Shown here one piece after another: positions 1 through 64,000 of a DNA stretch of 64,000 nt; position 1 is the stretch's first letter; every line of letters begins with the position of its first letter. The DNA comes from Flammeovirgaceae bacterium SG7u.111. Its GTDB lineage: Bacteria > Bacteroidota > Bacteroidia > Cytophagales > Flammeovirgaceae. The notes below the pieces were generated by a model that saw only the letters and a list, made by a program, of their open reading frames with translations, was not told the origin of the DNA and searched no databases. The stretch is taken from assembly GCA_034044135.1 (NCBI GenBank), contig CP139021.1, forward strand, positions 1,503,635 through 1,567,634, written 5' to 3'. The position numbers were made by a program, and so were the translations under genes.

Positions 1-550
1 GGTTGCTTGCCACCCTCAGCATTATAAAAAACAACATTAGTAAAAAGGAGAATGCTAAAACCCTTTTCAGGTACCGATCTTGTTTTTTTTCAATGAGCTG
101 TTTTAAAAAACCAGTACTGATTCCTTTCCAAAAAACGAAGGCTATACCAAAATAAAAATGTTCTTCTACAGCTAATGACCAACTTGCCCCGTATGCCCAG
201 CCCCAAGCCGAAATATAATTTTGCAGAAAGAACATGTCCCCTAAAAATGGGACGAAAGCGAAGCGGTCGAGGTCTATAAGTAAAATAAAATAGAGGCTGT
301 AGGTGAGGTAATAAATGGGATAGATTTTAAAACCACGTCGAATAAGAAACCTAGGAAAATCAATATTCCCGTATTTGTCATATTCTTTGAACAGCAATTG
401 GGAAATGAAAAAACCACTTAAAACAAAGAAGAGATCTACCCCAATCCAGCCCATTGTCTTCAGCCATTTGTTTGGTCCAAAATGTCCGCTGAGAACTAAG
501 ATAATTGCCAGCCCCCTTAAAAAATCAAGTTCCCTAAGCCGTTGTTTCAT
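1..550 (-). CDS. Acyltransferase 3 family membrane protein (partial, C-terminus cut by window edge)
   Basis: An open reading frame starts at the ATG complementary to 548-550 and runs off the left edge, giving about 183 residues with no stop. The N-terminus reads MKQRLRELDFLRGLAIILV followed by SGHF, then GVDLFFVLSGFFIS near residue 40 and SLAVEEHFY near residue 125. These are the three N-terminal landmarks of the acyltransferase 3 (OafA/YrhL) family of multi-membrane-span enzymes that O-acylate cell-surface sugars; the family usually has about 350-400 residues, so roughly half is visible. Several hydrophobic segments fit membrane spans. The acceptor substrate cannot be read from the sequence, and no partner gene is in view. 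Family assignment is firm, specific role unknown. Confidence 0.85.
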   Translation of the reverse strand, partial: MKQRLRELDFLRGLAIILVLSGHFGPNKWLKTMGWIGVDLFFVLSGFFISQLLFKEYDKYGNIDFPRFLIRRGFKIYPIYYLTYSLYFILLIDLDRFAFVPFLGDMFFLQNYISAWGWAYGASWSLAVEEHFYFGIAFVFWKGISTGFLKQLIEKKQDRYLKRVLAFSFLLMLFFIMLRVASN

Positions 551-780
551 TCTTATCTAAATGTTAGAAATTGGGTTGCCGATTTTTTGTAATTGAATTT
601 TGGTGAGGAGAAAGGTCGCCTGCAAGTTAATGAATTAGGATTAATAACTATTCCTGCAATGTTTATAGCACTAAGCTAGGAAAGAGAAGGTTTTAACGAA
701 CTATTTACTTTGAGGCTTGATGTATAAATAAAACTGAAAGTATAGGACTGGACAATGCTGATGAGCAGCATTTTACTTAA

Positions 781-2409
<1,629 letters not shown>

Positions 2410-2435
2410 GAGGATTTCTTACTTCAATTATTTAC

Positions 2436-2473
2436 CGATGACATCGCCTCAAAGCGATGTCATCGTTTTTTTT
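2436..2473 (+). terminator. Intrinsic terminator of the ABC-F gene
   Basis: A perfect 12-bp stem (2436-2447 with 2454-2465, arm CGATGACATCGC) with a 6-nt loop is followed by eight T residues. It lies 26 nt after the ABC-F stop. The minus-strand ABC gene ends inside the loop, but the minus strand has no T tract, so this terminates the plus-strand gene. Confidence 0.9.
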
Positions 2474-3879
2474 ATCCAATCAGTGCCCCTCCCTTCCTCA
2501 ACCAAATATCGTTTGTTTATGCACACAGGTAGTTCGGTAGGGTCGTGCGTTACAAAAATCAGTGTTCTATCCTTCGCATACTTATCAATGAGTGCGAGGA
2601 ATTTCTTTGTTAGTTGTTGGTCAAAGTGCTGGCAAGGTTCGTCGAGAATGAGGAGTGGAGCATTTTTGAGGAGTACACCTATCAATACTGCCACTCGCTG
2701 GTTTGCCGCCGAAAGCTCGTGCAGGGTTTTCTGCCTTTTGTCCGATAGATCAAATAATTGTAACAGGTCTTCCTGAAACTGCTGTTCTTCAGAAGTCAAT
2801 ATTCGCTTTTTGTAGGGGTGGAAAATAAGGGTTTGGAGGCTCTTTTCCACCGTCAGCGACTTGTTGAAATAGCGGAACATTTCCGATGAATAATAACCGA
2901 TGCTTTCCTTTATGTCCCAAATGGTTTCCCCAGTCCCTCTTTTCCGATCGAAAATTGAGATATTATTGCTGTAGGCTTGAGGGTTGTCGGCATACACCAA
3001 GCTAAGTAGCAATGACTTACCAGCCCCATTATTCCCCATCAGTTGCCATTTCTCTCCTTTGGCTACGCTCCAGTTTACCCCATCTAAAATTAATCGGTCT
3101 TGGTACTTCACATTCACATCTACCAGTTTGAGTGCATGGGTGAAAGGTCGGTTACGCTGTTCGGGTATTGGAAATGAGATGGCTGGAACTTCTATTTGGT
3201 TTTGAGTAGGAAAACCTTTTTTGATCCCCGAATAAATGACCTTCTCTTGTTGGATAAGCATGCAATGCGTAGCGAACGGAGGTGCTTTTTCTCCCGAGCC
3301 CACCGTCACAATGGTTGTGCCCTCGTCCGCTATGTGCGAGAGAAGTTGATTGACAAGTGCGCGCCCTTCCCGATCTAACCCTGGGTTAGGATCCTCAATA
3401 AACATGATTTGAGGATTCAACAGCGCTGCTTTTATGATACACGCCTTTTTGTATTCCCCAGTTGAAAGCATATTTAGCGATTCCTGCATCAGCTTGTCGA
3501 GTCCCATAAGCCGAAGCATTTTGGCCATGAAAGCATTATTTTCTACATCCAAAAAGTCCCTCAACTCAATAATGTCTTCGTTATCGGTTGCCTGATATCG
3601 TTGTTGGTAATACTCGCCCGTTTGCCCGTAGTTTGTGGAAAAGCGAACGGTTTTAATGAATTTTTTAACGAACAAAAGCCCCTTGTGCAAATGCCCATTT
3701 TCTTCCAAGGAAATAAGGGTATGAGGCAAGAACTTCTTCCCCTCCAGCCACTCAAAAAGGTTGGTGACAAATAAGCCCGAATCGGAAGATAAGTACCAAT
3801 GCTGACCAGCCGAAACCTCAAAGCCGATAGCTGCTTTTTCCGAATCAGTTGGGGGAAAAGTTATGTTGAGTTTGTTCAT
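2449..3879 (-). CDS. Tandem ABC ATPase, ModF/PhrA-like
   Basis: A 476-residue soluble protein with two ABC domains and the length and layout of ModF (PhrA). Domain 2 holds an intact Walker A, GNNGAGKS (about residue 283), and Walker B LLILDEPCQHFD (about 420), but its signature reads LSAANQR. Domain 1 has the opposite pattern: signature LSTGEYKK and Walker B-like IMFIEDPNPGLD, while its Walker A position reads SSDSGLF with no GKS/T. The one plausible working site would pair domain 2 Walker A/B with the domain 1 signature. ModF itself has an uncertain role and no modABC genes are nearby. The gene converges on the ABC-F gene and lies 19 nt downstream of the amidohydrolase gene on the same strand, so the two may be co-transcribed. 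Confidence 0.8.
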   Translation of the reverse strand: MNKLNITFPPTDSEKAAIGFEVSAGQHWYLSSDSGLFVTNLFEWLEGKKFLPHTLISLEENGHLHKGLLFVKKFIKTVRFSTNYGQTGEYYQQRYQATDNEDIIELRDFLDVENNAFMAKMLRLMGLDKLMQESLNMLSTGEYKKACIIKAALLNPQIMFIEDPNPGLDREGRALVNQLLSHIADEGTTIVTVGSGEKAPPFATHCMLIQQEKVIYSGIKKGFPTQNQIEVPAISFPIPEQRNRPFTHALKLVDVNVKYQDRLILDGVNWSVAKGEKWQLMGNNGAGKSLLLSLVYADNPQAYSNNISIFDRKRGTGETIWDIKESIGYYSSEMFRYFNKSLTVEKSLQTLIFHPYKKRILTSEEQQFQEDLLQLFDLSDKRQKTLHELSAANQRVAVLIGVLLKNAPLLILDEPCQHFDQQLTKKFLALIDKYAKDRTLIFVTHDPTELPVCINKRYLVEEGRGTDWIKKTMTSL

Positions 3880-3898
3880 GGTATTTTTTTTGACTAAA

Positions 3899-5185
3899 TC
3901 ATTTTGATTTTCCTCCCAAAATCTCCCCTCCCTTCATCACCAGTTTGATTTCTCTTAGCTTGCTGATGTCTTCGCTTGGATTTCCTTCAACCACAATTAA
4001 ATCGGCAAAAAGCCCGGGTTTTACCAGTCCGAAGAACTGATCCATTTCGAAAGTTTCTGCATTGACGGAAGTGACAGATTTCAAAACGTCCAATGGCAGC
4101 ATTCCATAGTCCACCATCATTTCCAACTCCCGCACATTATCTCCGTGAGGGAAAACACCTACATCGCCGCCGGCAACTATCGTTACTCCCGCCTCAAGAG
4201 CTAGCTTAAAAGATTTCTTCTTATTAGTAATTCGCTCAGGTTCGGGGTCGGTTCCTTTCTTCCAGCCATTGTATTGCATGATGGCATCGCCTGCCGCTAA
4301 GGTAGGGCACAAGGCGACATTGTGTTCTTTCATTAGTTTGAAAATGACTGCCGTACCGCCATCGCCATGCTCAATGGTGCTTACTCCAGCTAAAATAGCT
4401 CGGCGCATCCCTTCTTCGCTGGATGCGTGTGCAACTACTTGCCTGCCGCTGCTTTGGGCAACTTCAACAATTAGCTCTAATTCTTTTTGAGTGAAAGTAG
4501 CGCTTGCCGTCCCGTGTAACCCCCAGCGGTAATCTGCATAGACTTTTACCACATCTGCTCCGTGACCAATTTGGTCTCGCACCACTCTGGTAAGATCGTC
4601 GATGCCATCGGCAGGTTCTGCGCCGAGGGGCACTTCTACGTGCTCGGCAAAGCCTTTGGGGCCATAGCTTCCCGTGGTGACGATCGCTTTGCCAGCCACG
4701 ATCATTCGCGGCCCAGGGATGATCCCTTTATCAATACTTTCCTTCAGCCCCACATCCACATAGGAAGCTCCTTCCGAACCCAAGTCCCGAACGGTGGTAA
4801 AGCCAGCAGCCAAGGTTTTTTGTGCATGAACCGCTCCTCGGATGGCTCTTTCTGCGTAAGATTCTTTCAGCACCTGATCGTTCCAAGAAGTTTCATTATA
4901 GGGGTGGAGCAGGAAATGGGAGTGTCCTTCGATCATGCCCGGCATCAACGTTCCCTCAGGGAAGTCGAGCACCTTGCAACCTTTGGGAACATCGATTTTC
5001 GAAGCTTCGTCAAAGGCGATGATTTTATCTTCTTTTATCAGTACAACTTTGTTTTCATGAAAGGCTTTTCCATCAAAAATGGCTTTCGCTTTTATCAACG
5101 TATAGTCTGATTCTTGTGCTAGAACATGAAAACAGAGTAATAAAAAAAGCGCTAGAGCGGCAAGGGTATTTCTAAAAAATAGCAT
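3899..5185 (-). CDS. Secreted amidohydrolase (metal-dependent, imidazolonepropionase/prolidase-like)
   Basis: 428 residues. Residues 1-23 form a signal peptide ending VLAQE, so the enzyme is periplasmic or exported. The body is a TIM-barrel amidohydrolase: metal-binding GHSHF near residue 87, a lysine in ADVVKVYADY (about 212) that would be the carbamylated bridging residue, histidines in VVAHASSEEG and TIEHGDGG (about 253 and 275), and the catalytic aspartate in GGDVGVFPHG (about 342). The end closes the small beta domain (GLFADLIVVEGNPSEDI). This set fits the subgroup that hydrolyses Xaa-Pro or N-acyl amino acid substrates; the actual substrate cannot be told. It is immediately upstream of the ModF-like gene on the same strand. 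Confidence 0.85.
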   Translation of the reverse strand: MLFFRNTLAALALFLLLCFHVLAQESDYTLIKAKAIFDGKAFHENKVVLIKEDKIIAFDEASKIDVPKGCKVLDFPEGTLMPGMIEGHSHFLLHPYNETSWNDQVLKESYAERAIRGAVHAQKTLAAGFTTVRDLGSEGASYVDVGLKESIDKGIIPGPRMIVAGKAIVTTGSYGPKGFAEHVEVPLGAEPADGIDDLTRVVRDQIGHGADVVKVYADYRWGLHGTASATFTQKELELIVEVAQSSGRQVVAHASSEEGMRRAILAGVSTIEHGDGGTAVIFKLMKEHNVALCPTLAAGDAIMQYNGWKKGTDPEPERITNKKKSFKLALEAGVTIVAGGDVGVFPHGDNVRELEMMVDYGMLPLDVLKSVTSVNAETFEMDQFFGLVKPGLFADLIVVEGNPSEDISKLREIKLVMKGGEILGGKSK

Positions 5186-5366
5186 AGCTAAATAGAGGTT
5201 TGTGGTCTGGCGCTCAAGTTAGCAAACAAGTGGGGAAAGCCGAACCATTTTTTTTGATTGTTGTTAAACAATATATTTTTTAAATCAGGTACAATGTTTG
5301 AATTGGTCTTTAATATGGATTTCACTGACTTAGTTAACTTTTTGAACCATTAAAACCTAATTAACC

Positions 5367-6347
5367 ATGAGGAAATCGAAATTTTTAGTACTGCTTGTTC
5401 TGTTTTGCAATCCACTTTTTGGGCAAGTCGATTTTATGAAATCTGATTCTTTAAGACAAGAAGCATTGGGTTTGCTGATGTCAAAGGAATATAGGAAATC
5501 TGCAGAAAAGTATAAGGAATTATTAAAGGATTATGAAGGATACATAAATAAATCTGATTGGTATAATACAGCTTGTTGTTATGCTTTGGTAGGAGATGTC
5601 GAAAAATCCTTTTATCATTTGTTAGTATTAGTTGAAAAAAACTACAAAGGTTATAATCATATTACAACTGATTCTGACTTAGCTATTCTTCATTCAGATA
5701 AACGTTGGAATGACTTGATATCCAAAATAAAAGCGAATAAAGAAGAAGCTGAAAAATACTATGATAAACCTTTAATAGCGATACTTGATTCCATTAGAGA
5801 GGAAGACCAAAAGTATAGGAGACAAATGGATGAAATGAGGAAGGAACATGGTACAGATTCTGAAGAATGGGAAGTACTTATTCAAAATCTCCAAGAAGCT
5901 GATTCTCTTAACTTCTTGAAGGTGTCGAAAATATTGGATGAACGAGGTTGGCTTGGGACAAGCGTCATAGGAGAGGCAGGTAGTGTTACTTTATGGTTAG
6001 TTATTCAGCATGCAGATCAACTCCCCGAAAAGCAGCGTGATTATTTAAAGTTTTTAAGAGTGGCAGCAGAAAAAGGGGAGGCGAGTCTATCCAATTTGGC
6101 TTATTTGGAAGATAGAGTAGCTAAGAATTTTGGCAATAAACAGGTGTATGGCACTCAAATAACACAAGATTCTATTTCGGGCGAATTCTATCCGTACCCA
6201 ATGATAGATCCTGAAAATGTTGATAAAAGGCGCATGAAGGTGGGTGTAGAACCTATGGGAAGTTATTTGGAGTTTTGGGGAGCAACTTGGGATGTAGACA
6301 AATACAAAAAAAGAATGGCCGAGTTGGATGCGGAAAAAGAAGATTAA
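5367..6347 (+). CDS. Secreted DUF6624-type protein with N-terminal TPR-like region
   Basis: 326 residues with a signal peptide ending NPLFGQ (about residue 20). Residues 25-125 are helical and TPR-like (ALGLLMSKEYRKSAEKYKEL; YNTACCYALVGDVEKSFYHL). The C-terminal half has the hallmarks I associate with DUF6624: WLVIQHAD, then LSNLAYLEDRVA, QVYGTQ and the ending DPENVDKRRMKVGV. Its function is unknown. It stands alone on its strand between a minus-strand amidohydrolase and a minus-strand lysozyme. The 3' flank carries a sequence also found after 16279 (see findings). Confidence 0.7.
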   Translation: MRKSKFLVLLVLFCNPLFGQVDFMKSDSLRQEALGLLMSKEYRKSAEKYKELLKDYEGYINKSDWYNTACCYALVGDVEKSFYHLLVLVEKNYKGYNHITTDSDLAILHSDKRWNDLISKIKANKEEAEKYYDKPLIAILDSIREEDQKYRRQMDEMRKEHGTDSEEWEVLIQNLQEADSLNFLKVSKILDERGWLGTSVIGEAGSVTLWLVIQHADQLPEKQRDYLKFLRVAAEKGEASLSNLAYLEDRVAKNFGNKQVYGTQITQDSISGEFYPYPMIDPENVDKRRMKVGVEPMGSYLEFWGATWDVDKYKKRMAELDAEKED

Positions 6348-6362
6348 CCTGTGTTTTTTCCA

Positions 6363-6440
6363 ACTACTCTTATAGCTTATGTTTATACAAGAGCATGGGT
6401 ATAAACTTTTTCATATTTCCTGTCTTGGTTGGTGACTGCG
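6363..6440 (+). repeat. Dispersed repeat, copy 1
   Basis: This stretch just after the DUF6624 gene resembles 16293-16366. The best-matching part is TTTTTCATATTTCCTGTCTT followed by GGTT in both, with looser similarity on each side (CTTAT...TTATG...CAAG...TAT). Both copies lie about 15 nt after the stop codon of a small exported-protein gene on the plus strand. Nature unknown. Confidence 0.6.
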
Positions 6441-6460
6441 AAGATGCGGTGGACAACGCC

Positions 6461-7180
6461 CTAATTACAATAATTAGCTAGAAATACTTCAAACTCTTCC
6501 CTAGAGCCGTTGAACGTGTTTATATCTGCCCAACCTTCTACATAGGCTAATTTTCCTTTATGCGAATGTTGCCAAAACAGCCACTTTCCACTCAATTTCT
6601 CATCTTTTCGAAATGAGCAGAGCCATATTTTATTTTTACTCACACCTTTTATATAGGAGTTGAAGCCCAACAAGTTTGTATAAATAATCATTTTACACCC
6701 CGTTTGCTTTTCTACATAATTGATGAACTTTTCGATAGCTCTTCTAATTTGTTTTTGTGATTTCAATGCATTATTTCCCCAGTCTTCAACATCTATCACC
6801 AGCGGCATTTCATACGTTTTACCTTCTATTACCGACAAATAAAACTGAGCTTGTTTTATAGGAGATGTATTAAATTTGAAGAAATGATAAAACCCGATCC
6901 TTACAGAATTGCTATGCGCTGATTGGTAATTTTTTTCAAGGTTTTTATCTTTTAGGTCTGCTCCTTCACTTGCCTTCAAATAGACGAAATCGATGTTGTC
7001 GTTTTTTAGCTTCGCAAAATCAACTTTTCCAGAGTGGTGAGATAAATCTAGGCCAGTAACGGGGTAGATTTCTTTGTCGATAGAGATTCCCTCGGGTTCA
7101 TATGTTGCCTTGTGGTTGATATAGGTATACCCTAAGACGAGAATTCCTATGACAACCACTATGTGTATAATCTTTCGCAT
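6461..7180 (-). CDS. GH25 family lysozyme, membrane-anchored or secreted
   Basis: 239 residues from the ATG at 7178-7180; a TTG one codon earlier is less likely. Residues 1-22 form a hydrophobic signal or anchor. The rest is a GH25 (Chalaropsis-type) muramidase fold: GLDLSHHSG with the family aspartate at about residue 46, FVYLKASEG, GFYHFF, then the acid pair in PLVIDVEDWG (about 128-131), IIYTN and a closing WADINTFNG. These enzymes cleave the beta-1,4 bond of peptidoglycan. It could serve in cell-wall turnover or in attack on competitors; no immunity or phage genes are adjacent, so I favour a cell-envelope or scavenging role. Confidence 0.85.
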   Translation of the reverse strand: MRKIIHIVVVIGILVLGYTYINHKATYEPEGISIDKEIYPVTGLDLSHHSGKVDFAKLKNDNIDFVYLKASEGADLKDKNLEKNYQSAHSNSVRIGFYHFFKFNTSPIKQAQFYLSVIEGKTYEMPLVIDVEDWGNNALKSQKQIRRAIEKFINYVEKQTGCKMIIYTNLLGFNSYIKGVSKNKIWLCSFRKDEKLSGKWLFWQHSHKGKLAYVEGWADINTFNGSREEFEVFLANYCN

Positions 7181-7417
7181 CAAACTTTTTCTGGATTGTA
7201 ATACTCCTACAAATCCTTCTTGAAATCATACTTCAATGAGGATTTGCAAAGTTACGCCTTCTTTACATTCTCCATAATTCATATAAAATAAACAATGCAG
7301 ATAGAATAGTTGATCCTGTTTTAAAGTTGTAAAAAGAGAATTGAGATAAACTATCGTAGTCGCTACGCAATAAGATCAAACAATTCAATAACTAATTTTC
7401 ATATAAACGACAAACTA

Positions 7418-8143
7418 ATGAGTATCCGAATCAAAGAAAGACTAACGCTAACGCTTTTAATTACACTGATGTCCTCGCTTTTTTGGTCTTGTTCCGAAGA
7501 TCCTTCTGAAGAGAAAGAAAGTTGCACAGATGTGAGCAAGTACGTGTTTGAAGAACAAGATGGCTTGGTGGTGATAGAGATTGAAAATACAGAAATAGGA
7601 GAAGGCTGGGTCAAAAAAACGGATGTAGCTGGCTTTACTGGCACTTCGTATCTTCAGTGGGAAGGGGGCAACCAAAATAATTCGCCAGGCAAGGGCCTGA
7701 TGAAATTCAATGTCAACATTACAACTCCAGGTACATATCGTTTTCAATGGAGATCGAGGATAAATGAAGGGGATAGCCCTTCTGAAAGTAACGACGCTTG
7801 GTTGCGTTTGGCGGATGCCACTGATTTTTATGGTTTGAAAAATGAAAGCATCGTCTATCCTAAAGACACGGGTAAAACCCCTAATCCTAAAGGTTCATCC
7901 AAAGAAGGCTGGTTTAAAGTATATCAGAACAAGCTAGGGGAATGGGATTGGAAGGCAAAAACGAGCGACCATGACGCCCATGATATCTTTGCCACCTTTG
8001 AAAAAGCGGGTAGGTATACTATCGAAATTTCTGGTCGCTCCAATGGGTTTGCCATTGACCGAATTGTATTGTACCTCGATACGGTAGAAAGTTCTGTGGC
8101 AACGGATACAGATCAAGCTGCCAGCAGTGTATTTTGTCAGTAA
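7418..8143 (+). CDS. Lipoprotein with carbohydrate-binding-like beta-sandwich domain
   Basis: 241 residues. A lipobox is seen at SSLFWSC with the lipidated cysteine at about residue 25. The body has TSYLQWEGG, GTYRFQWRSRI and a C-terminal GRYTIEISGRSNGFAIDRIVLY, a pattern of galactose-binding-like sandwiches (CBM35/GH115 C-terminal type) that often accompany glycoside hydrolases. No catalytic domain is present. It is probably a surface sugar-binding or scaffold protein, but the ligand is unknown. A strong terminator follows. Confidence 0.65.
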   Translation: MSIRIKERLTLTLLITLMSSLFWSCSEDPSEEKESCTDVSKYVFEEQDGLVVIEIENTEIGEGWVKKTDVAGFTGTSYLQWEGGNQNNSPGKGLMKFNVNITTPGTYRFQWRSRINEGDSPSESNDAWLRLADATDFYGLKNESIVYPKDTGKTPNPKGSSKEGWFKVYQNKLGEWDWKAKTSDHDAHDIFATFEKAGRYTIEISGRSNGFAIDRIVLYLDTVESSVATDTDQAASSVFCQ

Positions 8144-8160
8144 AAGAAGTTTTTGGAATG

Positions 8161-8202
8161 AAAAACGCCCGTTTCATACTAAATGAGGCAGGCGTTTTTT
8201 TT
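8161..8202 (+). terminator. Intrinsic terminator after the CBM-like lipoprotein gene
   Basis: AAAAACGCC (8161-8169) pairs with GGCGTTTTT (8191-8199), enclosing a partly paired loop, and the run of T residues continues to 8202. It begins 18 nt after the stop of the plus-strand lipoprotein gene. The A-rich left arm means it could also work on the minus strand. Confidence 0.85.
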
Positions 8203-8307
8203 AGTCCGAATTTAAACTACGCTGCCAACTGGCCGGAATGTTCGTTCCGTCCAAGCAAGGGTAGCATGTGAAATCATAATGCTACATCATATTTTGTTGG
8301 GCAAGAA

Positions 8308-8412
8308 TTAATACTTTTTCTCCTTTTTCAATCTCTTTTCCGCTTTCTTCTCTTTCGGAGTTTTGGTAGGTTCTTTTTTTACACTCTTCTTGGCATCTTG
8401 TCCTTTTCCCAT
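8308..8412 (-). CDS. 34-residue lysine-rich small protein
   Basis: A short frame from the ATG at 8410-8412 to the TAA at 8308-8310 encodes MGKGQDAKKSVKKEPTKTPK and ends RLKKEKKY, with 14 lysines and one arginine in 34 residues. I recall very similar tiny MGKGQD...KKEP proteins as conserved hypotheticals in Bacteroidota, which supports reality despite the size. It is too small for most automated calls. A nucleic-acid or ribosome-binding role fits the charge but is inference only. It is transcribed toward the lipoprotein terminator. Confidence 0.65.
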   Translation of the reverse strand: MGKGQDAKKSVKKEPTKTPKEKKAEKRLKKEKKY

Positions 8413-8566
8413 TGTTGTACCTGTTTAAATGTTTGTTTTTGATTTTCTGGGACTTAGCCCAGCCAAAGGTATGGATGTAAATCTGATTTCCAACACTTGA
8501 GGGGAAAAGGAGTTTTTTTTAATTGAATGGTAACAATATATAAGATAGTATGTGTTGAGATGGAAG

Positions 8567-8797
8567 TTACCCCTTCATATCAGTCAAACGTACCTCCAAA
8601 ACCACGTTTTTTAAGTTTTTATTGATAATAAATCCTACAGTTTGGCTGATTTTTGTCACCTCTTTTTCTTGATTAATGTTGTTACTTTGTGTAGAGTAAA
8701 GTTGATTTATTCTATCTGCCAAAGAAGCTGTTTGAAAATTGTATAAAAAGTATTTTTCCAGACACTTTCTAAGTGCGAGATACTCTTTCATCGTCAT
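8567..8797 (-). CDS. Small hypothetical protein, 76 aa
   Basis: A frame of 76 residues starts MTMKEYLALRKCLEKYF; the second ATG (8789-8791) is an alternative start. It is mostly helical and charged with no signal peptide or known motif (NFQTASLADRINQLYSTQ; a C-terminal beta-like VGFIINKNLKNVVLEVRL). It is divergent from malic enzyme, whose ATG lies 30 nt away, so the two would share a very short promoter region. Codon use looks coding-like, but I do not recognise it. Confidence 0.5.
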   Translation of the reverse strand: MTMKEYLALRKCLEKYFLYNFQTASLADRINQLYSTQSNNINQEKEVTKISQTVGFIINKNLKNVVLEVRLTDMKG

Positions 8798-8826
8798 TTT
8801 TTTTAACTAAAATCCCAGTTTTTAAC

Positions 8827-10149
8827 ATGGAAAGCTTAAAAAGCAAAGCCCTGTTTTACCACACAGATGATAAACCAGGAAAAATAGAGGTGATCCCTAC
8901 CAAATCGTACCATACCCAAAATGACCTATCGCTTGCCTATTCCCCCGGTGTTGCCGCACCTTGTTTGGCAATTGAGCAAGACTATGAAAATGCTTATAAA
9001 TACACGGCAAAGGGAAACTTGGTGGCGGTAATTTCCAATGGTTCTGCCGTTCTTGGCTTGGGAAACATTGGTGCGATGGCTTCTAAACCTGTAATGGAAG
9101 GCAAAGGAATGCTCCTGAAAATCTACTCGGACATCGATGTGTTTGACATAGAAATGGATTCGCAGGATACGGAAGAATTGATAAAAGCGATAAAAATCAT
9201 TTCCCCTACGTTTGGGGCTATCAACTTGGAAGATATAAAAGCGCCCGAATGTTTTGAGATTGAAAAACGGTTGAAAAAGGAACTGGATATCCCCGTGATG
9301 CACGACGACCAACACGGAACGGCCATCATCACTACGGCTGCGCTTATAAATGCTTGTGAGCTTGCCGGAAAAGCTATTGATAAAGTGAAGGTGGTGGTAA
9401 ACGGAGCAGGTGCTGCAGCTATTTCCTGTGCCCAAATGTTTATTGCCGTTGGGGTTGCCAAAAGCAATATTTTGATGCTAGACAGCAAAGGCCCTATCAC
9501 CCTTTCCCGCGAAAACTTAGAAGAAACCAAACAGTTTTTTGCGGTAGAAACCGAAGCGACAAACTTAGCCGAAGCAATGGCTGGTGCTGATGTGTTCATT
9601 GGTCTTTCGAAAGGGAATATTGTTAGCCAAGAGATGATCAAGAGCATGGCTCCGAACCCAATTGTGTTTGCCTTGGCCAATCCTAATCCTGAAATTAGGT
9701 ATGAAGATGCCGTTGCGGCAAACAGCGATGTGATTATGGGAACAGGAAGAAGCGACTATCCTAACCAAGTGAATAACGTACTTGGGTTTCCCTATATATT
9801 CAGGGGGGCGCTCGACGTAAGGTCAACCCAAATCAACGAAGAAATGAAGCTTGCCGCAGCGCTTGCGTTGGCAGAATTGGCAAAAGAGCCTGTGCCCGAT
9901 GTAGTAAAAGAAGGTTACAATGATCCAACACTTTCCTTCGGAAAAGACTACATCATACCCAAACCTAACGACCCTAGGTTGATCTATACCGTTTCCCCAG
10001 CCGTGGCAAAAGCTGCTATCGACTCGGGAGTGGCAAGAACGACCATAGAAGACTGGGATGCTTATAAACGTCAGCTGGAATTGAGAATGGAAAAATACAG
10101 GCAACAAAAGCCTGATCCAAGCGAATTATTAGACTCTTCGGTAGTGTAA
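8827..10149 (+). CDS. Malic enzyme (malate dehydrogenase, oxaloacetate-decarboxylating), short form
   Basis: 440 residues from the ATG at 8827; upstream in-frame codons (from 8773) do not match the family. It oxidatively decarboxylates malate to pyruvate with reduction of NAD(P)+. Family motifs: SLAYSPGVAAPC with the catalytic tyrosine (about residue 38), GNLVAVISNGSAVLGLG, the metal site around NLEDIKAPECFEIE and PVMHDDQHGTAI, and the nucleotide-binding VVVNGAGAAA. Unlike MaeB-type enzymes of about 760 residues, it has no C-terminal phosphotransacetylase domain. It is monocistronic with a terminator behind it. Cofactor preference cannot be judged. Confidence 0.92.
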   Translation: MESLKSKALFYHTDDKPGKIEVIPTKSYHTQNDLSLAYSPGVAAPCLAIEQDYENAYKYTAKGNLVAVISNGSAVLGLGNIGAMASKPVMEGKGMLLKIYSDIDVFDIEMDSQDTEELIKAIKIISPTFGAINLEDIKAPECFEIEKRLKKELDIPVMHDDQHGTAIITTAALINACELAGKAIDKVKVVVNGAGAAAISCAQMFIAVGVAKSNILMLDSKGPITLSRENLEETKQFFAVETEATNLAEAMAGADVFIGLSKGNIVSQEMIKSMAPNPIVFALANPNPEIRYEDAVAANSDVIMGTGRSDYPNQVNNVLGFPYIFRGALDVRSTQINEEMKLAAALALAELAKEPVPDVVKEGYNDPTLSFGKDYIIPKPNDPRLIYTVSPAVAKAAIDSGVARTTIEDWDAYKRQLELRMEKYRQQKPDPSELLDSSVV

Positions 10150-10156
10150 TTTTACC

Positions 10157-10206
10157 TTTTCTCCTTGCCAGCACGCTCAGGCTGGCAAGGGGAAAGCTGT
10201 TTTTAG
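10157..10206 (+). terminator. Intrinsic terminator of malic enzyme gene
   Basis: CCTTGCCAGC (10163-10172) pairs perfectly with GCTGGCAAGG (10181-10190) around an 8-nt loop, with further imperfect pairing outside. A T run starts at about 10201. It begins shortly after the stop codon at 10149. Confidence 0.8.
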
Positions 10207-10334
10207 TACTTTATGGTTTCAATTGATGGGGGGCATGTATTTGGATAAATAAATGTATTTTATACATTTTATGATTCAAATATGTAAATTTGAAAACAAA
10301 ACTTTTGTTTTTACCCATTTAACTTTGATAGAAA

Positions 10335-12479
10335 ATGAAAAAAATCACCATCCCCCTACAAGGATATTTCGCCTGGAACCAACCCATTTTACTATTTCTC
10401 CTTTTTACAGGATTATTCACTACAGAAGTAGCTTTTTCGCAAGTAAAACAAGCCGATACAGACGGAACTTGGATATCTGATAATGGAAATGGGACATTTA
10501 CCAACCCCTTGTTTTACGAAGAGTTTTCCGACCCGGATATGATCCGTGTAGGCGACGATTATTACCTCACGGGTACTACCATGCACACCATGCCAGGCCT
10601 GCCCGTCCTGCATTCCAAAGACTTGGTGAACTGGGAGCTGATTAGTTACGCAGCTCCTCGCTTAGATTATGTTCCAAGGTTAACTATGGAAAACGGTGAG
10701 GATTTTTATGGACAAGGCATTTGGGCGCCGTGTATCCGTTTTCACCAAGATACTTTTTACATTTTTTCGAATGTAAACGGCTACGGTACACAGATTTACT
10801 ATGCAACCGACCCGAAAGGTCCATGGGAACACAAAACTATGAATGCCAAGTTGCATGACCTTACTATTCTTTTCGATGATGATGGAAAAATCTATGCCGT
10901 TTGGGGATACAACGAAGTGAAAATGGTGGAGCTTACCTCTGACCTAATGGACGTAGTCCCAGGTACGGAAAGAGTCATTATTGAAGGAGGAAGCGGTGCA
11001 GGCGAAGGAAGCCATATTTATAAGATAGATGGGAAGTATTATATCACGAATACGAACTACGATCCTGTTTGTTACCAGGTCTGCCTTCGATCAGATAACC
11101 CTTATGGACCTTATGAGGTAAATGTGATGAGTGCCAAGGAGAACTTTGGTGTAGCACAGCGTTTACGCGTTTTCAATACCGCAGGTGGCCCTCCTTATAA
11201 TATTATCGGATACCCTGAAAATCATGTCGGTTGCATTCCCATGCACCAAGGCGGGATTGTTCAAATCCAGTCAGGAGAATGGTGGGGGTGGTCTATGTTG
11301 GATCATAATTCCATAGGCAGGGTTACGGGAATATCACCAGTGACTTGGGAAGATGGATGGCCATATTTTGGGCTTCCGGGCAACTTGACTAGAAATCCTA
11401 GAACTTGGATAAAACCCAATACAGGATTTACCTCTGAGCCAAAAGCGCTTTTCGAACGAGACGATAACTTTAGCGGCACAGAGCTGAAACCTATTTGGCA
11501 ATGGAATCATACGCCAGTAGACAAGAAATGGTCGCTGAAGAAAAGGAAAGGCTATTTGCGCTTGTCTTCCCTTCCTTCGGAAACCTTTTGGCATGCACGA
11601 AATTCACTCACGCAGCGAGCAATCGGACCAGAATCCTATGCCACTACCAAGCTAGAGGTTGGCAAACTGAAAGAAGGGGATATTGCAGGGTTGGCCATCT
11701 TGAACTTGCCTTATGCTTGGTTGGGTGTTGCCAAAACCGAAGACGGATTAGCACTTCAGTTCTACAACCAACAAGAAGAAAAGTTGATTACGGAGGAAAT
11801 GCCACAAGAGGAAATTTGGCTACGAGTTTATGGAAACTTTGATACTGATATTTCCACATTTAGCTACAGTTTTGATGGTGAAAACTTCACCGAAATAGGC
11901 GGCGAAGTACTGATGCCTTACCAGCTAAGAACTTTTCAAGGAATCCGTTATACGCTTTTCAATTACAACACTTTGGGCAAAGCAGGTGGCGATGCCGACT
12001 TCGATAGCTTTATAGTAGACGAACCTCGCTACAAAGGACTTACCCGGCCTATTCCTTATGGAAAAACAATCAGCCTAGAAAGTGTAGCCGATAGCACTAC
12101 TTTGGTAAACTGGCGAAACCACCTCCGCCCAGTTGATCTGAAAAGCCCGTTTGCCCAAGGAAATGCCTCCCACTTTAAAGTGCTTGATCGAGGAAACGGA
12201 CGCTTTGCCCTGCAATCGGTAGCAAATGGCAGGTTTGTAACTGTGAAGGGAATGGCAGGAATGGCCGAGGTACGTATGGAGGAAGAAGACCAAGGAGATG
12301 CTTCTACTTTTCAGTGGGAAGATACACTCACCGGGGACATTATGCTGTTATCACTGTTCAACCATCGCTATGTGGCGGTTGATCCGTATGCGGGCAACCT
12401 TTGCAATGCCAATGCCCGTGGCGCTCGCCCCGACCACAAGGCTGGCGCATGTTTTTCTTGGAAAATAGTGAAAGAATAA
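10335..12479 (+). CDS. Secreted GH43 glycoside hydrolase (beta-xylosidase/arabinofuranosidase type) with C-terminal trefoil-like domain
   Basis: 714 residues; signal peptide to about residue 35 (TEVAFSQ). The GH43 five-bladed propeller follows: NPLFYEEFSDPDMIRVGDDY with the base aspartate (about 66-68), HDLTILFDDDGKIYAVWG with the pKa-modulating aspartate, and GAGEGSHIYKIDGKYY with the acid glutamate (about 220). A concanavalin-like accessory domain spans about 370-560 (LFERDDNFSGTELKPIWQW). The last 130 residues (GRFALQSVANGRFVTV; NHRYVAVDPY) resemble a fascin/ricin-like beta-trefoil and probably bind sugar. It would act on pentose side chains or xylan fragments; exact linkage is unknown. 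It stands alone, outside the SusCD locus. Confidence 0.88.
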   Translation: MKKITIPLQGYFAWNQPILLFLLFTGLFTTEVAFSQVKQADTDGTWISDNGNGTFTNPLFYEEFSDPDMIRVGDDYYLTGTTMHTMPGLPVLHSKDLVNWELISYAAPRLDYVPRLTMENGEDFYGQGIWAPCIRFHQDTFYIFSNVNGYGTQIYYATDPKGPWEHKTMNAKLHDLTILFDDDGKIYAVWGYNEVKMVELTSDLMDVVPGTERVIIEGGSGAGEGSHIYKIDGKYYITNTNYDPVCYQVCLRSDNPYGPYEVNVMSAKENFGVAQRLRVFNTAGGPPYNIIGYPENHVGCIPMHQGGIVQIQSGEWWGWSMLDHNSIGRVTGISPVTWEDGWPYFGLPGNLTRNPRTWIKPNTGFTSEPKALFERDDNFSGTELKPIWQWNHTPVDKKWSLKKRKGYLRLSSLPSETFWHARNSLTQRAIGPESYATTKLEVGKLKEGDIAGLAILNLPYAWLGVAKTEDGLALQFYNQQEEKLITEEMPQEEIWLRVYGNFDTDISTFSYSFDGENFTEIGGEVLMPYQLRTFQGIRYTLFNYNTLGKAGGDADFDSFIVDEPRYKGLTRPIPYGKTISLESVADSTTLVNWRNHLRPVDLKSPFAQGNASHFKVLDRGNGRFALQSVANGRFVTVKGMAGMAEVRMEEEDQGDASTFQWEDTLTGDIMLLSLFNHRYVAVDPYAGNLCNANARGARPDHKAGACFSWKIVKE

Positions 12480-12509
12480 TATCCACTTAACCTAATAGTC
12501 CAATCATTA

Positions 12510-12546
12510 CCATCGCAGCAGAAGCTGCGATGGCTTTTTATTTTTA
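12510..12546 (+). terminator. Intrinsic terminator of the GH43 gene
   Basis: CCATCGCAGC (12510-12519) pairs with GCTGCGATGG (12524-12533) around an AGAA loop, followed by CTTTTTATTTTTA. It lies 31 nt after the GH43 stop and just before the end of the convergent NifX-like gene; the minus strand has no T tract here. Confidence 0.9.
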
Positions 12547-12918
12547 ATGCGCACAGTTGTGCTCTTTGCCGTGGTGTTCATGTTGGGTACAGCTCTCTCC
12601 CGAATCATCGATATTCCCTTCTAGGTAGAACTCAACTACTTGAAGTATATCTCCACTACAACCCCGATAAACATCTATTCCATGATTATTCAGCTTAGTC
12701 AATGCTCCATTTCCCATGTTTCCGGCAAGCATCACGCTCACCTCATTTTCTTTCAATAGCGATATGATATTGCTTTTGCAACCACACCCTTGCGTAGACG
12801 GAAATACCTCAAAGTGCTCGACTTTGTTGTTTGAGCCAACGGTGAAAATACCGTATGCTTCACAATGGCCAAAATGATCTTCAACTTGCCCATTTCTTGT
12901 GGGAACTGCTACTTTCAT
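12544..12918 (-). CDS. NifX/NifB-type (dinitrogenase FeMo-cofactor domain) protein with His/Cys-rich tail
   Basis: 124 residues. The N-terminus MKVAVPTRNGQVEDHFGHCE and the later GCGCKSNIISLLKENEVSVML are the Nitro_FeMo-Co fold. The tail (about 110-124) ends CTQHEHHGKEHNCAH, a likely metal-binding extension. Such proteins occur widely outside nitrogen fixers, and no nif genes are in view. It is the last gene of a three-gene operon, starting 6 nt after the preceding stop. A role in iron-sulfur or metal handling is inference. Confidence 0.85.
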   Translation of the reverse strand: MKVAVPTRNGQVEDHFGHCEAYGIFTVGSNNKVEHFEVFPSTQGCGCKSNIISLLKENEVSVMLAGNMGNGALTKLNNHGIDVYRGCSGDILQVVEFYLEGNIDDSGESCTQHEHHGKEHNCAH

Positions 12919-12924
12919 GATTCC

Positions 12925-13236
12925 TTATTTTATTTGGTAAATGATTTCTTGAATTTTCTTTTCTGTTTCGGGAATGATCATTTGTACATTATGGCTTCGG
13001 AAAGCTTCTATTACTTTGGCTCCAAAACGACCTGAAACGGCTGATTTTATCCCTATTTCAATTAAAAGAGATGCAGCTTCATATCCTACATTCTCAATTT
13101 TCTGACGGGCTGAGTTTTCTACAAATTCGCTTCTTTTGGTTTCATCATCGTAGATACAAAACCACTCACACCGCCCAAAGTGATGGGCTACGAATGTGTC
13201 CAACTTGTTGTCATTTGCTGCTATGGCATACTTCAT
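12925..13236 (-). CDS. NifX-like (dinitrogenase FeMo-cofactor domain) protein
   Basis: 103 residues from the ATG at 13234-13236. This start is chosen because GAGG of the ribosome binding site sits 4-8 nt upstream, overlapping the stop of the DUF134 gene, and because upstream in-frame residues only read the DUF134 gene out of frame. MKYAIAANDNKLDTFVAHHF and GYEAASLLIEIGIKSAVSGR are typical of the fold; it keeps HFGRCEWF but lacks the His/Cys tail of its neighbour. It probably works with the second NifX-like protein. Confidence 0.85.
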   Translation of the reverse strand: MKYAIAANDNKLDTFVAHHFGRCEWFCIYDDETKRSEFVENSARQKIENVGYEAASLLIEIGIKSAVSGRFGAKVIEAFRSHNVQMIIPETEKKIQEIIYQIK

Positions 13237-13240
13237 TTCC

Positions 13241-13636
13241 TCAGCTTGCTTTGGTGATTGTTTTTTCTTTGCAAAATGGGCAGGTTTCTGGGGCATTTTG
13301 GACCAGCGTAAAAGTGATGTTGCAGGCTGCGCATTTATACCAACTAGCGATATCCACATTTCCTCCTTCAAACCGAATGGCGCTCCCTTCTATAAATGCT
13401 TGTGCTATTTTACGCCGCACGCTTTCGTAAATGCGCGTGAATGTAGGGCGGGAAACGGCCATCAGTTTTGCGGCTTCTGCTTGGGTGAGCAATTCATAAT
13501 CACAAAGCTTCAATGCCTCGTATTCTTCAAAGTTGACCAATACAACTTTTTCATTGTTAGAATGTCCCCCTTCTGGTCTGAAACCGCAGAAATTTGGAGG
13601 CATTTGTACCGACCTATTCTTTTTAATGCGTGCCAT
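13241..13636 (-). CDS. DUF134 family DNA-binding protein
   Basis: 131 residues from the ATG at 13634-13636. An ATG five codons upstream exists, but the promoter -7 element (13653-13660) would place the transcript start inside or after it, and DUF134 proteins begin MARxKK/MPRPxK as here (MARIKKNRSVQMPPNFCGF). The middle LLTQAEAAKLMAVSRPTFTR is a helix-turn-helix, and the C-terminus has two CxxC pairs (YKCAACNI, ETCPFCKEK), likely a zinc or iron site. It heads an operon with two NifX-like genes, a known genomic association, and is the best candidate for the regulator binding the two palindromes upstream. Confidence 0.88.
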   Translation of the reverse strand: MARIKKNRSVQMPPNFCGFRPEGGHSNNEKVVLVNFEEYEALKLCDYELLTQAEAAKLMAVSRPTFTRIYESVRRKIAQAFIEGSAIRFEGGNVDIASWYKCAACNITFTLVQNAPETCPFCKEKTITKAS

Positions 13637-13652
13637 TGCTCCATTTTTCAAG

Positions 13653-13683
13653 CAAAAATAATGAACATATGTTTATTATTCAA
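13653..13683 (-). promoter_or_regulatory. Bacteroidota-type promoter of the DUF134-NifX operon
   Basis: Read on the minus strand, TATTTTTG (complement of 13653-13660) matches the -7 element TAnnTTTG and TTG (complement of 13681-13683) matches the -33 element, with 20 nt between them, inside the usual spacing for the Bacteroidota primary sigma factor. The transcript would start near 13646 and reach the ATG at 13636 after a very short leader. Confidence 0.65.
13657..13680. promoter_or_regulatory. Palindromic operator 1 (between -33 and -7 of the DUF134 promoter)
   Basis: A 24-bp palindrome with one mismatch, centred on AACATATGTT, fills the spacer between the promoter elements of the DUF134 operon, an ideal place for repression. 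Its core GAACATATGTTT nearly matches the core of operator 2, 30 bp away. Confidence 0.65.
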
Positions 13684-13684
13684 A

Positions 13685-13712
13685 AATATTACGAACATAT
13701 GTTCATAATATT
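13685..13712. promoter_or_regulatory. Palindromic operator 2 (upstream of the thioesterase -7 element)
   Basis: A 28-bp palindrome with one mismatch, core GAACATATGTTC (13693-13704). It ends 3 bp before TACCTTTG (13715-13722), a match to the TAnnTTTG -7 element for the plus-strand thioesterase gene; no good -33 TTG is seen there. The centre is 30 bp from operator 1, about three helical turns, so both dimers would face the same side of the DNA. Confidence 0.6.
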
Positions 13713-13748
13713 TATACCTTTGGTCATCTATCTTATTTCGAAACAACT

Positions 13749-14162
13749 ATGAAAGAGCAAATAAAACTAAGTGAAACGCGCCAGTTTAAAGCTGTTTTTC
13801 CAAATACGCTTAATGCAAACGAAACACTATTTGGCGGTCAGGCGCTCCAGTGGATGGACGAAGTTGCCTACATAACAGCCACCCGGTTCACACGCCAACG
13901 AATGTTCACGGTCAATACTGAAAATATCAAGTTTTTGAAAGCGGTGACTCCTGATTCTATTGTGGAAGTAATAGGGCGAGTAGAAAGGGCTGGCTCATTA
14001 AAACTGAAAATAAAAGTAGAGATCTTTGTAGAAGAAATGTATGGTGACAACCGAGAAAAAGCCATAGAAGGGGTTTTCGTTTTTGCAGCCCTAAATGAAA
14101 AAAGGCTTCCCTTAAGAATTGACTATGCTAAGGTCAAAAATAGAGTAGCTCATGTGAACTAA
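13749..14162 (+). CDS. Acyl-CoA thioesterase (hotdog fold, YciA/BFIT-like)
   Basis: 137 residues. NTLNANETLFGGQALQWMDE (about residues 19-38) is the classic hotdog-helix motif, with the aspartate and neighbouring residues expected in catalysis; ITATRFTRQRMFTVNTENIK follows. It hydrolyses acyl-CoA to the free acid and CoA in the cytoplasm. It is divergent from the DUF134 operon across a region with two palindromes and may share their control. The chain-length preference is not readable. Confidence 0.9.
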   Translation: MKEQIKLSETRQFKAVFPNTLNANETLFGGQALQWMDEVAYITATRFTRQRMFTVNTENIKFLKAVTPDSIVEVIGRVERAGSLKLKIKVEIFVEEMYGDNREKAIEGVFVFAALNEKRLPLRIDYAKVKNRVAHVN

Positions 14163-14409
14163 TATATACCAAACGTGGCTAAAGAAATTTTTGATGCGTA
14201 CCTCAAGCTCTGTTTTGTATAACTTATGAGGAAAGTAAGTATTATGCAGTTTAAAGAATGTCCTCCAACTCTTAAAAGTTTTGGTTTAAGTAAAAGTTCT
14301 AAAAAACTAAAGTGATTTTTCTATATTATCTTTAGGAGGATAACCTATAAGAGATGTATGTGGTGCAGTGTAACTACGATTGTGTGTATGTAAAAATAAC
14401 AAAAAATAA

Positions 14410-15069
14410 ATGGATTACTTTAGCATAGGCAGATCAAATGATATTGAAATAATCGGATACTATCCACAAACTTCAAGAATCTCTCGAACTGGGTTTCATA
14501 TTGATGCGTTTAATTCGGAAAGACAAGTTAAACCTGATGAATTTCCTGCTTTCGAACCTAATTTTGCTTTAGATATTCACCCAAATGCTATCGAAACGGA
14601 TGTTCTTGACAGTGCAGTATTGGACTTTGGAATTATAATTAGTGAAAAACTAAGGTCAATCCTTAAAGAATATAACCTTCCTCCACATCGATTTTATCCG
14701 ATAAAGGTTTTTAACTCTTCCAAATACTACTATTGGTTACATTTTATATCTAAATCTGAAGACTTTATTGATTACGGCAAAACAGAAATTGAAATTTATA
14801 TCAATAGACCACCTTTTAAAACCGATTCGATTAAATTATTCAATTCTCAAAGAGAACTCCTAGAAGCCAAAAAGGCTTTACCTTACAACAAGGCCATGAA
14901 ATACAAAAATATATTCTTGAGAAGAAACTTCTCTGAATACGATTTGTTCGAGATATCTGGAGCTCAATATTTCACGATGATTAGCAAAACTTTAAAAGAG
15001 CGATTTGATATTGAAAAAATAACAGGTCTAGAATATTTAGAGTATAATAAAATACAAAAATATCTTTAA
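14410..15069 (+). CDS. Imm11-like (MXAN_0049 type) immunity-domain protein, orphan
   Basis: 219 residues, cytoplasmic, no signal peptide. The arrangement DFGIIISEKLRSILKEYNLP, PHRFYPIKVF and the terminal FEISGAQYFTMISKTLKERF with ITGLEYLEY resembles the Imm11 family described from polymorphic-toxin loci. No toxin gene lies on either side: upstream is a thioesterase and downstream a DinB protein. Local base composition is more AT-rich than the thioesterase. It may be an orphan immunity gene. Family assignment is from recalled motif style, not a search. Confidence 0.5.
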   Translation: MDYFSIGRSNDIEIIGYYPQTSRISRTGFHIDAFNSERQVKPDEFPAFEPNFALDIHPNAIETDVLDSAVLDFGIIISEKLRSILKEYNLPPHRFYPIKVFNSSKYYYWLHFISKSEDFIDYGKTEIEIYINRPPFKTDSIKLFNSQRELLEAKKALPYNKAMKYKNIFLRRNFSEYDLFEISGAQYFTMISKTLKERFDIEKITGLEYLEYNKIQKYL

Positions 15070-15181
15070 CACGGTGTATAAGGTATTTGATGGTTTCGAA
15101 AGTTTATTGCTTTTTAAAGCCTGCTTGTTATATACTAAAGGTTGGTTTTAATGTAGAATGTTATTTTCAAAAGAATACTAA

Positions 15182-15649
15182 ATGACCCAATCCGAACTCA
15201 TAATTTTAAACTTTACAGAAATAAGGAGAAAAAGTATAATACTGTGGAATGGACTTCCCGAGAGCCATTACGATTGGAGACCTGACAAGAATGCAATGAG
15301 TGCGATAGAAATGATAAGGCACGTATTGGAAGCCGATTATGGATGGAACATTATTGTCAACCAAGGTGATATGACAAATTATAAATCACCTTGGGAAAAC
15401 CGACCATTTGTAAGTGTGGATGATGAACTTGGATTTGCCAAACCCTATCGAGAAAGGTTCTTAGAAAGTGTTAGGCGGTTTTCGAAGGAAGAATTAGATA
15501 CAATCAAAATTATTCATCCAGGCAATGGTAAAGAGAAAGTACTTGGAAAATATTTATTGCGGATCGGGTATCACGAATCTATCCACGCAGGACAATTCCT
15601 TTCATATTTAAGAACAATGGGGATTAAACGCCCAGAAATATGGGACTGA
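15182..15649 (+). CDS. DinB-family putative metalloenzyme
   Basis: 155 residues forming a four-helix-bundle DinB-like protein: WNGLPESHYDWRPDKNAMSA at the start, the first metal-ligand histidine in MIRHVLEADYGW (about residue 47), and the second helix pair RIGYHESIHAGQFLSYLRTM (about 126-145) with two more histidines. DinB-like proteins are usually thiol-dependent transferases or of unknown function. It lies downstream of the Imm11-like gene with a 112-nt gap, so co-transcription is uncertain. Confidence 0.8.
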   Translation: MTQSELIILNFTEIRRKSIILWNGLPESHYDWRPDKNAMSAIEMIRHVLEADYGWNIIVNQGDMTNYKSPWENRPFVSVDDELGFAKPYRERFLESVRRFSKEELDTIKIIHPGNGKEKVLGKYLLRIGYHESIHAGQFLSYLRTMGIKRPEIWD

Positions 15650-15910
15650 GAATAAAAAACTATAGCCAACAAAAAGGCTAAGCAAACATGCTTCATGGCA
15701 TGGTAAACGGGAACGTTTTATCTTTCAAACCAAATGCACTTAGACGATGAAGTTTGTGACAAAACCAATGCGGTCAAGACCTGAGCAGACGATCAGGGCT
15801 GAGGGGGGCATGAATATTCTGGCACATATATATACATACAGAAAGTGTTTTGAAACACGGGGGCATATACCTCTTACTCCTTCTTATTAAACAAATCAGA
15901 AACTATAATT

Positions 15911-16279
15911 ATGAATCAAGTTATTATGTTTTTATTAAGTGTTTTTCTACTAACATCATGTATAGATAAAAAAATGATGTCAAAAAGTATTTCACTTAAC
16001 GATATTACTATAAACTGGTATCACTATAGTTATTTAACAAATGATAGTGATGATTTTATTGAATTGGATAATGGCAATATGTCGGTTATTATTTCGAAAA
16101 CTTTTGAAGGGAAAATAAGAGATATTTATGTATCAAACGACACCATATGTATAAAACATTATGAGAAAAGAAAATTGCACGAGAATGAATTCCTTTTAAA
16201 AGGAGATATTTGGGGGTATAAAATACACTACGAAACTGTAATGTCGCCGTCGCAAATCAGATCGCTGAAAAAAGATTAA
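15911..16279 (+). CDS. Small hypothetical lipoprotein
   Basis: 122 residues with a lipoprotein signal: hydrophobic 4-15 and lipobox LLTSC (cysteine about residue 17). The remainder is beta-rich and charged (MSVIISKTFEGKIRDIYVSN). No family recognised. The ribosome-binding region is weak, as usual in this phylum. Its 3' flank carries copy 2 of a dispersed repeat. Confidence 0.65.
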   Translation: MNQVIMFLLSVFLLTSCIDKKMMSKSISLNDITINWYHYSYLTNDSDDFIELDNGNMSVIISKTFEGKIRDIYVSNDTICIKHYEKRKLHENEFLLKGDIWGYKIHYETVMSPSQIRSLKKD

Positions 16280-16292
16280 AACCCACTAGTCT

Positions 16293-16366
16293 TATGGTTT
16301 ATGCAAGGGTATGTGTATAGTTTTTTTCATATTTCCTGTCTTGGTTTATGACCGCATAGATCTGAG
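16293..16366 (+). repeat. Dispersed repeat, copy 2
   Basis: Resembles 6363-6440; shares TTTTTCATATTTCCTGTCTT plus GGTT and looser flanks. As with copy 1, it starts about 15 nt after the stop of a small exported-protein gene. Confidence 0.6.
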
Positions 16367-16500
16367 CGAGACGTTTTGGCTTGAGGAACTATAGTAACAA
16401 GTGGCTCTAAAAACTATTTAAAATGAAATTGAGATTCTCAAATATCGGCAGCACATTTACTCTAGGCTAGAGAAGTGCTTCTCATTTGGAAAAAGAAAAC

Positions 16501-16661
16501 TCACAACACAAACTCCTTCACCACTTCCTCCGCCAAGCCAAACGACAAGGTCATGCCAGCCCCACCAAGTCCGTTTACCAGCAGTACATTGGGTTCGGGC
16601 TGGAGGATTAGCTCGGTTTTTCCATTGGGTAACTTGGGATAGGTGCCTTGCCAGCGCTGTG
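16501..16661 (-). pseudogene. Truncated 3' end of a FAD oxidoreductase gene (paralogue of 21746-22879)
   Basis: On the minus strand this reads the last 55 or so codons of the oxidoreductase family, from KIAQRWQGTYPKLPNGK to the stop at 16501-16503, in one open frame. By eye it differs from the intact copy (21746 onward) at about 16 of 169 bases but only two residues (Q for E, T for I). Everything upstream of this point is replaced by the T9SS gene that ends here; the stop codon TAG of that gene (16662-16664) is itself made from the oxidoreductase sequence AAAAATAGC. It has no start and cannot make the enzyme. Confidence 0.85.
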
Positions 16662-18857
16662 CTATTTTTTTAAAACCTTAATAACAGCTTCTTTATCTTT
16701 TTCTACGGATAGCTTAACAATATAAACTCCAGATTCTCCTAATAAAGTAAAATCAACAATTTCCTTATTGGAATATTTTTCTTTTAAAACAATTCTTCCT
16801 TTTAGGTCTGAGACCTCAACATCTATATTTTGAAATGTTTTTCCAAAATCAATGAAAACATCACCTACAGTGGGGTTAGGGTAAATAATCAGCTCATTTG
16901 AAATTGAGTTCTCTAATATTCCTACTATGTTTACTGCAATGCAAGTTGACGTATCGATACAACCATTTTCTGTTACTTCAACAGCATAATTCCCAACTGA
17001 TTCTGGTGTGAACTTCTTACCAATCTCTCCGCTAATCGGCAAATACCCCCTGTCACAATCCAACCATTGGTAAGAAGCACCGCTCGCCCTTGCAACAAGT
17101 GAATAGCCATCAACAGCTACTGACGCATCAGCTGTATTGATGGTCAAGTTTAATGTAACAATAGAGTCACAACCAACCGAGTTCGTTAGAGTATAAGTAG
17201 GGAATGGGGTCGATTCATGATAGGTCACTCCATCGATCCAAGTATAAGGTTCACAACTAGTCAAAATATCACTGCCATATGTCGGGTAGTTGATCGTCAA
17301 ATCCAAGGTGAATATAGAATCACAACCAACTGCATCGGCTAATAAATAAATCGCCGAGTCAGTTGATTCAGTATATGTAATGCCATCTCTCCAGATATAA
17401 GGTTCGCAAGTTGTGATTATGTCATTTGTCTCAATTACAGAAGTACATTTTCCTAATTTCAAAATAAAAATGTCGGTAGTTGCCACAGAACTGACTTCTG
17501 TTTTTTTAGAAATTGGATTGAATGAAGCTGTACTTCTATAATAGCCTGTTATGCTTGCATTACCAACATTATCTATAGATATAGAAGTTCCTCTGTCCTC
17601 TTTGTTACCACCAAACCGTTTTGCCCATATTAAGTTACCCTCTGAATCCAACTGTAAGGCGAATGCATCATCATCTCCTTCAGAAATAAGTGTTCTGCTT
17701 CCAAATTCGACGTTTCCTCTAAAAGTACCCGCTACATATATATTCCTCGCAAGGTCTGTGTCGATTGAATACCCTTTTTCATATCCTCCTCCATCAAACC
17801 TTTTCGACCACTGGAAAGCTCCATCTGAAGTCAGTTTTACGACAAAAACATCATGATTGCCTAAAGAAACCAAGCTATCTAAATTAACTTGAGGGTCAAA
17901 ATCGATTTCTCCTCCAAAGTATCCCGTCACATAAATATCACCATGATTATCTGCTGTTATCGCCTGCCCTACTTTTGAACCATTTACATCTCCTTTACTC
18001 CCAAAATGATTGACCCACAAAAGCTTGCCACTTTTACTTAATTTTAAGGCAAATGCTTCAATAACATCTGGAGTACTTATCTTTTTTAGTGACCCTAGGC
18101 TTGGGTCAAAATCTACCACTCCTGTAAAGTGTCCTGTCAAATAAACGCTTTCATCATCACTAGCTGCAATTGAAGCCCCAACTACAGAGCCACTTCTGTC
18201 CCCAAGCTGGTTTAACCAAATAATATCTCCATCGGTATTTAATTTCATTATAAAAGCATCTATGATACCGTCAGAAGTGATGCTTGTGACTTCATTATAA
18301 TTTGCTGTACTGGTAAAATTTCCAGTTAACAATAAATTCCCAGATGGATCTGCCGTAATTGACTTCACTTGGTCTGAGCTTTCACCACCGAAACGTTTTG
18401 CCCAAACAAAATCCCCTTGGTTATCAAGCTTTACGATAAATACATCAATAAAGCCTGCAGTAGTCATCTCAAATATACCAGGCCCTGGGTCAAAATCTGT
18501 TTTATTTTGGAACTCTCCCGCAATAAACACATTACCATCGTCGTCTGTGGTTATAGAATTTGCATGACCCCAACCTAAGTTTTTTGCCCATTTATAGCTA
18601 CCATTTGGACCCAATTTCACCACATAGGCGTCTCCATAACTTGAAGTAAGTTCATTAACTCCAGGCCCAGGGTCAAAATCTGCAGTACCATAAAAAAAAC
18701 CAGTAATGAATATGTTCCCTAAATTATCATGAGTGATAGCATGCCCGTAATCAGACTCATTTCCTCCTATACTTTTTAACCATTCGAGTTTTTGAGAAAA
18801 TGAGTTTTCAGTAAAGAAAGCCAGCAATAATGCTACGGTTAGTATATTTTTTTGCAT
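16662..18857 (-). CDS. SBBP-repeat beta-propeller protein with T9SS sorting domain (paralogue 1)
   Basis: 731 residues; signal peptide to about residue 21 (ENSFSQ). About eight SBBP-type repeats fill residues 25-455, each like GNIFITGFFYGTADFDPGPG then DAYVVKL...G...WAK. Two short repeats of the form CEPYxWxDGxTYxEST...VGCDSI (about 475-575) and an Ig/PKD-like module (SYQWLDC...ITEN-type GNYAVEVTENGCIDT) follow. The C-terminus is a T9SS type A sorting domain: LIIYPNPTVGDVFIDFG, a middle DLKGRIVLKEK and a final GVYIVKLSVEKDKEAVIKVL. It should be secreted and surface-attached. The 40-nt gap to the upstream paralogue suggests one operon. The extreme 3' end is fused to the truncated oxidoreductase copy. 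Confidence 0.85.
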   Translation of the reverse strand: MQKNILTVALLLAFFTENSFSQKLEWLKSIGGNESDYGHAITHDNLGNIFITGFFYGTADFDPGPGVNELTSSYGDAYVVKLGPNGSYKWAKNLGWGHANSITTDDDGNVFIAGEFQNKTDFDPGPGIFEMTTAGFIDVFIVKLDNQGDFVWAKRFGGESSDQVKSITADPSGNLLLTGNFTSTANYNEVTSITSDGIIDAFIMKLNTDGDIIWLNQLGDRSGSVVGASIAASDDESVYLTGHFTGVVDFDPSLGSLKKISTPDVIEAFALKLSKSGKLLWVNHFGSKGDVNGSKVGQAITADNHGDIYVTGYFGGEIDFDPQVNLDSLVSLGNHDVFVVKLTSDGAFQWSKRFDGGGYEKGYSIDTDLARNIYVAGTFRGNVEFGSRTLISEGDDDAFALQLDSEGNLIWAKRFGGNKEDRGTSISIDNVGNASITGYYRSTASFNPISKKTEVSSVATTDIFILKLGKCTSVIETNDIITTCEPYIWRDGITYTESTDSAIYLLADAVGCDSIFTLDLTINYPTYGSDILTSCEPYTWIDGVTYHESTPFPTYTLTNSVGCDSIVTLNLTINTADASVAVDGYSLVARASGASYQWLDCDRGYLPISGEIGKKFTPESVGNYAVEVTENGCIDTSTCIAVNIVGILENSISNELIIYPNPTVGDVFIDFGKTFQNIDVEVSDLKGRIVLKEKYSNKEIVDFTLLGESGVYIVKLSVEKDKEAVIKVLKK

Positions 18858-18897
18858 AAAAAAAACAAGTATATTTAATCAAAACGTATTATTGAAC

Positions 18898-21399
18898 TTA
18901 TTGCTTAATCACCCTAATAACAGCTGATTTCCCCTTCTGATCAGCCAGTTTTATGATATAAACCCCAGAACTACCTGATAAAGAAAAATCAATAATATCG
19001 GTATTAACAAACTTTTCTGTCAGTACTATTCTTCCTTCCATATCCAAGACAACAACATCTATGTCTTGCAAACGAGTCCCCAGACTAATGGAAACATCAC
19101 CATCCGTTGGGTTGGGATAAATGGTCAGTTCATCTGAAATACTATTTTCCACAATTCCAACTACGGCAACAGGAACACATAAAGAAGTATCGACGCAACC
19201 ATTTTCTGTTACCACAACCGCATAGCTACCAATAAATTCTGGCGTGAATACCTTACTTGTTTCTCCGCTGATTGGCAAATAGTTCCTCCAACAGTCCAAC
19301 CATTGGTAAGCAGCCCCATTTGCCCCTGCCACTAGTGAATACTCGTCCATAGTTACCGATGTGTCAACCGCATTAACTATTAGGTTCAATGTCATTAGAG
19401 AGTCACAACCCATCGTATTGGTAAGGGCATATACAGGAGCATTAGTTGACTCAAAATAAGTCACGCCATCTACCCAAGTAAAAGGTCCACAATTCGACAC
19501 AGTATCTGCTTTTCGGGTGGGATGATTGATTCGTAAATCCAATGTAGCAACGGTTTCGCAACCTACAACATTTGTAAAAACATATCTTGGAGTATCAGTT
19601 GATTCGGTATAGGTAGTACCATCTATCCACGTATATGCATCACATGCTGATATTTCATCTTTAATGGTTGTTGAGAAGATGGAGAGATGAAGGTTGATAA
19701 CAGAATCACACCCATGCTGATTTGTAAGTGTGTGTGTTGGTGAATTGGTAGATTCAGAGTACGTGATACCATTTTGCCAAGTATAACTGTCACATGCTAC
19801 TACAGAATCAATTGTGGTTGAATTTAATATCGTCAAGTTCAACACATAGGTCAAACCACAACCATTCATATCAACTTCCGAATAAGCAATCGAATCATCA
19901 GACTGAGTATAAGTTTTCCCATTGATCCAAGTATAACTATCACAAATGGCAACAGTATCTCTTCTTACTATGTTGATAGGGCAAGACTCTAGCTTAAAAA
20001 CAAAAGTATCATTATATTTTTCAGCTTTAGCTTCCTCTCTCAAATAGCCTGTATTTGTATCAATAGTCCCTTCGAAATTCCCAGTAATAAAAACGCTTCC
20101 ATCTTGTCCTACCTCTATTGCCTGCCCTTCCTCCCATCTTTTACCACCTATATGTCTGACCCATGAAGTATTTCCAGATTTGTCCAGCTTTAATACATAC
20201 ACATCCCTGTAATCAATATAATCGCCAGCATTTAATTCATAATCACCAAAATAAGCTTTTTCCCAAAAGTCTCCTGCTAAATAAATATTGCCATTATGGT
20301 CAGTTACAACCGAGCTTCCATAATCAGAATTTAAACCACCAAATTGTTTTACCCATAAGAATTTCCCTGAATTGTCTAACTTTAAAACGAAAGCATCTGT
20401 TTCAGAACCAATATTGTAAGAAGCCAGTAATGAAACTGTAGAGTCTGGATCAAAATCAACGAGACCGGCAAACTCTCCAGCAACAACTATATTCCCCAAA
20501 TGGTCGGTGGCAATGGAATGCCCGTAATCATAGTGATTTCCACCAAAAGTATGTGTCCAACAAAATTCTCCCTGATTATTCAATTTCATAACAAAAATAT
20601 CATACCCTTTGGATGTAGCGAATTTAGCTTGGCCAATCTCAGGGTCGTTTTTGGATGTGCTATAATAATAACCAGCTATAAAAACATTTCCTAAAGAGTC
20701 AGTAGTGATGGACTCACTACTATCTTCACCACTACCCCCTTGCTGTTTTGCCCATAACACGTTTCCTGCAGAATCCATTTTTAGTGCAAAAATGTCGTAG
20801 TTATTATAATTTCCATATGTAGAAACTTTTCTATTAAAAAAATTGGGACTGCCTTTAAATCTTCCAGTAATCAATAGATCTACCGATGAAGTGAGTGTGA
20901 TTGCTGTAGAGATCACTATATCACTACCATTCAACTGTTTCAACCAACTTATATCTCCACTTGAATTCAGCTTTAGTACAAAAGAGTCTGCAAGTGCAGT
21001 TGCCGAAATAGTTATTGAGTCAAAATCAGCATCGCTTTGAAACTCTCCAACAACAAATACATTGCCCAATGAATCGGTAACAACATCATTTCCAATATCC
21101 TCTCCACCTCTCCCACCAAACCTTTTAGCCCATTGGAAACCTCCCTGTGCATCAAGTTTTACTATAAACCCATCACTAGCACCTTTTGATGATAATTCTG
21201 CTACATTTGGACCTGGATCAAAATCTGCTGTACCGCTAAATTTTCCCGTGATGTAAACATTATTAGACGGGTCAACAGAGATGGAACTTGGAATAATGCT
21301 TTCATCACAAGTCAGCATATTAGGCCATTCGACTTTTTGAGCGACCAAATTTACTTGTAGGAAAGTACTAATAATAAACAATATGATTTGTTTCTTCAT
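18898..21399 (-). CDS. SBBP-repeat beta-propeller protein with T9SS sorting domain (paralogue 2)
   Basis: 833 residues from the ATG at 21397-21399 (a GTG two codons earlier is less likely). Signal peptide ends QVNLVAQ. About eight to nine SBBP-type repeats (NNVYITGKFSGTADFDPGPN and relatives) run to about residue 470. Four repeats of the CDSYTWxNGxTYxEST...GCDS type follow, twice as many as in paralogue 1, then the same Ig-like module and a T9SS type A domain (LTIYPNPTDGDVSISLG ... GVYIIKLADQKGKSAVIRVI). The difference in repeat number points to recombination between repeats. Likely cell-surface adhesin or matrix protein; ligand unknown. Confidence 0.88.
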   Translation of the reverse strand: MKKQIILFIISTFLQVNLVAQKVEWPNMLTCDESIIPSSISVDPSNNVYITGKFSGTADFDPGPNVAELSSKGASDGFIVKLDAQGGFQWAKRFGGRGGEDIGNDVVTDSLGNVFVVGEFQSDADFDSITISATALADSFVLKLNSSGDISWLKQLNGSDIVISTAITLTSSVDLLITGRFKGSPNFFNRKVSTYGNYNNYDIFALKMDSAGNVLWAKQQGGSGEDSSESITTDSLGNVFIAGYYYSTSKNDPEIGQAKFATSKGYDIFVMKLNNQGEFCWTHTFGGNHYDYGHSIATDHLGNIVVAGEFAGLVDFDPDSTVSLLASYNIGSETDAFVLKLDNSGKFLWVKQFGGLNSDYGSSVVTDHNGNIYLAGDFWEKAYFGDYELNAGDYIDYRDVYVLKLDKSGNTSWVRHIGGKRWEEGQAIEVGQDGSVFITGNFEGTIDTNTGYLREEAKAEKYNDTFVFKLESCPINIVRRDTVAICDSYTWINGKTYTQSDDSIAYSEVDMNGCGLTYVLNLTILNSTTIDSVVACDSYTWQNGITYSESTNSPTHTLTNQHGCDSVINLHLSIFSTTIKDEISACDAYTWIDGTTYTESTDTPRYVFTNVVGCETVATLDLRINHPTRKADTVSNCGPFTWVDGVTYFESTNAPVYALTNTMGCDSLMTLNLIVNAVDTSVTMDEYSLVAGANGAAYQWLDCWRNYLPISGETSKVFTPEFIGSYAVVVTENGCVDTSLCVPVAVVGIVENSISDELTIYPNPTDGDVSISLGTRLQDIDVVVLDMEGRIVLTEKFVNTDIIDFSLSGSSGVYIIKLADQKGKSAVIRVIKQ

Positions 21400-21745
21400 C
21401 GCCACTAAAACATAAAATTATATTACCAAAATAAGTTTAAAAAATAACGTAAAATACAATGTTCAGAATATATTAGCTTTCTGATAAGTTCTAAGAAATC
21501 ACAATCTATACACTTATTGAAACTACATTTAAAGTTAACAACCAACTTTTTCATTGAACTTAACAAACCGCCTAAAAAACTTTAGCTAATCGACAATGCC
21601 TCCTAATTAAAAAGTTTACCTGAAGATCGTTTTTTGTAGGTATTTATTAGATTCAACCCCGACAAATAAATAAAAAGGAAGAGCAAAATTTCATTGCCCA
21701 ATAGTCGTGAATTATAGGGTAACTTTTGTGGTTTATTTCCATGGT
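21400..21745. other. Intergenic region without a recognisable gene
   Basis: 346 bp of AT-rich DNA between the start of T9SS paralogue 2 and the stop of the oxidoreductase gene. It should hold the promoter of the T9SS pair on the minus strand. I see no convincing hairpin, repeat or small frame. Confidence 0.5.
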
Positions 21746-22879
21746 TCACAACACAAACTCTTTCACCACTTCCTCCGCCAAACCAAACGACAAGGTCATG
21801 CCAGCTCCGCCTAGACCGTTTACCAGCAGTACATTGGGTTCGGGCTGGAGGATTAGCTCAGTTTTGCCATTGGGCAACTTAGGATAGATACCTTCCCAAC
21901 GTTGGGCTATTTTTAAGCCGTAGGTATGGTAGAATGTTTCCAAATAGGTAAGGATAGCCCGGTCTATTACCTCTTCGTTGAAAGGAAAGTGTTCGCTTCC
22001 ATTCTTATGTGAGTCGCCGATCACCAGCTCCCCTTGGAGGTTTTGTGCCAGCATTACGTGGATGCCGTATTTCTTTTGTTCAGGCCATTCCTTGTCTAGC
22101 CTTTTCCTCAGCTTTTTTACCGAAGGGCACTTTTCAAAGGCTTTGTAATGCCGAAAGGTAAGCCCTCCACAGAGCGTTGGCCCTAGCTCAAAACCTTGAA
22201 TAGGCACTGTCCGCATCATTTGCAGCTTGCATTTGGTTAAGCCAGCTTGTTTCAACTGTCCGGGGTACAAGGTTTCAAAGTCGGTTCCAGAGCAGATGAT
22301 AACTTTTTGGGCAGTAAATTTCTGGTCAAAAGTAGTCACTTCTGGTAGGTTGATCCCCGTTACTGTCCTTCCAAAAAGGAAATCTACATTCAATTCTTCG
22401 GCTAGGAAGTCGGCAACTCCTTGGATGGCTTCCCGTGGGTCAACGGTCATTTCTGTTCTGCTCATCAAGCCTCCTTTCAAATTGGATGGGTTTACATGTG
22501 CATACCGTTTTTTCATTTCTTTTCTCGAAAGCATTTCCACTTCGTAAGGAGCATCCTCCGCATAGTCTACAAACTCCTTCAGCACTTCTAGTTCGTCAGG
22601 GTGGTAGGCGAGTAAAAGCGAGCCATTTTTCTTATATCCTATTCCTTGTTCTTTCAGTATTTTCTTCCATATTTTCCTGCTTTTCAATGCCCTGTCCAGC
22701 ATTTTTCCTTTCTTCATCCCAATAGGCCAGACCAAACCAAAGTTTCTGACAGATGCCCCGAGGGCAAACTCGTTTCGCTCTATTACCAACACACGAAGTT
22801 TGTTTTTAGCAGCCTGATAAGCGTGTGCCAAGCCAACAATTCCTGCTCCTACTATTATTACATCATACTTTCTGCTCAT
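21746..22879 (-). CDS. FAD-dependent oxidoreductase of the DAO superfamily (TIGR03364-like)
   Basis: 377 residues, cytoplasmic. The dinucleotide-binding motif VIIVGAGIVGLAHAYQAAKN is at residues 7-26, ERNEFALGASVRNFGLVWPI gives the family's typical FAD loop, and GLGGAGMTLSFGLAEE near the end closes the FAD site. The ASVRNFGLVWPIG signature and length fit the TIGR03364 group, which is often linked to phosphonate or amino-compound breakdown; no such genes are adjacent, so substrate is unknown. Its last 55 codons are duplicated at 16501-16661. Confidence 0.85.
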   Translation of the reverse strand: MSRKYDVIIVGAGIVGLAHAYQAAKNKLRVLVIERNEFALGASVRNFGLVWPIGMKKGKMLDRALKSRKIWKKILKEQGIGYKKNGSLLLAYHPDELEVLKEFVDYAEDAPYEVEMLSRKEMKKRYAHVNPSNLKGGLMSRTEMTVDPREAIQGVADFLAEELNVDFLFGRTVTGINLPEVTTFDQKFTAQKVIICSGTDFETLYPGQLKQAGLTKCKLQMMRTVPIQGFELGPTLCGGLTFRHYKAFEKCPSVKKLRKRLDKEWPEQKKYGIHVMLAQNLQGELVIGDSHKNGSEHFPFNEEVIDRAILTYLETFYHTYGLKIAQRWEGIYPKLPNGKTELILQPEPNVLLVNGLGGAGMTLSFGLAEEVVKEFVL

Positions 22880-23084
22880 GCTACTTGTATAGTTTCAACA
22901 TGCCCTACAATCAAAAGCTCAAAGCAAGCACTTTCCCCCTAACAAATCGATTTATACATGTTACCTTTCATTGAATAATAGTTTATGAATTTGTCGCTTT
23001 TTTTTAAGTCCAACGGCTTCTTATTCACCTATCAGTACTTATCTTTAACCAAAGCCCAGTTTAAAACTTTCTAACTATTATCCG

Positions 23085-24263
23085 ATGACTATTCACAGAA
23101 CAATTACCCACTTCTTCGCCATCTTCTTGGCTGTTGCACTATTTTCTTGTTCCACCCCTAAAAAAGAACTTCCAATAAAGGTCGATACCGATCAGCTACT
23201 GAAAGAAGCAGAAGCCAACCTTTCGGCGCAAATCATCACCGTGACCGACTCCTTTTGCGAACGTTCGGCAGGCAGCCCCAACGACTTTTACTCAGAAGGA
23301 GATTACTGGTGGCCAGATCCTGAAAACCCGGACAGTGCCTACATCCGCCGAGATGGCATGACCAACCCCGAAAACTTCACCCTTCACCGAGAATGGATGG
23401 TGCGCTTTAGCAAAATTGCGGGCTCGCTGGCTTCGGCTTATGTGATTACGGGAGATGAAAAATACCTCAATGCACTCATTCCTCATTTGGAGGCCTGGTT
23501 TATGAACCCAACAACTAAAATGAAGGCCAACCTGATGTTTGGACAGGCCATAAAAGGCAGGGTTACGGGCAGGGGAATTGGCATAATAGATACCATTCAT
23601 CTGATAGAAGTAGCCAAAGCGGTGCAGTTGCTCCAGCGCAGTGAGCTGGGGAAAACTACCGACCTGAGCGGGGTAGTAAAATGGTTTGAGGAATACCTCC
23701 AGTGGATGACCACGCACGAATACGGGCTTGCCGAAAGGGACAATGGCAACAACCACAGCAGTACTTGGGCACTGCAAGTAGCCGCATTTGCCGACCTTAC
23801 GCAAAATGAAGAACTAAAGGAGTATACCCGAGAAATGTACAAAACGATGCTGCTCCCCCAGCAGATGAATAGCTTGGGAGGTTTCCCCCTTGAGCTCAAG
23901 CGCACCAAGCCTTACAACTACTCGCTTTTCAACCTCGATGCGCTGGCTACCACCTGTTTCATCCTTTCCACGCCCGAAGAAAACCTGTTTGAATACAGTA
24001 CGCCTGACGGACGAAGCTTGGCTTTGGGCATGGAATTTATGTACCCTTTCATTGCCGACAAATCGGGGTGGACTTACGAGCCAGATGTGCTCTACTGGGA
24101 CGAGTGGCCGGTAAAACACCCGAGCTTGCTCTTTGCCGGAATCAAGCTCGGCAAGCCCTCGTACCTCGCCTTGTTCGATCAATTAACCTTTGAAACCAAC
24201 ACATTCGAGGTGCTGCGTAACATGCCCGTGAGGTATCCGCTAATTTGGGTGGCGGAGAAATAA
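23085..24263 (+). CDS. Alginate-lyase-superfamily lipoprotein (PL5/PL38-like)
   Basis: 392 residues. A lipobox LFSC (cysteine about residue 22) makes it a lipoprotein. The alpha/alpha toroid of the alginate-lyase Pfam family is shown by GDYWWPDPENPDSAYIRRDG (about 69-88), GQAIKGRVTGRGIGIIDTIH, AERDNGNNHSSTWALQVAAF with the active-site NNH (about 222-224) and a conserved YNYSLFNLDA. It would cleave a uronic-acid polymer by beta-elimination. Alginate, glucuronan and related substrates are not distinguished by the sequence. It stands alone, followed by a MITE-like element. Confidence 0.8.
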   Translation: MTIHRTITHFFAIFLAVALFSCSTPKKELPIKVDTDQLLKEAEANLSAQIITVTDSFCERSAGSPNDFYSEGDYWWPDPENPDSAYIRRDGMTNPENFTLHREWMVRFSKIAGSLASAYVITGDEKYLNALIPHLEAWFMNPTTKMKANLMFGQAIKGRVTGRGIGIIDTIHLIEVAKAVQLLQRSELGKTTDLSGVVKWFEEYLQWMTTHEYGLAERDNGNNHSSTWALQVAAFADLTQNEELKEYTREMYKTMLLPQQMNSLGGFPLELKRTKPYNYSLFNLDALATTCFILSTPEENLFEYSTPDGRSLALGMEFMYPFIADKSGWTYEPDVLYWDEWPVKHPSLLFAGIKLGKPSYLALFDQLTFETNTFEVLRNMPVRYPLIWVAEK

Positions 24264-24270
24264 ACACCTT

Positions 24271-24462
24271 AGAAGCTGTTTTGAAATGTATCTTCAAAAT
24301 TCTTATGTGCTTCTTTTGGCGCATAATTTCGACTAGCCGTCCGCGATAAAATCTCCGCAGATAGCTCCGCTCCACGGCGGCCACTATCTTTGTCGATTTT
24401 GCCTTATTCTGCATCCAAAATAAGCGATAACAATTTTTAAATATAATTCCCAAACAGCTTCT
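24271..24462. mobile_element. Probable MITE (non-coding inverted-repeat element)
   Basis: A 192-bp stretch bounded by inverted repeats AGAAGCTGTTT (24271-24281) and AAACAGCTTCT (24452-24462). The inside has further short inverted segments around 24345-24385 (CTCCGC/GCGGAG-like) and is open in more than one frame without looking like a protein. It sits between two convergent genes. No transposase is inside, and no clear target duplication is visible. I expect more copies in the genome. Confidence 0.55.
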
Positions 24463-24484
24463 TAGAGGCGAACTGATTACGACT

Positions 24485-25594
24485 CTACTTTTTAATTCCG
24501 AAAAAGCGCTGGACTTTGGTAATGGTAATGGCATGCTCTTCCGTCCCAGTATTTCCTATCAAGAATGCCAAAGGCTGCATCCTTGGGATAGATTCGCAGG
24601 CTATTTTGATCATCCCTATCACGGGGATGACGATGAACATGCCTGGCAAGCCCCAAATTACCCCACCTAGCAATACGCCCAATATGATGAAAAATGGGTT
24701 GATATTGGTTTGTCCACCTACTATATTGGGGGTAAGTATATTGTTTTCGGTAAACTGGATAATGATAAACTGGATTACTACGCCCAAAGCATATTTTGGA
24801 GAATCGGTTGTGAGCAAAGCAACTAGGAGGGGTACGGAGTAGCCCAAGATAGTCCCAAAGTAAGGGATGAAATTGAGGATGGCAGCTATTACGCCCAGTA
24901 AAACAGCGTACTTTAGTCCCACTATCATGAAGCCCACCGAATTGAGGATGCAAAGGATACAAACCACTAGGAATACACCCGACATGTATTTTTTGGTGAT
25001 AGAAGAAACTTTGGTGATGGTGTCTTCGGCAAGAAGGTGTTGTGTATCGGGGACAAGCTGTAAAATAAATGCACTGAATTTATCGCGGTAATATAAAAAG
25101 AAGAATACATACACCGGCATGATAAAAAAAGTAAAAAGTGTATTGGTTGTGGCCGCCAGCATCACTGCAATATTAGCAGAGCTTTGCTCAAAAAAACGTG
25201 TCAGCACTTCTTCATAAAGCTCTTCTGGAGGGGCTGTTATGCCAAACATACTTTCTACCGAAGTTATGATCATTTCTATATTGCTGTAGGCTTGGGTCTT
25301 GAGCGTGGGCAGGTCTCCCAAAAAGACCAACATCTGCCTATAAATAAAGAATAGTACGCCATACACCACCAGCAATCCAATAATAATAGTGAGGATATTT
25401 GCCAAAATGCGGGGCACTTTGCGCTTTTCAAAAAAACGGGCTAGCGGATATAACAAAAAAGCAAACAAAATCGCCAAACAGATGGGGTAAAGAAAGTTGC
25501 GGAAAGTAGTGAGGAAAAAATACAATAATATCCAAAACAACAGCGCAATGGTCGCTTTGGTCATAATAGGCATAGGCAAGTTTTTTGAAGACAT
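24485..25594 (-). CDS. AI-2E family transporter (YdiK/PerM/TqsA type)
   Basis: 369 residues with about eight hydrophobic spans: paired spans at 12-75, a soluble helical segment (about 85-145), then spans from 145 on, including the conserved GVIAAILNFIPYFGTILGYS (about 232-251) and the late LGGVIWGLPGMFIVIPVIGM. This is the AI-2E family, named for autoinducer-2 export but containing many exporters and antiporters with other substrates. The inner-membrane location is secure, the substrate is not. It converges on the MITE and alginate-lyase gene. Confidence 0.88.
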   Translation of the reverse strand: MSSKNLPMPIMTKATIALLFWILLYFFLTTFRNFLYPICLAILFAFLLYPLARFFEKRKVPRILANILTIIIGLLVVYGVLFFIYRQMLVFLGDLPTLKTQAYSNIEMIITSVESMFGITAPPEELYEEVLTRFFEQSSANIAVMLAATTNTLFTFFIMPVYVFFFLYYRDKFSAFILQLVPDTQHLLAEDTITKVSSITKKYMSGVFLVVCILCILNSVGFMIVGLKYAVLLGVIAAILNFIPYFGTILGYSVPLLVALLTTDSPKYALGVVIQFIIIQFTENNILTPNIVGGQTNINPFFIILGVLLGGVIWGLPGMFIVIPVIGMIKIACESIPRMQPLAFLIGNTGTEEHAITITKVQRFFGIKK

Positions 25595-25632
25595 TTTCTT
25601 AGTTTTTCCTTTAGTAATAGTTGTCCAGTTAG

Positions 25633-25749
25633 AGCATATTTAAATGTTAAGCTTTCAGGCAAAAACGATCAGGTTGAGATTCAATAATCGGACAAGTTCA
25701 CCGTGGTCGTTTGTAGCAAAATAAGTAAAATTTAAACATGCTATTAATA
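25633..25749. repeat. Inverted-repeat element A
   Basis: AGCATATTTAAATGTTA (from 25633) is repeated in inverted form as TAAAATTTAAACATGCT (to about 25742), two mismatches in 17, with about 75 bp between. The arms are related to the 19-bp arms at 31943-31999. It lies in the 321-bp gap upstream of the AI-2E gene; the remainder of that gap (to 25915) shows nothing else I can name. Confidence 0.5.
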
Positions 25750-25915
25750 CCCTTTTTGGCGGTTAAATGCATAAGCTACCGCTGGCCGAAGATAAATATA
25801 AACTAGTTAGAATAGGACTTACTTAACAGCTATTATTCTACTCCAATACCGATTGCCTACATGTAGGATTAGAATTCCTAATGGAGGGGGAATAATGGGG
25901 CATTACTTTAGAAAA

Positions 25916-27391
25916 CTAGTCTAGCGATATTTCCTTCACTGTGGGCGTGAGCACTTTTTCCCAATATTCCAAAAACTCCTCATCCGAAATGTCTGCTGCT
26001 AGCCCTCGCTTATTCTTCATTTGTATTGGAAAAAATTCTTTGGCATGCTGTTGGGCAAATTCAATTTCTTTGGGTGCTTCTGGGTATTTTCCCTTATCCG
26101 ATTCTTCTAACCAAATATCTAGCTGGGCCCGCATTTCCACCATTTTTTCAGCGTATGCACTGTCCTCGGCAAGGTTGTTCAATTCCCAAGGGTCATTTTG
26201 TATATCGTAAAGCTCCTCGTAAGGTTTTGTTTCTGCCATAAACTTGGCTTGGTCTGGTGTAAGCTCCCCCCGCTTGTGCAGCACTTGCATGAGCGTGAGC
26301 ACGGGGTATGCATGCTTTTTATAAAAATTGAATTGCGTATAAGGCTTTTCGGGGTAGAAATTTCGGATGTACTTGAACTGGTTGGAGCGCACTGCCCTAA
26401 TCCTATCTACAGTTTCATCTCGCCTATCTCTACCAGAAAATACATATTTCCTTGGCTGTGCATTTTCACCCAAAAATGGTTTGCCTTGCATGTAATCTGG
26501 AACGGCGATCCCTGCCAAGTTCAAAGCCGTAGCGGCAAGGTCGAGGTTGCTGGTTACGTTTGGCTCTACAGTTCCCGCCTTCGCTTTGTCGGGGAAGCGA
26601 ATCATTAGTGGAGTTTGAATACCGCCATCATACATAAATTGCTTTGCCCGCACATGTGGCCTGCCTTGGTCGCCAAAGAAAAACACAATGGTATTTTCAG
26701 CAAGCCCATCCTCTTCTAGTTTTTGCAGTACTTTCCCAACTTCTACATCTAGCAATTGGATAAATTCCAAATACAGCGCCCAATCTTGGCGGCTCACGGG
26801 GTGGTCAGGATAATAAGGCGGTACTTTTACTTTTGCCGGATCTACTGGGTGCGTGGGGTCTCGCTTAAAATCTCGGTGGGGGTAATGGATTTGGATTTGG
26901 GCAAAAAAGGGCTGTCCTTCAGTGCGTTGGTTCCAGTTAGTCCCATCAAAAAGGCTATCGGCAAAGAAGTTATAATCTTCTTTGCCAGGCTTGTCCCAAT
27001 TTTCAAAGCTTGCATTGCAGGTAAAATAACCAGCTTCCCTAAAATGGTGCGTAACGGGTGCTACATGTCCCGGCAAGGGGCTTCTGAACTGCGTACGGTG
27101 CTGGTGGCTATTGATACTTTGGGGGTACATCCCCGTAATCAGCGTAGACCTGCTGGGCGAACAAACTGCCGAAACCGTGAAGAAGTTTGTATATTTTTGG
27201 CTCTCTGCAGCCAAGCCATCCAGATTCGGCGTATGCACCAATTCCTCGCCGTAGCAGCCCAAGTCAGTACCAAGGTCATCGGCAACTATCCACAAGATAT
27301 TTGGGCGATTATCTGCTTTTTCATTGGGCTGGCAAGCCACAAAAAGCGATATCAAAAGAAGGTTAAAAGTTAATGTGATCATTCGTTTCAT
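25916..27391 (-). CDS. Sulfatase, S1 family (heparan N-sulfatase-like), lipoprotein
   Basis: 491 residues. Lipobox LFVAC (cysteine residue 20). The metal-site start NILWIVADDLGTDLGCYG is followed by CSPSRSTLITG (residue 77 onward), the C-x-P-x-R signature in which cysteine is converted to formylglycine. VFFFGDQGRPHVRAKQFMYD (about 245-264) gives the remaining metal and substrate residues, and a C-terminal PYEELYDIQNDPWELNNLA is typical of the family. The pattern GDQGRPH resembles the N-sulfoglucosamine sulfohydrolase branch. It needs a formylglycine-generating enzyme, not seen in this window. Likely desulfates marine or host polysaccharide. Confidence 0.88.
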   Translation of the reverse strand: MKRMITLTFNLLLISLFVACQPNEKADNRPNILWIVADDLGTDLGCYGEELVHTPNLDGLAAESQKYTNFFTVSAVCSPSRSTLITGMYPQSINSHQHRTQFRSPLPGHVAPVTHHFREAGYFTCNASFENWDKPGKEDYNFFADSLFDGTNWNQRTEGQPFFAQIQIHYPHRDFKRDPTHPVDPAKVKVPPYYPDHPVSRQDWALYLEFIQLLDVEVGKVLQKLEEDGLAENTIVFFFGDQGRPHVRAKQFMYDGGIQTPLMIRFPDKAKAGTVEPNVTSNLDLAATALNLAGIAVPDYMQGKPFLGENAQPRKYVFSGRDRRDETVDRIRAVRSNQFKYIRNFYPEKPYTQFNFYKKHAYPVLTLMQVLHKRGELTPDQAKFMAETKPYEELYDIQNDPWELNNLAEDSAYAEKMVEMRAQLDIWLEESDKGKYPEAPKEIEFAQQHAKEFFPIQMKNKRGLAADISDEEFLEYWEKVLTPTVKEISLD

Positions 27392-27501
27392 CTGAAAAAA
27401 AGCAGGTTTGATTGGTAGCTCAAACTAGCAAATAAATCTGGTAGAGCCAAGGTATGCCTTGCCTAGTTTTTTAGGTACGAATTGTTAAACCTCTATAGGC
27501 A

Positions 27502-29181
27502 TCACGGTTTTCGAAGCATGTAGAAGAAAAGGAGTACACCAAGGAATATAGCGGTAGATAAACCCAATAGGCTAATAAATGGAATCCCAAAAAAATACGG
27601 CATATTTTCCGAAAAGGGCATGCTTATGCTGATGGCAGAGGAAACCAACAAGCCCATGATAATCAGTGAAATCACTAATTTGTTGGTGGCAAAATCTATT
27701 CTATCGAGCAGGGGTTCGTAGCCGTGGTGGTCTATGTTTAGGTGCAGCGTCCCTTTCCGCACTTTCCTTACTATGGAGCGGATCTCGAAAGGAAGGTTGT
27801 AGAGCAAGGAGGCAAATTGGGAAGATGTATAATACAAGTCCAAGCCAATAGCCTTGAGGGAATATTGTTCTTTTACTACTTTTACCCCGTATGGCTTTAT
27901 GAATTCCATTACTTCAAACTTTGGATGGAGTTTCTTGCCAATCCCTTCCAAAATAGCCAAGGCTCTTAAGATCAGAAAGACGCTGCCTTGTACTTTCAGC
28001 TGGTAATTGTAGATGATTTTTTGCAAACGCCCCGTCAATTCGGACATGCCCTCATCTTCATTGGCGAAGATTACCATGTCTTCTATCAGCTCCACAATGT
28101 CCATTTCAAATTTGCGGTCATCATCCACATCGCTGTCGATGGCGAGCCTGCGGAGGTTGAGGGCAATGCCTTTGGCATCTTGAGAAGCGAGTCCAATGAA
28201 CACTCCCGAAAAAGCAAACTTTTGCTGCTGCGTGAGCTTGCCCACCATCCCAAAATCAATCAATACAATCTCTCCGTTGGGGCGCACCAGCACATTGCCA
28301 GGGTGCGGGTCGGCATGGAAATAGCCAAACTCAAAAATCTGTTTGAGGTAAATATCTAAGCCTTTTTCGGCAATTTTTTCGGGTTCTAGCCCCCAGCTTG
28401 TTAGCTGCTCTATATTGGTGATTTTACACCCGCTGATAAACTCGATGGTCAGTACCCTGTTGGTGGTGAAATCGCGGTAAACCTTAGGGATGTAAAACTC
28501 TTTTTCTTTCTTATAAAGCTTTTTGAAATTGAGTAGGTTAGCCGCTTCTATGTTATAATCTAGCTCTTTGTACATGCTTCGCTCAAAAGCATCTACAATG
28601 TCGAGCGGGTTGAGAATACCTGCTTTCTTGAAATATGTTTCCGCCAAGCGGACAAATTCTCGGAGCAAAGCCAAATCGGTTTTTACCTTTTCCTTCACGC
28701 CCGGCCGCTGTACTTTCACCACTACATCTTCGCCTGTTTTGAGCCTAGCTCGGTGCACTTGCCCTATGGAAGCCGAACCGAGTGGCACTTCGTCAAAATA
28801 AGCAAAAAGCTCTTCAATTGTCTTCCCAGTTTCTTCCTCTACTATTCTCCTTGCCTCAGCTCCTTCAAATGGAGGAACTTTGTCTTGGAGGATAGCAAAC
28901 TCGGCAATAAGTGCGCTAGGTAGTATATCTGGGCGGTTGCTCAGCAGCTGGGCAAGCTTCACAAAGGTTGGTCCCAGCTCTTCTATCACCATCCGGATTC
29001 GCTCCCAGCGGGTAAGCTCAAACACCGAAATATCGGAACGGGTCCATGCTACTCGCTTTTTGGCAGAGATGAACTTTCGGAGAGCCGTATTCACTACAAT
29101 ATCCTCAAACCCATAGCGACCAAGCACCTTTATCAATTCCCGTAACCGATTGATGTTCTGTACTGTTTTATCAAAAAACAT
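27502..29181 (-). CDS. ABC1/UbiB-family protein kinase-like ATPase
   Basis: 559 residues. Family landmarks: GPTFVKLAQLLSNRPDILPS (about 70-89), PLGSASIGQVHRARL, the lysine in VVVKVQRPG, the loop FHADPHPGNVLV (about 293) and LIDFGMVG. Two hydrophobic spans lie at the C-terminus (about 505-555). UbiB/ADCK proteins support isoprenoid-quinone biosynthesis as atypical ATPases; in Bacteroidota the quinone is menaquinone, so the exact role is inference. It begins far from its neighbours and is probably monocistronic. Confidence 0.88.
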   Translation of the reverse strand: MFFDKTVQNINRLRELIKVLGRYGFEDIVVNTALRKFISAKKRVAWTRSDISVFELTRWERIRMVIEELGPTFVKLAQLLSNRPDILPSALIAEFAILQDKVPPFEGAEARRIVEEETGKTIEELFAYFDEVPLGSASIGQVHRARLKTGEDVVVKVQRPGVKEKVKTDLALLREFVRLAETYFKKAGILNPLDIVDAFERSMYKELDYNIEAANLLNFKKLYKKEKEFYIPKVYRDFTTNRVLTIEFISGCKITNIEQLTSWGLEPEKIAEKGLDIYLKQIFEFGYFHADPHPGNVLVRPNGEIVLIDFGMVGKLTQQQKFAFSGVFIGLASQDAKGIALNLRRLAIDSDVDDDRKFEMDIVELIEDMVIFANEDEGMSELTGRLQKIIYNYQLKVQGSVFLILRALAILEGIGKKLHPKFEVMEFIKPYGVKVVKEQYSLKAIGLDLYYTSSQFASLLYNLPFEIRSIVRKVRKGTLHLNIDHHGYEPLLDRIDFATNKLVISLIIMGLLVSSAISISMPFSENMPYFFGIPFISLLGLSTAIFLGVLLFFYMLRKP

Positions 29182-29588
29182 ATTGCATTGACTGGCTTTG
29201 TGATGAGTTTGAAAGAGTCTTTATACACTAACTTGACTAACCAAATATAGTAGGGATTTCCCTATTGGAAAGAAGAGGTTAGAAGATAAACGTTGGAGGT
29301 CAGACAATGAAAGGTAAAAAACAAAAGCTCTGTGTAAATGTCATTTCTAACTTCTAGTCTCCAACTTCTCTTGTCTAAACCTAATTAGTCTATCAAAAAC
29401 TAGCAATCTAAAAAAAAGTGTTAGTTAGGATCGCTACTACTAGTTCCAAATGTAGGATAGACTACTTGTTTATCATAAAAAATGAGGAAGTATGTGGAGG
29501 ATCTGTTGATAATAGGGAAGCAACCCCTCAGTCCTCCGGACAGCTCCCCTTATCTGTGGAGCTTCTATTAAGAGAAATACCTGAAATA
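29182..29588. other. Intergenic region with part of a dispersed repeat
   Basis: 407 bp between the UbiB-like gene and the DUF559 gene. Positions 29528-29553 (CCCCTCAGTCCTCCGGACAG then CTCCCC) mirror 30028-30050 on the other side of the DUF559 gene. The rest is AT-rich with no convincing gene; a 62-codon plus frame across it reads the repeat. Confidence 0.5.
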
Positions 29589-29969
29589 CTAGGAAATGTT
29601 TCTTGAAGTAAAATTGTTTTTGATTTCTTCTAGAATAGCTTCTATTGCTTCAAATACAACTTTATTTTCAAACCGAATAACTCTTATGCCATGAGAATTC
29701 AACACCTTCGTTCTTTCTTCGTCATATTTCATCCCCTCTTCGGTAAAGTGCCCAGCTCCATCAAGTTCTACAGCAAGTTTTTCTGAGGGACAGTAGAAAT
29801 CAATGATATAGTTTTCAATACTAAACTGTCTGCGAAACTTTCTTCCTTCTAGCTGCTTTCCTTTTAAAAATCTCCACAAATGAACCTCAGCCTTGGTAGA
29901 GTTATTTCGAAGCTGCTTTCTAAAACCTTTTAGTGCTATCCTGTTGTTGATTTGGTCAGTATATTGCAT
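29589..29969 (-). CDS. DUF559 endonuclease-like protein (Vsr/PD-(D/E)XK-like fold)
   Basis: 126 residues. The pattern is clear: FRKQLRNNSTKAEVHLWRFL (about 16-35), GRKFRRQFSIENYIIDFYCP (about 42-61), LAVELDGAGHF (about 66-76) and GIRVIRFENKVV. The D in IIDFYC, E-x-D in VELDG and nearby histidine fit the nuclease active site of this restriction-endonuclease-like fold. DUF559 genes commonly sit inside dispersed repeat sequence, and here inverted repeats flank it. Cellular role unproven. It lies 85 nt after the cysH stop, same strand. Confidence 0.85.
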   Translation of the reverse strand: MQYTDQINNRIALKGFRKQLRNNSTKAEVHLWRFLKGKQLEGRKFRRQFSIENYIIDFYCPSEKLAVELDGAGHFTEEGMKYDEERTKVLNSHGIRVIRFENKVVFEAIEAILEEIKNNFTSRNIS

Positions 29970-30010
29970 AACCTGAAAACGCTCATACTCACCAAATTCT
30001 TTTTTTTATT

Positions 30011-30053
30011 TCCCCTCCTTAAAAAAGGAGGGGTGTCCGAAGGACGGGGAAGT
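30011..30053. repeat. Repeat flanking the DUF559 gene (right side)
   Basis: CCCCTCCTT, six A, then AAGGAGGGG forms a hairpin (about 30011-30034), followed by GTGTCCGAAGGACGGGG. The last part resembles the reverse complement of 29528-29553. Such CCTCCTT...AAGGAGG units next to DUF559 genes are common in Bacteroidota. It may also act as the terminator region of cysH. Confidence 0.6.
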
Positions 30054-30054
30054 T

Positions 30055-30759
30055 CTACTTCTTCTCGTGAAGGCCGCATTCTTTTTTGGATTTGTCTTCC
30101 CACCACCATCTGCCGGCGCGGAAGTCTTCTCCTTCTTTTACGGCACGGGTACAAGGCTCACAGCCAATGCTTGGGAAACCTCGGTCATGCAGTACGTTGA
30201 ATGGTACATTTTCTTTTTTGATGAACGCTTTTGTATCCTCAAAGCTCCAATCGAAAATAGGGTGGAACTTGATAATTCCCCTACCTGCATCTAGCTCTAC
30301 GTTGCTCATGTCTTCACGGTTAGCCGACTGATCGGCACGGATACCTGTGATCCAGCAACCAATGCCATCGAGAGCCCTGCCTAGTGGCTCAACTTTCCTC
30401 ACACCGCAGCATTCTTTTCTGTTTTCTACAGAGCGGTAAAAACTATAAGGTCCTTTTTCGGTAAGTAAAGCTTCTACTGCATCACCTTTGGGCGCATAGC
30501 TATGGATAGGTTTTCCGTAGGAGTTCACCGTGTCTTCCCACGTACGGTAGGTCTCTTTGAACATCCTACCCGTGTCGAGTGTGAATACTTTTATGGGGAT
30601 GTTGTTTGAAAAAATAAGGTGGGTGATGGCTTGGTCTTCCAAACCAAAACTGGTGGAGAAGGCAATTTTGCCTTCAAAGCGCTCTGCCAATTTCGTCAGA
30701 GCCTCTACAGAACTTAGACCAGCGGTCAATTCTTTAATTTCGGCAACTAGATTTTCCAT
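30055..30759 (-). CDS. cysH: Phosphoadenylyl/adenylyl-sulfate reductase
   Basis: 234 residues. It reduces activated sulfate (APS or PAPS) to sulfite with thioredoxin. The PP-loop-like SFGLEDQAITHLIF starts the nucleotide-binding domain, with TLDTGR, EKGPYSFYRSVE and ITGIRADQSANRE. The cysteine pattern KECCGVRK (about 121) plus GCEPC (about 203) is that of the 4Fe-4S, APS-using branch, and the C-terminal ECGLH carries the catalytic cysteine. No other sulfate-assimilation genes are in the window. The stop is flush against the DUF559 repeat. Confidence 0.93.
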   Translation of the reverse strand: MENLVAEIKELTAGLSSVEALTKLAERFEGKIAFSTSFGLEDQAITHLIFSNNIPIKVFTLDTGRMFKETYRTWEDTVNSYGKPIHSYAPKGDAVEALLTEKGPYSFYRSVENRKECCGVRKVEPLGRALDGIGCWITGIRADQSANREDMSNVELDAGRGIIKFHPIFDWSFEDTKAFIKKENVPFNVLHDRGFPSIGCEPCTRAVKEGEDFRAGRWWWEDKSKKECGLHEKK

Positions 30760-31014
30760 GGGTTTAGTGTATTATGCCACTTAGGGCGCATTTTTATAAT
30801 AGAGGGCGTTTCGTCCGTCTTTGCTGGTTAGTTGTGGTTATTTTGCCTTACATAATCGGGCTGCAAAACTAAGTTTTAGAGCTGGCAATGAAAAACCAAG
30901 GGGGGATTTTCCTGCTTAGCCCTCAATTATTCCTGTTCACTTGTTTTTTGTTCTTCCCAGCCATTTTTTAGCCTATCTATGTCTTGTCTGAAGAGCATTA
31001 AATCTTAGAAAATC

Positions 31015-31371
31015 ATGAACACACAAAAGATAATTCCAGTTTCAATTTTCCAAATTATCATTGGTCTAGGATTAGCACTTTTGTTAGGGAATCTTAATTT
31101 TTTGATTGGTTTTACTGCCAATATAGGAATATATATAGGCTCATTTACAGGAGTTTGGCTTGCCGGCTTGTTGCTTTGGGCCACTAACAAAAAACTATCG
31201 ATGGACGGAGCCATGATTGTGCTGCTCATTACTGTAGCCAGTGCCTCCGTAGGGATTTTATTGGCAAATGCCCTTTCGCTTGGAGTCTGGAATTTCGTCC
31301 TGCCTGTTATCAGTAGTGTACTAGGTTTTTACATTGGTTATTATGAATATGCTTTGCGCAGGCATGCTTAA
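31015..31371 (+). CDS. Small hypothetical membrane protein
   Basis: 118 residues with about four hydrophobic spans (10-30, 38-58, 66-86, 93-112) and short loops. No motif recognised. It is followed at 96 nt by bcp on the same strand, perhaps one transcript. Confidence 0.65.
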   Translation: MNTQKIIPVSIFQIIIGLGLALLLGNLNFLIGFTANIGIYIGSFTGVWLAGLLLWATNKKLSMDGAMIVLLITVASASVGILLANALSLGVWNFVLPVISSVLGFYIGYYEYALRRHA

Positions 31372-31467
31372 AAGCGCCTTTATACTTTTAAAAGCTAAAC
31401 TTTTGCCTCTTTTTTGAGTTTCTTTGCCAAGGTTTATTTTTTAATTAAACACACAATTACAAAAGAA

Positions 31468-31920
31468 ATGGAATTAGCAATAGGAGACACAGCGCCAGCA
31501 TTTGAGGGAGTTGACCAAAATGGAAATACGGTAAAACTGGAAGATTTTAAAGGTAAAAAAGTAATCCTCTATTTCTACCCAAAAGATAATACTCCGGGCT
31601 GTACGGCACAAGCCTGCAACCTGCGGGATAACTACAAAGAGCTTCAAGATAAGGGCTACGTAGTATTGGGCGTAAGTTCCGATTCTGAGAAATCGCACCA
31701 AAAGTTTATCGAAAAGCATGAATTGTCTTTCCCGCTTTTAGCAGATATCGAAAAGGAAATACACGAGCAGTTTGGCACCTGGGGCGAGAAGTCGATGTAT
31801 GGAAGGAAATACATGGGCACGTTCCGAACCACCTTTGTGATAGACGAAGAAGGCAAGATAGAAAACATCTTCAAAAAGGTAAAAACCAAAGATCATACTG
31901 CCCAAATTTTGGGAGCGTAG
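31468..31920 (+). CDS. bcp: Thioredoxin-dependent thiol peroxidase (Bcp/PrxQ)
   Basis: 150 residues from the ATG at 31468; eighteen upstream in-frame codons do not fit the family. LYFYPKDNTPGCTAQACNLR (about 34-53) holds the peroxidatic cysteine (PGCT) and, five residues on, the resolving cysteine, as in atypical 2-Cys PrxQ. FRTTFVIDEEGKI is the conserved late strand. It reduces hydroperoxides in the cytoplasm. Confidence 0.93.
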   Translation: MELAIGDTAPAFEGVDQNGNTVKLEDFKGKKVILYFYPKDNTPGCTAQACNLRDNYKELQDKGYVVLGVSSDSEKSHQKFIEKHELSFPLLADIEKEIHEQFGTWGEKSMYGRKYMGTFRTTFVIDEEGKIENIFKKVKTKDHTAQILGA

Positions 31921-31942
31921 GTTTGGCTATTGGTCTAGCTTA

Positions 31943-31999
31943 AGAGTATGTTTAAATTTTACCTGTTTCGCTTAAAAACTTAAATTTTAAACATACTCT
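31943..31999. repeat. Inverted-repeat element B / hairpin after bcp
   Basis: AGAGTATGTTTAAATTTTA (31943-31961) and TAAATTTTAAACATACTCT (31981-31999) form 19-bp arms with one mismatch and a 19-nt loop, 22 nt after bcp. There is no T tract, so it is not a classical terminator. The arms are related to those of element A at 25633-25749. Confidence 0.65.
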
Positions 32000-32054
32000 A
32001 AAATGAATTCAGGTTTAGAATGTATTCTTCTCCAGGTAGCCACCACTGGCCTAC

Positions 32055-32090
32055 TAAAAAAATAGCATGAAGCCAGGCTCCATGCTATTT
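32055..32090 (-). terminator. Intrinsic terminator of the VWA gene
   Basis: On the minus strand AAATAGCATG (complement of 32081-32090) pairs with CATGCTATTT (complement of 32060-32069), followed by a T run (complement of 32055-32060). It is 55 nt after the VWA stop. Confidence 0.85.
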
Positions 32091-32144
32091 ACTATTTCAG
32101 TCTTTCGAAACGGTAACTTTGTCTCAGTACAAATCTTCTGATTC

Positions 32145-33914
32145 TTATTCCATAGAAGCTTCTACTTTTGATTTTGCCATCAATTTACACATTTCCACCA
32201 TGCTGATGAACTCAGCGCGGTAGCCTTCATTATCGTCTCCTTTAGCACCTTTGGCAAGTTGCATCGCTAATTCGTAGGTTGCATCGCTTTTGAATTCCGA
32301 TTCTCTCAACAGCATTCCGAAAGCGGCAACTGATGCGGAGAAGCGGAAGTTGTCACTTGTTTTGTTCAGAGCAGTTTTGCTGTTTTTAAGAGTTTGAGAA
32401 AGCAAGATGCTTTTTTCTCCATCTGGTTTTTTATAGCGGAGTTTTACGGTCAATACCTCACCTTTAGAAGCCGAGGAGGTTTTCTCTACTTTTTGGTATT
32501 TCAATTCGTCTACCGATTTGATGAAGCTGCTTTCAACTCCCACAGGGATGATTTCATACAAGGCGGTAACAGTATGGCCTGCGCCAAGTTCGCCAGCATC
32601 TTTGGTATCGTCGTTGAAGTCTTCGCTTTTTAGCATGCGGTTTTCATAGCCAATTAGGCGGTAAGCTTGTACCTCTGCAGGGTTAAATTCTACTTGGATT
32701 TTCACATCTTTGGCTATGGTGAAAAGAGTTGCTCTCATCTCTTTTACAAATACCTTGTTTGCTTCTTTGATATTGTCAATATAGAAGTAGTTTCCATTAC
32801 CAGCATTGCTGATTTGTTCCATTCTTCCATCTTTATAGTTGCCCATCCCAAATCCGCAAATAGTGAGGTAAATGCCTGATTTTCTTTTCTCTTCTATCAT
32901 TTTTACCAATTCTGAAGTAGAAGAAGTGCCAATGTTAAAGTCGCCATCAGTCGCCAAGATGATACGGTTGTTTCCATCTTCTATCAAGTTCTCCATCGCA
33001 ATTTTGTAGGCAAGTTTTACCCCTTCGCCACCAGCAGTAGATCCACCCGCTTGGAGGTTGTCAAGAGCACGCATGATGGTGCTTTTTTCAGTAGCGGGAG
33101 TAGATGGCAATACACAGCCAGCAGCACCGGCATAAACTACTATGGCTACTTTGTCTTTGTCGCTCAACCCTTCGAGCAAAAGCTTGAAAGATGACCTTAG
33201 CAAAGGTAATTTGTTTGTGTCTTCCATTGAGCCAGAAACGTCGATTAAGAATACCAAGTTAGAAGGGGCAATATTCTCATAATCAAGATCTTTGCCTTGT
33301 AATCCTATGTGTACCAATTTATGCTTTTTGTTCCAAGGGGCTTGAGACATTTCCGTAGTTACGGAGAAAGGATGCTCGCCTTTAGGAGCTGGGTAGTCGT
33401 AATCAAAATAGTTGATAAACTCTTCTATACGAACAGCGCTTTTATAAGGCATTTGGCCATTGTCTATGAACCTGCGGGTATTGGTATACGAAGCATTGTC
33501 TACATCAATAGAAAAGGTAGAAAGAGGATTGTCAGATGGTGTTTGAAAGGCATTTTCTATGATTTGGTCATATTCTTCGGTATTGAAACTTTCACCTTCG
33601 CTTGCTATTTCATCTATCTCTATTTCTAAAGCTTCTACTATTGTTTCTTCTTCTACTTCCATATCCATGGCTAGCTCTTCAATAGCAGGTGCGTACACCT
33701 TTTCTTCAGACTTGAGCATCTTCCTCCTGCTTTGGTTGAGTTTTTTCTCTTTCATCGCTCGTTGCTCATAGGCAACGGTGGGTTGTGGTTTGCCTGTAGG
33801 GTGAACTTGGTCTGCTACCTCTTGTTTTCCCGTTTGGGCTTCTTTGGTACAAGAACTTACTGTGATTAAAAATAAGCCTAGAAAAAAGCTGAATTTGCTG
33901 AATGTCGATTTCAT
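32145..33914 (-). CDS. YfbK-like von Willebrand factor A lipoprotein
   Basis: 589 residues from the ATG at 33912-33914; the upstream in-frame extension lacks a signal peptide and is AT-rich leader. Lipobox LITVSSC puts the lipidated cysteine at about residue 21. An acidic linker (about 60-120) leads to the YfbK N-terminal domain (NPLSTFSIDVDNASYTNTRR) and a VWA domain with MIDAS DVSGS (about 225) and LATDGDFNIG, then a DUF3520-type C-terminal domain. VWA domains bind metal-dependent protein partners. The role is unknown; it is probably anchored in the envelope. Confidence 0.88.
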   Translation of the reverse strand: MKSTFSKFSFFLGLFLITVSSCTKEAQTGKQEVADQVHPTGKPQPTVAYEQRAMKEKKLNQSRRKMLKSEEKVYAPAIEELAMDMEVEEETIVEALEIEIDEIASEGESFNTEEYDQIIENAFQTPSDNPLSTFSIDVDNASYTNTRRFIDNGQMPYKSAVRIEEFINYFDYDYPAPKGEHPFSVTTEMSQAPWNKKHKLVHIGLQGKDLDYENIAPSNLVFLIDVSGSMEDTNKLPLLRSSFKLLLEGLSDKDKVAIVVYAGAAGCVLPSTPATEKSTIMRALDNLQAGGSTAGGEGVKLAYKIAMENLIEDGNNRIILATDGDFNIGTSSTSELVKMIEEKRKSGIYLTICGFGMGNYKDGRMEQISNAGNGNYFYIDNIKEANKVFVKEMRATLFTIAKDVKIQVEFNPAEVQAYRLIGYENRMLKSEDFNDDTKDAGELGAGHTVTALYEIIPVGVESSFIKSVDELKYQKVEKTSSASKGEVLTVKLRYKKPDGEKSILLSQTLKNSKTALNKTSDNFRFSASVAAFGMLLRESEFKSDATYELAMQLAKGAKGDDNEGYRAEFISMVEMCKLMAKSKVEASME

Positions 33915-34052
33915 TTTATTTTGATTTTGTATGAATACTTTCTGTGTTTGAAATAGAGATGTGTGATTCATAAAAAATCCATAAAAATAAAACGAGGATT
34001 TTTTGATAAAATAGTTAAGTGATTGATTTGTAGTAATATAAATTTTTTTTAT

Positions 34053-34085
34053 CAAAAAAAAGCCATCCCTTTTTGGGGGATGGCT
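34053..34085 (-). terminator. Intrinsic terminator of the sterol-desaturase-family gene
   Basis: Minus-strand AGCCATCCC (complement of 34077-34085) pairs with GGGATGGCT (complement of 34061-34069), then eight T residues. It starts 27 nt after the stop at 34112. Confidence 0.9.
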
Positions 34086-34111
34086 ATATATCTTAGTTGA
34101 AAATGCTTCTG

Positions 34112-35041
34112 TTATGCAAGTTGGGCCTCTGATTGCTTATCCATTTTTTCGAAAAGTTCGCGTTGGATTTGCCTAGCAGTTTTGGTAGACCCATCGGGAC
34201 TCCAGCCTGGAGGGCCAAAAATGTACATAAATGAATGCTTTAAATTTTTAGACTTCTTTACATCCTTGGCTATTTCCTTGAACTCGTGAAAGGCTATCAC
34301 AAAAGGATTGTAACTTTCTGGGGGGTGCAATACGCCAAATTTAGGTTCTATTTTTTCGTCGTATTGGTGGAAGGTTCCATATAATCTATCGAAGATATTG
34401 AGAAAACCTCCGTGGTTCTTATCTAAGTATTCGTAGTTGCATGAGTGGTGTACTTGGTGTTGGCGCGGAGTGTTCATGAATTTTTCCAAGAAACCCAAGT
34501 GGGGAACTGATTGGGTGTGAAGCTGGAACTGGTACACCGCTTGTATGCCCAAGCATGTCACAATCATAAGAGGCTCAAAGCCAATTACAGCCAGCCACAT
34601 CCACGAAAGAGGCTTGTAGAAAAGCGTGAACCATCCGTTGCGAATCCCTGATCCGAAGTTGAAATATTCGGAAGAGTGGTGGACAACGTGTGCAGCCCAT
34701 AAAACTCGTACTGTATGGCTCAACCTGTGATGCCAGTAATAGTTGTGGTCATCTAAAAATTGACAGATGATCCAAACATACCAAGCATAACCGAACGATT
34801 CGTAGCCAAACCAAGCCATACGAAGCGGCTTGAAAAGCTCGAAGGTTGCCCAAAATAGTGCAAATGTTGCAGCTTTGGTGAAAATTGCCAAAATAGCAGC
34901 ACCACCTCCCATTGATATACTGGCAAACAAATCGTTCCAGTAATAGAGGTGTTTCTCGTGCTTTAGGCTAAGCACAATTTCTATTACAATAAAGGTTAGA
35001 AAAAAAGGTACTGCGTAGGTTAGTGGGTTGGTTACTTCCAT
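34112..35041 (-). CDS. Sterol desaturase / fatty acid hydroxylase superfamily membrane protein
   Basis: 309 residues with several membrane spans in the N-terminal half. The di-iron histidine clusters are complete: DHNYYWHHRLSH (about 98-109), HVVHHSSE (about 117) and HQVHHSCNYEYLDKNHGG (about 195-212). Members hydroxylate or desaturate lipids such as carotenoids, sphingolipids or ether lipids. Substrate cannot be read. A clear terminator follows. Confidence 0.88.
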   Translation of the reverse strand: MEVTNPLTYAVPFFLTFIVIEIVLSLKHEKHLYYWNDLFASISMGGGAAILAIFTKAATFALFWATFELFKPLRMAWFGYESFGYAWYVWIICQFLDDHNYYWHHRLSHTVRVLWAAHVVHHSSEYFNFGSGIRNGWFTLFYKPLSWMWLAVIGFEPLMIVTCLGIQAVYQFQLHTQSVPHLGFLEKFMNTPRQHQVHHSCNYEYLDKNHGGFLNIFDRLYGTFHQYDEKIEPKFGVLHPPESYNPFVIAFHEFKEIAKDVKKSKNLKHSFMYIFGPPGWSPDGSTKTARQIQRELFEKMDKQSEAQLA

Positions 35042-35362
35042 TTGAAGCCAATTATTACTTTTAAAAGATTTTACTAATTAAATCATTGTATTGCTTCAAA
35101 TATAAGGTAGGTCTTGAAGCATCCAAAGTTATAAGAAGGAAAACTCAAATTCCTACTAATAAGTTTAGGCTTTTTTGAGAAATTGCTAAAATAAACTTTT
35201 GGTTTGAGCCCGAAGAAAAGCCCTTTCTGGAGGAAATTGGGGTTGTTAGTTTTGGATTTTGCTGCGTATAAGTATTGTGAAGGTATATTCTAAGATGGGT
35301 AAAATACGAAGTCCAGCACGAGTTAACGTACTGGACTTACAAAGCATGATTGCTCGTGTTAT
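35042..35362. other. Intergenic region with a minus-strand hairpin
   Basis: 321 bp. AAGTCCAG (35309-35316) and CTGGACTT (35331-35338) with partial inner pairing form a hairpin 25 nt after the stop of the small minus-strand gene at 35363, a likely terminator with a weak T run. The rest is AT-rich promoter-like sequence of the desaturase gene. Confidence 0.5.
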
Positions 35363-35569
35363 TTATTTGTGGTTAAAAGCCTCTGATATTTTTTGCAGCA
35401 TTTCTGTATTTTCCATCTTGGCACTATCGGTTGCCAACTGCTCATATTTCGCCATCACCGATTTTTCCTCTTTTTTGATTTTATGGTTGTTGATTGCGAT
35501 ACTTCCCGCACTCATGAGGTTGACTGTCAATAAAAATGCTCCAAATATTCGTAAACTTCTTTTTTTCAT
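35363..35569 (-). CDS. Small exported or membrane-anchored hypothetical protein
   Basis: 68 residues: positively charged start, one hydrophobic segment (FGAFLLTVNLMSAGSIAI, about 9-26) and a helical charged tail (KEEKSVMAKYEQLATDSAKM). Not recognised. It may be an anchored helical protein; a hairpin follows. Confidence 0.55.
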   Translation of the reverse strand: MKKRSLRIFGAFLLTVNLMSAGSIAINNHKIKKEEKSVMAKYEQLATDSAKMENTEMLQKISEAFNHK

Positions 35570-35735
35570 GGTAATAGCTGCATTTGTTATTTTTTGTACT
35601 ACGAAGATGGGGAATGTCGCCTTCTTTTTAGAAAGAAAACCAGTGAGCAGGAATAATTTGGGGTTGAACAGGAACGTGGAAAGATGAGCTAATCCACCAT
35701 GGAAAGTAGAGAGGGGATTGGTCTAGTTTTAAAGC

Positions 35736-35781
35736 AAAACAGCCCTGTGAATAAGTGTTTTGCTATCCATAGGGCTGTTTT
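35736..35781 (-). terminator. Intrinsic terminator of the E1 dehydrogenase gene
   Basis: Minus-strand AAAACAGCCCT (complement of 35771-35781) pairs perfectly with AGGGCTGTTTT (complement of 35736-35746), 24-nt loop, ending in a T-rich GCTTTAAAAC stretch. It starts 20 nt after the stop at 35801. Confidence 0.8.
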
Positions 35782-35800
35782 TATTACTTTAGTTTCCCAG

Positions 35801-38224
35801 TTAATAAATAGCAGGGAATTTACTTGGATCAAGTTCATGCATAAGTGCATATACAGCATCAAATATATCTTCTACACTTGGCTTAGAGAAGTAATCGCCA
35901 TCGCTAGAGTAGGCTGGGCGGTGATCTTTTGCCGAGATACAAACAGGTTGGGAATCGAGCCATTGATAAGCTTTTTGCTCATGCAATACCTTTTGCATCA
36001 TATAACCCGTTCCTCCTCCCGAAACATCTTCATCGGCGAAAATGACCCTATTAGTCTTCTTAACTGATTCAAGTATGTTATGGTGAATATCGAAAGGCAA
36101 TAAAGATTGGACATCAACCACTTCGCAATTAATACCAAGCTCGGCTAACTGAGCAGCTGCATCCATTACTATGCGGCACATAGAGCCATAGGTTACAATG
36201 GTAACATCTGATCCTTCCTTTATAACCTCAGGAACACCGAGAGGAACGGTAAACTCACTGATATTGGCAGGAAGTCTTTCTTTGAGACGGTAGCCGTTGA
36301 GGCATTCTATGATAAGTGCTGGGTCTTCTGCTTGGAGCAAGGTGTTGTAAAAACCAGCTGCTTGGGTCATGTTTCTGGGTACAAGCAGGTAAAGTCCTCT
36401 AAGGCAGTGGAGCAAAGTGCCTATGGGTGAGCCTGAATGCCAGATTCCTTCTAACCTATGCCCCCTAGTTCGGATGATAAGCGGTGCTGTTTGCCCCCCC
36501 TTGGTGCGGTATTGCAAGCAGGCTAGGTCGTCGGTCAGCGTAGCTATTGCATAAAAAATATAATCCAAATACTGGATTTCGGCAATTGGACGAAGACCTC
36601 TTAAGGCCGCACCTATGCCTTGCCCAATAATGGTGGTTTCTCTTATGCCCGTATCCATCACTCTTAGTTCTCCATACTTTTCTTGAAGCCCTGCAAAGCC
36701 TTGGTTTACATCGCCAATTTTACCGAGGTCTTCTCCAAAAGCAAGTACACGAGGGTCACGCTGCAACATGGCATCGAAACAGGCTTGCATCACTTCTCTT
36801 CCATCAACAGTAGGGCTGTCAGCCTCGTTGTAGACAGGTTTTATTTCTGGTACTTTGAGCGCCGAACTTTCATACTCGTTATATAGGAAAGAGCTAAATC
36901 TATCGTAGTTGGTTTCTTTTGATTTTTCCAGCCAATCGAGTAGTTTTTCCTTTACAGTTTTTGGTTCATTTCTCAGAACCCTCAGCGCTTTTTTTACAGC
37001 CCGCACATTATCAAGCCTAATTGGGTTGAGGGATTTTTCTAACTCTTTTTTAATCTCAGCAACTACATGGATATGGGCAGATTTGCTGGCTTTAGCTGCA
37101 TCGGAAAGGAGCTGGAGGGTTTCAGTCTTTTCCTTTTTTAGGGAATTTAGGTATGCGTTCCAAGCGCTTTTTCTAGCTGCTTTTGCTTTAATTGCGGCGG
37201 CTTTTTCCAGCTCGTCGAGTTCTTCTGGTGTGGCTATTTCATTTTTGAGGATCCATTCCCTCATTTTCAAATTACAATCGTACTCTTTTTCCCAATCCAG
37301 CCTTTCTTTTGACTTGTAGCGCTCATGGCTACCCGAAGTAGAGTGCCCTTGTGGTTGGGTCATTTCCACCACGTGAACCATTACGGGCACATGTTCTTCC
37401 CTAGCTATTTCAGTTGCTTTTTCGTAAGCATCGAGCAAGGCAGGGTAGTTCCAGCCTTTTACCTTTATAATCTCCATTCCTTTTCCCTGGTCATCTCGCT
37501 GGAAGCCTTTGAGTATTTCAGATATATCGCCTTTGGCCATCTGGTACTCATTGGGAACGGAAATGCCATAGTTATCATCCCAAATAGAAATAACCATAGG
37601 CACTTGCAATACGCTGGCCGCATTGATGGTTTCAAAAAACATACCTTCGGCAGTTGAGGCATTGCCAATTGTCCCAAAAGCAATCTCGTTACCATTTTTG
37701 GAGAATTGTTTCAAATGATGAAGCTCGGTATTTTGGCGAAAAAGTTTTGAGGCAAAAGCTAGGCCAAGTAACCTGGGCATTTGACCAGCAGTAGGAGAGA
37801 CGTCAGCAGAAGTATTTTTCTGATCGGTGAGGCTTTTCCACTTGCCGTTTTCATCTAAGCTTCTTGTGGCAAAATGGGCATTCATGCTCCTTCCGCCAGA
37901 AAATGGGTCGGCTTCTAAATCGGTATGGGCGTAGAGTTGGGCGAAGAATTGTTCTATGGTAGATTCACCGATGGCAAACATGAATGTTTGGTCGCGGTAG
38001 TACCCCGAGCGGAAGTCGCCGTTTTGGAAATAGCGGGCCATAGCAACTTGAGCCACCTCTTTTCCATCTCCAAAAATCCCAAATTTTGCCTTGCCCATAA
38101 AGACTTCTTTTCTGCCTACAAGGCTTGTTTGCCGACTTTCGCAAGCAATGCGGTAGTCGTTCAGAATGTCTTCTTTGGTAATTGAATGTGTTTGTTGGGT
38201 TATTGGTAATTCCTGCACAGCCAT
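35801..38224 (-). CDS. 2-oxoacid dehydrogenase E1 component, fused alpha and beta subunits
   Basis: 807 residues from the ATG at 38222-38224. Residues 1-430 are the thiamine-diphosphate alpha half: RSMNAHFATRS, a GTIGNASTAEGMFFETINAA segment at the usual GDG position and WDDNYGISV at the NN position. Residues 470-807 are the beta half: DGREVMQACFDAMLQRDPRV, FGEDLGKIGDVNQGFAGLQE, EIQYLDYIFYA, TRGHRLEGIWHSGSPIGTLL and DVQSLLPFD. It decarboxylates a 2-oxoacid and passes the acyl group to E2, as in branched-chain or pyruvate-type complexes; no E2 or E3 gene is adjacent. The alpha half departs from the strict GDG...NN motif (see findings). Confidence 0.88.
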   Translation of the reverse strand: MAVQELPITQQTHSITKEDILNDYRIACESRQTSLVGRKEVFMGKAKFGIFGDGKEVAQVAMARYFQNGDFRSGYYRDQTFMFAIGESTIEQFFAQLYAHTDLEADPFSGGRSMNAHFATRSLDENGKWKSLTDQKNTSADVSPTAGQMPRLLGLAFASKLFRQNTELHHLKQFSKNGNEIAFGTIGNASTAEGMFFETINAASVLQVPMVISIWDDNYGISVPNEYQMAKGDISEILKGFQRDDQGKGMEIIKVKGWNYPALLDAYEKATEIAREEHVPVMVHVVEMTQPQGHSTSGSHERYKSKERLDWEKEYDCNLKMREWILKNEIATPEELDELEKAAAIKAKAARKSAWNAYLNSLKKEKTETLQLLSDAAKASKSAHIHVVAEIKKELEKSLNPIRLDNVRAVKKALRVLRNEPKTVKEKLLDWLEKSKETNYDRFSSFLYNEYESSALKVPEIKPVYNEADSPTVDGREVMQACFDAMLQRDPRVLAFGEDLGKIGDVNQGFAGLQEKYGELRVMDTGIRETTIIGQGIGAALRGLRPIAEIQYLDYIFYAIATLTDDLACLQYRTKGGQTAPLIIRTRGHRLEGIWHSGSPIGTLLHCLRGLYLLVPRNMTQAAGFYNTLLQAEDPALIIECLNGYRLKERLPANISEFTVPLGVPEVIKEGSDVTIVTYGSMCRIVMDAAAQLAELGINCEVVDVQSLLPFDIHHNILESVKKTNRVIFADEDVSGGGTGYMMQKVLHEQKAYQWLDSQPVCISAKDHRPAYSSDGDYFSKPSVEDIFDAVYALMHELDPSKFPAIY

Positions 38225-38475
38225 CTTGTTAATATGTTTTCGTTGTTGAGTCCACGGCAAGCAAATTTAATAAAAAAGGAGGATTTGGCAGCGGATTTCC
38301 TAACAAGGTATTTAATGGGGCAGTCTGCCTTGTGGGATAAGTTCTCTCCTTTTGTCCTTTGCGGTGTTGTCCAGTTGGTACTGGGAATGGTGTTGAACTA
38401 TACCATTATATTAACCATATTTTGCTGAGAAGGGTTTGGGTGTGTGGGGAATTCTTAGGTAAAAGTGTATGGATT

Positions 38476-39714
38476 TTACGCTAGTTTATGTTGAGATGGG
38501 CTTTCACTATCTTTGGTATTATTTCTTGATTTTGGGTGGTATGAGATAGGGAACTCCTCTTTTGGGAATTTTCGTCCATTGAGAAATTGCCCAATAAAAG
38601 TACTACGTACAAAGCAGTGGTAACTCACCAAAGTAGAAAGTGCAGTTACGCTTACCACAATAATAAATTTTAGTACTGCTCCAATTTGGACATGTAAAAG
38701 GCTAAGGCTTAAGAGCGCGACAATAGGGTAGTGAATAAGGTAAATCCAATATGAAGCATCGGAAAAGTAACGCCCTGCCTTGCTGGGAGAAGATAAGTAG
38801 CGTTGGAACAGTCCGAGTATTCCCCAGAGCATATTCCAAGTAGCGATGGCGGCTGTAAGTTCTTGTACCAGAATGTAAGGGAAAGAGTTAGAGTCATGAT
38901 AGGAAACAGCCAAGAAAATGAAAAAGGAAGTGGTACCAACAGCAACCTTATCCCAAGGAAAGCTAGTGAGTTGGTAAAGGGTCTTTTGGTTTTTATAAAG
39001 AACCCAGCCGAGCAAGAAGGTAGTGAAATAGTAGCTTGATGTTTTGAACGCCAAAGGAGCATCAACCAAAGCCCAAAAAATGTTGAGCCCCGTAGTTATG
39101 GCTATGGGAATTGCCATATGACCAGTAGTGTTTTCCGAAAAGAATAAAAATAGGTTGTTTAACTTCAACTGGGTTGAAGATGAGAAGAGCTTGCAATAAA
39201 TGAGGTTGAGTGAAATAGCGGCTATGTAAAAGGCAATGAGGTAATACAAAAACCAAAGGTGGTATACCCTAGGTGGCCAGAGTAAGCTAAGCACCGACTC
39301 AGTGTCATTTGCTCCACTCGATTGTGGGTTTATAATGAGATGGAAAGAAATTCTTAAAATAGGGTAAGTGAGAGGTAAGAACACTGTGAAAGGTAAGGCT
39401 ATACGGTTGAGCCTGTTCTTGACCATAAAAGAAAACCCTTTCCTTTTGAAGAGAAGCGCTCCAAAAAAGCCTGAAATAAGAAAGAAAAGTGGCATTCTGA
39501 ACAAGGTTATCAATGATTTGATTATATCGAATAAGAAGAGGCTTTCTGGATCGTGCAAACCTTGAAACCCTTTCACAGGAGTGATCATATAAAAAGTAGC
39601 CGCATGAAGCACAATGCCCAGTTGCATCATTATAGCCCTAAGCGTATCAAGTTCATGGAATCTTTTCTGAGTAGAAGGCTCAAGGTTATTATTATTTTCT
39701 ATAGTAGATTCCAT
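38476..39714 (-). CDS. Acyltransferase 3 family membrane protein (MdoC/OpgC-like layout)
   Basis: 412 residues with about ten membrane spans. FHELDTLRAIMMQLGIVLHA (about 19-38) matches the family's first span, with its histidine. MPLFFLISGFFGALLFKRKG follows and the protein ends in a polar tail. It resembles acyltransferases that modify envelope glycans, such as the succinyltransferase OpgC, and the family member at the left edge of the window (1-550). No glucan-synthesis genes are adjacent. Confidence 0.8.
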   Translation of the reverse strand: MESTIENNNNLEPSTQKRFHELDTLRAIMMQLGIVLHAATFYMITPVKGFQGLHDPESLFLFDIIKSLITLFRMPLFFLISGFFGALLFKRKGFSFMVKNRLNRIALPFTVFLPLTYPILRISFHLIINPQSSGANDTESVLSLLWPPRVYHLWFLYYLIAFYIAAISLNLIYCKLFSSSTQLKLNNLFLFFSENTTGHMAIPIAITTGLNIFWALVDAPLAFKTSSYYFTTFLLGWVLYKNQKTLYQLTSFPWDKVAVGTTSFFIFLAVSYHDSNSFPYILVQELTAAIATWNMLWGILGLFQRYLSSPSKAGRYFSDASYWIYLIHYPIVALLSLSLLHVQIGAVLKFIIVVSVTALSTLVSYHCFVRSTFIGQFLNGRKFPKEEFPISYHPKSRNNTKDSESPSQHKLA

Positions 39715-40035
39715 CTTTATAAGGATGTTCTGAGTTTCATATGAGATGACTGATGGTTATCAAAAAAATTTCTTGTGCATCAAGTTAAAAAAGTAAATGA
39801 CAGGTATGTCACTGGAGTGTGTATGGTAAATCTAAAACAGGGCTTTTCGAACTGCTAACTGTTAAATTTAATAAATGTGAAAGGGCGGGTTATTTATTCA
39901 TTTGCCACCTATTTCTACGGGAAAAATATCAATGTATAAGTGGAATAGAGCTATCATATCGTTTTGTGTTTAATTAACACGTGTTTTTGTTAAACAAAAT
40001 AATTAAATGTTGAGTTACACTCAAAAAAAAACTCA
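39715..40035. other. Intergenic region between divergent genes
   Basis: 321 bp of AT-rich DNA between the acyltransferase (minus) and the DUF2141 gene (plus), presumably holding both promoters. I see no hairpin or repeat that stands out. Confidence 0.45.
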
Positions 40036-40464
40036 ATGAAAACTCTTATTACAGTAATTCTCACAGTATGGGTAGCATTGCCCACTTTTGCCCAAGACAA
40101 TCCTCAAATTATCAAAGTAGAGGTATTTGGTGTAGAAAAATCCAATGAGCTCATTTTCATGGCTTTATATGATAGGGATGAGGCTTTTTTGGAAGTTCCG
40201 TTACAAACCATGATAGCTAAAGTAGGAGAGGAAGGCAAAGCCGTGTGGGAGTTGGTGCTTCCTAAGGGTATGTATGCAATCAGTATTTTCCATGATAAGA
40301 ATAATAATGGAATGCTTGATAAAAACATGCTTGGTATTCCCAAAGAAAAATTCGGTTTTTCTAAAAACCCTCCTTTAGTTTTTGGTCCTCCAAGTTTTAA
40401 CGATTCTGCTTTCAATGTCCAAAATGGATTAGATACCGTGCAAATTAACCTAAGAGGTTTGTAG
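40036..40464 (+). CDS. Secreted DUF2141 protein
   Basis: 142 residues with a signal peptide ending LPTFAQ (about residue 19). The DUF2141 pattern is plain: YDRDEAFLE, LPKGMYAISIFHDKNNNGML (about 83-102, a calcium-binding-like D-x-N-x-N-G stretch) and GIPKEKFGFSKNP. Function unknown; common in Bacteroidota next to outer-membrane genes. Confidence 0.88.
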   Translation: MKTLITVILTVWVALPTFAQDNPQIIKVEVFGVEKSNELIFMALYDRDEAFLEVPLQTMIAKVGEEGKAVWELVLPKGMYAISIFHDKNNNGMLDKNMLGIPKEKFGFSKNPPLVFGPPSFNDSAFNVQNGLDTVQINLRGL

Positions 40465-41221
40465 GCTGAGGTAGAATTGTATGGAATAGTAAAGTAGCCA
40501 CTACAATGTTGATATTTTAATTGACCAGAATTGATCTCTGATCAACTATTTCTCTTTTTTTACTGAAAAGGCACATCATTTATTTTTTATTTTTTGTTTA
40601 GTTTTTAATGCGAATATGGACTTAGGAGAATTTTTTTTCAACAAACTTCTTCTCCGTATTTATACTTACAAATTGATTAGTATATTTTTTATAGTAGACA
40701 TGAAATGTTATATTGGGTACACTAATGTCACTAAATAGTGATATTCATAAAAACTCAATATATTTTTGATTTTTATGCATAGAATTGTATTTTATTGGCT
40801 TATTTCTACAATCAATTGCATAATATCAAGTGCTTTTTTTTAAAAAAAATAATCGATGTTTGCTTATCTCATCTAATATCTTCATATTTGGGCAATCTTA
40901 TTACCTAGTAATTAATACTTACTACCTACTTTAACACCATTAATAGTTATACTACCTTTTAATAATTATGAATTGAGTGATTTTTTGCCAAGCAATCCAA
41001 TTATTATCTGATTTAACTAACTAAAATCACCCACTCTCACCTATCAAATCCTAGTGTTCGCATAAGCGAAAATAAGACTGACTAAAAGATATAATCAAGA
41101 CCACGATTTAGTATTACTAATTAACTATAAAGAAATTTTCTTATCTGAGAGGGTAAGGGGATAAGGGGTTTTTACGACTCTTAACAACGTAAATCAATTA
41201 TTTAAACTACAACAGTCACTT
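40465..41221. other. Long AT-rich leader region upstream of the SusC gene
   Basis: 757 bp without a convincing gene on either strand, unusually AT-rich with homopolymer runs (about 40600-40870). It probably includes a long 5' untranslated leader for the SusCD operon; no riboswitch class I can name is visible. Confidence 0.5.
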
Positions 41222-44200
41222 ATGATGATCAAACGATTACTATTGTTGATGACACTTAGTGTCATTTGGCTGAGCGCTTCTGCACAAGAAAAGACCATTT
41301 CCGGAACGGTCATAGCAGAAACCGATCAATCTCCACTCCCGGGTGTTAACGTTTTAGTAAAGGGTACTTCAATTGGTACTATCACCGACATTGATGGTAA
41401 GTTTACCCTTGCAGTTCCTGGTACAGCATCTACGCTGGTTTTCTCTTATATTGGTTTTGAATCTCAAGAGGTTGAGTTGGGCTCTACTACATCTTTCAGC
41501 ATTTCTTTGAAGGATGATGCTAAAGAGCTTACTGAAGTTGTTGTTACAGCTCTTGGTATTGAGAGAGACGAACGTTCTTTGGGTTACGCTGTTACAGAGG
41601 TAGGTGGCGAAGATTTGTCAACTGCTCGTGAATCGAACATTGTAAACTCTCTTTCTGGTAGAGTTGCTGGTGTTCAAGTAACAGGAACTCCTACTTTTGG
41701 TGGTTCTGCTAATATCAGGATCAGGGGTGTAAATTCTGTTACTCAAGGTAACGGTCCTCTTTTTGTTATCGATGGTACGCCAATCGACAACTCAAACAGA
41801 AACAGCTCAAGTACCCAAAGTGGTGCTGGTGGCTACGACTATGGTAACGCTGCGTCAGATATCAACCCAGATGACATCGAATCTATGTCTGTATTAAAGG
41901 GTGCGAGTGCAGCTGCTCTTTACGGTTCTCGTGCTGCTAATGGTGTGATTCTGATCACTACTAAAAGTGGTAAAAGTAGAAAAGGTATTGGAGTAAGTTT
42001 TAACGGAGGTGTTACTTTCAATCAAGTGTACAACTTGCCTGATTACCAAAATGAATATGGTGGAGGTTACAAGCAAGAATTTGACCTTTACGAAGGTGAG
42101 CCAGTAGTTAACTATGCGGCTGATGAAAGCTGGGGACCAAGAATGGATGGTCAAATGGTTCGCCAGTGGTATAGCTGGTATGAAGATGATCCTAACTATG
42201 GAAAACAAACTCCATTTGTAGCGCATCCTGATAACATTAAAGATTTCTACGAAACTGGCGTTACTCAAAACTACAACATCTCACTAGATGGAGGTAATGA
42301 AAAGAGTTCGTTCCGTATGTCTTATACTTACTTGGATCAAACAGGTACTATTCCAAACTCTTCTCAGAAAAGAAACAATGTTACATTTAGGGGAGATACT
42401 AAATTGACAGATAAATTGTCAGCAGGTATTTCTGCTACTTATGTACGTACCGATACATATGGTCGCCCAAGTACTGGTTATGGTGCTGGTGCTGGTAATG
42501 TAGTTACTAGCTTCAACCAATGGTTCCAACGTCAGATAGATATGGATCAACTTAAGAACTACAAAACTGCTGATGGTATTGACCGTACTTGGAACATCAA
42601 GTCTCCAACTGATTTGGATCCATTGTATTGGGAAAACCCTTATTGGGTATTGAATGAAAGTCCACAGCAAGATTACAGGGAAAGAGTATACGGTAATGCA
42701 TATCTTGGATATGAAATCATCCCTAATCTTACTGTAAAAGGTATCTTCCGTACTGATTTCTACACTGACCGTAGAGAGGAAAGGGTTGCTCCAAATTCTA
42801 TCCCATTGGAAATGTACTCTGAAAGTGTACGTAACGTAACAGAGAACAATTTTGAATTTTTGGCTCAGTATAGCAAAGATATCACTCCTGACTTCTCTCT
42901 TTCAGCTATGTTTGGTGCAAACCATAGAAATCAGATCTACTATAATAACTCAGCTAATACAGAAGGTGGGTTGAGTGTTCCAGGTTTCTATAACATAGAA
43001 GCTTCTATAGATAGACCATCTATCACTGACTACAGAAGTGAAAAAGTGGTTAACAGTATCTATGGTAGTGCAAACTTTGGATGGAGAGACCTTGTGTATG
43101 TAGATTTTACAGCTAGAAATGACTGGTCATCTACACTGCCTATCGATAAAAACTCTTATTTCTACCCATCTGTTAGTACTAGTTTCGTATTCTCAGAGCT
43201 TTTGCCATCTAACAATATTTTATCTTTCGGTAAAGCAAGAGTTTCATGGGCTAGGGTAGGTAATGATACAGATGCATATAACCTGTACAACGTTTATGGA
43301 ACAGGTAATAACTACGGTAGTAATCCTGCTTTCTACTTACCAAACACGTTGAACAACGATCAATTGAAACCTGAGCAGACTGACTCATGGGAAGCTGGCT
43401 TGGACTTGCGCTTCTTTAACTCTAGGGTTAATCTTGATGCGACTTATTATAGCTCAGTATCGACTGATCAAATTCTCCAACTTGATGTGTCTAACACAAG
43501 TGGATACGGTGCTGCATGGGTTAATGCTGGTGAAATGACCAACAAAGGTGTGGAATTGATGTTGAACGTAGTGCCAATAGAAACTGCTAGTGGTTTCAGA
43601 TGGGATGTTACATTCAACTATGCTAAAAACGTCAACCAAGTAGTTGAATTGGTAAAAGATCCTGAAACTGGTGAGGATATCTTGACAAACTACGTGATTG
43701 GCTCTTGGGGACCTTCAATCAATGCAACTGTAGGCGAGAGCTATGGTGTATGGAAGGCTGAGGACTTTGTATACCACGAAAATGGTATGCCAATAGTTGA
43801 TGATGAAGGGTACTTTGAGTACGAGCCGAACCAACAATTTGATAGCTACTTGCCCGATTGGAGAGGTGGTATGTTGAATAGCTTCAGCTACAAAGGAATT
43901 CAATTAAGTGCATTGATAGATATGCAAAAAGGTGGAACCGTATATTCTGTATCTAACCGTTATGGGGATTACTCTGGAATGTTCACTTCTACTGTAGGAA
44001 ACAATGATAAAGGAAACCCACAAAGGGATCCAGTTGATGAAGGTGGTGGAGTTCGTGCAAATGGTGTATTTGCAGATGGTACTCCTAACACTGAGTATTT
44101 ATCGGCTCAGGCATACTGGAAATGGAACAGGAATATTAGAGGTGGTAACTATATCTATGATGCTAGTTTTGTGAAATTGAGAGAAATCAAAATAGGTTAC

Positions 44201-44404
44201 TCTTTGCCTAGCTCTTTGACTAGCAAAACTCCATTTAAAGGTGTGACCGTATCTTTTGTAGGAAGAAACTTGGCTATCTTAAGCAAGAATGCTCCTAACA
44301 TCGATCCAGAGTCTGCATATGGTTCAGGTAACATCCAAGGATTTGAGAATGGGCAACACCCAACTTCTCGTTCTATGGGCTTTAACTTGAACTTCAAGCT
44401 TTAA
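41222..44404 (+). CDS. SusC/RagA family TonB-dependent outer-membrane transporter
   Basis: 1060 residues. Signal peptide to about 21 (ASAQE). A carboxypeptidase-D-regulatory-like domain (ISGTVIAETDQSPLPGVNVL, about 26-108) is followed by the TonB-box/plug junction TEVVVTALGI, the plug (about 110-250, with VLKGASAAALYGSRAANGVI) and a long beta barrel ending MGFNLNFKL. It imports oligosaccharides or peptides together with the SusD partner 91 nt downstream. There is no neighbouring glycosidase, so the ligand is unknown. Confidence 0.95.
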   Translation: MMIKRLLLLMTLSVIWLSASAQEKTISGTVIAETDQSPLPGVNVLVKGTSIGTITDIDGKFTLAVPGTASTLVFSYIGFESQEVELGSTTSFSISLKDDAKELTEVVVTALGIERDERSLGYAVTEVGGEDLSTARESNIVNSLSGRVAGVQVTGTPTFGGSANIRIRGVNSVTQGNGPLFVIDGTPIDNSNRNSSSTQSGAGGYDYGNAASDINPDDIESMSVLKGASAAALYGSRAANGVILITTKSGKSRKGIGVSFNGGVTFNQVYNLPDYQNEYGGGYKQEFDLYEGEPVVNYAADESWGPRMDGQMVRQWYSWYEDDPNYGKQTPFVAHPDNIKDFYETGVTQNYNISLDGGNEKSSFRMSYTYLDQTGTIPNSSQKRNNVTFRGDTKLTDKLSAGISATYVRTDTYGRPSTGYGAGAGNVVTSFNQWFQRQIDMDQLKNYKTADGIDRTWNIKSPTDLDPLYWENPYWVLNESPQQDYRERVYGNAYLGYEIIPNLTVKGIFRTDFYTDRREERVAPNSIPLEMYSESVRNVTENNFEFLAQYSKDITPDFSLSAMFGANHRNQIYYNNSANTEGGLSVPGFYNIEASIDRPSITDYRSEKVVNSIYGSANFGWRDLVYVDFTARNDWSSTLPIDKNSYFYPSVSTSFVFSELLPSNNILSFGKARVSWARVGNDTDAYNLYNVYGTGNNYGSNPAFYLPNTLNNDQLKPEQTDSWEAGLDLRFFNSRVNLDATYYSSVSTDQILQLDVSNTSGYGAAWVNAGEMTNKGVELMLNVVPIETASGFRWDVTFNYAKNVNQVVELVKDPETGEDILTNYVIGSWGPSINATVGESYGVWKAEDFVYHENGMPIVDDEGYFEYEPNQQFDSYLPDWRGGMLNSFSYKGIQLSALIDMQKGGTVYSVSNRYGDYSGMFTSTVGNNDKGNPQRDPVDEGGGVRANGVFADGTPNTEYLSAQAYWKWNRNIRGGNYIYDASFVKLREIKIGYSLPSSLTSKTPFKGVTVSFVGRNLAILSKNAPNIDPESAYGSGNIQGFENGQHPTSRSMGFNLNFKL

Positions 44405-44495
44405 GATAACAAGGACTTATGGTAGCTAGGATTTTCCTAGTTACCATGCCCTAATCTTTCAAACATCTTTTTTTGAAATTTTAAAAGTGTATATA

Positions 44496-45926
44496 ATGAG
44501 AAAAAATATATTAAAACCCATTCTCTCAGCTTTACTAATAGTATCTGTCCTAGGGGCTTGTACTAGCGAGTTTGAGGAGATGAATATTGATCCAAACAGT
44601 GCGTCTTCAGTACCTACAGCTTACTTAATGACACAAGCTCAGAGGTCTGCAATAGATGAAATTGATGGTAGCTTGAGTCCATTTATGGCTGCACTTTATT
44701 GCCAGCACTGGTCACAAACGCAGTACACAAGTACTAGTCGTTATGAAACGGAAATTAGAAGCTTCAATTCTTTCTACTATAGCTCTCTAGCTGATTTTGA
44801 AGAGATCATCCGTTTGAATACTGATGAAGCAACAAAATTAGAAATGCAATCATCTGGACCAAACCACAACCAAATTGCTGTGGCAAGGATCATGAAAGCA
44901 TATGAGTTCCAAAATATCACCGATACTTGGGGTGATGTTCCTTATTCTGAGGCATTGCAAGGTCGTGGCGATTTTACTCCAGCTTATGATACTCAAAAGG
45001 ATATCTATACAGACCTAGTGAAAGAAGTGAAAGAAGCGGTAGCTCAAATTGAAGTAGGTGAACCAATAGCAGGCGATATCATCTTTGAAGGTGATATGGC
45101 TATGTGGAAGAAGTTTGGAAATGCCTTGTTGATGAGAATGGGTCTTAGAATGTCTGAAGTAGATGCAGCAGCAGCAAAAGCTGCTATTGAAGCTGGTATG
45201 GCAGGAGCTATTTCTAGTAACGATGACAATGCTTTATTCCCATACTTGGCAGATGCTAATAACTGGAACCCTATCTACGATCACTTCGTTGAGCGTACTG
45301 ACTATGCTATCAGTGACATAATGGTGGATGTGATGAAAGGGTTAAGTGATCCTAGGTTGGATGTGTATGCAGACCCAAATGATGCTGGAGAAATCGTTGG
45401 TATGCCATATGGTGTAAGTGATGATATTGCAGGTTCTATTACAAACGCATCAATTTCATTCCCTGGTGCAGCTGTGCGTGGCGCTGAGTCTAAAGGCTTG
45501 ATCATGACATATGCTGAAGTATTGTTCATCAAAGCTGAGGCTGCTGCAAGAGGTATGATAGCTGGAGATCCTAAGGCCCTATATGAAGAAGCAATTGCTG
45601 CTTCTTTCGACCAATGGGGTGTAGACATGCCTGCAGGTTACCTTACTCAAGCGGATGTTGCTTATGATGCAGCTAACCCTGTTGAGTCTATAATCAACCA
45701 AAAGTGGATTGCTTTGTATATGCAAGGTATGGAAGGATGGTCTGATTTCAGAAGAACTGGCTACCCTGAATTATCTCCTGCTCCTGCTGCTGCTGCTGGC
45801 AGATCTATTCCTAACAGAAGAGCTTATACTAACGACGAGTATAGCTTGAACGAAGAGAATGTAGTAGCAGCTGTTGCAAGACAAGGTGCTGACGATATGG
45901 CTACCAAAATGTGGTGGCAAAAATAA
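44496..45926 (+). CDS. SusD/RagB family substrate-binding lipoprotein (SusD-like_2 type)
   Basis: 476 residues from the ATG at 44496; a GTG three codons upstream (44487) is unlikely. Lipobox SVLGAC gives a lipidated cysteine at residue 22. The start FEEMNIDPNSASSVPTAYLM and AYEFQNITDTWGDVPYSEAL are typical of the SusD-like_2 subgroup, as is the late MQGMEGWSDFRRTGYPEL. It caps the SusC barrel at the cell surface. The two genes form an operon ended by hairpins. Confidence 0.95.
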   Translation: MRKNILKPILSALLIVSVLGACTSEFEEMNIDPNSASSVPTAYLMTQAQRSAIDEIDGSLSPFMAALYCQHWSQTQYTSTSRYETEIRSFNSFYYSSLADFEEIIRLNTDEATKLEMQSSGPNHNQIAVARIMKAYEFQNITDTWGDVPYSEALQGRGDFTPAYDTQKDIYTDLVKEVKEAVAQIEVGEPIAGDIIFEGDMAMWKKFGNALLMRMGLRMSEVDAAAAKAAIEAGMAGAISSNDDNALFPYLADANNWNPIYDHFVERTDYAISDIMVDVMKGLSDPRLDVYADPNDAGEIVGMPYGVSDDIAGSITNASISFPGAAVRGAESKGLIMTYAEVLFIKAEAAARGMIAGDPKALYEEAIAASFDQWGVDMPAGYLTQADVAYDAANPVESIINQKWIALYMQGMEGWSDFRRTGYPELSPAPAAAAGRSIPNRRAYTNDEYSLNEENVVAAVARQGADDMATKMWWQK

Positions 45927-45957
45927 ACTAATCATTCTTGATTAGTTAAAAAATTAT

Positions 45958-45988
45958 ACTCAGAGCTCATAATCTCTTAGCTCTGAGT
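45958..45988 (+). terminator. Hairpin after SusD gene
   Basis: ACTCAGAGCT (45958-45967) and AGCTCTGAGT (45979-45988) are a perfect 10-bp stem, 31 nt after the SusD stop. There is no strong T run, so it may serve as an RNA-stabilising hairpin before the true terminator at 46021. Confidence 0.6.
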
Positions 45989-46020
45989 TGCATTACAATA
46001 ATTGTAATCTGTTTCAGTGG

Positions 46021-46057
46021 AATCCCCTGCAATATTTTATTGTAGGGGATTTTTTTT
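46021..46057 (+). terminator. Intrinsic terminator of the SusCD operon
   Basis: AATCCCCTGCAA (46021-46032) pairs with TTGTAGGGGATT (46040-46051; one mismatched pair) followed by T to 46057. This is the strongest terminator after SusD. The rest of 45927-46426 (to the next gene) shows one more hairpin (46356-46391) and no recognisable gene. Confidence 0.9.
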
Positions 46058-46355
46058 GTTACATGATATATGAGAGGAGAGTAGGAAAATTATGCTTTTT
46101 TAAGGAGTAGGATAAAAATAATCAGTGATAAACGTTCTTAAGTAGTGGATGAAAAAAGCTTTGTTAAGCTGGATTCTTCGGAGAAATAAGGGGGGCTGAA
46201 GTCTTGAACATGAGCACGGCTGTGCTGTTAAAGCAACATAGGAGCATGCGTAGCAGCAGAGACGCCATTTGGACAGGTGGGGAAGGTGTCTAGGTATCTT
46301 ACAGGATAAGAACAAAAAAAGTATCCATGTTAAAGATTTACTAAAAAGGTAAGAA

Positions 46356-46391
46356 ACAAAAAAGGTCTGAAGAAAAACTCCTCCAGACCTA
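46356..46391 (-). terminator. Intrinsic terminator of the 46427-47050 gene
   Basis: Minus-strand AGGTCTG (complement of 46384-46390) pairs with CAGACCT (complement of 46363-46369), then a T run. It follows the stop at 46427 by 36 nt. Confidence 0.75.
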
Positions 46392-46426
46392 ATCGTCAAC
46401 TTAATTGATTTATAGAAAGTCTATTG

Positions 46427-47050
46427 TTACTCTACATTATAAACCTGCTCTTTTACATCGTTTCCACTGCTTATGCGGATAGTGTAACGTCCTTTGTTCA
46501 AGGTGCTCATGTCAAATACATTACTAAAGTTTTCAGCACTTACAGATTTGCTATAAAGCGCTTTCCCTTCATCGTTTAAGATCGAAAGCCTCACTGGGCT
46601 AGTAGCATGTTGGAATGCAACTCTTACTTTGTTGTTTAAAGCTTTTTGAGGCAAGAAAGCTGAGTAGTTGCTTTTTGTTTCGCTACCCACGTTCACACGG
46701 TGGATAGTAGTGTAATCAGCAGCAACTATTTTTACTACATACTCACCGTTTCCAACTTTGCTCATATCATAGTTCCTTTTTTGGAGAGCTTTGTTGTTGT
46801 TTACATCGGTAAATATCAAGTTCATTTCCTTGTCGTATATTTTTACAGTAACTCTCGCTGCATTGCTTTGCTCATAAGCTACACGGATTTTTTGAGAGTT
46901 ATTCACAGCATATATGCTATAGGCGAAGTCTGAAGTAGCGCGAATGCTAGAATGTACCTTACCATCTACAGGGCTGGCAACAGCCATACCTGACATTAAA
47001 AACATAGCAACTACTAAAGCTTTGATGGCAGATAATGACAAATTTTTCAT
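46427..47050 (-). CDS. Secreted beta-sandwich protein, paralogue 1
   Basis: 207 residues; signal peptide to about 25 (MAVASP). Two similar modules follow (about 45-125 and 130-207), each with a KIRVAYE / KVRVAFQHATSPVRLSIL strand pattern and a MSKVGNGEYVVKI / MSTLNKGRYTIRI ending, like the beta sandwich of T9SS C-terminal domains but without the usual YPNP start. The neighbour at 47428-48054 is about half identical, position by position. Function unknown; the gene has its own terminator. Confidence 0.75.
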   Translation of the reverse strand: MKNLSLSAIKALVVAMFLMSGMAVASPVDGKVHSSIRATSDFAYSIYAVNNSQKIRVAYEQSNAARVTVKIYDKEMNLIFTDVNNNKALQKRNYDMSKVGNGEYVVKIVAADYTTIHRVNVGSETKSNYSAFLPQKALNNKVRVAFQHATSPVRLSILNDEGKALYSKSVSAENFSNVFDMSTLNKGRYTIRISSGNDVKEQVYNVE

Positions 47051-47427
47051 GGCGATAATTATGTTTAAAGTGTGTTTTATTTAAATAATTGATAAAAAGG
47101 ATGTTGTGAAATTCTTAATTTGTTACTCTTGCTTTTATAACGTGCAATTATCTTATAGGTTGCGTATAATTCAAAATATTATTCTATAATTATTTGAATT
47201 AACATTTAATTAATTTTAGATAAAATGATATAAAACCAATATAACAAAGGTGGTGTATTTAAAATAATATCGACTGAATTGATGAATTGATAAAAATATC
47301 AGCCAGAAATTATAAATAATAAAATTTGTGTGTTTTTGAAATTTCTTTTTTAGCAAAAGAAAACCCGCCCTTCGAGCGGGTTTTAGTCTTATCAAACGGG
47401 AAAACGAGAGTTTATATTCAGTTATTA
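47051..47427. other. Intergenic region between the paralogues
   Basis: 377 bp, very AT-rich. It holds the terminator of the upstream paralogue (47355-47384) and presumably the promoter of the 46427 gene. No gene seen. Confidence 0.5.
47355..47384 (-). terminator. Intrinsic terminator of the 47428-48054 gene
   Basis: Minus-strand AAAACCCGC (complement of 47376-47384) pairs perfectly with GCGGGTTTT (complement of 47360-47368), followed by CTTTTGC. The symmetric A/T ends allow use in both directions. It lies 44 nt after the stop at 47428. Confidence 0.8.
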
Positions 47428-48054
47428 TTATTTCAAAGTGTATTCTTGTGTGGTGGTTTGTCCATCGCTGCTCATAGTCACTGTATAAGTACCAGACTTA
47501 AGCGTAGAAAGGTTGAATACACTGCTAAAGTTTTGTTCTTTCATTGTCTTGCTATAGATGCTTTTTCCATCCTTGTTTGTAACAGAAACATATACAGGTT
47601 TTGATGCATGCTGGTAAGCAATCCTTAACTTGTTGTTGGTAAGTTCTGGAGACAAGTAGCCTGAAAAAGGCATCGCTTCTTTTTTGCCTACATTCAGCCT
47701 GTGGACTGTAGTATAATCAGCAGCTACAATTTTTACGATATACTCTCCATTGCCCAAAGCACTCATATCGTAATTTCTTTTCATGTAGTTCAAATCTTTT
47801 TGAATATCATTATAAAGGAGGTTCATCTTGTTGTCAAATATTTTCACAGAAACCTTTCCCTTGCCATATTTTTCGTAGGCAACTCTTATTTTATTTGAGT
47901 TCAAAATTGGATATATGCTATAAGCAAATTTAGAAGTGGCTTTTATTTTTTCACCATCTTTTCCTTTTATAGGATTAGCCATTGTGAAAGAGGTCATCAA
48001 GATGGTAATGGCGATAAATAAGGCTTTTACAGAATTAACAGCAGTTGAGTTCAT
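47428..48054 (-). CDS. Secreted beta-sandwich protein, paralogue 2
   Basis: 208 residues; signal peptide to about 27 (FTMANP). Same two-module build as its downstream neighbour: KIRVAYEKYGKGKVSVKIFD, the identical linker VKIVAADYTT, then KLRIAYQHASKPVYVSVTNK and STLKSGTYTVTMSS. The pair clearly arose by tandem duplication and each has its own terminator, so they can be expressed separately. Function unknown. Confidence 0.75.
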   Translation of the reverse strand: MNSTAVNSVKALFIAITILMTSFTMANPIKGKDGEKIKATSKFAYSIYPILNSNKIRVAYEKYGKGKVSVKIFDNKMNLLYNDIQKDLNYMKRNYDMSALGNGEYIVKIVAADYTTVHRLNVGKKEAMPFSGYLSPELTNNKLRIAYQHASKPVYVSVTNKDGKSIYSKTMKEQNFSSVFNLSTLKSGTYTVTMSSDGQTTTQEYTLK

Positions 48055-48788
48055 ATCGGTGTAATAAGTTTTTTAAATAATTAATTTGACGAGAACCCTA
48101 GTTTCAATACAAGTGCCAAAAGAGTTAAAGTATTGATAATTAATCATATACAGTTAATAGTGCTATTTTGACCCTCACATTAAGTGTACGAAAATGTTCA
48201 CTTGTGTATAAGGTCGGACGATCTTTTGCAATTGCCAAAGCAGTTTTGTTTCCTTCCATAGCCCAATTAGGGGGAGGCTTTAAGAAGGGAATAATAAAGG
48301 GGAGGTGTATCAATAGGTTTAAACAAGTATAAAATGGTATTATTTCAATATATTGTATTTAGTACCTGTTTTAGTGTCCGCAGGCGGGAAATAGGTCAAA
48401 ATAAGGTGAGTCTGGGATTAGCGGATTATTATATAGATTGTGAAGGTAATAGTTGTTCCGTATTTGAACCCGTATAGAATTGAGCTTGGGAAGAATTTTA
48501 CGTAAGCCTTATATATAAGAGTAGCTCCCTTATCTTTTCCATGGTTTTTAAGTATTTTCCACTTACACCTTATATAGAAGGTGTTTCAAGCCATACTTTG
48601 GATAGTCTTTGTATATGTCTCTAGCACTATCGAACCTGGCTTTTGAATAAGGTCTCAAATCAATTAAGAAGTAAATAGTAGAAGTGTAACTTATACTTCT
48701 ACTATTTACTTCTATTTTTTTTCTTTCGATTATTAGACTAAATTCGCTCAAATTCAACCTATTTATAACGAAATAGCATCCCACACAT
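48055..48788. other. Long non-coding region upstream of parA
   Basis: 734 bp between the paralogue gene (minus) and parA (plus). Contains the palindrome at 48667-48713 described separately. A minus frame over 48563-48808 reads through the palindrome and overlaps the parA start, so I do not count it as a gene. The rest is featureless. Confidence 0.5.
48667..48713. promoter_or_regulatory. Long palindrome upstream of parA (possible centromere/operator or terminator)
   Basis: Nineteen-bp perfect arms AGAAGTAAATAGTAGAAGT (48667-48685) and their complement (48695-48713) around nine bases that can pair further to leave a 1-nt loop. Eight T residues follow closely on the plus strand, so it has the shape of an intrinsic terminator, yet no plus-strand gene lies upstream for over 2.7 kb. 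Its place 76 bp before parA suggests a partition or regulatory site. Confidence 0.6.
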
Positions 48789-49454
48789 ATGAGTGCTAGA
48801 ATTATCACATTTGCGACACAAAAAGGAGGGGCTGGGAAAAGTACATTGTTAATGCTTACTGCTGCTGCTTTTCATAACAGAACCAATAAGAAGGTTTTGG
48901 TAATTGACTGCGATCCGCAGAAGTCGGTAAAGGATATGTACCAACACGATGAGAGTGAATTTTCTTATGATGTGATCGCTTACAACTGGAAAAAACCTCG
49001 TCCAGAGGTCAATTTTCAAAAAACATTGGCCATAGCCGAAAAAAAATATGACCTTATCTTCATTGATGCTCCGGGTAAAGTAGAGGGCAAGGAGGTTTAT
49101 TTCAGTATTTTGATTTCCGATATAGTTATGGTGCCTGTGGTGGGGAGTATTTTGGACTTGAAGGCTACGGTCAACTTCCTGAAAACTTTGCCAACTATCC
49201 GAGAGATAAAGGAAAATGAAGGATTTGTACTAAATGTGTTCGGAATAGTAAACAAAAAGGACAATACAGTAGAGTACCATGACTTAGAGCAACTGAATGG
49301 AATAGGGGGGCTACAGCTTTTCGATTCATATATTTCCAACTTGGCTAGGTACAAAAGAGGTATTTCCACTGTGAACGACATCACAAACCAATATGATGAG
49401 AATGATGAGTTCAACCAGTATTATGAGGAGTTTAAGCGCAAGTGCTTGGTATAG
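48789..49454 (+). CDS. ParA family (MinD/ParA) ATPase
   Basis: 221 residues. The deviant Walker A KGGAGKST is at residues 12-19, the A' motif VIDCDPQKS at about 39 and Walker B-like LIFIDAPGK near 92. The short form without an N-terminal helix-turn-helix fits type Ib plasmid partition ATPases and orphan ParAs that position other cargo. A small basic protein gene follows by 170 nt. The region looks like a plasmid or genomic-island remnant, but no replication, integrase or conjugation gene is present. Confidence 0.88.
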   Translation: MSARIITFATQKGGAGKSTLLMLTAAAFHNRTNKKVLVIDCDPQKSVKDMYQHDESEFSYDVIAYNWKKPRPEVNFQKTLAIAEKKYDLIFIDAPGKVEGKEVYFSILISDIVMVPVVGSILDLKATVNFLKTLPTIREIKENEGFVLNVFGIVNKKDNTVEYHDLEQLNGIGGLQLFDSYISNLARYKRGISTVNDITNQYDENDEFNQYYEEFKRKCLV

Positions 49455-49624
49455 ATAGCAGTTAGTACGAGGCAAGCCTTTAGAAATACATGTTCTTGAT
49501 GATATTAAACCAATGAGGAGGTGATAATTTTCCTACTTGCGAAATAGACATAAAAACTTTAGTTTTCTTCTTATATTAATACGAAGGTGTACGTAGGAAA
49601 TGAAAAATAGAAACAGAGAAGATC

Positions 49625-49921
49625 ATGAGCAACAAAAAATCAAAGTCGGATTTAATATTCGAAGCACTAAAGAAAAACGAAAGTAGGGGAAATAAAGCTG
49701 ATTTGGGCTCGGAGCAATTGCTCAATTTTACCAACTTAGATATTGACTCCATAAAGCCAAAAAAAACTCAAGTAGAATATGCTTCGGTAAAGATAAAAGT
49801 AGAGCTTTTTGAGCGAATAAAATTAATAGCAGAGTCGTACGGAATTAAGCAACCAGGAAAGTTTATAAGCCTGATTTTAGAGTCCTATTTGAAGCAGGCA
49901 GAGGGCGATGAAAATGAATAA
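49625..49921 (+). CDS. Small protein, likely ParA partner (ribbon-helix-helix-like)
   Basis: 98 residues. The N-terminal half is basic and disordered (MSNKKSKSDLIFEALKKNES); the C-terminal half YASVKIKVELFERIKLIAES then KFISLILESYLKQAE (about 52-93) fits a strand followed by two helices as in ribbon-helix-helix DNA-binding domains. Position after parA matches the small centromere-binding partners of type Ib partition loci. This is inference from layout and predicted fold. Confidence 0.6.
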   Translation: MSNKKSKSDLIFEALKKNESRGNKADLGSEQLLNFTNLDIDSIKPKKTQVEYASVKIKVELFERIKLIAESYGIKQPGKFISLILESYLKQAEGDENE

Positions 49922-50189
49922 GGCTGAAGAAAGAAGAGAGGTCCTGAATTATGTAGGTTTTAAGCATTGATTTTGTTTTAAGCCTATTTTAATTGAGAAA
50001 AGTAGCATAAATTGCATTCGAAAAATAGACCATACCTTAACCATCATAAATAACTACCAAATTTATAGCTGCTCAAATGTATTGAAGTGATTTTATTGTC
50101 CAAAAGCGTTCGTGAATTCGAATGTTTTTCTGGATTTTTCTAAATGTAATATTAGCTTTAAAGCAGTTCATATTTTAAATATTTCAACA

Positions 50190-52463
50190 ATGCTAAGGGA
50201 GAGTTTCCAACAAAAGAGAGAGTTAAAGGCCAGAGATATAAAGGGCGACCTAGTGGTTATAGGAGGCGGTATGTCCGGTATTTGCTGTGCAATTACGGCA
50301 GCTCGCGCTGGCATTAGGGTAGTACTTATCCACGATAGGCCTGTGCTAGGAGGCAATGCCTCTAGCGAGGTGAGGCTTTGGGTACAAGGAGCTACCACCC
50401 ATATGAGCAATAACAATAGGTGGGCAAGAGAAGGTGGGGTGATCAATGAAATTTTGGTCGAGAATCATTTCAGAAACTCAGATGGGAATAGCATTATCTT
50501 CGATACTATTTTGCTTGAAAAAGTACTGGCTGAGACCAATATTACCCTGCTGCTTAATACTTCGGTATATGAATTGAAAAAAGATGGGGAGGATAAGATT
50601 AAGTCTTTAAAAGCTTTTTGTGGGCAGAATGCCACTTTTTATAAGATCGATGCTTCTTTTTATTGCGATTCGTCAGGCGATGGAATAGTTGCCTACCTTT
50701 CTGGGGCATCTTTTAGGATGGGCGCCGAGCCAAAAGAAGAGTTTGATGAAGATTTTGCTCCAGATGCTTCGTTTGGTGAGCTTCCAGGACACAGTATATA
50801 TTTCTATACTAGAAAAACATCAAAGCCGACCACTTTTGTTGCCCCAGCTTTTGCAAATAAAAATATAGATAAAATACCTCGTTTTAAGAGTTTTGACATC
50901 AATGAGAAGGGTTTCAAGCTTTGGTGGATAGAATACGGGGGAAGGCTCGATGCCGTTCAAGATACCGAAACCATTAAGTGGGAACTTTGGAAGATCGTGT
51001 TTGGGGTTTGGGATTATATCAAAAATTCGGGAAAATATCCTGAAGCAGAATGCCTTACGCTCGACTGGGTAGGGTCTATTTCTGGAAAAATGGAAAGTCG
51101 TAGGTTTGAAGGTTTGTATATGCTTAACCAGCATGATATCATCAACCAAACTAATTTTCCCGATGCTGTTTCTTATGGGGGATGGCCGATAGACCTGCAC
51201 CCATCAGATGGGATTTACAGTAATTCTCCCAAATATTGTCAGTGGCATTCTGCTGGTCTATATCAAATCCCTTACCGTAGTTTGGTGAGCAAAGACATTA
51301 AAAACTTGTTTTTGGCAGGACGTATCATAAGTGCAACGCATGTAGCATCTAGCTCGATAAGAGTGATGGGAACTTGCTCGCAAAATGCCCAAGTAGTAGG
51401 AATGGCCGCTGCACTTTGCAAGAAAAACAATGCGATGCCGCATGATTTTGTAGGAGGGCCTAACTTGAAGCGTTTACAAAAAGAACTTGTAAAAACAGGT
51501 CAATACATTCCCGGACTTCAGTTGGGCGACACGCTCGATTTATGTGCTAATTGTGATATTACAGCATCTAGCAGTTTAGCGTTGGCAGAGCTTCCTGCCG
51601 ATGGCCCTTGGCTCAAGCTCGATCGTTCAGTCATTCAAATGATTCCTTTTGATAAAGGCAGTTCGCCAAGTTTTACGGTAACTGTAAAGGCTGCGAAAAA
51701 ATGTGAATTAGAAGTACAGCTACGCCAGAGTGAAAAAGCATTGAACTTCACACCTGAAATCACGCTAGAAGTACAGTCGGTTGAGTTGGAAGCTGGTGAG
51801 ACTGAGGTCAGTGTCAATTTTATGACTACCCTCACAAAAACAGGCTACATTTATATTTGCTTTGCCAAAAATGAGGACGTAGAGGTCAGGTGCTCTAATC
51901 AAAGAGTTACAGGTTTGCTCACACTTTTTGGTCAGGAAAAAAATGAAACGCAAGGTGGGCTGATCAAGAGTGATAGAATAGGGGACTTTGAGTTTTGGAG
52001 TCCAAAAAGGAGACCAGCAGGGCAAAATTTAGCTTTTGAAATAAAACCTGCTTTGAAAGTTTTTGCGGCAGGAGAAATGAGAAACGGAATAACGCGCCCC
52101 GCAATTATGCCTAATGCATGGGTTGCCGACCTAAAAGACAAACAGCCAGAGCTACACCTCAAGTGGGAAGAACCACAAACTATCCGGAAGATTAGGATGG
52201 CTTTCGACACGGATTTCGACCACCCAATGGAGTCGGTTTTGGTAAGTCACCCAGCCAATATCTCTCCTTTTGTGATTAGGAATTACCAAATTCTGAACGA
52301 TAGGGAAGAGATTATTTATGAGAAAAAAGGAAATTACCAGACAAGGAATATCCTGAATTTTATGGATAGCCCACTGGTTACAAAAGAAATAACAATACGT
52401 TTTGAGCATCCATCGGAAAATATACCTGCCGCTGTTTTTGAGATCAGGTGTTATGAAAACTAG
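50190..52463 (+). CDS. FAD-dependent oxidoreductase (pfam12831-like) with C-terminal beta domains
   Basis: 757 residues from the ATG at 50190; earlier in-frame codons (from 50112) are AT-rich leader. The Rossmann motif LVVIGGGMSGICCAITAARA (about 21-40) is followed by VLGGNASSEVRLWVQGATTH, typical of the FAD-dependent family PF12831, and FLAGRIISATHVASSSIRVM with GTCSQNAQ near residue 385. About 300 further residues form beta-rich domains of unknown role. No signal peptide. It is isolated, so substrate is unknown. Confidence 0.8.
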   Translation: MLRESFQQKRELKARDIKGDLVVIGGGMSGICCAITAARAGIRVVLIHDRPVLGGNASSEVRLWVQGATTHMSNNNRWAREGGVINEILVENHFRNSDGNSIIFDTILLEKVLAETNITLLLNTSVYELKKDGEDKIKSLKAFCGQNATFYKIDASFYCDSSGDGIVAYLSGASFRMGAEPKEEFDEDFAPDASFGELPGHSIYFYTRKTSKPTTFVAPAFANKNIDKIPRFKSFDINEKGFKLWWIEYGGRLDAVQDTETIKWELWKIVFGVWDYIKNSGKYPEAECLTLDWVGSISGKMESRRFEGLYMLNQHDIINQTNFPDAVSYGGWPIDLHPSDGIYSNSPKYCQWHSAGLYQIPYRSLVSKDIKNLFLAGRIISATHVASSSIRVMGTCSQNAQVVGMAAALCKKNNAMPHDFVGGPNLKRLQKELVKTGQYIPGLQLGDTLDLCANCDITASSSLALAELPADGPWLKLDRSVIQMIPFDKGSSPSFTVTVKAAKKCELEVQLRQSEKALNFTPEITLEVQSVELEAGETEVSVNFMTTLTKTGYIYICFAKNEDVEVRCSNQRVTGLLTLFGQEKNETQGGLIKSDRIGDFEFWSPKRRPAGQNLAFEIKPALKVFAAGEMRNGITRPAIMPNAWVADLKDKQPELHLKWEEPQTIRKIRMAFDTDFDHPMESVLVSHPANISPFVIRNYQILNDREEIIYEKKGNYQTRNILNFMDSPLVTKEITIRFEHPSENIPAAVFEIRCYEN

Positions 52464-52550
52464 CATCGAGTAAGTGAGAAATAGGGTTTTGTTTTTCAGC
52501 TTTCTTCACGCTAGCACAGCTTGGTGCTTCTTTTCGATAAAAATGAATGG

Positions 52551-53516
52551 ATGATTTCTATAGTAATACCTATTTATAATGAGGAAGAAGTCCTCCACCA
52601 GCTCTACGAACGAGTAACGGCAGCTAGCCCAAGTTGGAAGGAGGATTATGAGCTGTTATTGGTTAACGATGGCTCAGTAGATGCATCGTTGGAGATTATG
52701 CAGGGCTTGGTAAAAAAGGATAGCAGGGTGAAGGTGATCCAGCTTTCCCGAAACTTTGGTCACCAAGCGGCAATTTCTGCAGGAATTAAGTCTGCCGCAG
52801 GAGATGTAGTGGTGATTATGGATGGAGACCTCCAAGATCCTCCCGAAGAACTCCACCGGTTTTTGGACAAATGGCGTGAGGGCTACGATGTGGTATATGC
52901 CATTCGCACCAAGCGAAAAGAGAATATATTTAAGAAGACAGCCTACTTTTTCTTCTATCGTCTGCTAGGTTTCATTAGCGAAATTCCCATCCCACTCGAT
53001 AGCGGGGACTTCTGTGTAATGGATAAAAAGGTGGTAAAAGCACTCAACAACGAACTTCCCGAGAATATCCGATTTGTTCGCGGTTTGAGGGCTTACGCTG
53101 GTTTCAAACAAATAGGAGTCGTTTACGAACGCAACAAGCGAGCTGCCGGAGAGGCAAAATATACATTCAAACAGCTAATGAAACTTGCTCTGGATGGCAT
53201 TTTTGGCTTTTCTACCTTCCCTCTCCGAGTCGCAACTTATCTAGGTTTTATCATTGCCATTCCTTCTTTTTTAATAGGTGTGTTCTTCGTGGTGCACAGG
53301 CTTATTGGCTTTAAAATATTAGGCTATTCCCCAAGTGATACGCCCGGTTTGGCAACGTTAGCCGTGGGCATGTTTTGCCTGAGCGGGGTAATGCTCATTA
53401 TCTTGGGGATTTTGGGAGAGTATGTGGGAAGAATCTACATCGAAGTAAAAAAAAGACCTTTTTATATAGTAGAAGATATTTTCACAGGGAAACCTCCTTC
53501 TAAAGAAAAAGAATAG
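52551..53516 (+). CDS. Glycosyltransferase family 2, GtrB/DPM1-like
   Basis: 321 residues from the ATG at 52551 (a TTG at 52521 is the only upstream option). SIVIPIYNEEEV starts the GT-A domain; VNDGS and MDGDLQDPPEELHRF hold the nucleotide and metal sites. Two C-terminal membrane spans (about 230-255, 265-295) and the polar ending are as in GtrB/ArnC-type enzymes that make polyprenyl-phosphate sugars at the inner membrane. Sugar unknown. Confidence 0.9.
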   Translation: MISIVIPIYNEEEVLHQLYERVTAASPSWKEDYELLLVNDGSVDASLEIMQGLVKKDSRVKVIQLSRNFGHQAAISAGIKSAAGDVVVIMDGDLQDPPEELHRFLDKWREGYDVVYAIRTKRKENIFKKTAYFFFYRLLGFISEIPIPLDSGDFCVMDKKVVKALNNELPENIRFVRGLRAYAGFKQIGVVYERNKRAAGEAKYTFKQLMKLALDGIFGFSTFPLRVATYLGFIIAIPSFLIGVFFVVHRLIGFKILGYSPSDTPGLATLAVGMFCLSGVMLIILGILGEYVGRIYIEVKKRPFYIVEDIFTGKPPSKEKE

Positions 53517-53523
53517 ATATGCT

Positions 53524-53571
53524 CCAAAACCAAAAACTAACTTTTCGGCTTTGGTTTTGGTTTGACTTTTT
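53524..53571 (+). terminator. Terminator between the glycosyltransferase and OstA-like genes
   Basis: CCAAAACCAAA (53524-53534) pairs perfectly with TTTGGTTTTGG (53550-53560), then TTTGACTTTTTT. It starts 8 nt after the glycosyltransferase stop and overlaps the 3' end of the OstA-like gene on the other strand. Confidence 0.75.
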
Positions 53572-55186
53572 TCTCATCTTCTATTTCCATCCTTGTTTTC
53601 TTATCTGTTATCCAGAATTTCTCAGGGCGCTCTTTGTACCTTAGTCTAAACCCTTTGAGCCTAGTTTCGGGTTCTAGCATCAAGTGCGTTGGCGTGAATT
53701 TAGCATTAGGGGCTTTTCGTGCCGAAATGCTTAGCAGTTGACTGGAATCGGCAAAAGTCATGAGCATATTGGCACATTCTATTTTGTTCATTCCCATCAA
53801 TAAACTGTCTCCTTGCAAGCTAAAATACAGCGTTTGGCTATTTCCATTTACATATAGCCAATCCAAATCTTTACCTTTCACCTTGGCTGTAATCTCTCTT
53901 CCTTTTATCTGATTGTAGTTTTTTAAAGTATCCTGCTGGATAACAAAAGCATTTTTCTCAAGGAAAAGTGAATCGATTGTCTGGTTAGCTATATAAGCAA
54001 CTATTTTTTCAGCTTTTATCTGGTTAAACCCATTCCATATTACTGGGTCTTGGAACAGCGTAAGGGTAGAGTCGTTGTAGTCATATACCAGCGAGTCGCA
54101 GATGCCTTGCATTTCATTGCTGTAAATTTTTACATTGGCATAGGCATGCAATTGCCTGATATTATTGATAGTATCATTGATTGTTAAGAGCGTATCAGCC
54201 GCAAGAAATAAGGAATCGGTAGTACCAAACGGTCGCTTCATGTAGGGATAACCATATACTTTGGAGTTGCTGTATTCTTGTTGGTAACGTAGCTCGTCCC
54301 CATAAACCGTGGCAAATTCTTGCTTGCTATACAGCTCCACATTTCCCGAAACAATGTTATAGTCCGTTAGCTTATCTCGCTTCAAGAGGTCACCTTTTAG
54401 GGAATAATCTTTCGAATCTACGGTGGTATTACCCTCAAAAGTGGTCTTTTCGGTTACGGTGTTGTATTTTCCTTTGGAAGCTTTCAGCACGCCGTCGGGC
54501 GAGGTGATCGTTGTAAACCCTTCAAAAAAAGCATCTTTGGTTACGGTAAAATACCGCAAAGAATCTGTTTCTAGCCGTTGCCCCTTGTCCCTGTCCACCA
54601 TCACCACATCGGTTTTAAATGCGATCATTTCTTGGTTAGGTCGGTAATATCCCTTTTTACTACTAAGGTTCATCTCGTCGGTCACCAAGTTTCCCCCGGT
54701 TAGGTAGTAGGCATTCCCCGAGTTCATATCGTAGTAGAGGTGTTGGGTTTTTAAGGTGTTGGCACTATCTACCAATACCACATTGCCTCGTAGTTCGGCT
54801 ATGCCCGAGGTAGAGGTATAAAACAACGTATCGGCAGTTACCCGCTTTTGTGGATTTTCCTCGATGATTACATTGCCATACGCCGCCATATCTTCGGTTT
54901 CGGGGTTTTGCGTAGCGAGGTCACAATACAGCATGGTGGAATCGCGCTTAAATACAACCCTAGGAGCACCTGCGCCAGGTTTTACATACCTTAATCCGTC
55001 TTTGAAAAATATACTGCCAGCCTTTATTAGCTCCACTTTCGTATCATCTGACTCTCCCTTTTTTGGCTTGCCCTTATCGTCTTGGGCAATTAAAACAGAG
55101 GAGGCGAAAAACATCGCCATAAGACCGATAAAAGCTACTACTTGTATGTGTGTCCTGAACATTGATAAAGTCTTGTTTTTAAGCAT
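53537..55186 (-). CDS. OstA-like (LptA/LptD N-terminal-like) protein
   Basis: 549 residues from the ATG at 55184-55186 (a TTG six codons upstream is less likely). Signal peptide ends SSVLIAQDD. The body is a long run of beta-jellyroll repeats of the OstA/LptA type (LYCDLATQNPETEDMAAYGN; TADTLFYTSTSGIAELRGNV), about eight in all, and the C-terminus is basic. Such proteins belong to lipopolysaccharide transport or outer-membrane assembly in Bacteroidota. It is divergent from tilS, a common arrangement in the group. Confidence 0.88.
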   Translation of the reverse strand: MLKNKTLSMFRTHIQVVAFIGLMAMFFASSVLIAQDDKGKPKKGESDDTKVELIKAGSIFFKDGLRYVKPGAGAPRVVFKRDSTMLYCDLATQNPETEDMAAYGNVIIEENPQKRVTADTLFYTSTSGIAELRGNVVLVDSANTLKTQHLYYDMNSGNAYYLTGGNLVTDEMNLSSKKGYYRPNQEMIAFKTDVVMVDRDKGQRLETDSLRYFTVTKDAFFEGFTTITSPDGVLKASKGKYNTVTEKTTFEGNTTVDSKDYSLKGDLLKRDKLTDYNIVSGNVELYSKQEFATVYGDELRYQQEYSNSKVYGYPYMKRPFGTTDSLFLAADTLLTINDTINNIRQLHAYANVKIYSNEMQGICDSLVYDYNDSTLTLFQDPVIWNGFNQIKAEKIVAYIANQTIDSLFLEKNAFVIQQDTLKNYNQIKGREITAKVKGKDLDWLYVNGNSQTLYFSLQGDSLLMGMNKIECANMLMTFADSSQLLSISARKAPNAKFTPTHLMLEPETRLKGFRLRYKERPEKFWITDKKTRMEIEDEKKVKPKPKPKS

Positions 55187-55332
55187 TTCTTGGAGCGAAC
55201 TCAAAAATGATTCTCCAATTTAGTTAACGCTTCTTCAAAAAATACCTTCAAATTTAGACACTTATTACTTTCCTAAAGTCAAAAATTAATTTATATATGG
55301 TTAAAAAAAGATAAAAAAGCTTTTCGAGAAGA

Positions 55333-56667
55333 ATGATAACACTTTTTAAACGATTTATTCAGAAGGAAAACCTAGTGGGGCGAAATGAAAAAATATTGCT
55401 GGCAGTGAGCGGCGGTATAGATTCTATGGTAATGCTCGATTTGTTTGAGAAAAGTGGCCATGATTTTGGTATAGCCCACATGAATTTCGGACTGAGAGGC
55501 GAGGTTTCCGATGAGGACGAACTGTTTGTGCAAACAGTGAGCCAACGATGTAGAAAGGTATTTTTTACTAAAAAAGTAGCTACAGAAAGCTATGCCAAGG
55601 AAAAGGGTATTTCCACCCAAATGGCTGCCCGTGAGCTGCGCTATGCTTGGTTTGATGGCCTCATGGAGCAAGAAGGCTATGATCTATTGGCAACAGCCCA
55701 CCACCTCAACGATTCGGTGGAAACTGTGCTTTTGAACCTGGGAAGGGGAACGGGCATAGCTGGTATGAAAGGGATTTTGCCCCAAAAAGGGAAAACTATC
55801 CGTCCTTTGCTATTTGCCACCCGAATGCAGATAGAAGGCTACGCAAAGGAAAACAATATTACTTGGCGGGAAGATGCTTCCAATGCATCCATTAAGTACG
55901 ACCGCAACTTGGTCAGGCACAAGGTGGTACCTGTTATGAGGCAGCTCAACCCCTCTTTTGAACAAGTAATGGGGGAGAATATCGAAAAGCTCCGAGGGGT
56001 CGAGTCATTGTTTGGAGAATATGTAGAGTTGCTGAGAGAGAAGCTGGTAAGTACTGAAAATGATATGGAAAACCTTTCCATCGAACTGTTACTTGCCCAA
56101 AAAGAACCTAAAGTGTTGTTGTATTATTTGCTAAAGGAAAAGGGCTTCAACTTTAGGCAAATGGATGATGTGTTTGAGGCCTTGGAGAGCGGTTCGGGCA
56201 AGATGATACTGAGCCAAAGCCATCGCCTTTTGGTAGATAGGGAAGAACTGAAAATAGAAGGATTGGGGCAAAAAGAACAGGGTGAAATCAGGATAAGTCC
56301 AGAAGAAACCGCATGTACAACTGACGGACTTAGTTTTTCTTTCAAAAAAGTGGAGATGCAAAAATTGGAGGGTATTCCCCGCGACCCGAACATAGCTGCT
56401 TTGGATGTTCAGAAAATAACCTTTCCCCTAACCTTACGAACTTGGCAGGAAGGAGATTGGTTTGTTCCCCTCGGCATGAAAGGCAAGAAAAAGCTCAGTG
56501 ATTTTCTGATAGACCAAAAAGTAGATCGCTTCCAAAAGGAAAAAGTAAAGGTGCTTTGCTCGGCCACAGGCGAAGTTATATGGGTAGTGGGCAGGAGGAT
56601 TAGTGAAAAATTTAAGTTGACCAAAAGTTCTAACCATATTTTGTTGGTAGAAGTAACAAAAAACTAG
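55333..56667 (+). CDS. tilS: tRNA(Ile)-lysidine synthetase
   Basis: 444 residues. The PP-loop LLAVSGGIDSMVMLDLFEKS is at about 22-41, the Asn/His-rich ATAHHLNDSVETVLLNLGRG (about 119-138) follows, then IRPLL and KYDRNLVRHKVVP (about 187-199). The C-terminal TilS domain is present (SDFLIDQKVDRFQKEKVKVL). It converts the anticodon C34 of tRNA-Ile2 to lysidine, an essential step. Start chosen as the first ATG. Confidence 0.95.
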   Translation: MITLFKRFIQKENLVGRNEKILLAVSGGIDSMVMLDLFEKSGHDFGIAHMNFGLRGEVSDEDELFVQTVSQRCRKVFFTKKVATESYAKEKGISTQMAARELRYAWFDGLMEQEGYDLLATAHHLNDSVETVLLNLGRGTGIAGMKGILPQKGKTIRPLLFATRMQIEGYAKENNITWREDASNASIKYDRNLVRHKVVPVMRQLNPSFEQVMGENIEKLRGVESLFGEYVELLREKLVSTENDMENLSIELLLAQKEPKVLLYYLLKEKGFNFRQMDDVFEALESGSGKMILSQSHRLLVDREELKIEGLGQKEQGEIRISPEETACTTDGLSFSFKKVEMQKLEGIPRDPNIAALDVQKITFPLTLRTWQEGDWFVPLGMKGKKKLSDFLIDQKVDRFQKEKVKVLCSATGEVIWVVGRRISEKFKLTKSSNHILLVEVTKN

Positions 56668-56753
56668 TGCCGAGCAATTGTTTTTTGCCCAAGCACTCGT
56701 ATAATTGGGTTCGGCTGGGCTATTTTGCTTCAAATAATATTGAAACTAATCAT

Positions 56754-57281
56754 ATGAAATTCTTCAACCCCTTCAAGAAAACCTATTCCAACGATGACAA
56801 AGCCATGTTTCGGTTTTTGCTGAAAAATGTCTTGTTCGAAAAACTGGAGCCAGGTGAACTTGCCGAGTTTTTGCCCTATATCCATGAGCGTACCTATAAA
56901 AAGGACGAGGTGATCTTTTTTAGGGGAGACCCTAGCCAAGCTTTGTACATCATCCATGAAGGAGAAGTGGGGCTCAACCTCGATATAGAGGATAATTTTG
57001 AAGAACTTGTGAGATTAGGGTCTACCCAAAGCTTTGGAGAAAATGCTCTTTTAGAATCAAAAAACAGGATTTACAATGCGGTTTGTACTTCCGACAAAAG
57101 CAATATTTATGTAATAGCCTCCACCAACATCCAAGAAATATTTGACCGCAACGTGGACGTACAGGCAAAGATAATGACCGCCTTGGCAGAGTACTACAAC
57201 AAATACACCGTGAATCTCTTCAGGGCTTACCAAGAATCATTCGGCTTCTTTGATATGGGCAGGGCATTTATGAAGGGGTAG
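56754..57281 (+). CDS. Cyclic nucleotide-binding domain protein
   Basis: 175 residues from the ATG at 56754; earlier in-frame codons read non-coding sequence after tilS. A cNMP-binding beta roll is visible: KDEVIFFRGDPSQALYIIHE (about 48-67), GSTQSFGENALLESKNRIYN (about 83-102, phosphate-binding cassette with GE-x-ALL but with K-N-R in place of the usual R-A-A). No DNA-binding helix-turn-helix follows; the tail is helical. It may sense a nucleotide or only keep the fold. It lies 86 nt after tilS. Confidence 0.8.
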   Translation: MKFFNPFKKTYSNDDKAMFRFLLKNVLFEKLEPGELAEFLPYIHERTYKKDEVIFFRGDPSQALYIIHEGEVGLNLDIEDNFEELVRLGSTQSFGENALLESKNRIYNAVCTSDKSNIYVIASTNIQEIFDRNVDVQAKIMTALAEYYNKYTVNLFRAYQESFGFFDMGRAFMKG

Positions 57282-57538
57282 GGGGTAACTATTCTATTTC
57301 CCAATTATGTCCTGTACCTCCTTACTTGTCACAATTGACTCGTTGGTAAAGGATCGTAACCTTCTGGGTTTTTCAAGGAGAAATGGTTCGGTTCTTCTTT
57401 AGGGAATGAAGGTTCTAAGTTCGGTTGTGCTATTCCTACTTTGTCCAACCGATAGCTCTTTGGTACTCACAATTCCAAAGAGCTACTGTAGTGATAGGGA
57501 TTTTAAAAGCCTCTACCTACCGGTCGATTATATGGCTT

Positions 57539-58099
57539 TTATGGTTGTATTAAAGTGAAATAGTGTTTTGCTAGTTTGCCTTCGTCTTCTTTGGAGATAG
57601 GTGGGACTTGTATCCGCTGAGATGTTAGATGGAGCATTGTATCTGATTGATCAGCGATTTGATATTTTGTATTTTCTCCAAGAATAGTTGTGATGAGTTC
57701 ATTAGTACTTTGTCGGTATTTGCCTTTATATTTTTGGGTTGGAATCTCGGCCGTAAGGGATGAACTTTGTTCGGCACTGTCTTTCAATACCGTTACATTG
57801 TATTGGTTTTGTTGGATTTTCACAGTGTAATTACCTTTCTCTGTAAAAGACCAGGTGGTTTTGCTAAAGGGTATTTGTGTTTCCCCTCTTATGTTATCAG
57901 TAATGAAAACGACAGAATCAAGTCTCCATTCCCCAACTAAAGTGGAGAGTGAAGTAGTGGGTTCTTCTTCTTGTATTTGTACATATTCATACACTGAGTC
58001 ATCTGGTTTTTTCTTATTACAGCTGACCATTAATAGGATCATTAAAAATAAACTAGGTACTTGCTTGATAGTTAGTAGATTTTCTTTAATATGTGCCAT
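57539..58099 (-). CDS. Lipocalin-like lipoprotein
   Basis: 186 residues. Lipobox ILLMVSC (cysteine about residue 27). LVGEWRLDSVVFITD (about 54-68) is the lipocalin-like GxW strand and the rest alternates polar beta strands with TWSFTEKGNYTVKI. Bacteroidota encode many such small outer-membrane lipoproteins; ligand unknown. Confidence 0.7.
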   Translation of the reverse strand: MAHIKENLLTIKQVPSLFLMILLMVSCNKKKPDDSVYEYVQIQEEEPTTSLSTLVGEWRLDSVVFITDNIRGETQIPFSKTTWSFTEKGNYTVKIQQNQYNVTVLKDSAEQSSSLTAEIPTQKYKGKYRQSTNELITTILGENTKYQIADQSDTMLHLTSQRIQVPPISKEDEGKLAKHYFTLIQP

Positions 58100-58235
58100 G
58101 TTTTTGAGTTAAACTATGTTGTTTTTTAGGGCTAAGTAATTGTGCAAATATAAAGATAAACTGATTTCCCTTAGAGATAGGTCGTCAAAGTTCATCTCGT
58201 TTTTTATTCCCGAAAAGTATCAGGAGTACTGGTAC

Positions 58236-58559
58236 TTATTCGAATAGTTTTTTAATCTGCAAATTTTCTGCTACATCAATTGCTGTTTTGCCGTTTTTTG
58301 CTTTTATCGTTGAATCCGCTCCCAAATCAATCAGTAGTTTTACGGTTTCAGCATATCCAAATTCGGAAGCCATATGCAGAGGTGTATAGCCACTATTTGT
58401 TATTTTATTTATTTCAGCACCATTAGATATCAAGTAACTGGCTACTGTTGTTTGTCCATGAGTTGCGGCTGCATGTAATAAGGTATATCCATAAAACCTG
58501 CTCGCATTCACATCCAATCCTAAATCAACAAGTTCCTGCACGATTTCAAGATGCCCCAT
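58236..58559 (-). pseudogene. 3' fragment of an ankyrin-repeat gene, out of frame with 58546-60411
   Basis: 107 codons from MGHLEIVQELVDLGLDVNAS, about three ankyrin repeats ending with the family's C-terminal IKKLFE. It overlaps the upstream frame by 14 nt: there ...NGAS stops and here MGHLE begins within the same ATGGGGCATCTTGA. The missing part of one repeat between NGA and GHL, and the shared ATGGGGCA, indicate a short deletion between direct copies. It is probably translated poorly, if at all. Confidence 0.75.
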
Positions 58560-60411
58560 TGTATCTTACCATTTTTATGTCTGCTCCAGATTTGATAAGA
58601 TATTTTAGGATTTCAATATTGCCATTTGCTGCAGCTACGAAAAGGGGTGTTTTGCCAATATTATCGGCTTTGTTGACATTTGCGCCTGAACCAATCAATT
58701 GTTTCACTATACTAAAATAACCTTGTTCTGCTGCCTTATAAAGAGGAGTTATTCCACTATTTGTTACTTTATTCACATCTGCCCCAGCGGCAATAAGCAA
58801 GCGTGCAATTTCCAAATCCTTTAGAAGCAAAGCCGTATAAAGCGGGGTGCTTCCATTATAGGTCGCTTTGTTTATATCTGCCCCTGCCGCAATAAGAAAC
58901 TTAACTAATTCTTTATTACCCATCAGGGATGCTAACCACAGCGTGGTTTCGTGTTTCAACGTCGTGCTATTAGGATCTACACCGGCAGCCATAAGTAGCT
59001 TGGCAATTTCTACTTGCTTGTGGTGTATTGTTTGATGTAAAAGTGCCTCCCCAAATACCATTTTATTCGGGTCAGCGCCAGCATCAAGAAAAAGCTTCAC
59101 GGCTCCTGCCTTTTCATTTATTACTGCCCAATACAGTGGTGTTCTTCCATATTTATCCTCTTCTTTATTAACATCATAACCTGCTTCAATTAATTGTTTT
59201 ATGATATCAAACCGACCTTCATCTAATGCAATAGAAAGCAACATGTCATCCTTGTTTTCATCTGTTTGGTGAGCGCCTGCGGCAGTCAATAACTCAGTGA
59301 TCGAGGTATTCTTTTTTGAGCTGGCCAAATCCAAAGCCGATTCTCCATGAGCAGTTAACACATTAATAGCTGCTTTTGCAGTAAGTAGTTGTTTTACCAC
59401 TTCCTCCTGATTTTTGTAAATAGCAGTGTACAATGGGGTTTCTCCTCTTGTATTCTGTGCATTTAACTCGGCTCCAGAATCAATGAGAAGATTTACTACT
59501 TCTGTATTTCCAGCTTTAGATGCTAAATAAAGCGGTGTTTCACCTTGATTAGTCCTGCTGTTTATGCTGGCTCCGGCAGCAATTAGTATTTCAACAATTG
59601 CTACATGTCCTTTAAGCGAAGCTTCGTGCAAGGCGGTTTTTCCATCGGAACTTAATAGGTTAATATCGGCCCCTAAACCCAGCAACAGTTTTACCATATC
59701 CGTATGCCCTGAGTTTGATGCCATTGATAGTGCTGTTTTTCGGTAAATATCTGTATCGTTGATATCTGCACCAGCCGCAAGTAGTAGTTTAAGGATTTCG
59801 ATACGGTTGGCTTGCGCTGCCCCATGGATAGGTTTGGTCCCTCCTTTGGCCACAGCAGAGACCTCTGCTCCTGAGCTAATAAGAAGTTTTACTATTTCTA
59901 GATGTCCTTTGTAACATGAAAATAAAAGGGGGGTAAATCCTTTATTACTCCTTGTATTTACCTTTGCTCCTGAGGCAATCAGTTGTTTCACCAAATCCAA
60001 GTGTCCCTTATCGGATGCTATTAAAAGTGGAGTATTGCCTTTTTCATTTGTTAAATTCACGTCGGCTCCTTTGCTTATTAGGTATTGCGCTACTGCCCAA
60101 CGTTCTTCTTCTGTAGCGGTATATAAGGGGGATTCTCCCTTGGTGTTATACTGGTTTATATGAGCACCCGAACGAATGAGTGACTTTACTATATCTAAAT
60201 GTCCGTAATGTGAAGCCCAAAAAAGAGCTGTCTGTCCATCAGTATCTATTTTATTCAGATCGGACTCTTTCTTGATGATCTTTTTTGTTTTTTTACTGTC
60301 AGGACTTTCTTTTTTAATATGGTTTATCAACTGAAAATAGGTAGAATCCTGCCCAAGACTGGTTGTACAGAAGTAAAATAAAATAAAAAGGGTTGAGAGG
60401 GTGCTTTTCAT
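58546..60411 (-). CDS. Exported ankyrin-repeat protein (truncated by frameshift)
   Basis: 621 residues from the ATG at 60409-60411. Signal peptide MKSTLSTLFILFYFCTTSLG. The N-terminal leader PDSKKTKKIIKKESDLNKID matches its tandem neighbours. Then about seventeen ankyrin repeats of the form GxTPLxxASxxGHLEIVxxLIxxGADINxx run to the stop. The frame ends abruptly within a repeat; the true C-terminus lies in the next frame at 58236-58559. Export of long ankyrin proteins to the periplasm or surface is notable; partner unknown. Confidence 0.8.
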   Translation of the reverse strand: MKSTLSTLFILFYFCTTSLGQDSTYFQLINHIKKESPDSKKTKKIIKKESDLNKIDTDGQTALFWASHYGHLDIVKSLIRSGAHINQYNTKGESPLYTATEEERWAVAQYLISKGADVNLTNEKGNTPLLIASDKGHLDLVKQLIASGAKVNTRSNKGFTPLLFSCYKGHLEIVKLLISSGAEVSAVAKGGTKPIHGAAQANRIEILKLLLAAGADINDTDIYRKTALSMASNSGHTDMVKLLLGLGADINLLSSDGKTALHEASLKGHVAIVEILIAAGASINSRTNQGETPLYLASKAGNTEVVNLLIDSGAELNAQNTRGETPLYTAIYKNQEEVVKQLLTAKAAINVLTAHGESALDLASSKKNTSITELLTAAGAHQTDENKDDMLLSIALDEGRFDIIKQLIEAGYDVNKEEDKYGRTPLYWAVINEKAGAVKLFLDAGADPNKMVFGEALLHQTIHHKQVEIAKLLMAAGVDPNSTTLKHETTLWLASLMGNKELVKFLIAAGADINKATYNGSTPLYTALLLKDLEIARLLIAAGADVNKVTNSGITPLYKAAEQGYFSIVKQLIGSGANVNKADNIGKTPLFVAAANGNIEILKYLIKSGADIKMVRYNGAS

Positions 60412-60949
60412 GTATTGACTGATTGGATTCATTACAAAATTTGGTATGAAATGGTTAATTATTCCAGAAGGTTTTTTTTAATCTCTCCATTTTCTGCCTT
60501 GTCAAGTGCTGTTTTACCATTTTTGTCTTTTATATTGGACTTAGTTCCTAAGGAAAGAAGGTGTTCAACAATTTCTTTATGACCTCTAGGCTCGGTGGAG
60601 AGGTATGGCACCTTTGTTATCTATGATATTAGGATTTGCCCCTGTCTCAATTAGGAGTTTTACTATTGTTAAGTATCCTCTACCAGCTGCTTGGAATAGG
60701 GGTGTTTTTTCTTTTAAATTAGGCTTGTTGACATCAGCTTCAGCGCCTGAAGTCAGCAATTGCTTTACAATGCTTGTATGGCCATTAATGGATATCAAAA
60801 GAAGAGGGGTCATGCCTTTAGCGTCTTTATAGGTAAAATGGGCTCTTTTTTAATCAAACTATTTATGATTTTAGAATCGGGGAATTCTTTTGTGCTTTCA
60901 TTTATCAATTGACTATCAATTTCCTCTTGTCCAAAACTGTAGAAGTAAA

Positions 60950-60957
60950 TAAGAATT
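60950..60957. repeat. Target-site duplication, left copy
   Basis: TAAGAATT directly precedes the left end of the IS and matches 62092-62099 at its right end. Confidence 0.85.
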
Positions 60958-62091
60958 GGTTCTTTATGAATTTACTTGAAACTGGTATTTTGCAAATACA
61001 AAGTAAATCATCTTGATGAAGTTGTCTTTAGACCGAAACCCTCTAGCAACCCGTTTAATGATTTGAATTTTAGAATTGAGCCCCTCTAAGATACCGTTAT
61101 TAATCTTAGATTGAGCGTATTGAACAATTCCATCAAAATGGCTTTTAATCGATTTAGTGATCGGATTGGTTTCCATGGTTTCCTGGGCGAGGTCCATAAT
61201 GAAGCACAGTTGGGCTTTTAGCTCTTGAAATTGATCTTTCCGATAAAAAGTACCTATCCTTTCCATTGATAGTTCAATTTGAGCTTGAAAGCAATAAGCC
61301 TTTTCCCCAAGTCGATCTAGATGTTTGTAGAGAAGTTTGATCACATGCCATTTGTCAAAAGTAACCTTAGCCTGTGGAAAACACTGTTTGGCCCCCTTGA
61401 TGAAGGCAGGGGACATATCAATGGAAATTTCTTCTACTGCTTCTGGATAGGGATGATCTTGCTTAAATCGGGCAACACATTCAGAAGATCTACCTTCGTA
61501 ACTACCGAGTAGTTGCCAAGTATCTAGATCAAAAAAGCTGGTGATGTATCCATGTCCCTTACGGGTAGGGGTTTCATCATAAGCAATCCTAGAGGCTGTA
61601 TGCTGGCTATAGTAGTCATCTTCAAGATGTTGGGTATAATGATGATAAATATGCTCAACCCGTTGGACTCGAATGCCAAGTGTCCTGGCTACTGCCGTAA
61701 AACAATGGTGGATATGCATCAAACGCATGACTTCTTGCTCAAACATAAGTGTGAACCGCGAATAATCTCTAGAAAAGGAAACCTCTGCCTTAGATAGTTT
61801 ACCGGTATCCCTATCTTTGTATATAGGAAGCTTACAATGGATAAAACAGCGGTATTGAAAAAGCTTTAAGTGTTCCCAGGTACGGTCGTAATAGCTATGA
61901 ACAGAGCATTTTTTTGGGGTAGCTTCAGGTGAAACCTCTAAATATAGATGTACGGTGTTGCTAGGCTCGTCACGTTCTGCTAGAACTAACTCAAAAGGTG
62001 GTAGAACAGGAAGTAAGTCACTAAATTGAGATAGAAAATTCATCGTTTTTTGAATACAAAGATAAGCGTTCAAGTAAATTCATAAAGAGCC
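60958..62091 (-). mobile_element. ISL3-family insertion sequence, 1134 bp
   Basis: Ends are inverted repeats GGTTCTTTATGAATTTACTT and GAA (left, 60958-60980) and GGCTCTTTATGAATTTACTT and GAA (right, reverse complement of 62069-62091), one mismatch in 23. The 8-bp direct duplication TAAGAATT on both sides is the size made by ISL3 elements. It holds one transposase gene, whose stop codon lies in the left end. It splits the signal peptide of the ankyrin gene. Confidence 0.9.
60964..62043 (-). CDS. ISL3-family transposase
   Basis: 359 residues from the ATG at 62041-62043 (a TTG ten codons upstream, at 62071-62073, overlaps the right end). The DDE core is read as IAYDETPTRKGHGYITSFFD, ISIDMSPAFIKGAKQCFPQA with FDKWHVIKLLYKHLDR, and NNGILEGLNSKIQIIKRVAR with the glutamate. 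The length matches the family minus an obvious N-terminal zinc finger, though C-x-H residues near 35 are present. The frame is intact, so the copy may still be active. Confidence 0.9.
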   Translation of the reverse strand: MNFLSQFSDLLPVLPPFELVLAERDEPSNTVHLYLEVSPEATPKKCSVHSYYDRTWEHLKLFQYRCFIHCKLPIYKDRDTGKLSKAEVSFSRDYSRFTLMFEQEVMRLMHIHHCFTAVARTLGIRVQRVEHIYHHYTQHLEDDYYSQHTASRIAYDETPTRKGHGYITSFFDLDTWQLLGSYEGRSSECVARFKQDHPYPEAVEEISIDMSPAFIKGAKQCFPQAKVTFDKWHVIKLLYKHLDRLGEKAYCFQAQIELSMERIGTFYRKDQFQELKAQLCFIMDLAQETMETNPITKSIKSHFDGIVQYAQSKINNGILEGLNSKIQIIKRVARGFRSKDNFIKMIYFVFAKYQFQVNS

Positions 62092-62099
62092 TAAGAATT
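62092..62099. repeat. Target-site duplication, right copy
   Basis: TAAGAATT, identical to 60950-60957; direct duplication made when the IS inserted. Confidence 0.85.
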
Positions 62100-62177
62100 A
62101 GAGTAGTGGTTGCCTTCATGGTTTTGCATTGATTTATCGGCTTGGCTTTTTTGATTTTAACCAAATGAAGTGATGTT

Positions 62178-63908
62178 TTAATCGACTAATTTTTTAATTG
62201 TTGGATCATTAGTCATATCAATGGCTTGCTCGCCGGTAATGTCTTTTATGGTGGGGTCTGCTCCTTTGGAAAGCAGATATTTTACTATTTCTGTCTGTTT
62301 GGAAAGGCATGCAAAATGGAGGGCCGTTCTTCCATCATTATTCGTCTTATTTACGTCAACACCAGCCTCGATGAGGTACTTTATGGTTTCCAGTTTTCCA
62401 GAAAGTATGGCTGATTGGAGCGTCGTCATTCCATAGTATCTTTCGATGGTATGTACATTGGCACCAGCATCTACCAATTGTGTTAGGACTCCCATATTTC
62501 CCTTGGATGCTGCAATATGGATAAGCGGTTGGTCATTGGTACTAGGTGTATTTATATTTGCTCCTGCAGCTATGAGTAGTTTCACCATTTCTGGCTTGCT
62601 TTCATTTACAGCTATGTACAAAGGTGTTTCCCTATTTTCATCTGCGGCGTCGATATCTGCCCCCTCTTTAATCAAATAACTAACCACCTCAGCTTGCCCA
62701 TTTTCCATGGCTGCGTATAGAGGAGTTTGCTTGCCCCTCCTTGGCGTGTCGATATTCGCACCTGATTTAAACAAGTATTGTGCAATTGCCAGATGGCCCT
62801 TTTCTGAAGCTTTGAAAAGAGGTGTTTCTCCATGCATATTTTGTTTATTTACATCGGCACCTTTTTGAATCAAAAGTTGAACTACCTCTAAGTGATTGTG
62901 CTGTGCTGCAACAAAAAGAGGAGTGTTATCAAATAAATCGACTTGGTCTACCGGTGATTGGTAAGCTAACAATAGCTTGGAAATTTCTACATGCCCTTTT
63001 TCTGCTGCAAGTATCAACGCGGTCCTTTCCTCTTTGTATTTGAGAAGAACATCTGCCCCCTTTGTTAGCAATAGGTTGACCACCTCGGTTTGGTTTTCAA
63101 AAATGGCATTGTAAAGCGTTGTTTCGCCCAATTTATCTATCTTATTGATATCGGCTCCAGCAGCTATCAATATTTCCATTATTTCTAGATGGTTGTTATA
63201 AGCTGCTGCAAAAAGAGGAAATACACCACTTTTACCTGCTAAATTTACCGATGCCCCTTTGGAAAGTAAGTATTCGACTATGGGTTTGTAACCTTGTCTG
63301 GCAGCCATACAAAGGGGGCTAATTTGAGCTACCTGATTAATATCAGCCCCTGCATTAATCAGTAATTCAACTATTGCTAGGTCATTCTGCTCTACTGCCA
63401 TCAAGAGAGGTGTATAAATACCCTCGATAACATAATTGATCTTTGCCCCTTTTGATAGCATTAATTCAATAACCTCTTTATAACCTCTATCAACTGCAAA
63501 AAATAGTGGCTTGTATCTATTGTCTATTGGCTTGTTCACATCCGAACCTGCCATAATCAGCATCTTGGCCATTGCCTCATGTTCACTTTTCAATGCAATG
63601 GTCAGGGGAGTAAAACCATCCTTATTTATTTTGTCAATTTCAGCTCCTGATTCAAGCAAATATTCGATTATCGTTAGATGACCTTTGGAGGATGCCCAAT
63701 GTAGGGAAGTGTTTTGAAGATCATCTTCATAATTGATATTGGCTCCATTCTTAACCAACTTTTTAATGACCATAATGTCAGGGTCATCTTTTTTCACTTC
63801 CTTAATCAACCGAACGTGTATGGAATCTTTTGAAATGCAGCTAACTGTAAACAAGAATAGCGCTGAAAAGGTGAATAGGGCGGTAATAGACTTTTTGTAT
63901 AAATGCAT
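62178..63908 (-). CDS. Exported ankyrin-repeat lipoprotein (intact)
   Basis: 576 residues from the ATG at 63906-63908; the sixteen in-frame codons before it do not look like a leader. Lipobox LFTVSC (about residues 19-24) makes it a lipoprotein. The leader PDIMVIKKLVKNGANINYED starts the repeat array: about fifteen ankyrin repeats such as TPLFVAAQHNHLEVVQLLIQ and KGADVN, ending TIKKLVD. It is the first and only undamaged member of a tandem set of three. Ankyrin arrays bind proteins; the periplasmic or outer-membrane partner is not encoded nearby as far as the window shows. Confidence 0.85.
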   Translation of the reverse strand: MHLYKKSITALFTFSALFLFTVSCISKDSIHVRLIKEVKKDDPDIMVIKKLVKNGANINYEDDLQNTSLHWASSKGHLTIIEYLLESGAEIDKINKDGFTPLTIALKSEHEAMAKMLIMAGSDVNKPIDNRYKPLFFAVDRGYKEVIELMLSKGAKINYVIEGIYTPLLMAVEQNDLAIVELLINAGADINQVAQISPLCMAARQGYKPIVEYLLSKGASVNLAGKSGVFPLFAAAYNNHLEIMEILIAAGADINKIDKLGETTLYNAIFENQTEVVNLLLTKGADVLLKYKEERTALILAAEKGHVEISKLLLAYQSPVDQVDLFDNTPLFVAAQHNHLEVVQLLIQKGADVNKQNMHGETPLFKASEKGHLAIAQYLFKSGANIDTPRRGKQTPLYAAMENGQAEVVSYLIKEGADIDAADENRETPLYIAVNESKPEMVKLLIAAGANINTPSTNDQPLIHIAASKGNMGVLTQLVDAGANVHTIERYYGMTTLQSAILSGKLETIKYLIEAGVDVNKTNNDGRTALHFACLSKQTEIVKYLLSKGADPTIKDITGEQAIDMTNDPTIKKLVD

Positions 63909-64000
63909 CTGAAATATTGACAAAGCTGTTTGGTAGTTGGAAAATGCTTGGCACATTTATCTTGTTATTGGTGATTTTCCTGATTACAAAATTATGTTTT

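Follow-up and report, generated by a model that had tools for sequence, protein, structure and literature searches.

Plasmids, chromosomes, chemoreceptor arrays and organelles are all positioned by ATPases of the ParA type, whose cargo is usually guessed from the neighbouring genes. The locus analysed here, in a stretch of 64,000 nucleotides from Flammeovirgaceae bacterium SG7u.111 (contig CP139021.1, positions 1,503,635 to 1,567,634; hereafter the window), raises the question of what is positioned by a small ParA that is encoded on a chromosome, next to a partition-style partner gene and behind a palindrome. A sequence-only reading of the window had seen in this layout either a plasmid or island relic or a chromosomal system that positions some other cargo, and the evidence assembled in this study favours the latter. 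The best explanation, to which a probability of about one half is given, is that this ParA is a chromosomally fixed, vertically inherited positioning ATPase of the Flammeovirgaceae and of a second family of the order (f4), which has a probable ribbon-helix-helix (RHH) protein as a partner in the window genome and for which a second, core-encoded partner and a cargo are to be expected. Found throughout the sampled genomes of its family, beside genes that are seldom conserved and here still with a partition-style partner, this ParA would offer a natural experiment on a partition ATPase taken over for a cellular task, and may lead to a cargo in the Bacteroidota. The features of the locus are as follows (the genomes compared carry numbers, G000 being the window genome):

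48667..48713, no strand assigned: near-perfect palindrome of 47 bp with 23-nt arms, one mismatch and a 1-nt loop, followed by ATTTTTTTTC on the plus strand; candidate partner-binding site or operator and/or terminator-like hairpin
48677..48693, plus strand: palindrome core RGTAGAAGTNNNACTTA, which contains GTAGAAGT and adjoins AAGTATAA (minus strand, 48691-48698); the core is also found upstream of parA in G003, G009 and G011, and the two 8-mers also in G007
48789..49454, plus strand: parA, encoding a 221-aa Walker-type ATPase, a small (type Ib-like) ParA with orthologs in 24/24 genomes of families f1 and f4
49455..49624, plus strand: gap of 170 bp that separates parA from the partner gene (2-26 bp in the other six cassettes)
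49625..49921, plus strand: partner gene, encoding 98 aa with an S-K-x-[DE]-L-I N-terminal tail with lysines, a variable linker and a probable C-terminal RHH domain; orthologs directly follow parA in 7 of 97 genomes

The ATPase and the small protein encoded after it

The deviant Walker A motif noted earlier in the ATPase reads QKGGAGKST and carries both the signature and the catalytic lysine (K12 and K17). In an alignment of 21 ParAs, comprising 19 of the 24 orthologs and two paralogs, the signature lysine K12 was invariant, as were K17, D40, D93, R187 and R190. The ATPase core begins at residue 3-4, and there is no N-terminal DNA-binding domain. Type Ib ParAs are described in PMC9178275 as small proteins of about 200-250 aa without an N-terminal HTH domain, and the window ParA, with its 221 aa, is of this build. 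The Pfam profiles AAA_31, CbiA and MipZ matched it, MipZ covering only residues 5-125 (33.1 bits) and AAA_31 scoring higher (64.6 bits). The NCBIfam model NF041546 (ParA family partition ATPase) gave 98.9 bits (E 2.7e-28), which lies below the curated cut-off of 180 bits for membership of that family.

By sequence, the closest solved relatives of the protein were ParF/ParA of plasmid TP228, with an identity of 21-23%. Moreover, the AlphaFold2 model (pLDDT 82.7, pTM 0.85) had its best fold match in ParF (Foldseek E 4.5e-11; Z 20.6 over 200 residues), followed by MipZ (Z 19.3), MinD (18.9), Soj (18.8) and McdA (18.4). Because ParF of TP228 is the closest relative, the designation type Ib-like fits it. 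MipZ and McdA have the same fold, and MipZ also has the same KGGAGKS motif (PMC9178275), whereas McdA carries SGGQGKT, without the first lysine of the window ParA (PMC9178275); this replacement of the signature lysine was not found in the QKGGAGKST of the window protein. The same chromosome has two further open frames of the ParA family (252 and 256 aa), and the window ParA is thus not the sole one.

The small protein was studied in an alignment of seven close and four distant relatives (n = 11). In the close members the N-terminal S-K-x-[DE]-L-I tail with its lysines is followed by a variable linker, and the C-terminus consists of Y-[AS]-S-V-K-[IL]-[KR], a helix and G-[IV]-x-Q-P-G-K-F-I-S-L-I-L-E. 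The tail motif is absent from two of the four distant members. To judge by sequence, the conserved charged residues in the tail of the seven close members are lysines, and no arginine is conserved there. The profile PHROG 582 (Arc-like repressor) was weakly matched by all 11 members (best E 0.001; the window's own 0.034), CopG_antitoxin by 4 of the 11 (best E 0.0008), and DUF3408, again weakly, by two A1 members (best E 0.008); the window's partner itself matched no Pfam family above its cut-off. The predicted monomer was of low confidence (pLDDT 67.5), with no strand and no match to an RHH fold. The partner is probably an RHH protein and presumably DNA-binding, an assignment already put forward as putative from the sequence, to which the weak Arc-like matches lend some support and the monomer model none. 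The protein had also been called small and basic; small it is, and its computed pI of 7.9 makes it weakly basic, the values being 9.0-9.6 in G007, G011, G003 and G009, 8.9 in G005 and 5.5 in G004.

In the TP228 system, as described in PMC7308502, ParG uses its RHH domain to bind the parH centromere and an operator that precedes parFG, while ParF is stimulated by the ParG tail. For the partners of ParA/MinD proteins more generally, the proposed mode of action is by way of a positively charged stretch at the N-terminus (PMC10241942). The window pair resembles ParFGH in having a ParA of the size and fold of ParF, a small partner gene directly downstream, an N-terminal partner tail with a probable RHH C-terminus, and a candidate site upstream of the operon. 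It differs in being chromosomal, in the absence of the partner from most relatives, in the low identity of the ParA, and in a single palindrome where parH is an array of tetramer boxes (PMC7308502). Furthermore, the tail of the window family has no conserved arginine, and for this reason the ParA is called type Ib-like and is not filed as a member of the ParF/ParG family. The ParA-DUF3408 pairs of Bacteroidota mobile elements, such as that of the Parabacteroides plasmid NZ_OY725772.1, likewise have a ParA followed at once by a small protein. Unlike the window locus, however, this element carries mobA/B/C; its ParA is 29.8% identical to that of the window, and hhalign comparison of the partner with DUF3408-type proteins gave probabilities of 7.5% and 0.9%, the former for the partner profiles of this pair, so that homology is not established.

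Distribution, descent and selection

The comparison covered 97 genomes of the order, namely 18 of family f1 (G000 included), six of family f4 and 73 of 20 other families. We take f1 to be the Flammeovirgaceae, and its genus g2, with nine genomes, is in all likelihood Flammeovirga. An ortholog of the window ParA was present once per genome in 24/24 genomes of f1 and f4, at 52-74% identity and near full length, including the two smallest f1 genomes (2.8 and 3.0 Mb). None was found in the 73 genomes of the 20 other families, where the best long match was 34% identical over 192 residues. A phylum-wide sample of 395 genomes, in which at most 7 candidates were scored per genome, returned only G000 at E 1e-45, and we infer that it contained no other f1 or f4 genome. 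A scan of named genomes with the ParA alignment gave, among the matches listed, 80 loci at 23-40% identity, drawn in by the generic Walker pattern, and it supplied no names for orthologs. For Flammeovirga, a published genome paper has passages on the ParA, ParB and RepA of chromosome II and of the plasmid (PMC8653839). The Flammeovirga pectinis plasmid NZ_CP034564.1 carries a ParA whose start coordinate and strand are those of one on G001:C3, so that G001 very probably belongs to this species.

The partner was restricted to 7 of the 97 genomes, all of them in f1 (G000, G003, G004, G005, G007, G009 and G011), and it lay directly downstream of parA each time. The other 17 of the 24 ParA-bearing genomes, among them all nine of Flammeovirga, have no member of the partner family, and each of these 17 is at least 95% complete. 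A profile search of them at E values up to 10 returned three implausible matches, which lay in frames of 1342 and 366 aa and in one interrupted by stops. In 17 of the 24 genomes, then, the ortholog is an orphan ParA in the sense of a parA without an adjacent partner, and the window copy, with the 98-aa gene 170 bp downstream, is not one. The orphan chromosomal ParAs PpfA, ParI and BcsQ are similar to the orthologs of these 17 genomes in lacking an adjacent ParB-type partner; they differ in having described roles (PMC9178275), and the window copy differs from them by its adjacent partner.

The ParA tree resembles that of RecA where both are resolved, and the descent of ParA is largely vertical. 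The groups (G000,(G007,G011),(G003,G009)) and (G004,(G002,nine Flammeovirga)) are common to both trees. The deep forks are open in both, and in the RecA tree G005 stands alone on a very long branch and G006 and most f4 genomes are unresolved. Most simply, the partner was present in the ancestor of f1 and was lost in G002 with Flammeovirga and in G006; its absence from f4 would be either a further loss or the mark of a later gain in f1.

Strong purifying selection acts on ParA where the partner is absent. By the Nei-Gojobori method, dN/dS was 0.006-0.019 in four Flammeovirga pairs and 0.038 for G039-G020, all without the partner, and 0.014 for G003-G009, which have it; between G001 and G012 there was no amino-acid change at a dS of 0.26. 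These values cover 7 of the 12 pairs compared (range 0 to 0.038), the other five being saturated in dS, and several of the dS estimates exceed 1 and are rough. Six of the seven pairs are partner-less and one is partner-bearing, so that the case for equally strong selection in the two groups is thin.

These results bear directly on the relic reading, in which the locus would be a decaying or neutral remnant of a plasmid or island. Its layout is that of a type Ib-like cassette, the partner gap is widened to 170 bp here, and related pairs exist on small contigs: a paralogous ParA with a homologous RHH-like partner and a further gene was found on G011:C283 (18 kb; ParA 48% identical to that of the window) and on G007:C199 (16 kb; 44%), and the further gene after the G011:C283 pair is Bro-N. 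Such pairs on 16-18-kb contigs, one with Bro-N, would fit a mobile origin before domestication. The occurrence in 24/24 genomes of two families, the broadly RecA-like tree, a dN/dS of at most 0.04 and the retention in the two smallest f1 genomes nevertheless already contradict decay as far as ParA is concerned, and base composition also speaks against it, with a GC content of 39.3% for parA and 35.0% for the partner gene against 40.1% for the window. We consider a relic very improbable.

The surroundings point the same way as had been noted from the sequence, where no replication, integrase or transfer gene was recognised nearby. The locus lies on a 7.66-Mb contig, and the genome also has a contig of 53.6 kb. 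Its neighbours are SusC/SusD-type genes, two probable secreted-protein genes, an FAD oxidoreductase, a glycosyltransferase, an OstA-like gene and TilS. Among the 22 window proteins besides the pair that were scanned with Pfam, a partial set of a window that has 35 ORFs of at least 200 aa, there was no replication, integrase or conjugative-transfer protein, and the sole mobile gene was an ISL3 transposase at 60964-62073, 11 kb away. The window has no tRNA that could mark a tRNA-linked island. A search of plasmids had been suggested from the sequence: no match to the partner was found among 72,556 plasmid records at E 0.01 and no relative of it in viral contigs, and ParA had 235 matches in the plasmid records, all below 60% identity and the best 40 of the 235 at 27-34%. 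Six phage records matched ParA at 26-32% identity.

The palindrome and the words shared with relatives

The palindrome had been described as 19 bp and perfect, and it proved slightly larger. Its arms (48667-48689 and 48691-48713) have 23 nt each with 1 nt between them, 22 of the 23 pairs are complementary, the odd pair is a G.U in RNA and the outer 19 bp are perfect. A T8 run lies 3' of the stem, and the palindrome ends 75 bp before parA. The predicted RNA fold of 48640-48800 reached -38.6 kcal/mol, compared with -19.5 +/- 3.5 for shuffles (z = -5.5). The palindrome was the sole one in the window above the scoring threshold used. A sample of 464 kb of own sequence, made up of the window and 20 pieces of 20 kb taken at even spacing, contained 26 of this class, four others scoring equal or higher and 17 of the 26 lying no more than 40 bp from a predicted gene's 3' end (genes of at least 100 aa).

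A stem followed by T8, a strong fold and a class that is common in this genome would agree with a palindrome that is only a terminator-type hairpin, serving as an insulator or as a parA leader attenuator and unrelated to the RHH protein, and we take this to be a serious contender at somewhat less than even odds. However, as the sequence-only reading had remarked, there is nothing upstream to terminate: the palindrome sits between divergent ORFs, no plus-strand gene precedes it, and the nearest upstream ORF (of at least 100 aa) is 612 bp away on the other strand, which does not match a plain gene-end terminator. The same kind of position, between divergent ORFs, is shared by two further palindromes of the 26. 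In addition, an Rfam search of 46300-52600 gave nothing above the gathering score and six sub-threshold matches, three of which were microRNA models on the hairpin. A Bacteroidota-type promoter pattern had five matches in the window compared with 4.4 expected, none of them upstream of parA.

A further point against a hairpin unrelated to the partner is that words within it recur upstream of parA in relatives. The core RGTAGAAGTNNNACTTA starts 112 bp before the parA start codon in G000, 71 bp before it in both G003 and G009 and 136 bp before it in G011, and it has no other occurrence in the 464 kb of own sequence. This sharing was spotted by eye before testing, and in the later word test only the relatives supplied the words. 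The 200 bp upstream of parA in G003, G007, G009 and G011 have four 8-mers in common, and two of the four, GTAGAAGT and AAGTATAA, occur in G000, both inside the palindrome. As a control, two or more of the four words were found in 4 of 307 own upstream regions and in 3 of 204 AT-rich ones; at least one of them appeared in 226 of 2000 shuffles of G000 alone, and a common 8-mer in 16 of 2000 shuffles of all five upstreams. The words are absent upstream of parA in the partner-bearing G004 and G005, save for one AAGTGTAA in G004. Since G003/G009 and G007/G011 are same-genus pairs, the independent word evidence amounts to three genera.

Pairwise alignments of the upstream regions were weak. The number of shuffles, of 60, that reached the observed score was 1 for G000-G011, 7 each for G000-G003 and G000-G009, and 12 for G000-G007; it was 1 for G003-G011 and 0 for G003-G007. 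The partner-less G006 (6/60) and also G005 (7/60) gave similar values against G000, and because G006 aligns to G000 as well as G003 and G009 do, this test is non-discriminating. Taken as an indication from sequence, the shared words, which are short and AT-rich, make a conserved upstream site within this one clade likely and suggest a partner-binding site at the palindrome. The whole palindrome is not conserved: among the 24 ortholog upstreams (up to 420 bp), arms longer than 12 bp occurred only in G000 and G093, the latter having an unrelated 16-bp palindrome between parA and a same-strand upstream gene. Judged by conservation beside orthologous parA genes, the criterion named in the sequence-only reading, the palindrome as a whole fails, being absent upstream of the other 23, and the two 8-mers within it recur in the four closest relatives that carry the partner.

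A dispersed parS-like site was not supported. Matches to the palindrome arm within three mismatches numbered five in the whole genome, two of which were the palindrome itself and none of the remaining three had fewer than 2 mismatches, and the three copies at 2-3 mismatches fall below the seven of the reversed control. A blastn search with 48600-48790 found only short weak matches elsewhere (best E 6.7e-4), and the window has no match within 3 mismatches to a parS consensus.

It is against this background that a complete ParFGH-like partition cassette on the chromosome has to be weighed, in which the RHH protein would coat the palindrome as a centromere and ParA would segregate that region. 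The proximity of ParA to ParF, the partner lying immediately downstream in 7/7 genomes that have it, and the upstream words common to relatives would all be accounted for, as would the two AGAAGT boxes, 13 bp apart, in each palindrome arm, which are the only such pairs in the window. Such pairs at up to one mismatch, however, reached two matches in 8 of 100 shuffles. Moreover, ParA persists without the partner in 17 of the 24 genomes, the palindrome as a whole is missing upstream of the other orthologs, the site is single with no further copy of the arm at fewer than 2 mismatches in the genome, and the genome has other ParA-family frames. A working partition cassette is accordingly judged unlikely.

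A proposed conserved task and its possible cargo

The positioning reading preferred here starts from the observation that the partner is dispensable over evolution. ParA was inherited vertically and kept under strong selection without the partner, and it thus has a task for which the RHH protein is not required; since most relatives lost or never had that protein, a second, core-encoded partner and a cargo should exist. Kept throughout its family, even where the partner is missing, ParA probably positions some cargo. In the proposed mechanism, ATP-bound ParA dimers would be bound to the nucleoid, and their local release would follow when ATP hydrolysis is stimulated by a partner whose N-terminal tail is positively charged, so that the cargo of the partner would be moved or spaced. 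In the window genome the RHH-like product of the adjacent gene would be one such partner; it probably binds the palindrome just before parA, or the palindrome core, in a role that is at least autoregulatory, like that of ParG. Nucleoid binding, ATPase stimulation, operator binding and the existence of another cargo are what we infer here.

Small chromosomal ParAs and orphan ParAs are already known (PMC9178275), and the locus adds a chromosomal small ParA positioning ATPase to them. The new point is the order of events, in which a partition-type pair was vertically fixed and ParA outlived its DNA-binding partner. It is tempting to go further and to propose that the Flammeovirgaceae and the second family share a ParA positioning system that has gone unrecognised, is possibly essential and serves a conserved core cargo. 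The system would stem from a mobile ParA-RHH partition pair, most lineages having since dropped the DNA-binding partner, and the window would show the intermediate that has both; this wider proposal is put forward tentatively and may well prove wrong. Among the open-access papers listed in literature searches, judged by titles and the beginnings of abstracts, none is about this gene.

An effect of ParA in trans was also considered, in which, together with the chromosome's own or another ParB, it would modify the segregation or the incompatibility of replicons, as reported for ParI. The cell has several proteins of the ParA family, and an orphan ParA with such an effect is described in PMC9178275. 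On the other side, inspection by eye of the ORFs adjoining the orthologs revealed no ParB-like gene, and the window has no parS-like match of the kind sought above. This explanation appears improbable.

The search for a cargo of the proposed positioning system was made in the gene neighbourhood and by the partner motif. No cargo emerged from the neighbourhood, and the neighbours are not conserved between most genera: when 12 of the 24 loci were compared across some 20 kb, a three-gene block was common to G001, G002 and G004 only, and otherwise a few pairs share single genes. The N-terminal motif of the partner had 29 matches in the 24 genomes compared with 15 in a reversed control; six were known partners, these counts pointed to no substitute, and 8 of the 17 partner-less genomes had zero matches. 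A 91-aa gene divergent from parA in G003, G007, G009 and G011 was considered as a co-partner and rejected; it has relatives in 21 of the 24 genomes, and in the other 17 these lie away from parA, for example at G000:C1:6177616.

ParA cassettes on other contigs

The window's genome contains a second contig of 53.6 kb (G000:C2; sampled as L002, L074 and L075), which is probably a plasmid and which carries a ParA-family frame of 319 aa of its own. Distant paralogs of the window's ParA and partner pair were found in two partner-bearing relatives of the same family, G011 and G007, on the small contigs G011:C283 and G007:C199. These paralogs form three-gene cassettes encoding ParA, an RHH-like protein and a Bro-N-like protein (L039, L040, L056 and L057), with the Bro-N match made on the G011 copy only. 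A second type of pair (L041 and L042, on G007:C276 and G011:C86) consists of a 246-aa ParA followed by a protein of 126-139 aa, the C-terminus of which is related. The gene 3' of the L042 pair was judged by eye to resemble the Bro-N one.

Neighbours of parA

In two genera, a 91-aa protein (L035:2795-3070) is encoded divergently from the parA ortholog. It had no Pfam match, and its relatives occur in 21 of the 24 Flammeovirgaceae (f1) and second-family (f4) genomes, mostly located elsewhere. In G093, an f4 genome, the gene 3' of parA (L025:824-1450) resembles by eye the condensin subunit ScpB. Upstream of parA in the window lie genes for two similar proteins of 207-208 aa, close to each other, which are possibly secreted:

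46427-47050, minus strand, DUF3244/Por_Secre_tail-like matches
47428-48054, minus strand, DUF3244/Por_Secre_tail-like matches

Palindromes and the end of the window

Terminators in the window's genome seem commonly to take the form of long near-perfect palindromes, often lacking a separate T run. Of 26 such palindromes in the 464-kb survey (L101-L120), 17 were located no more than 40 bp from the end of a predicted gene. Overlapping palindromes also cluster inside a 60-bp stretch of the window:

13654-13713, overlapping palindromes around ACATATGT

Near the window's end, a transposase gene lies between two ankyrin-repeat protein genes, all on the same strand:

58546-60432, minus strand, large ankyrin-repeat protein gene
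60964-62073, minus strand, ISL3-family transposase gene
62178-63956, minus strand, large ankyrin-repeat protein gene
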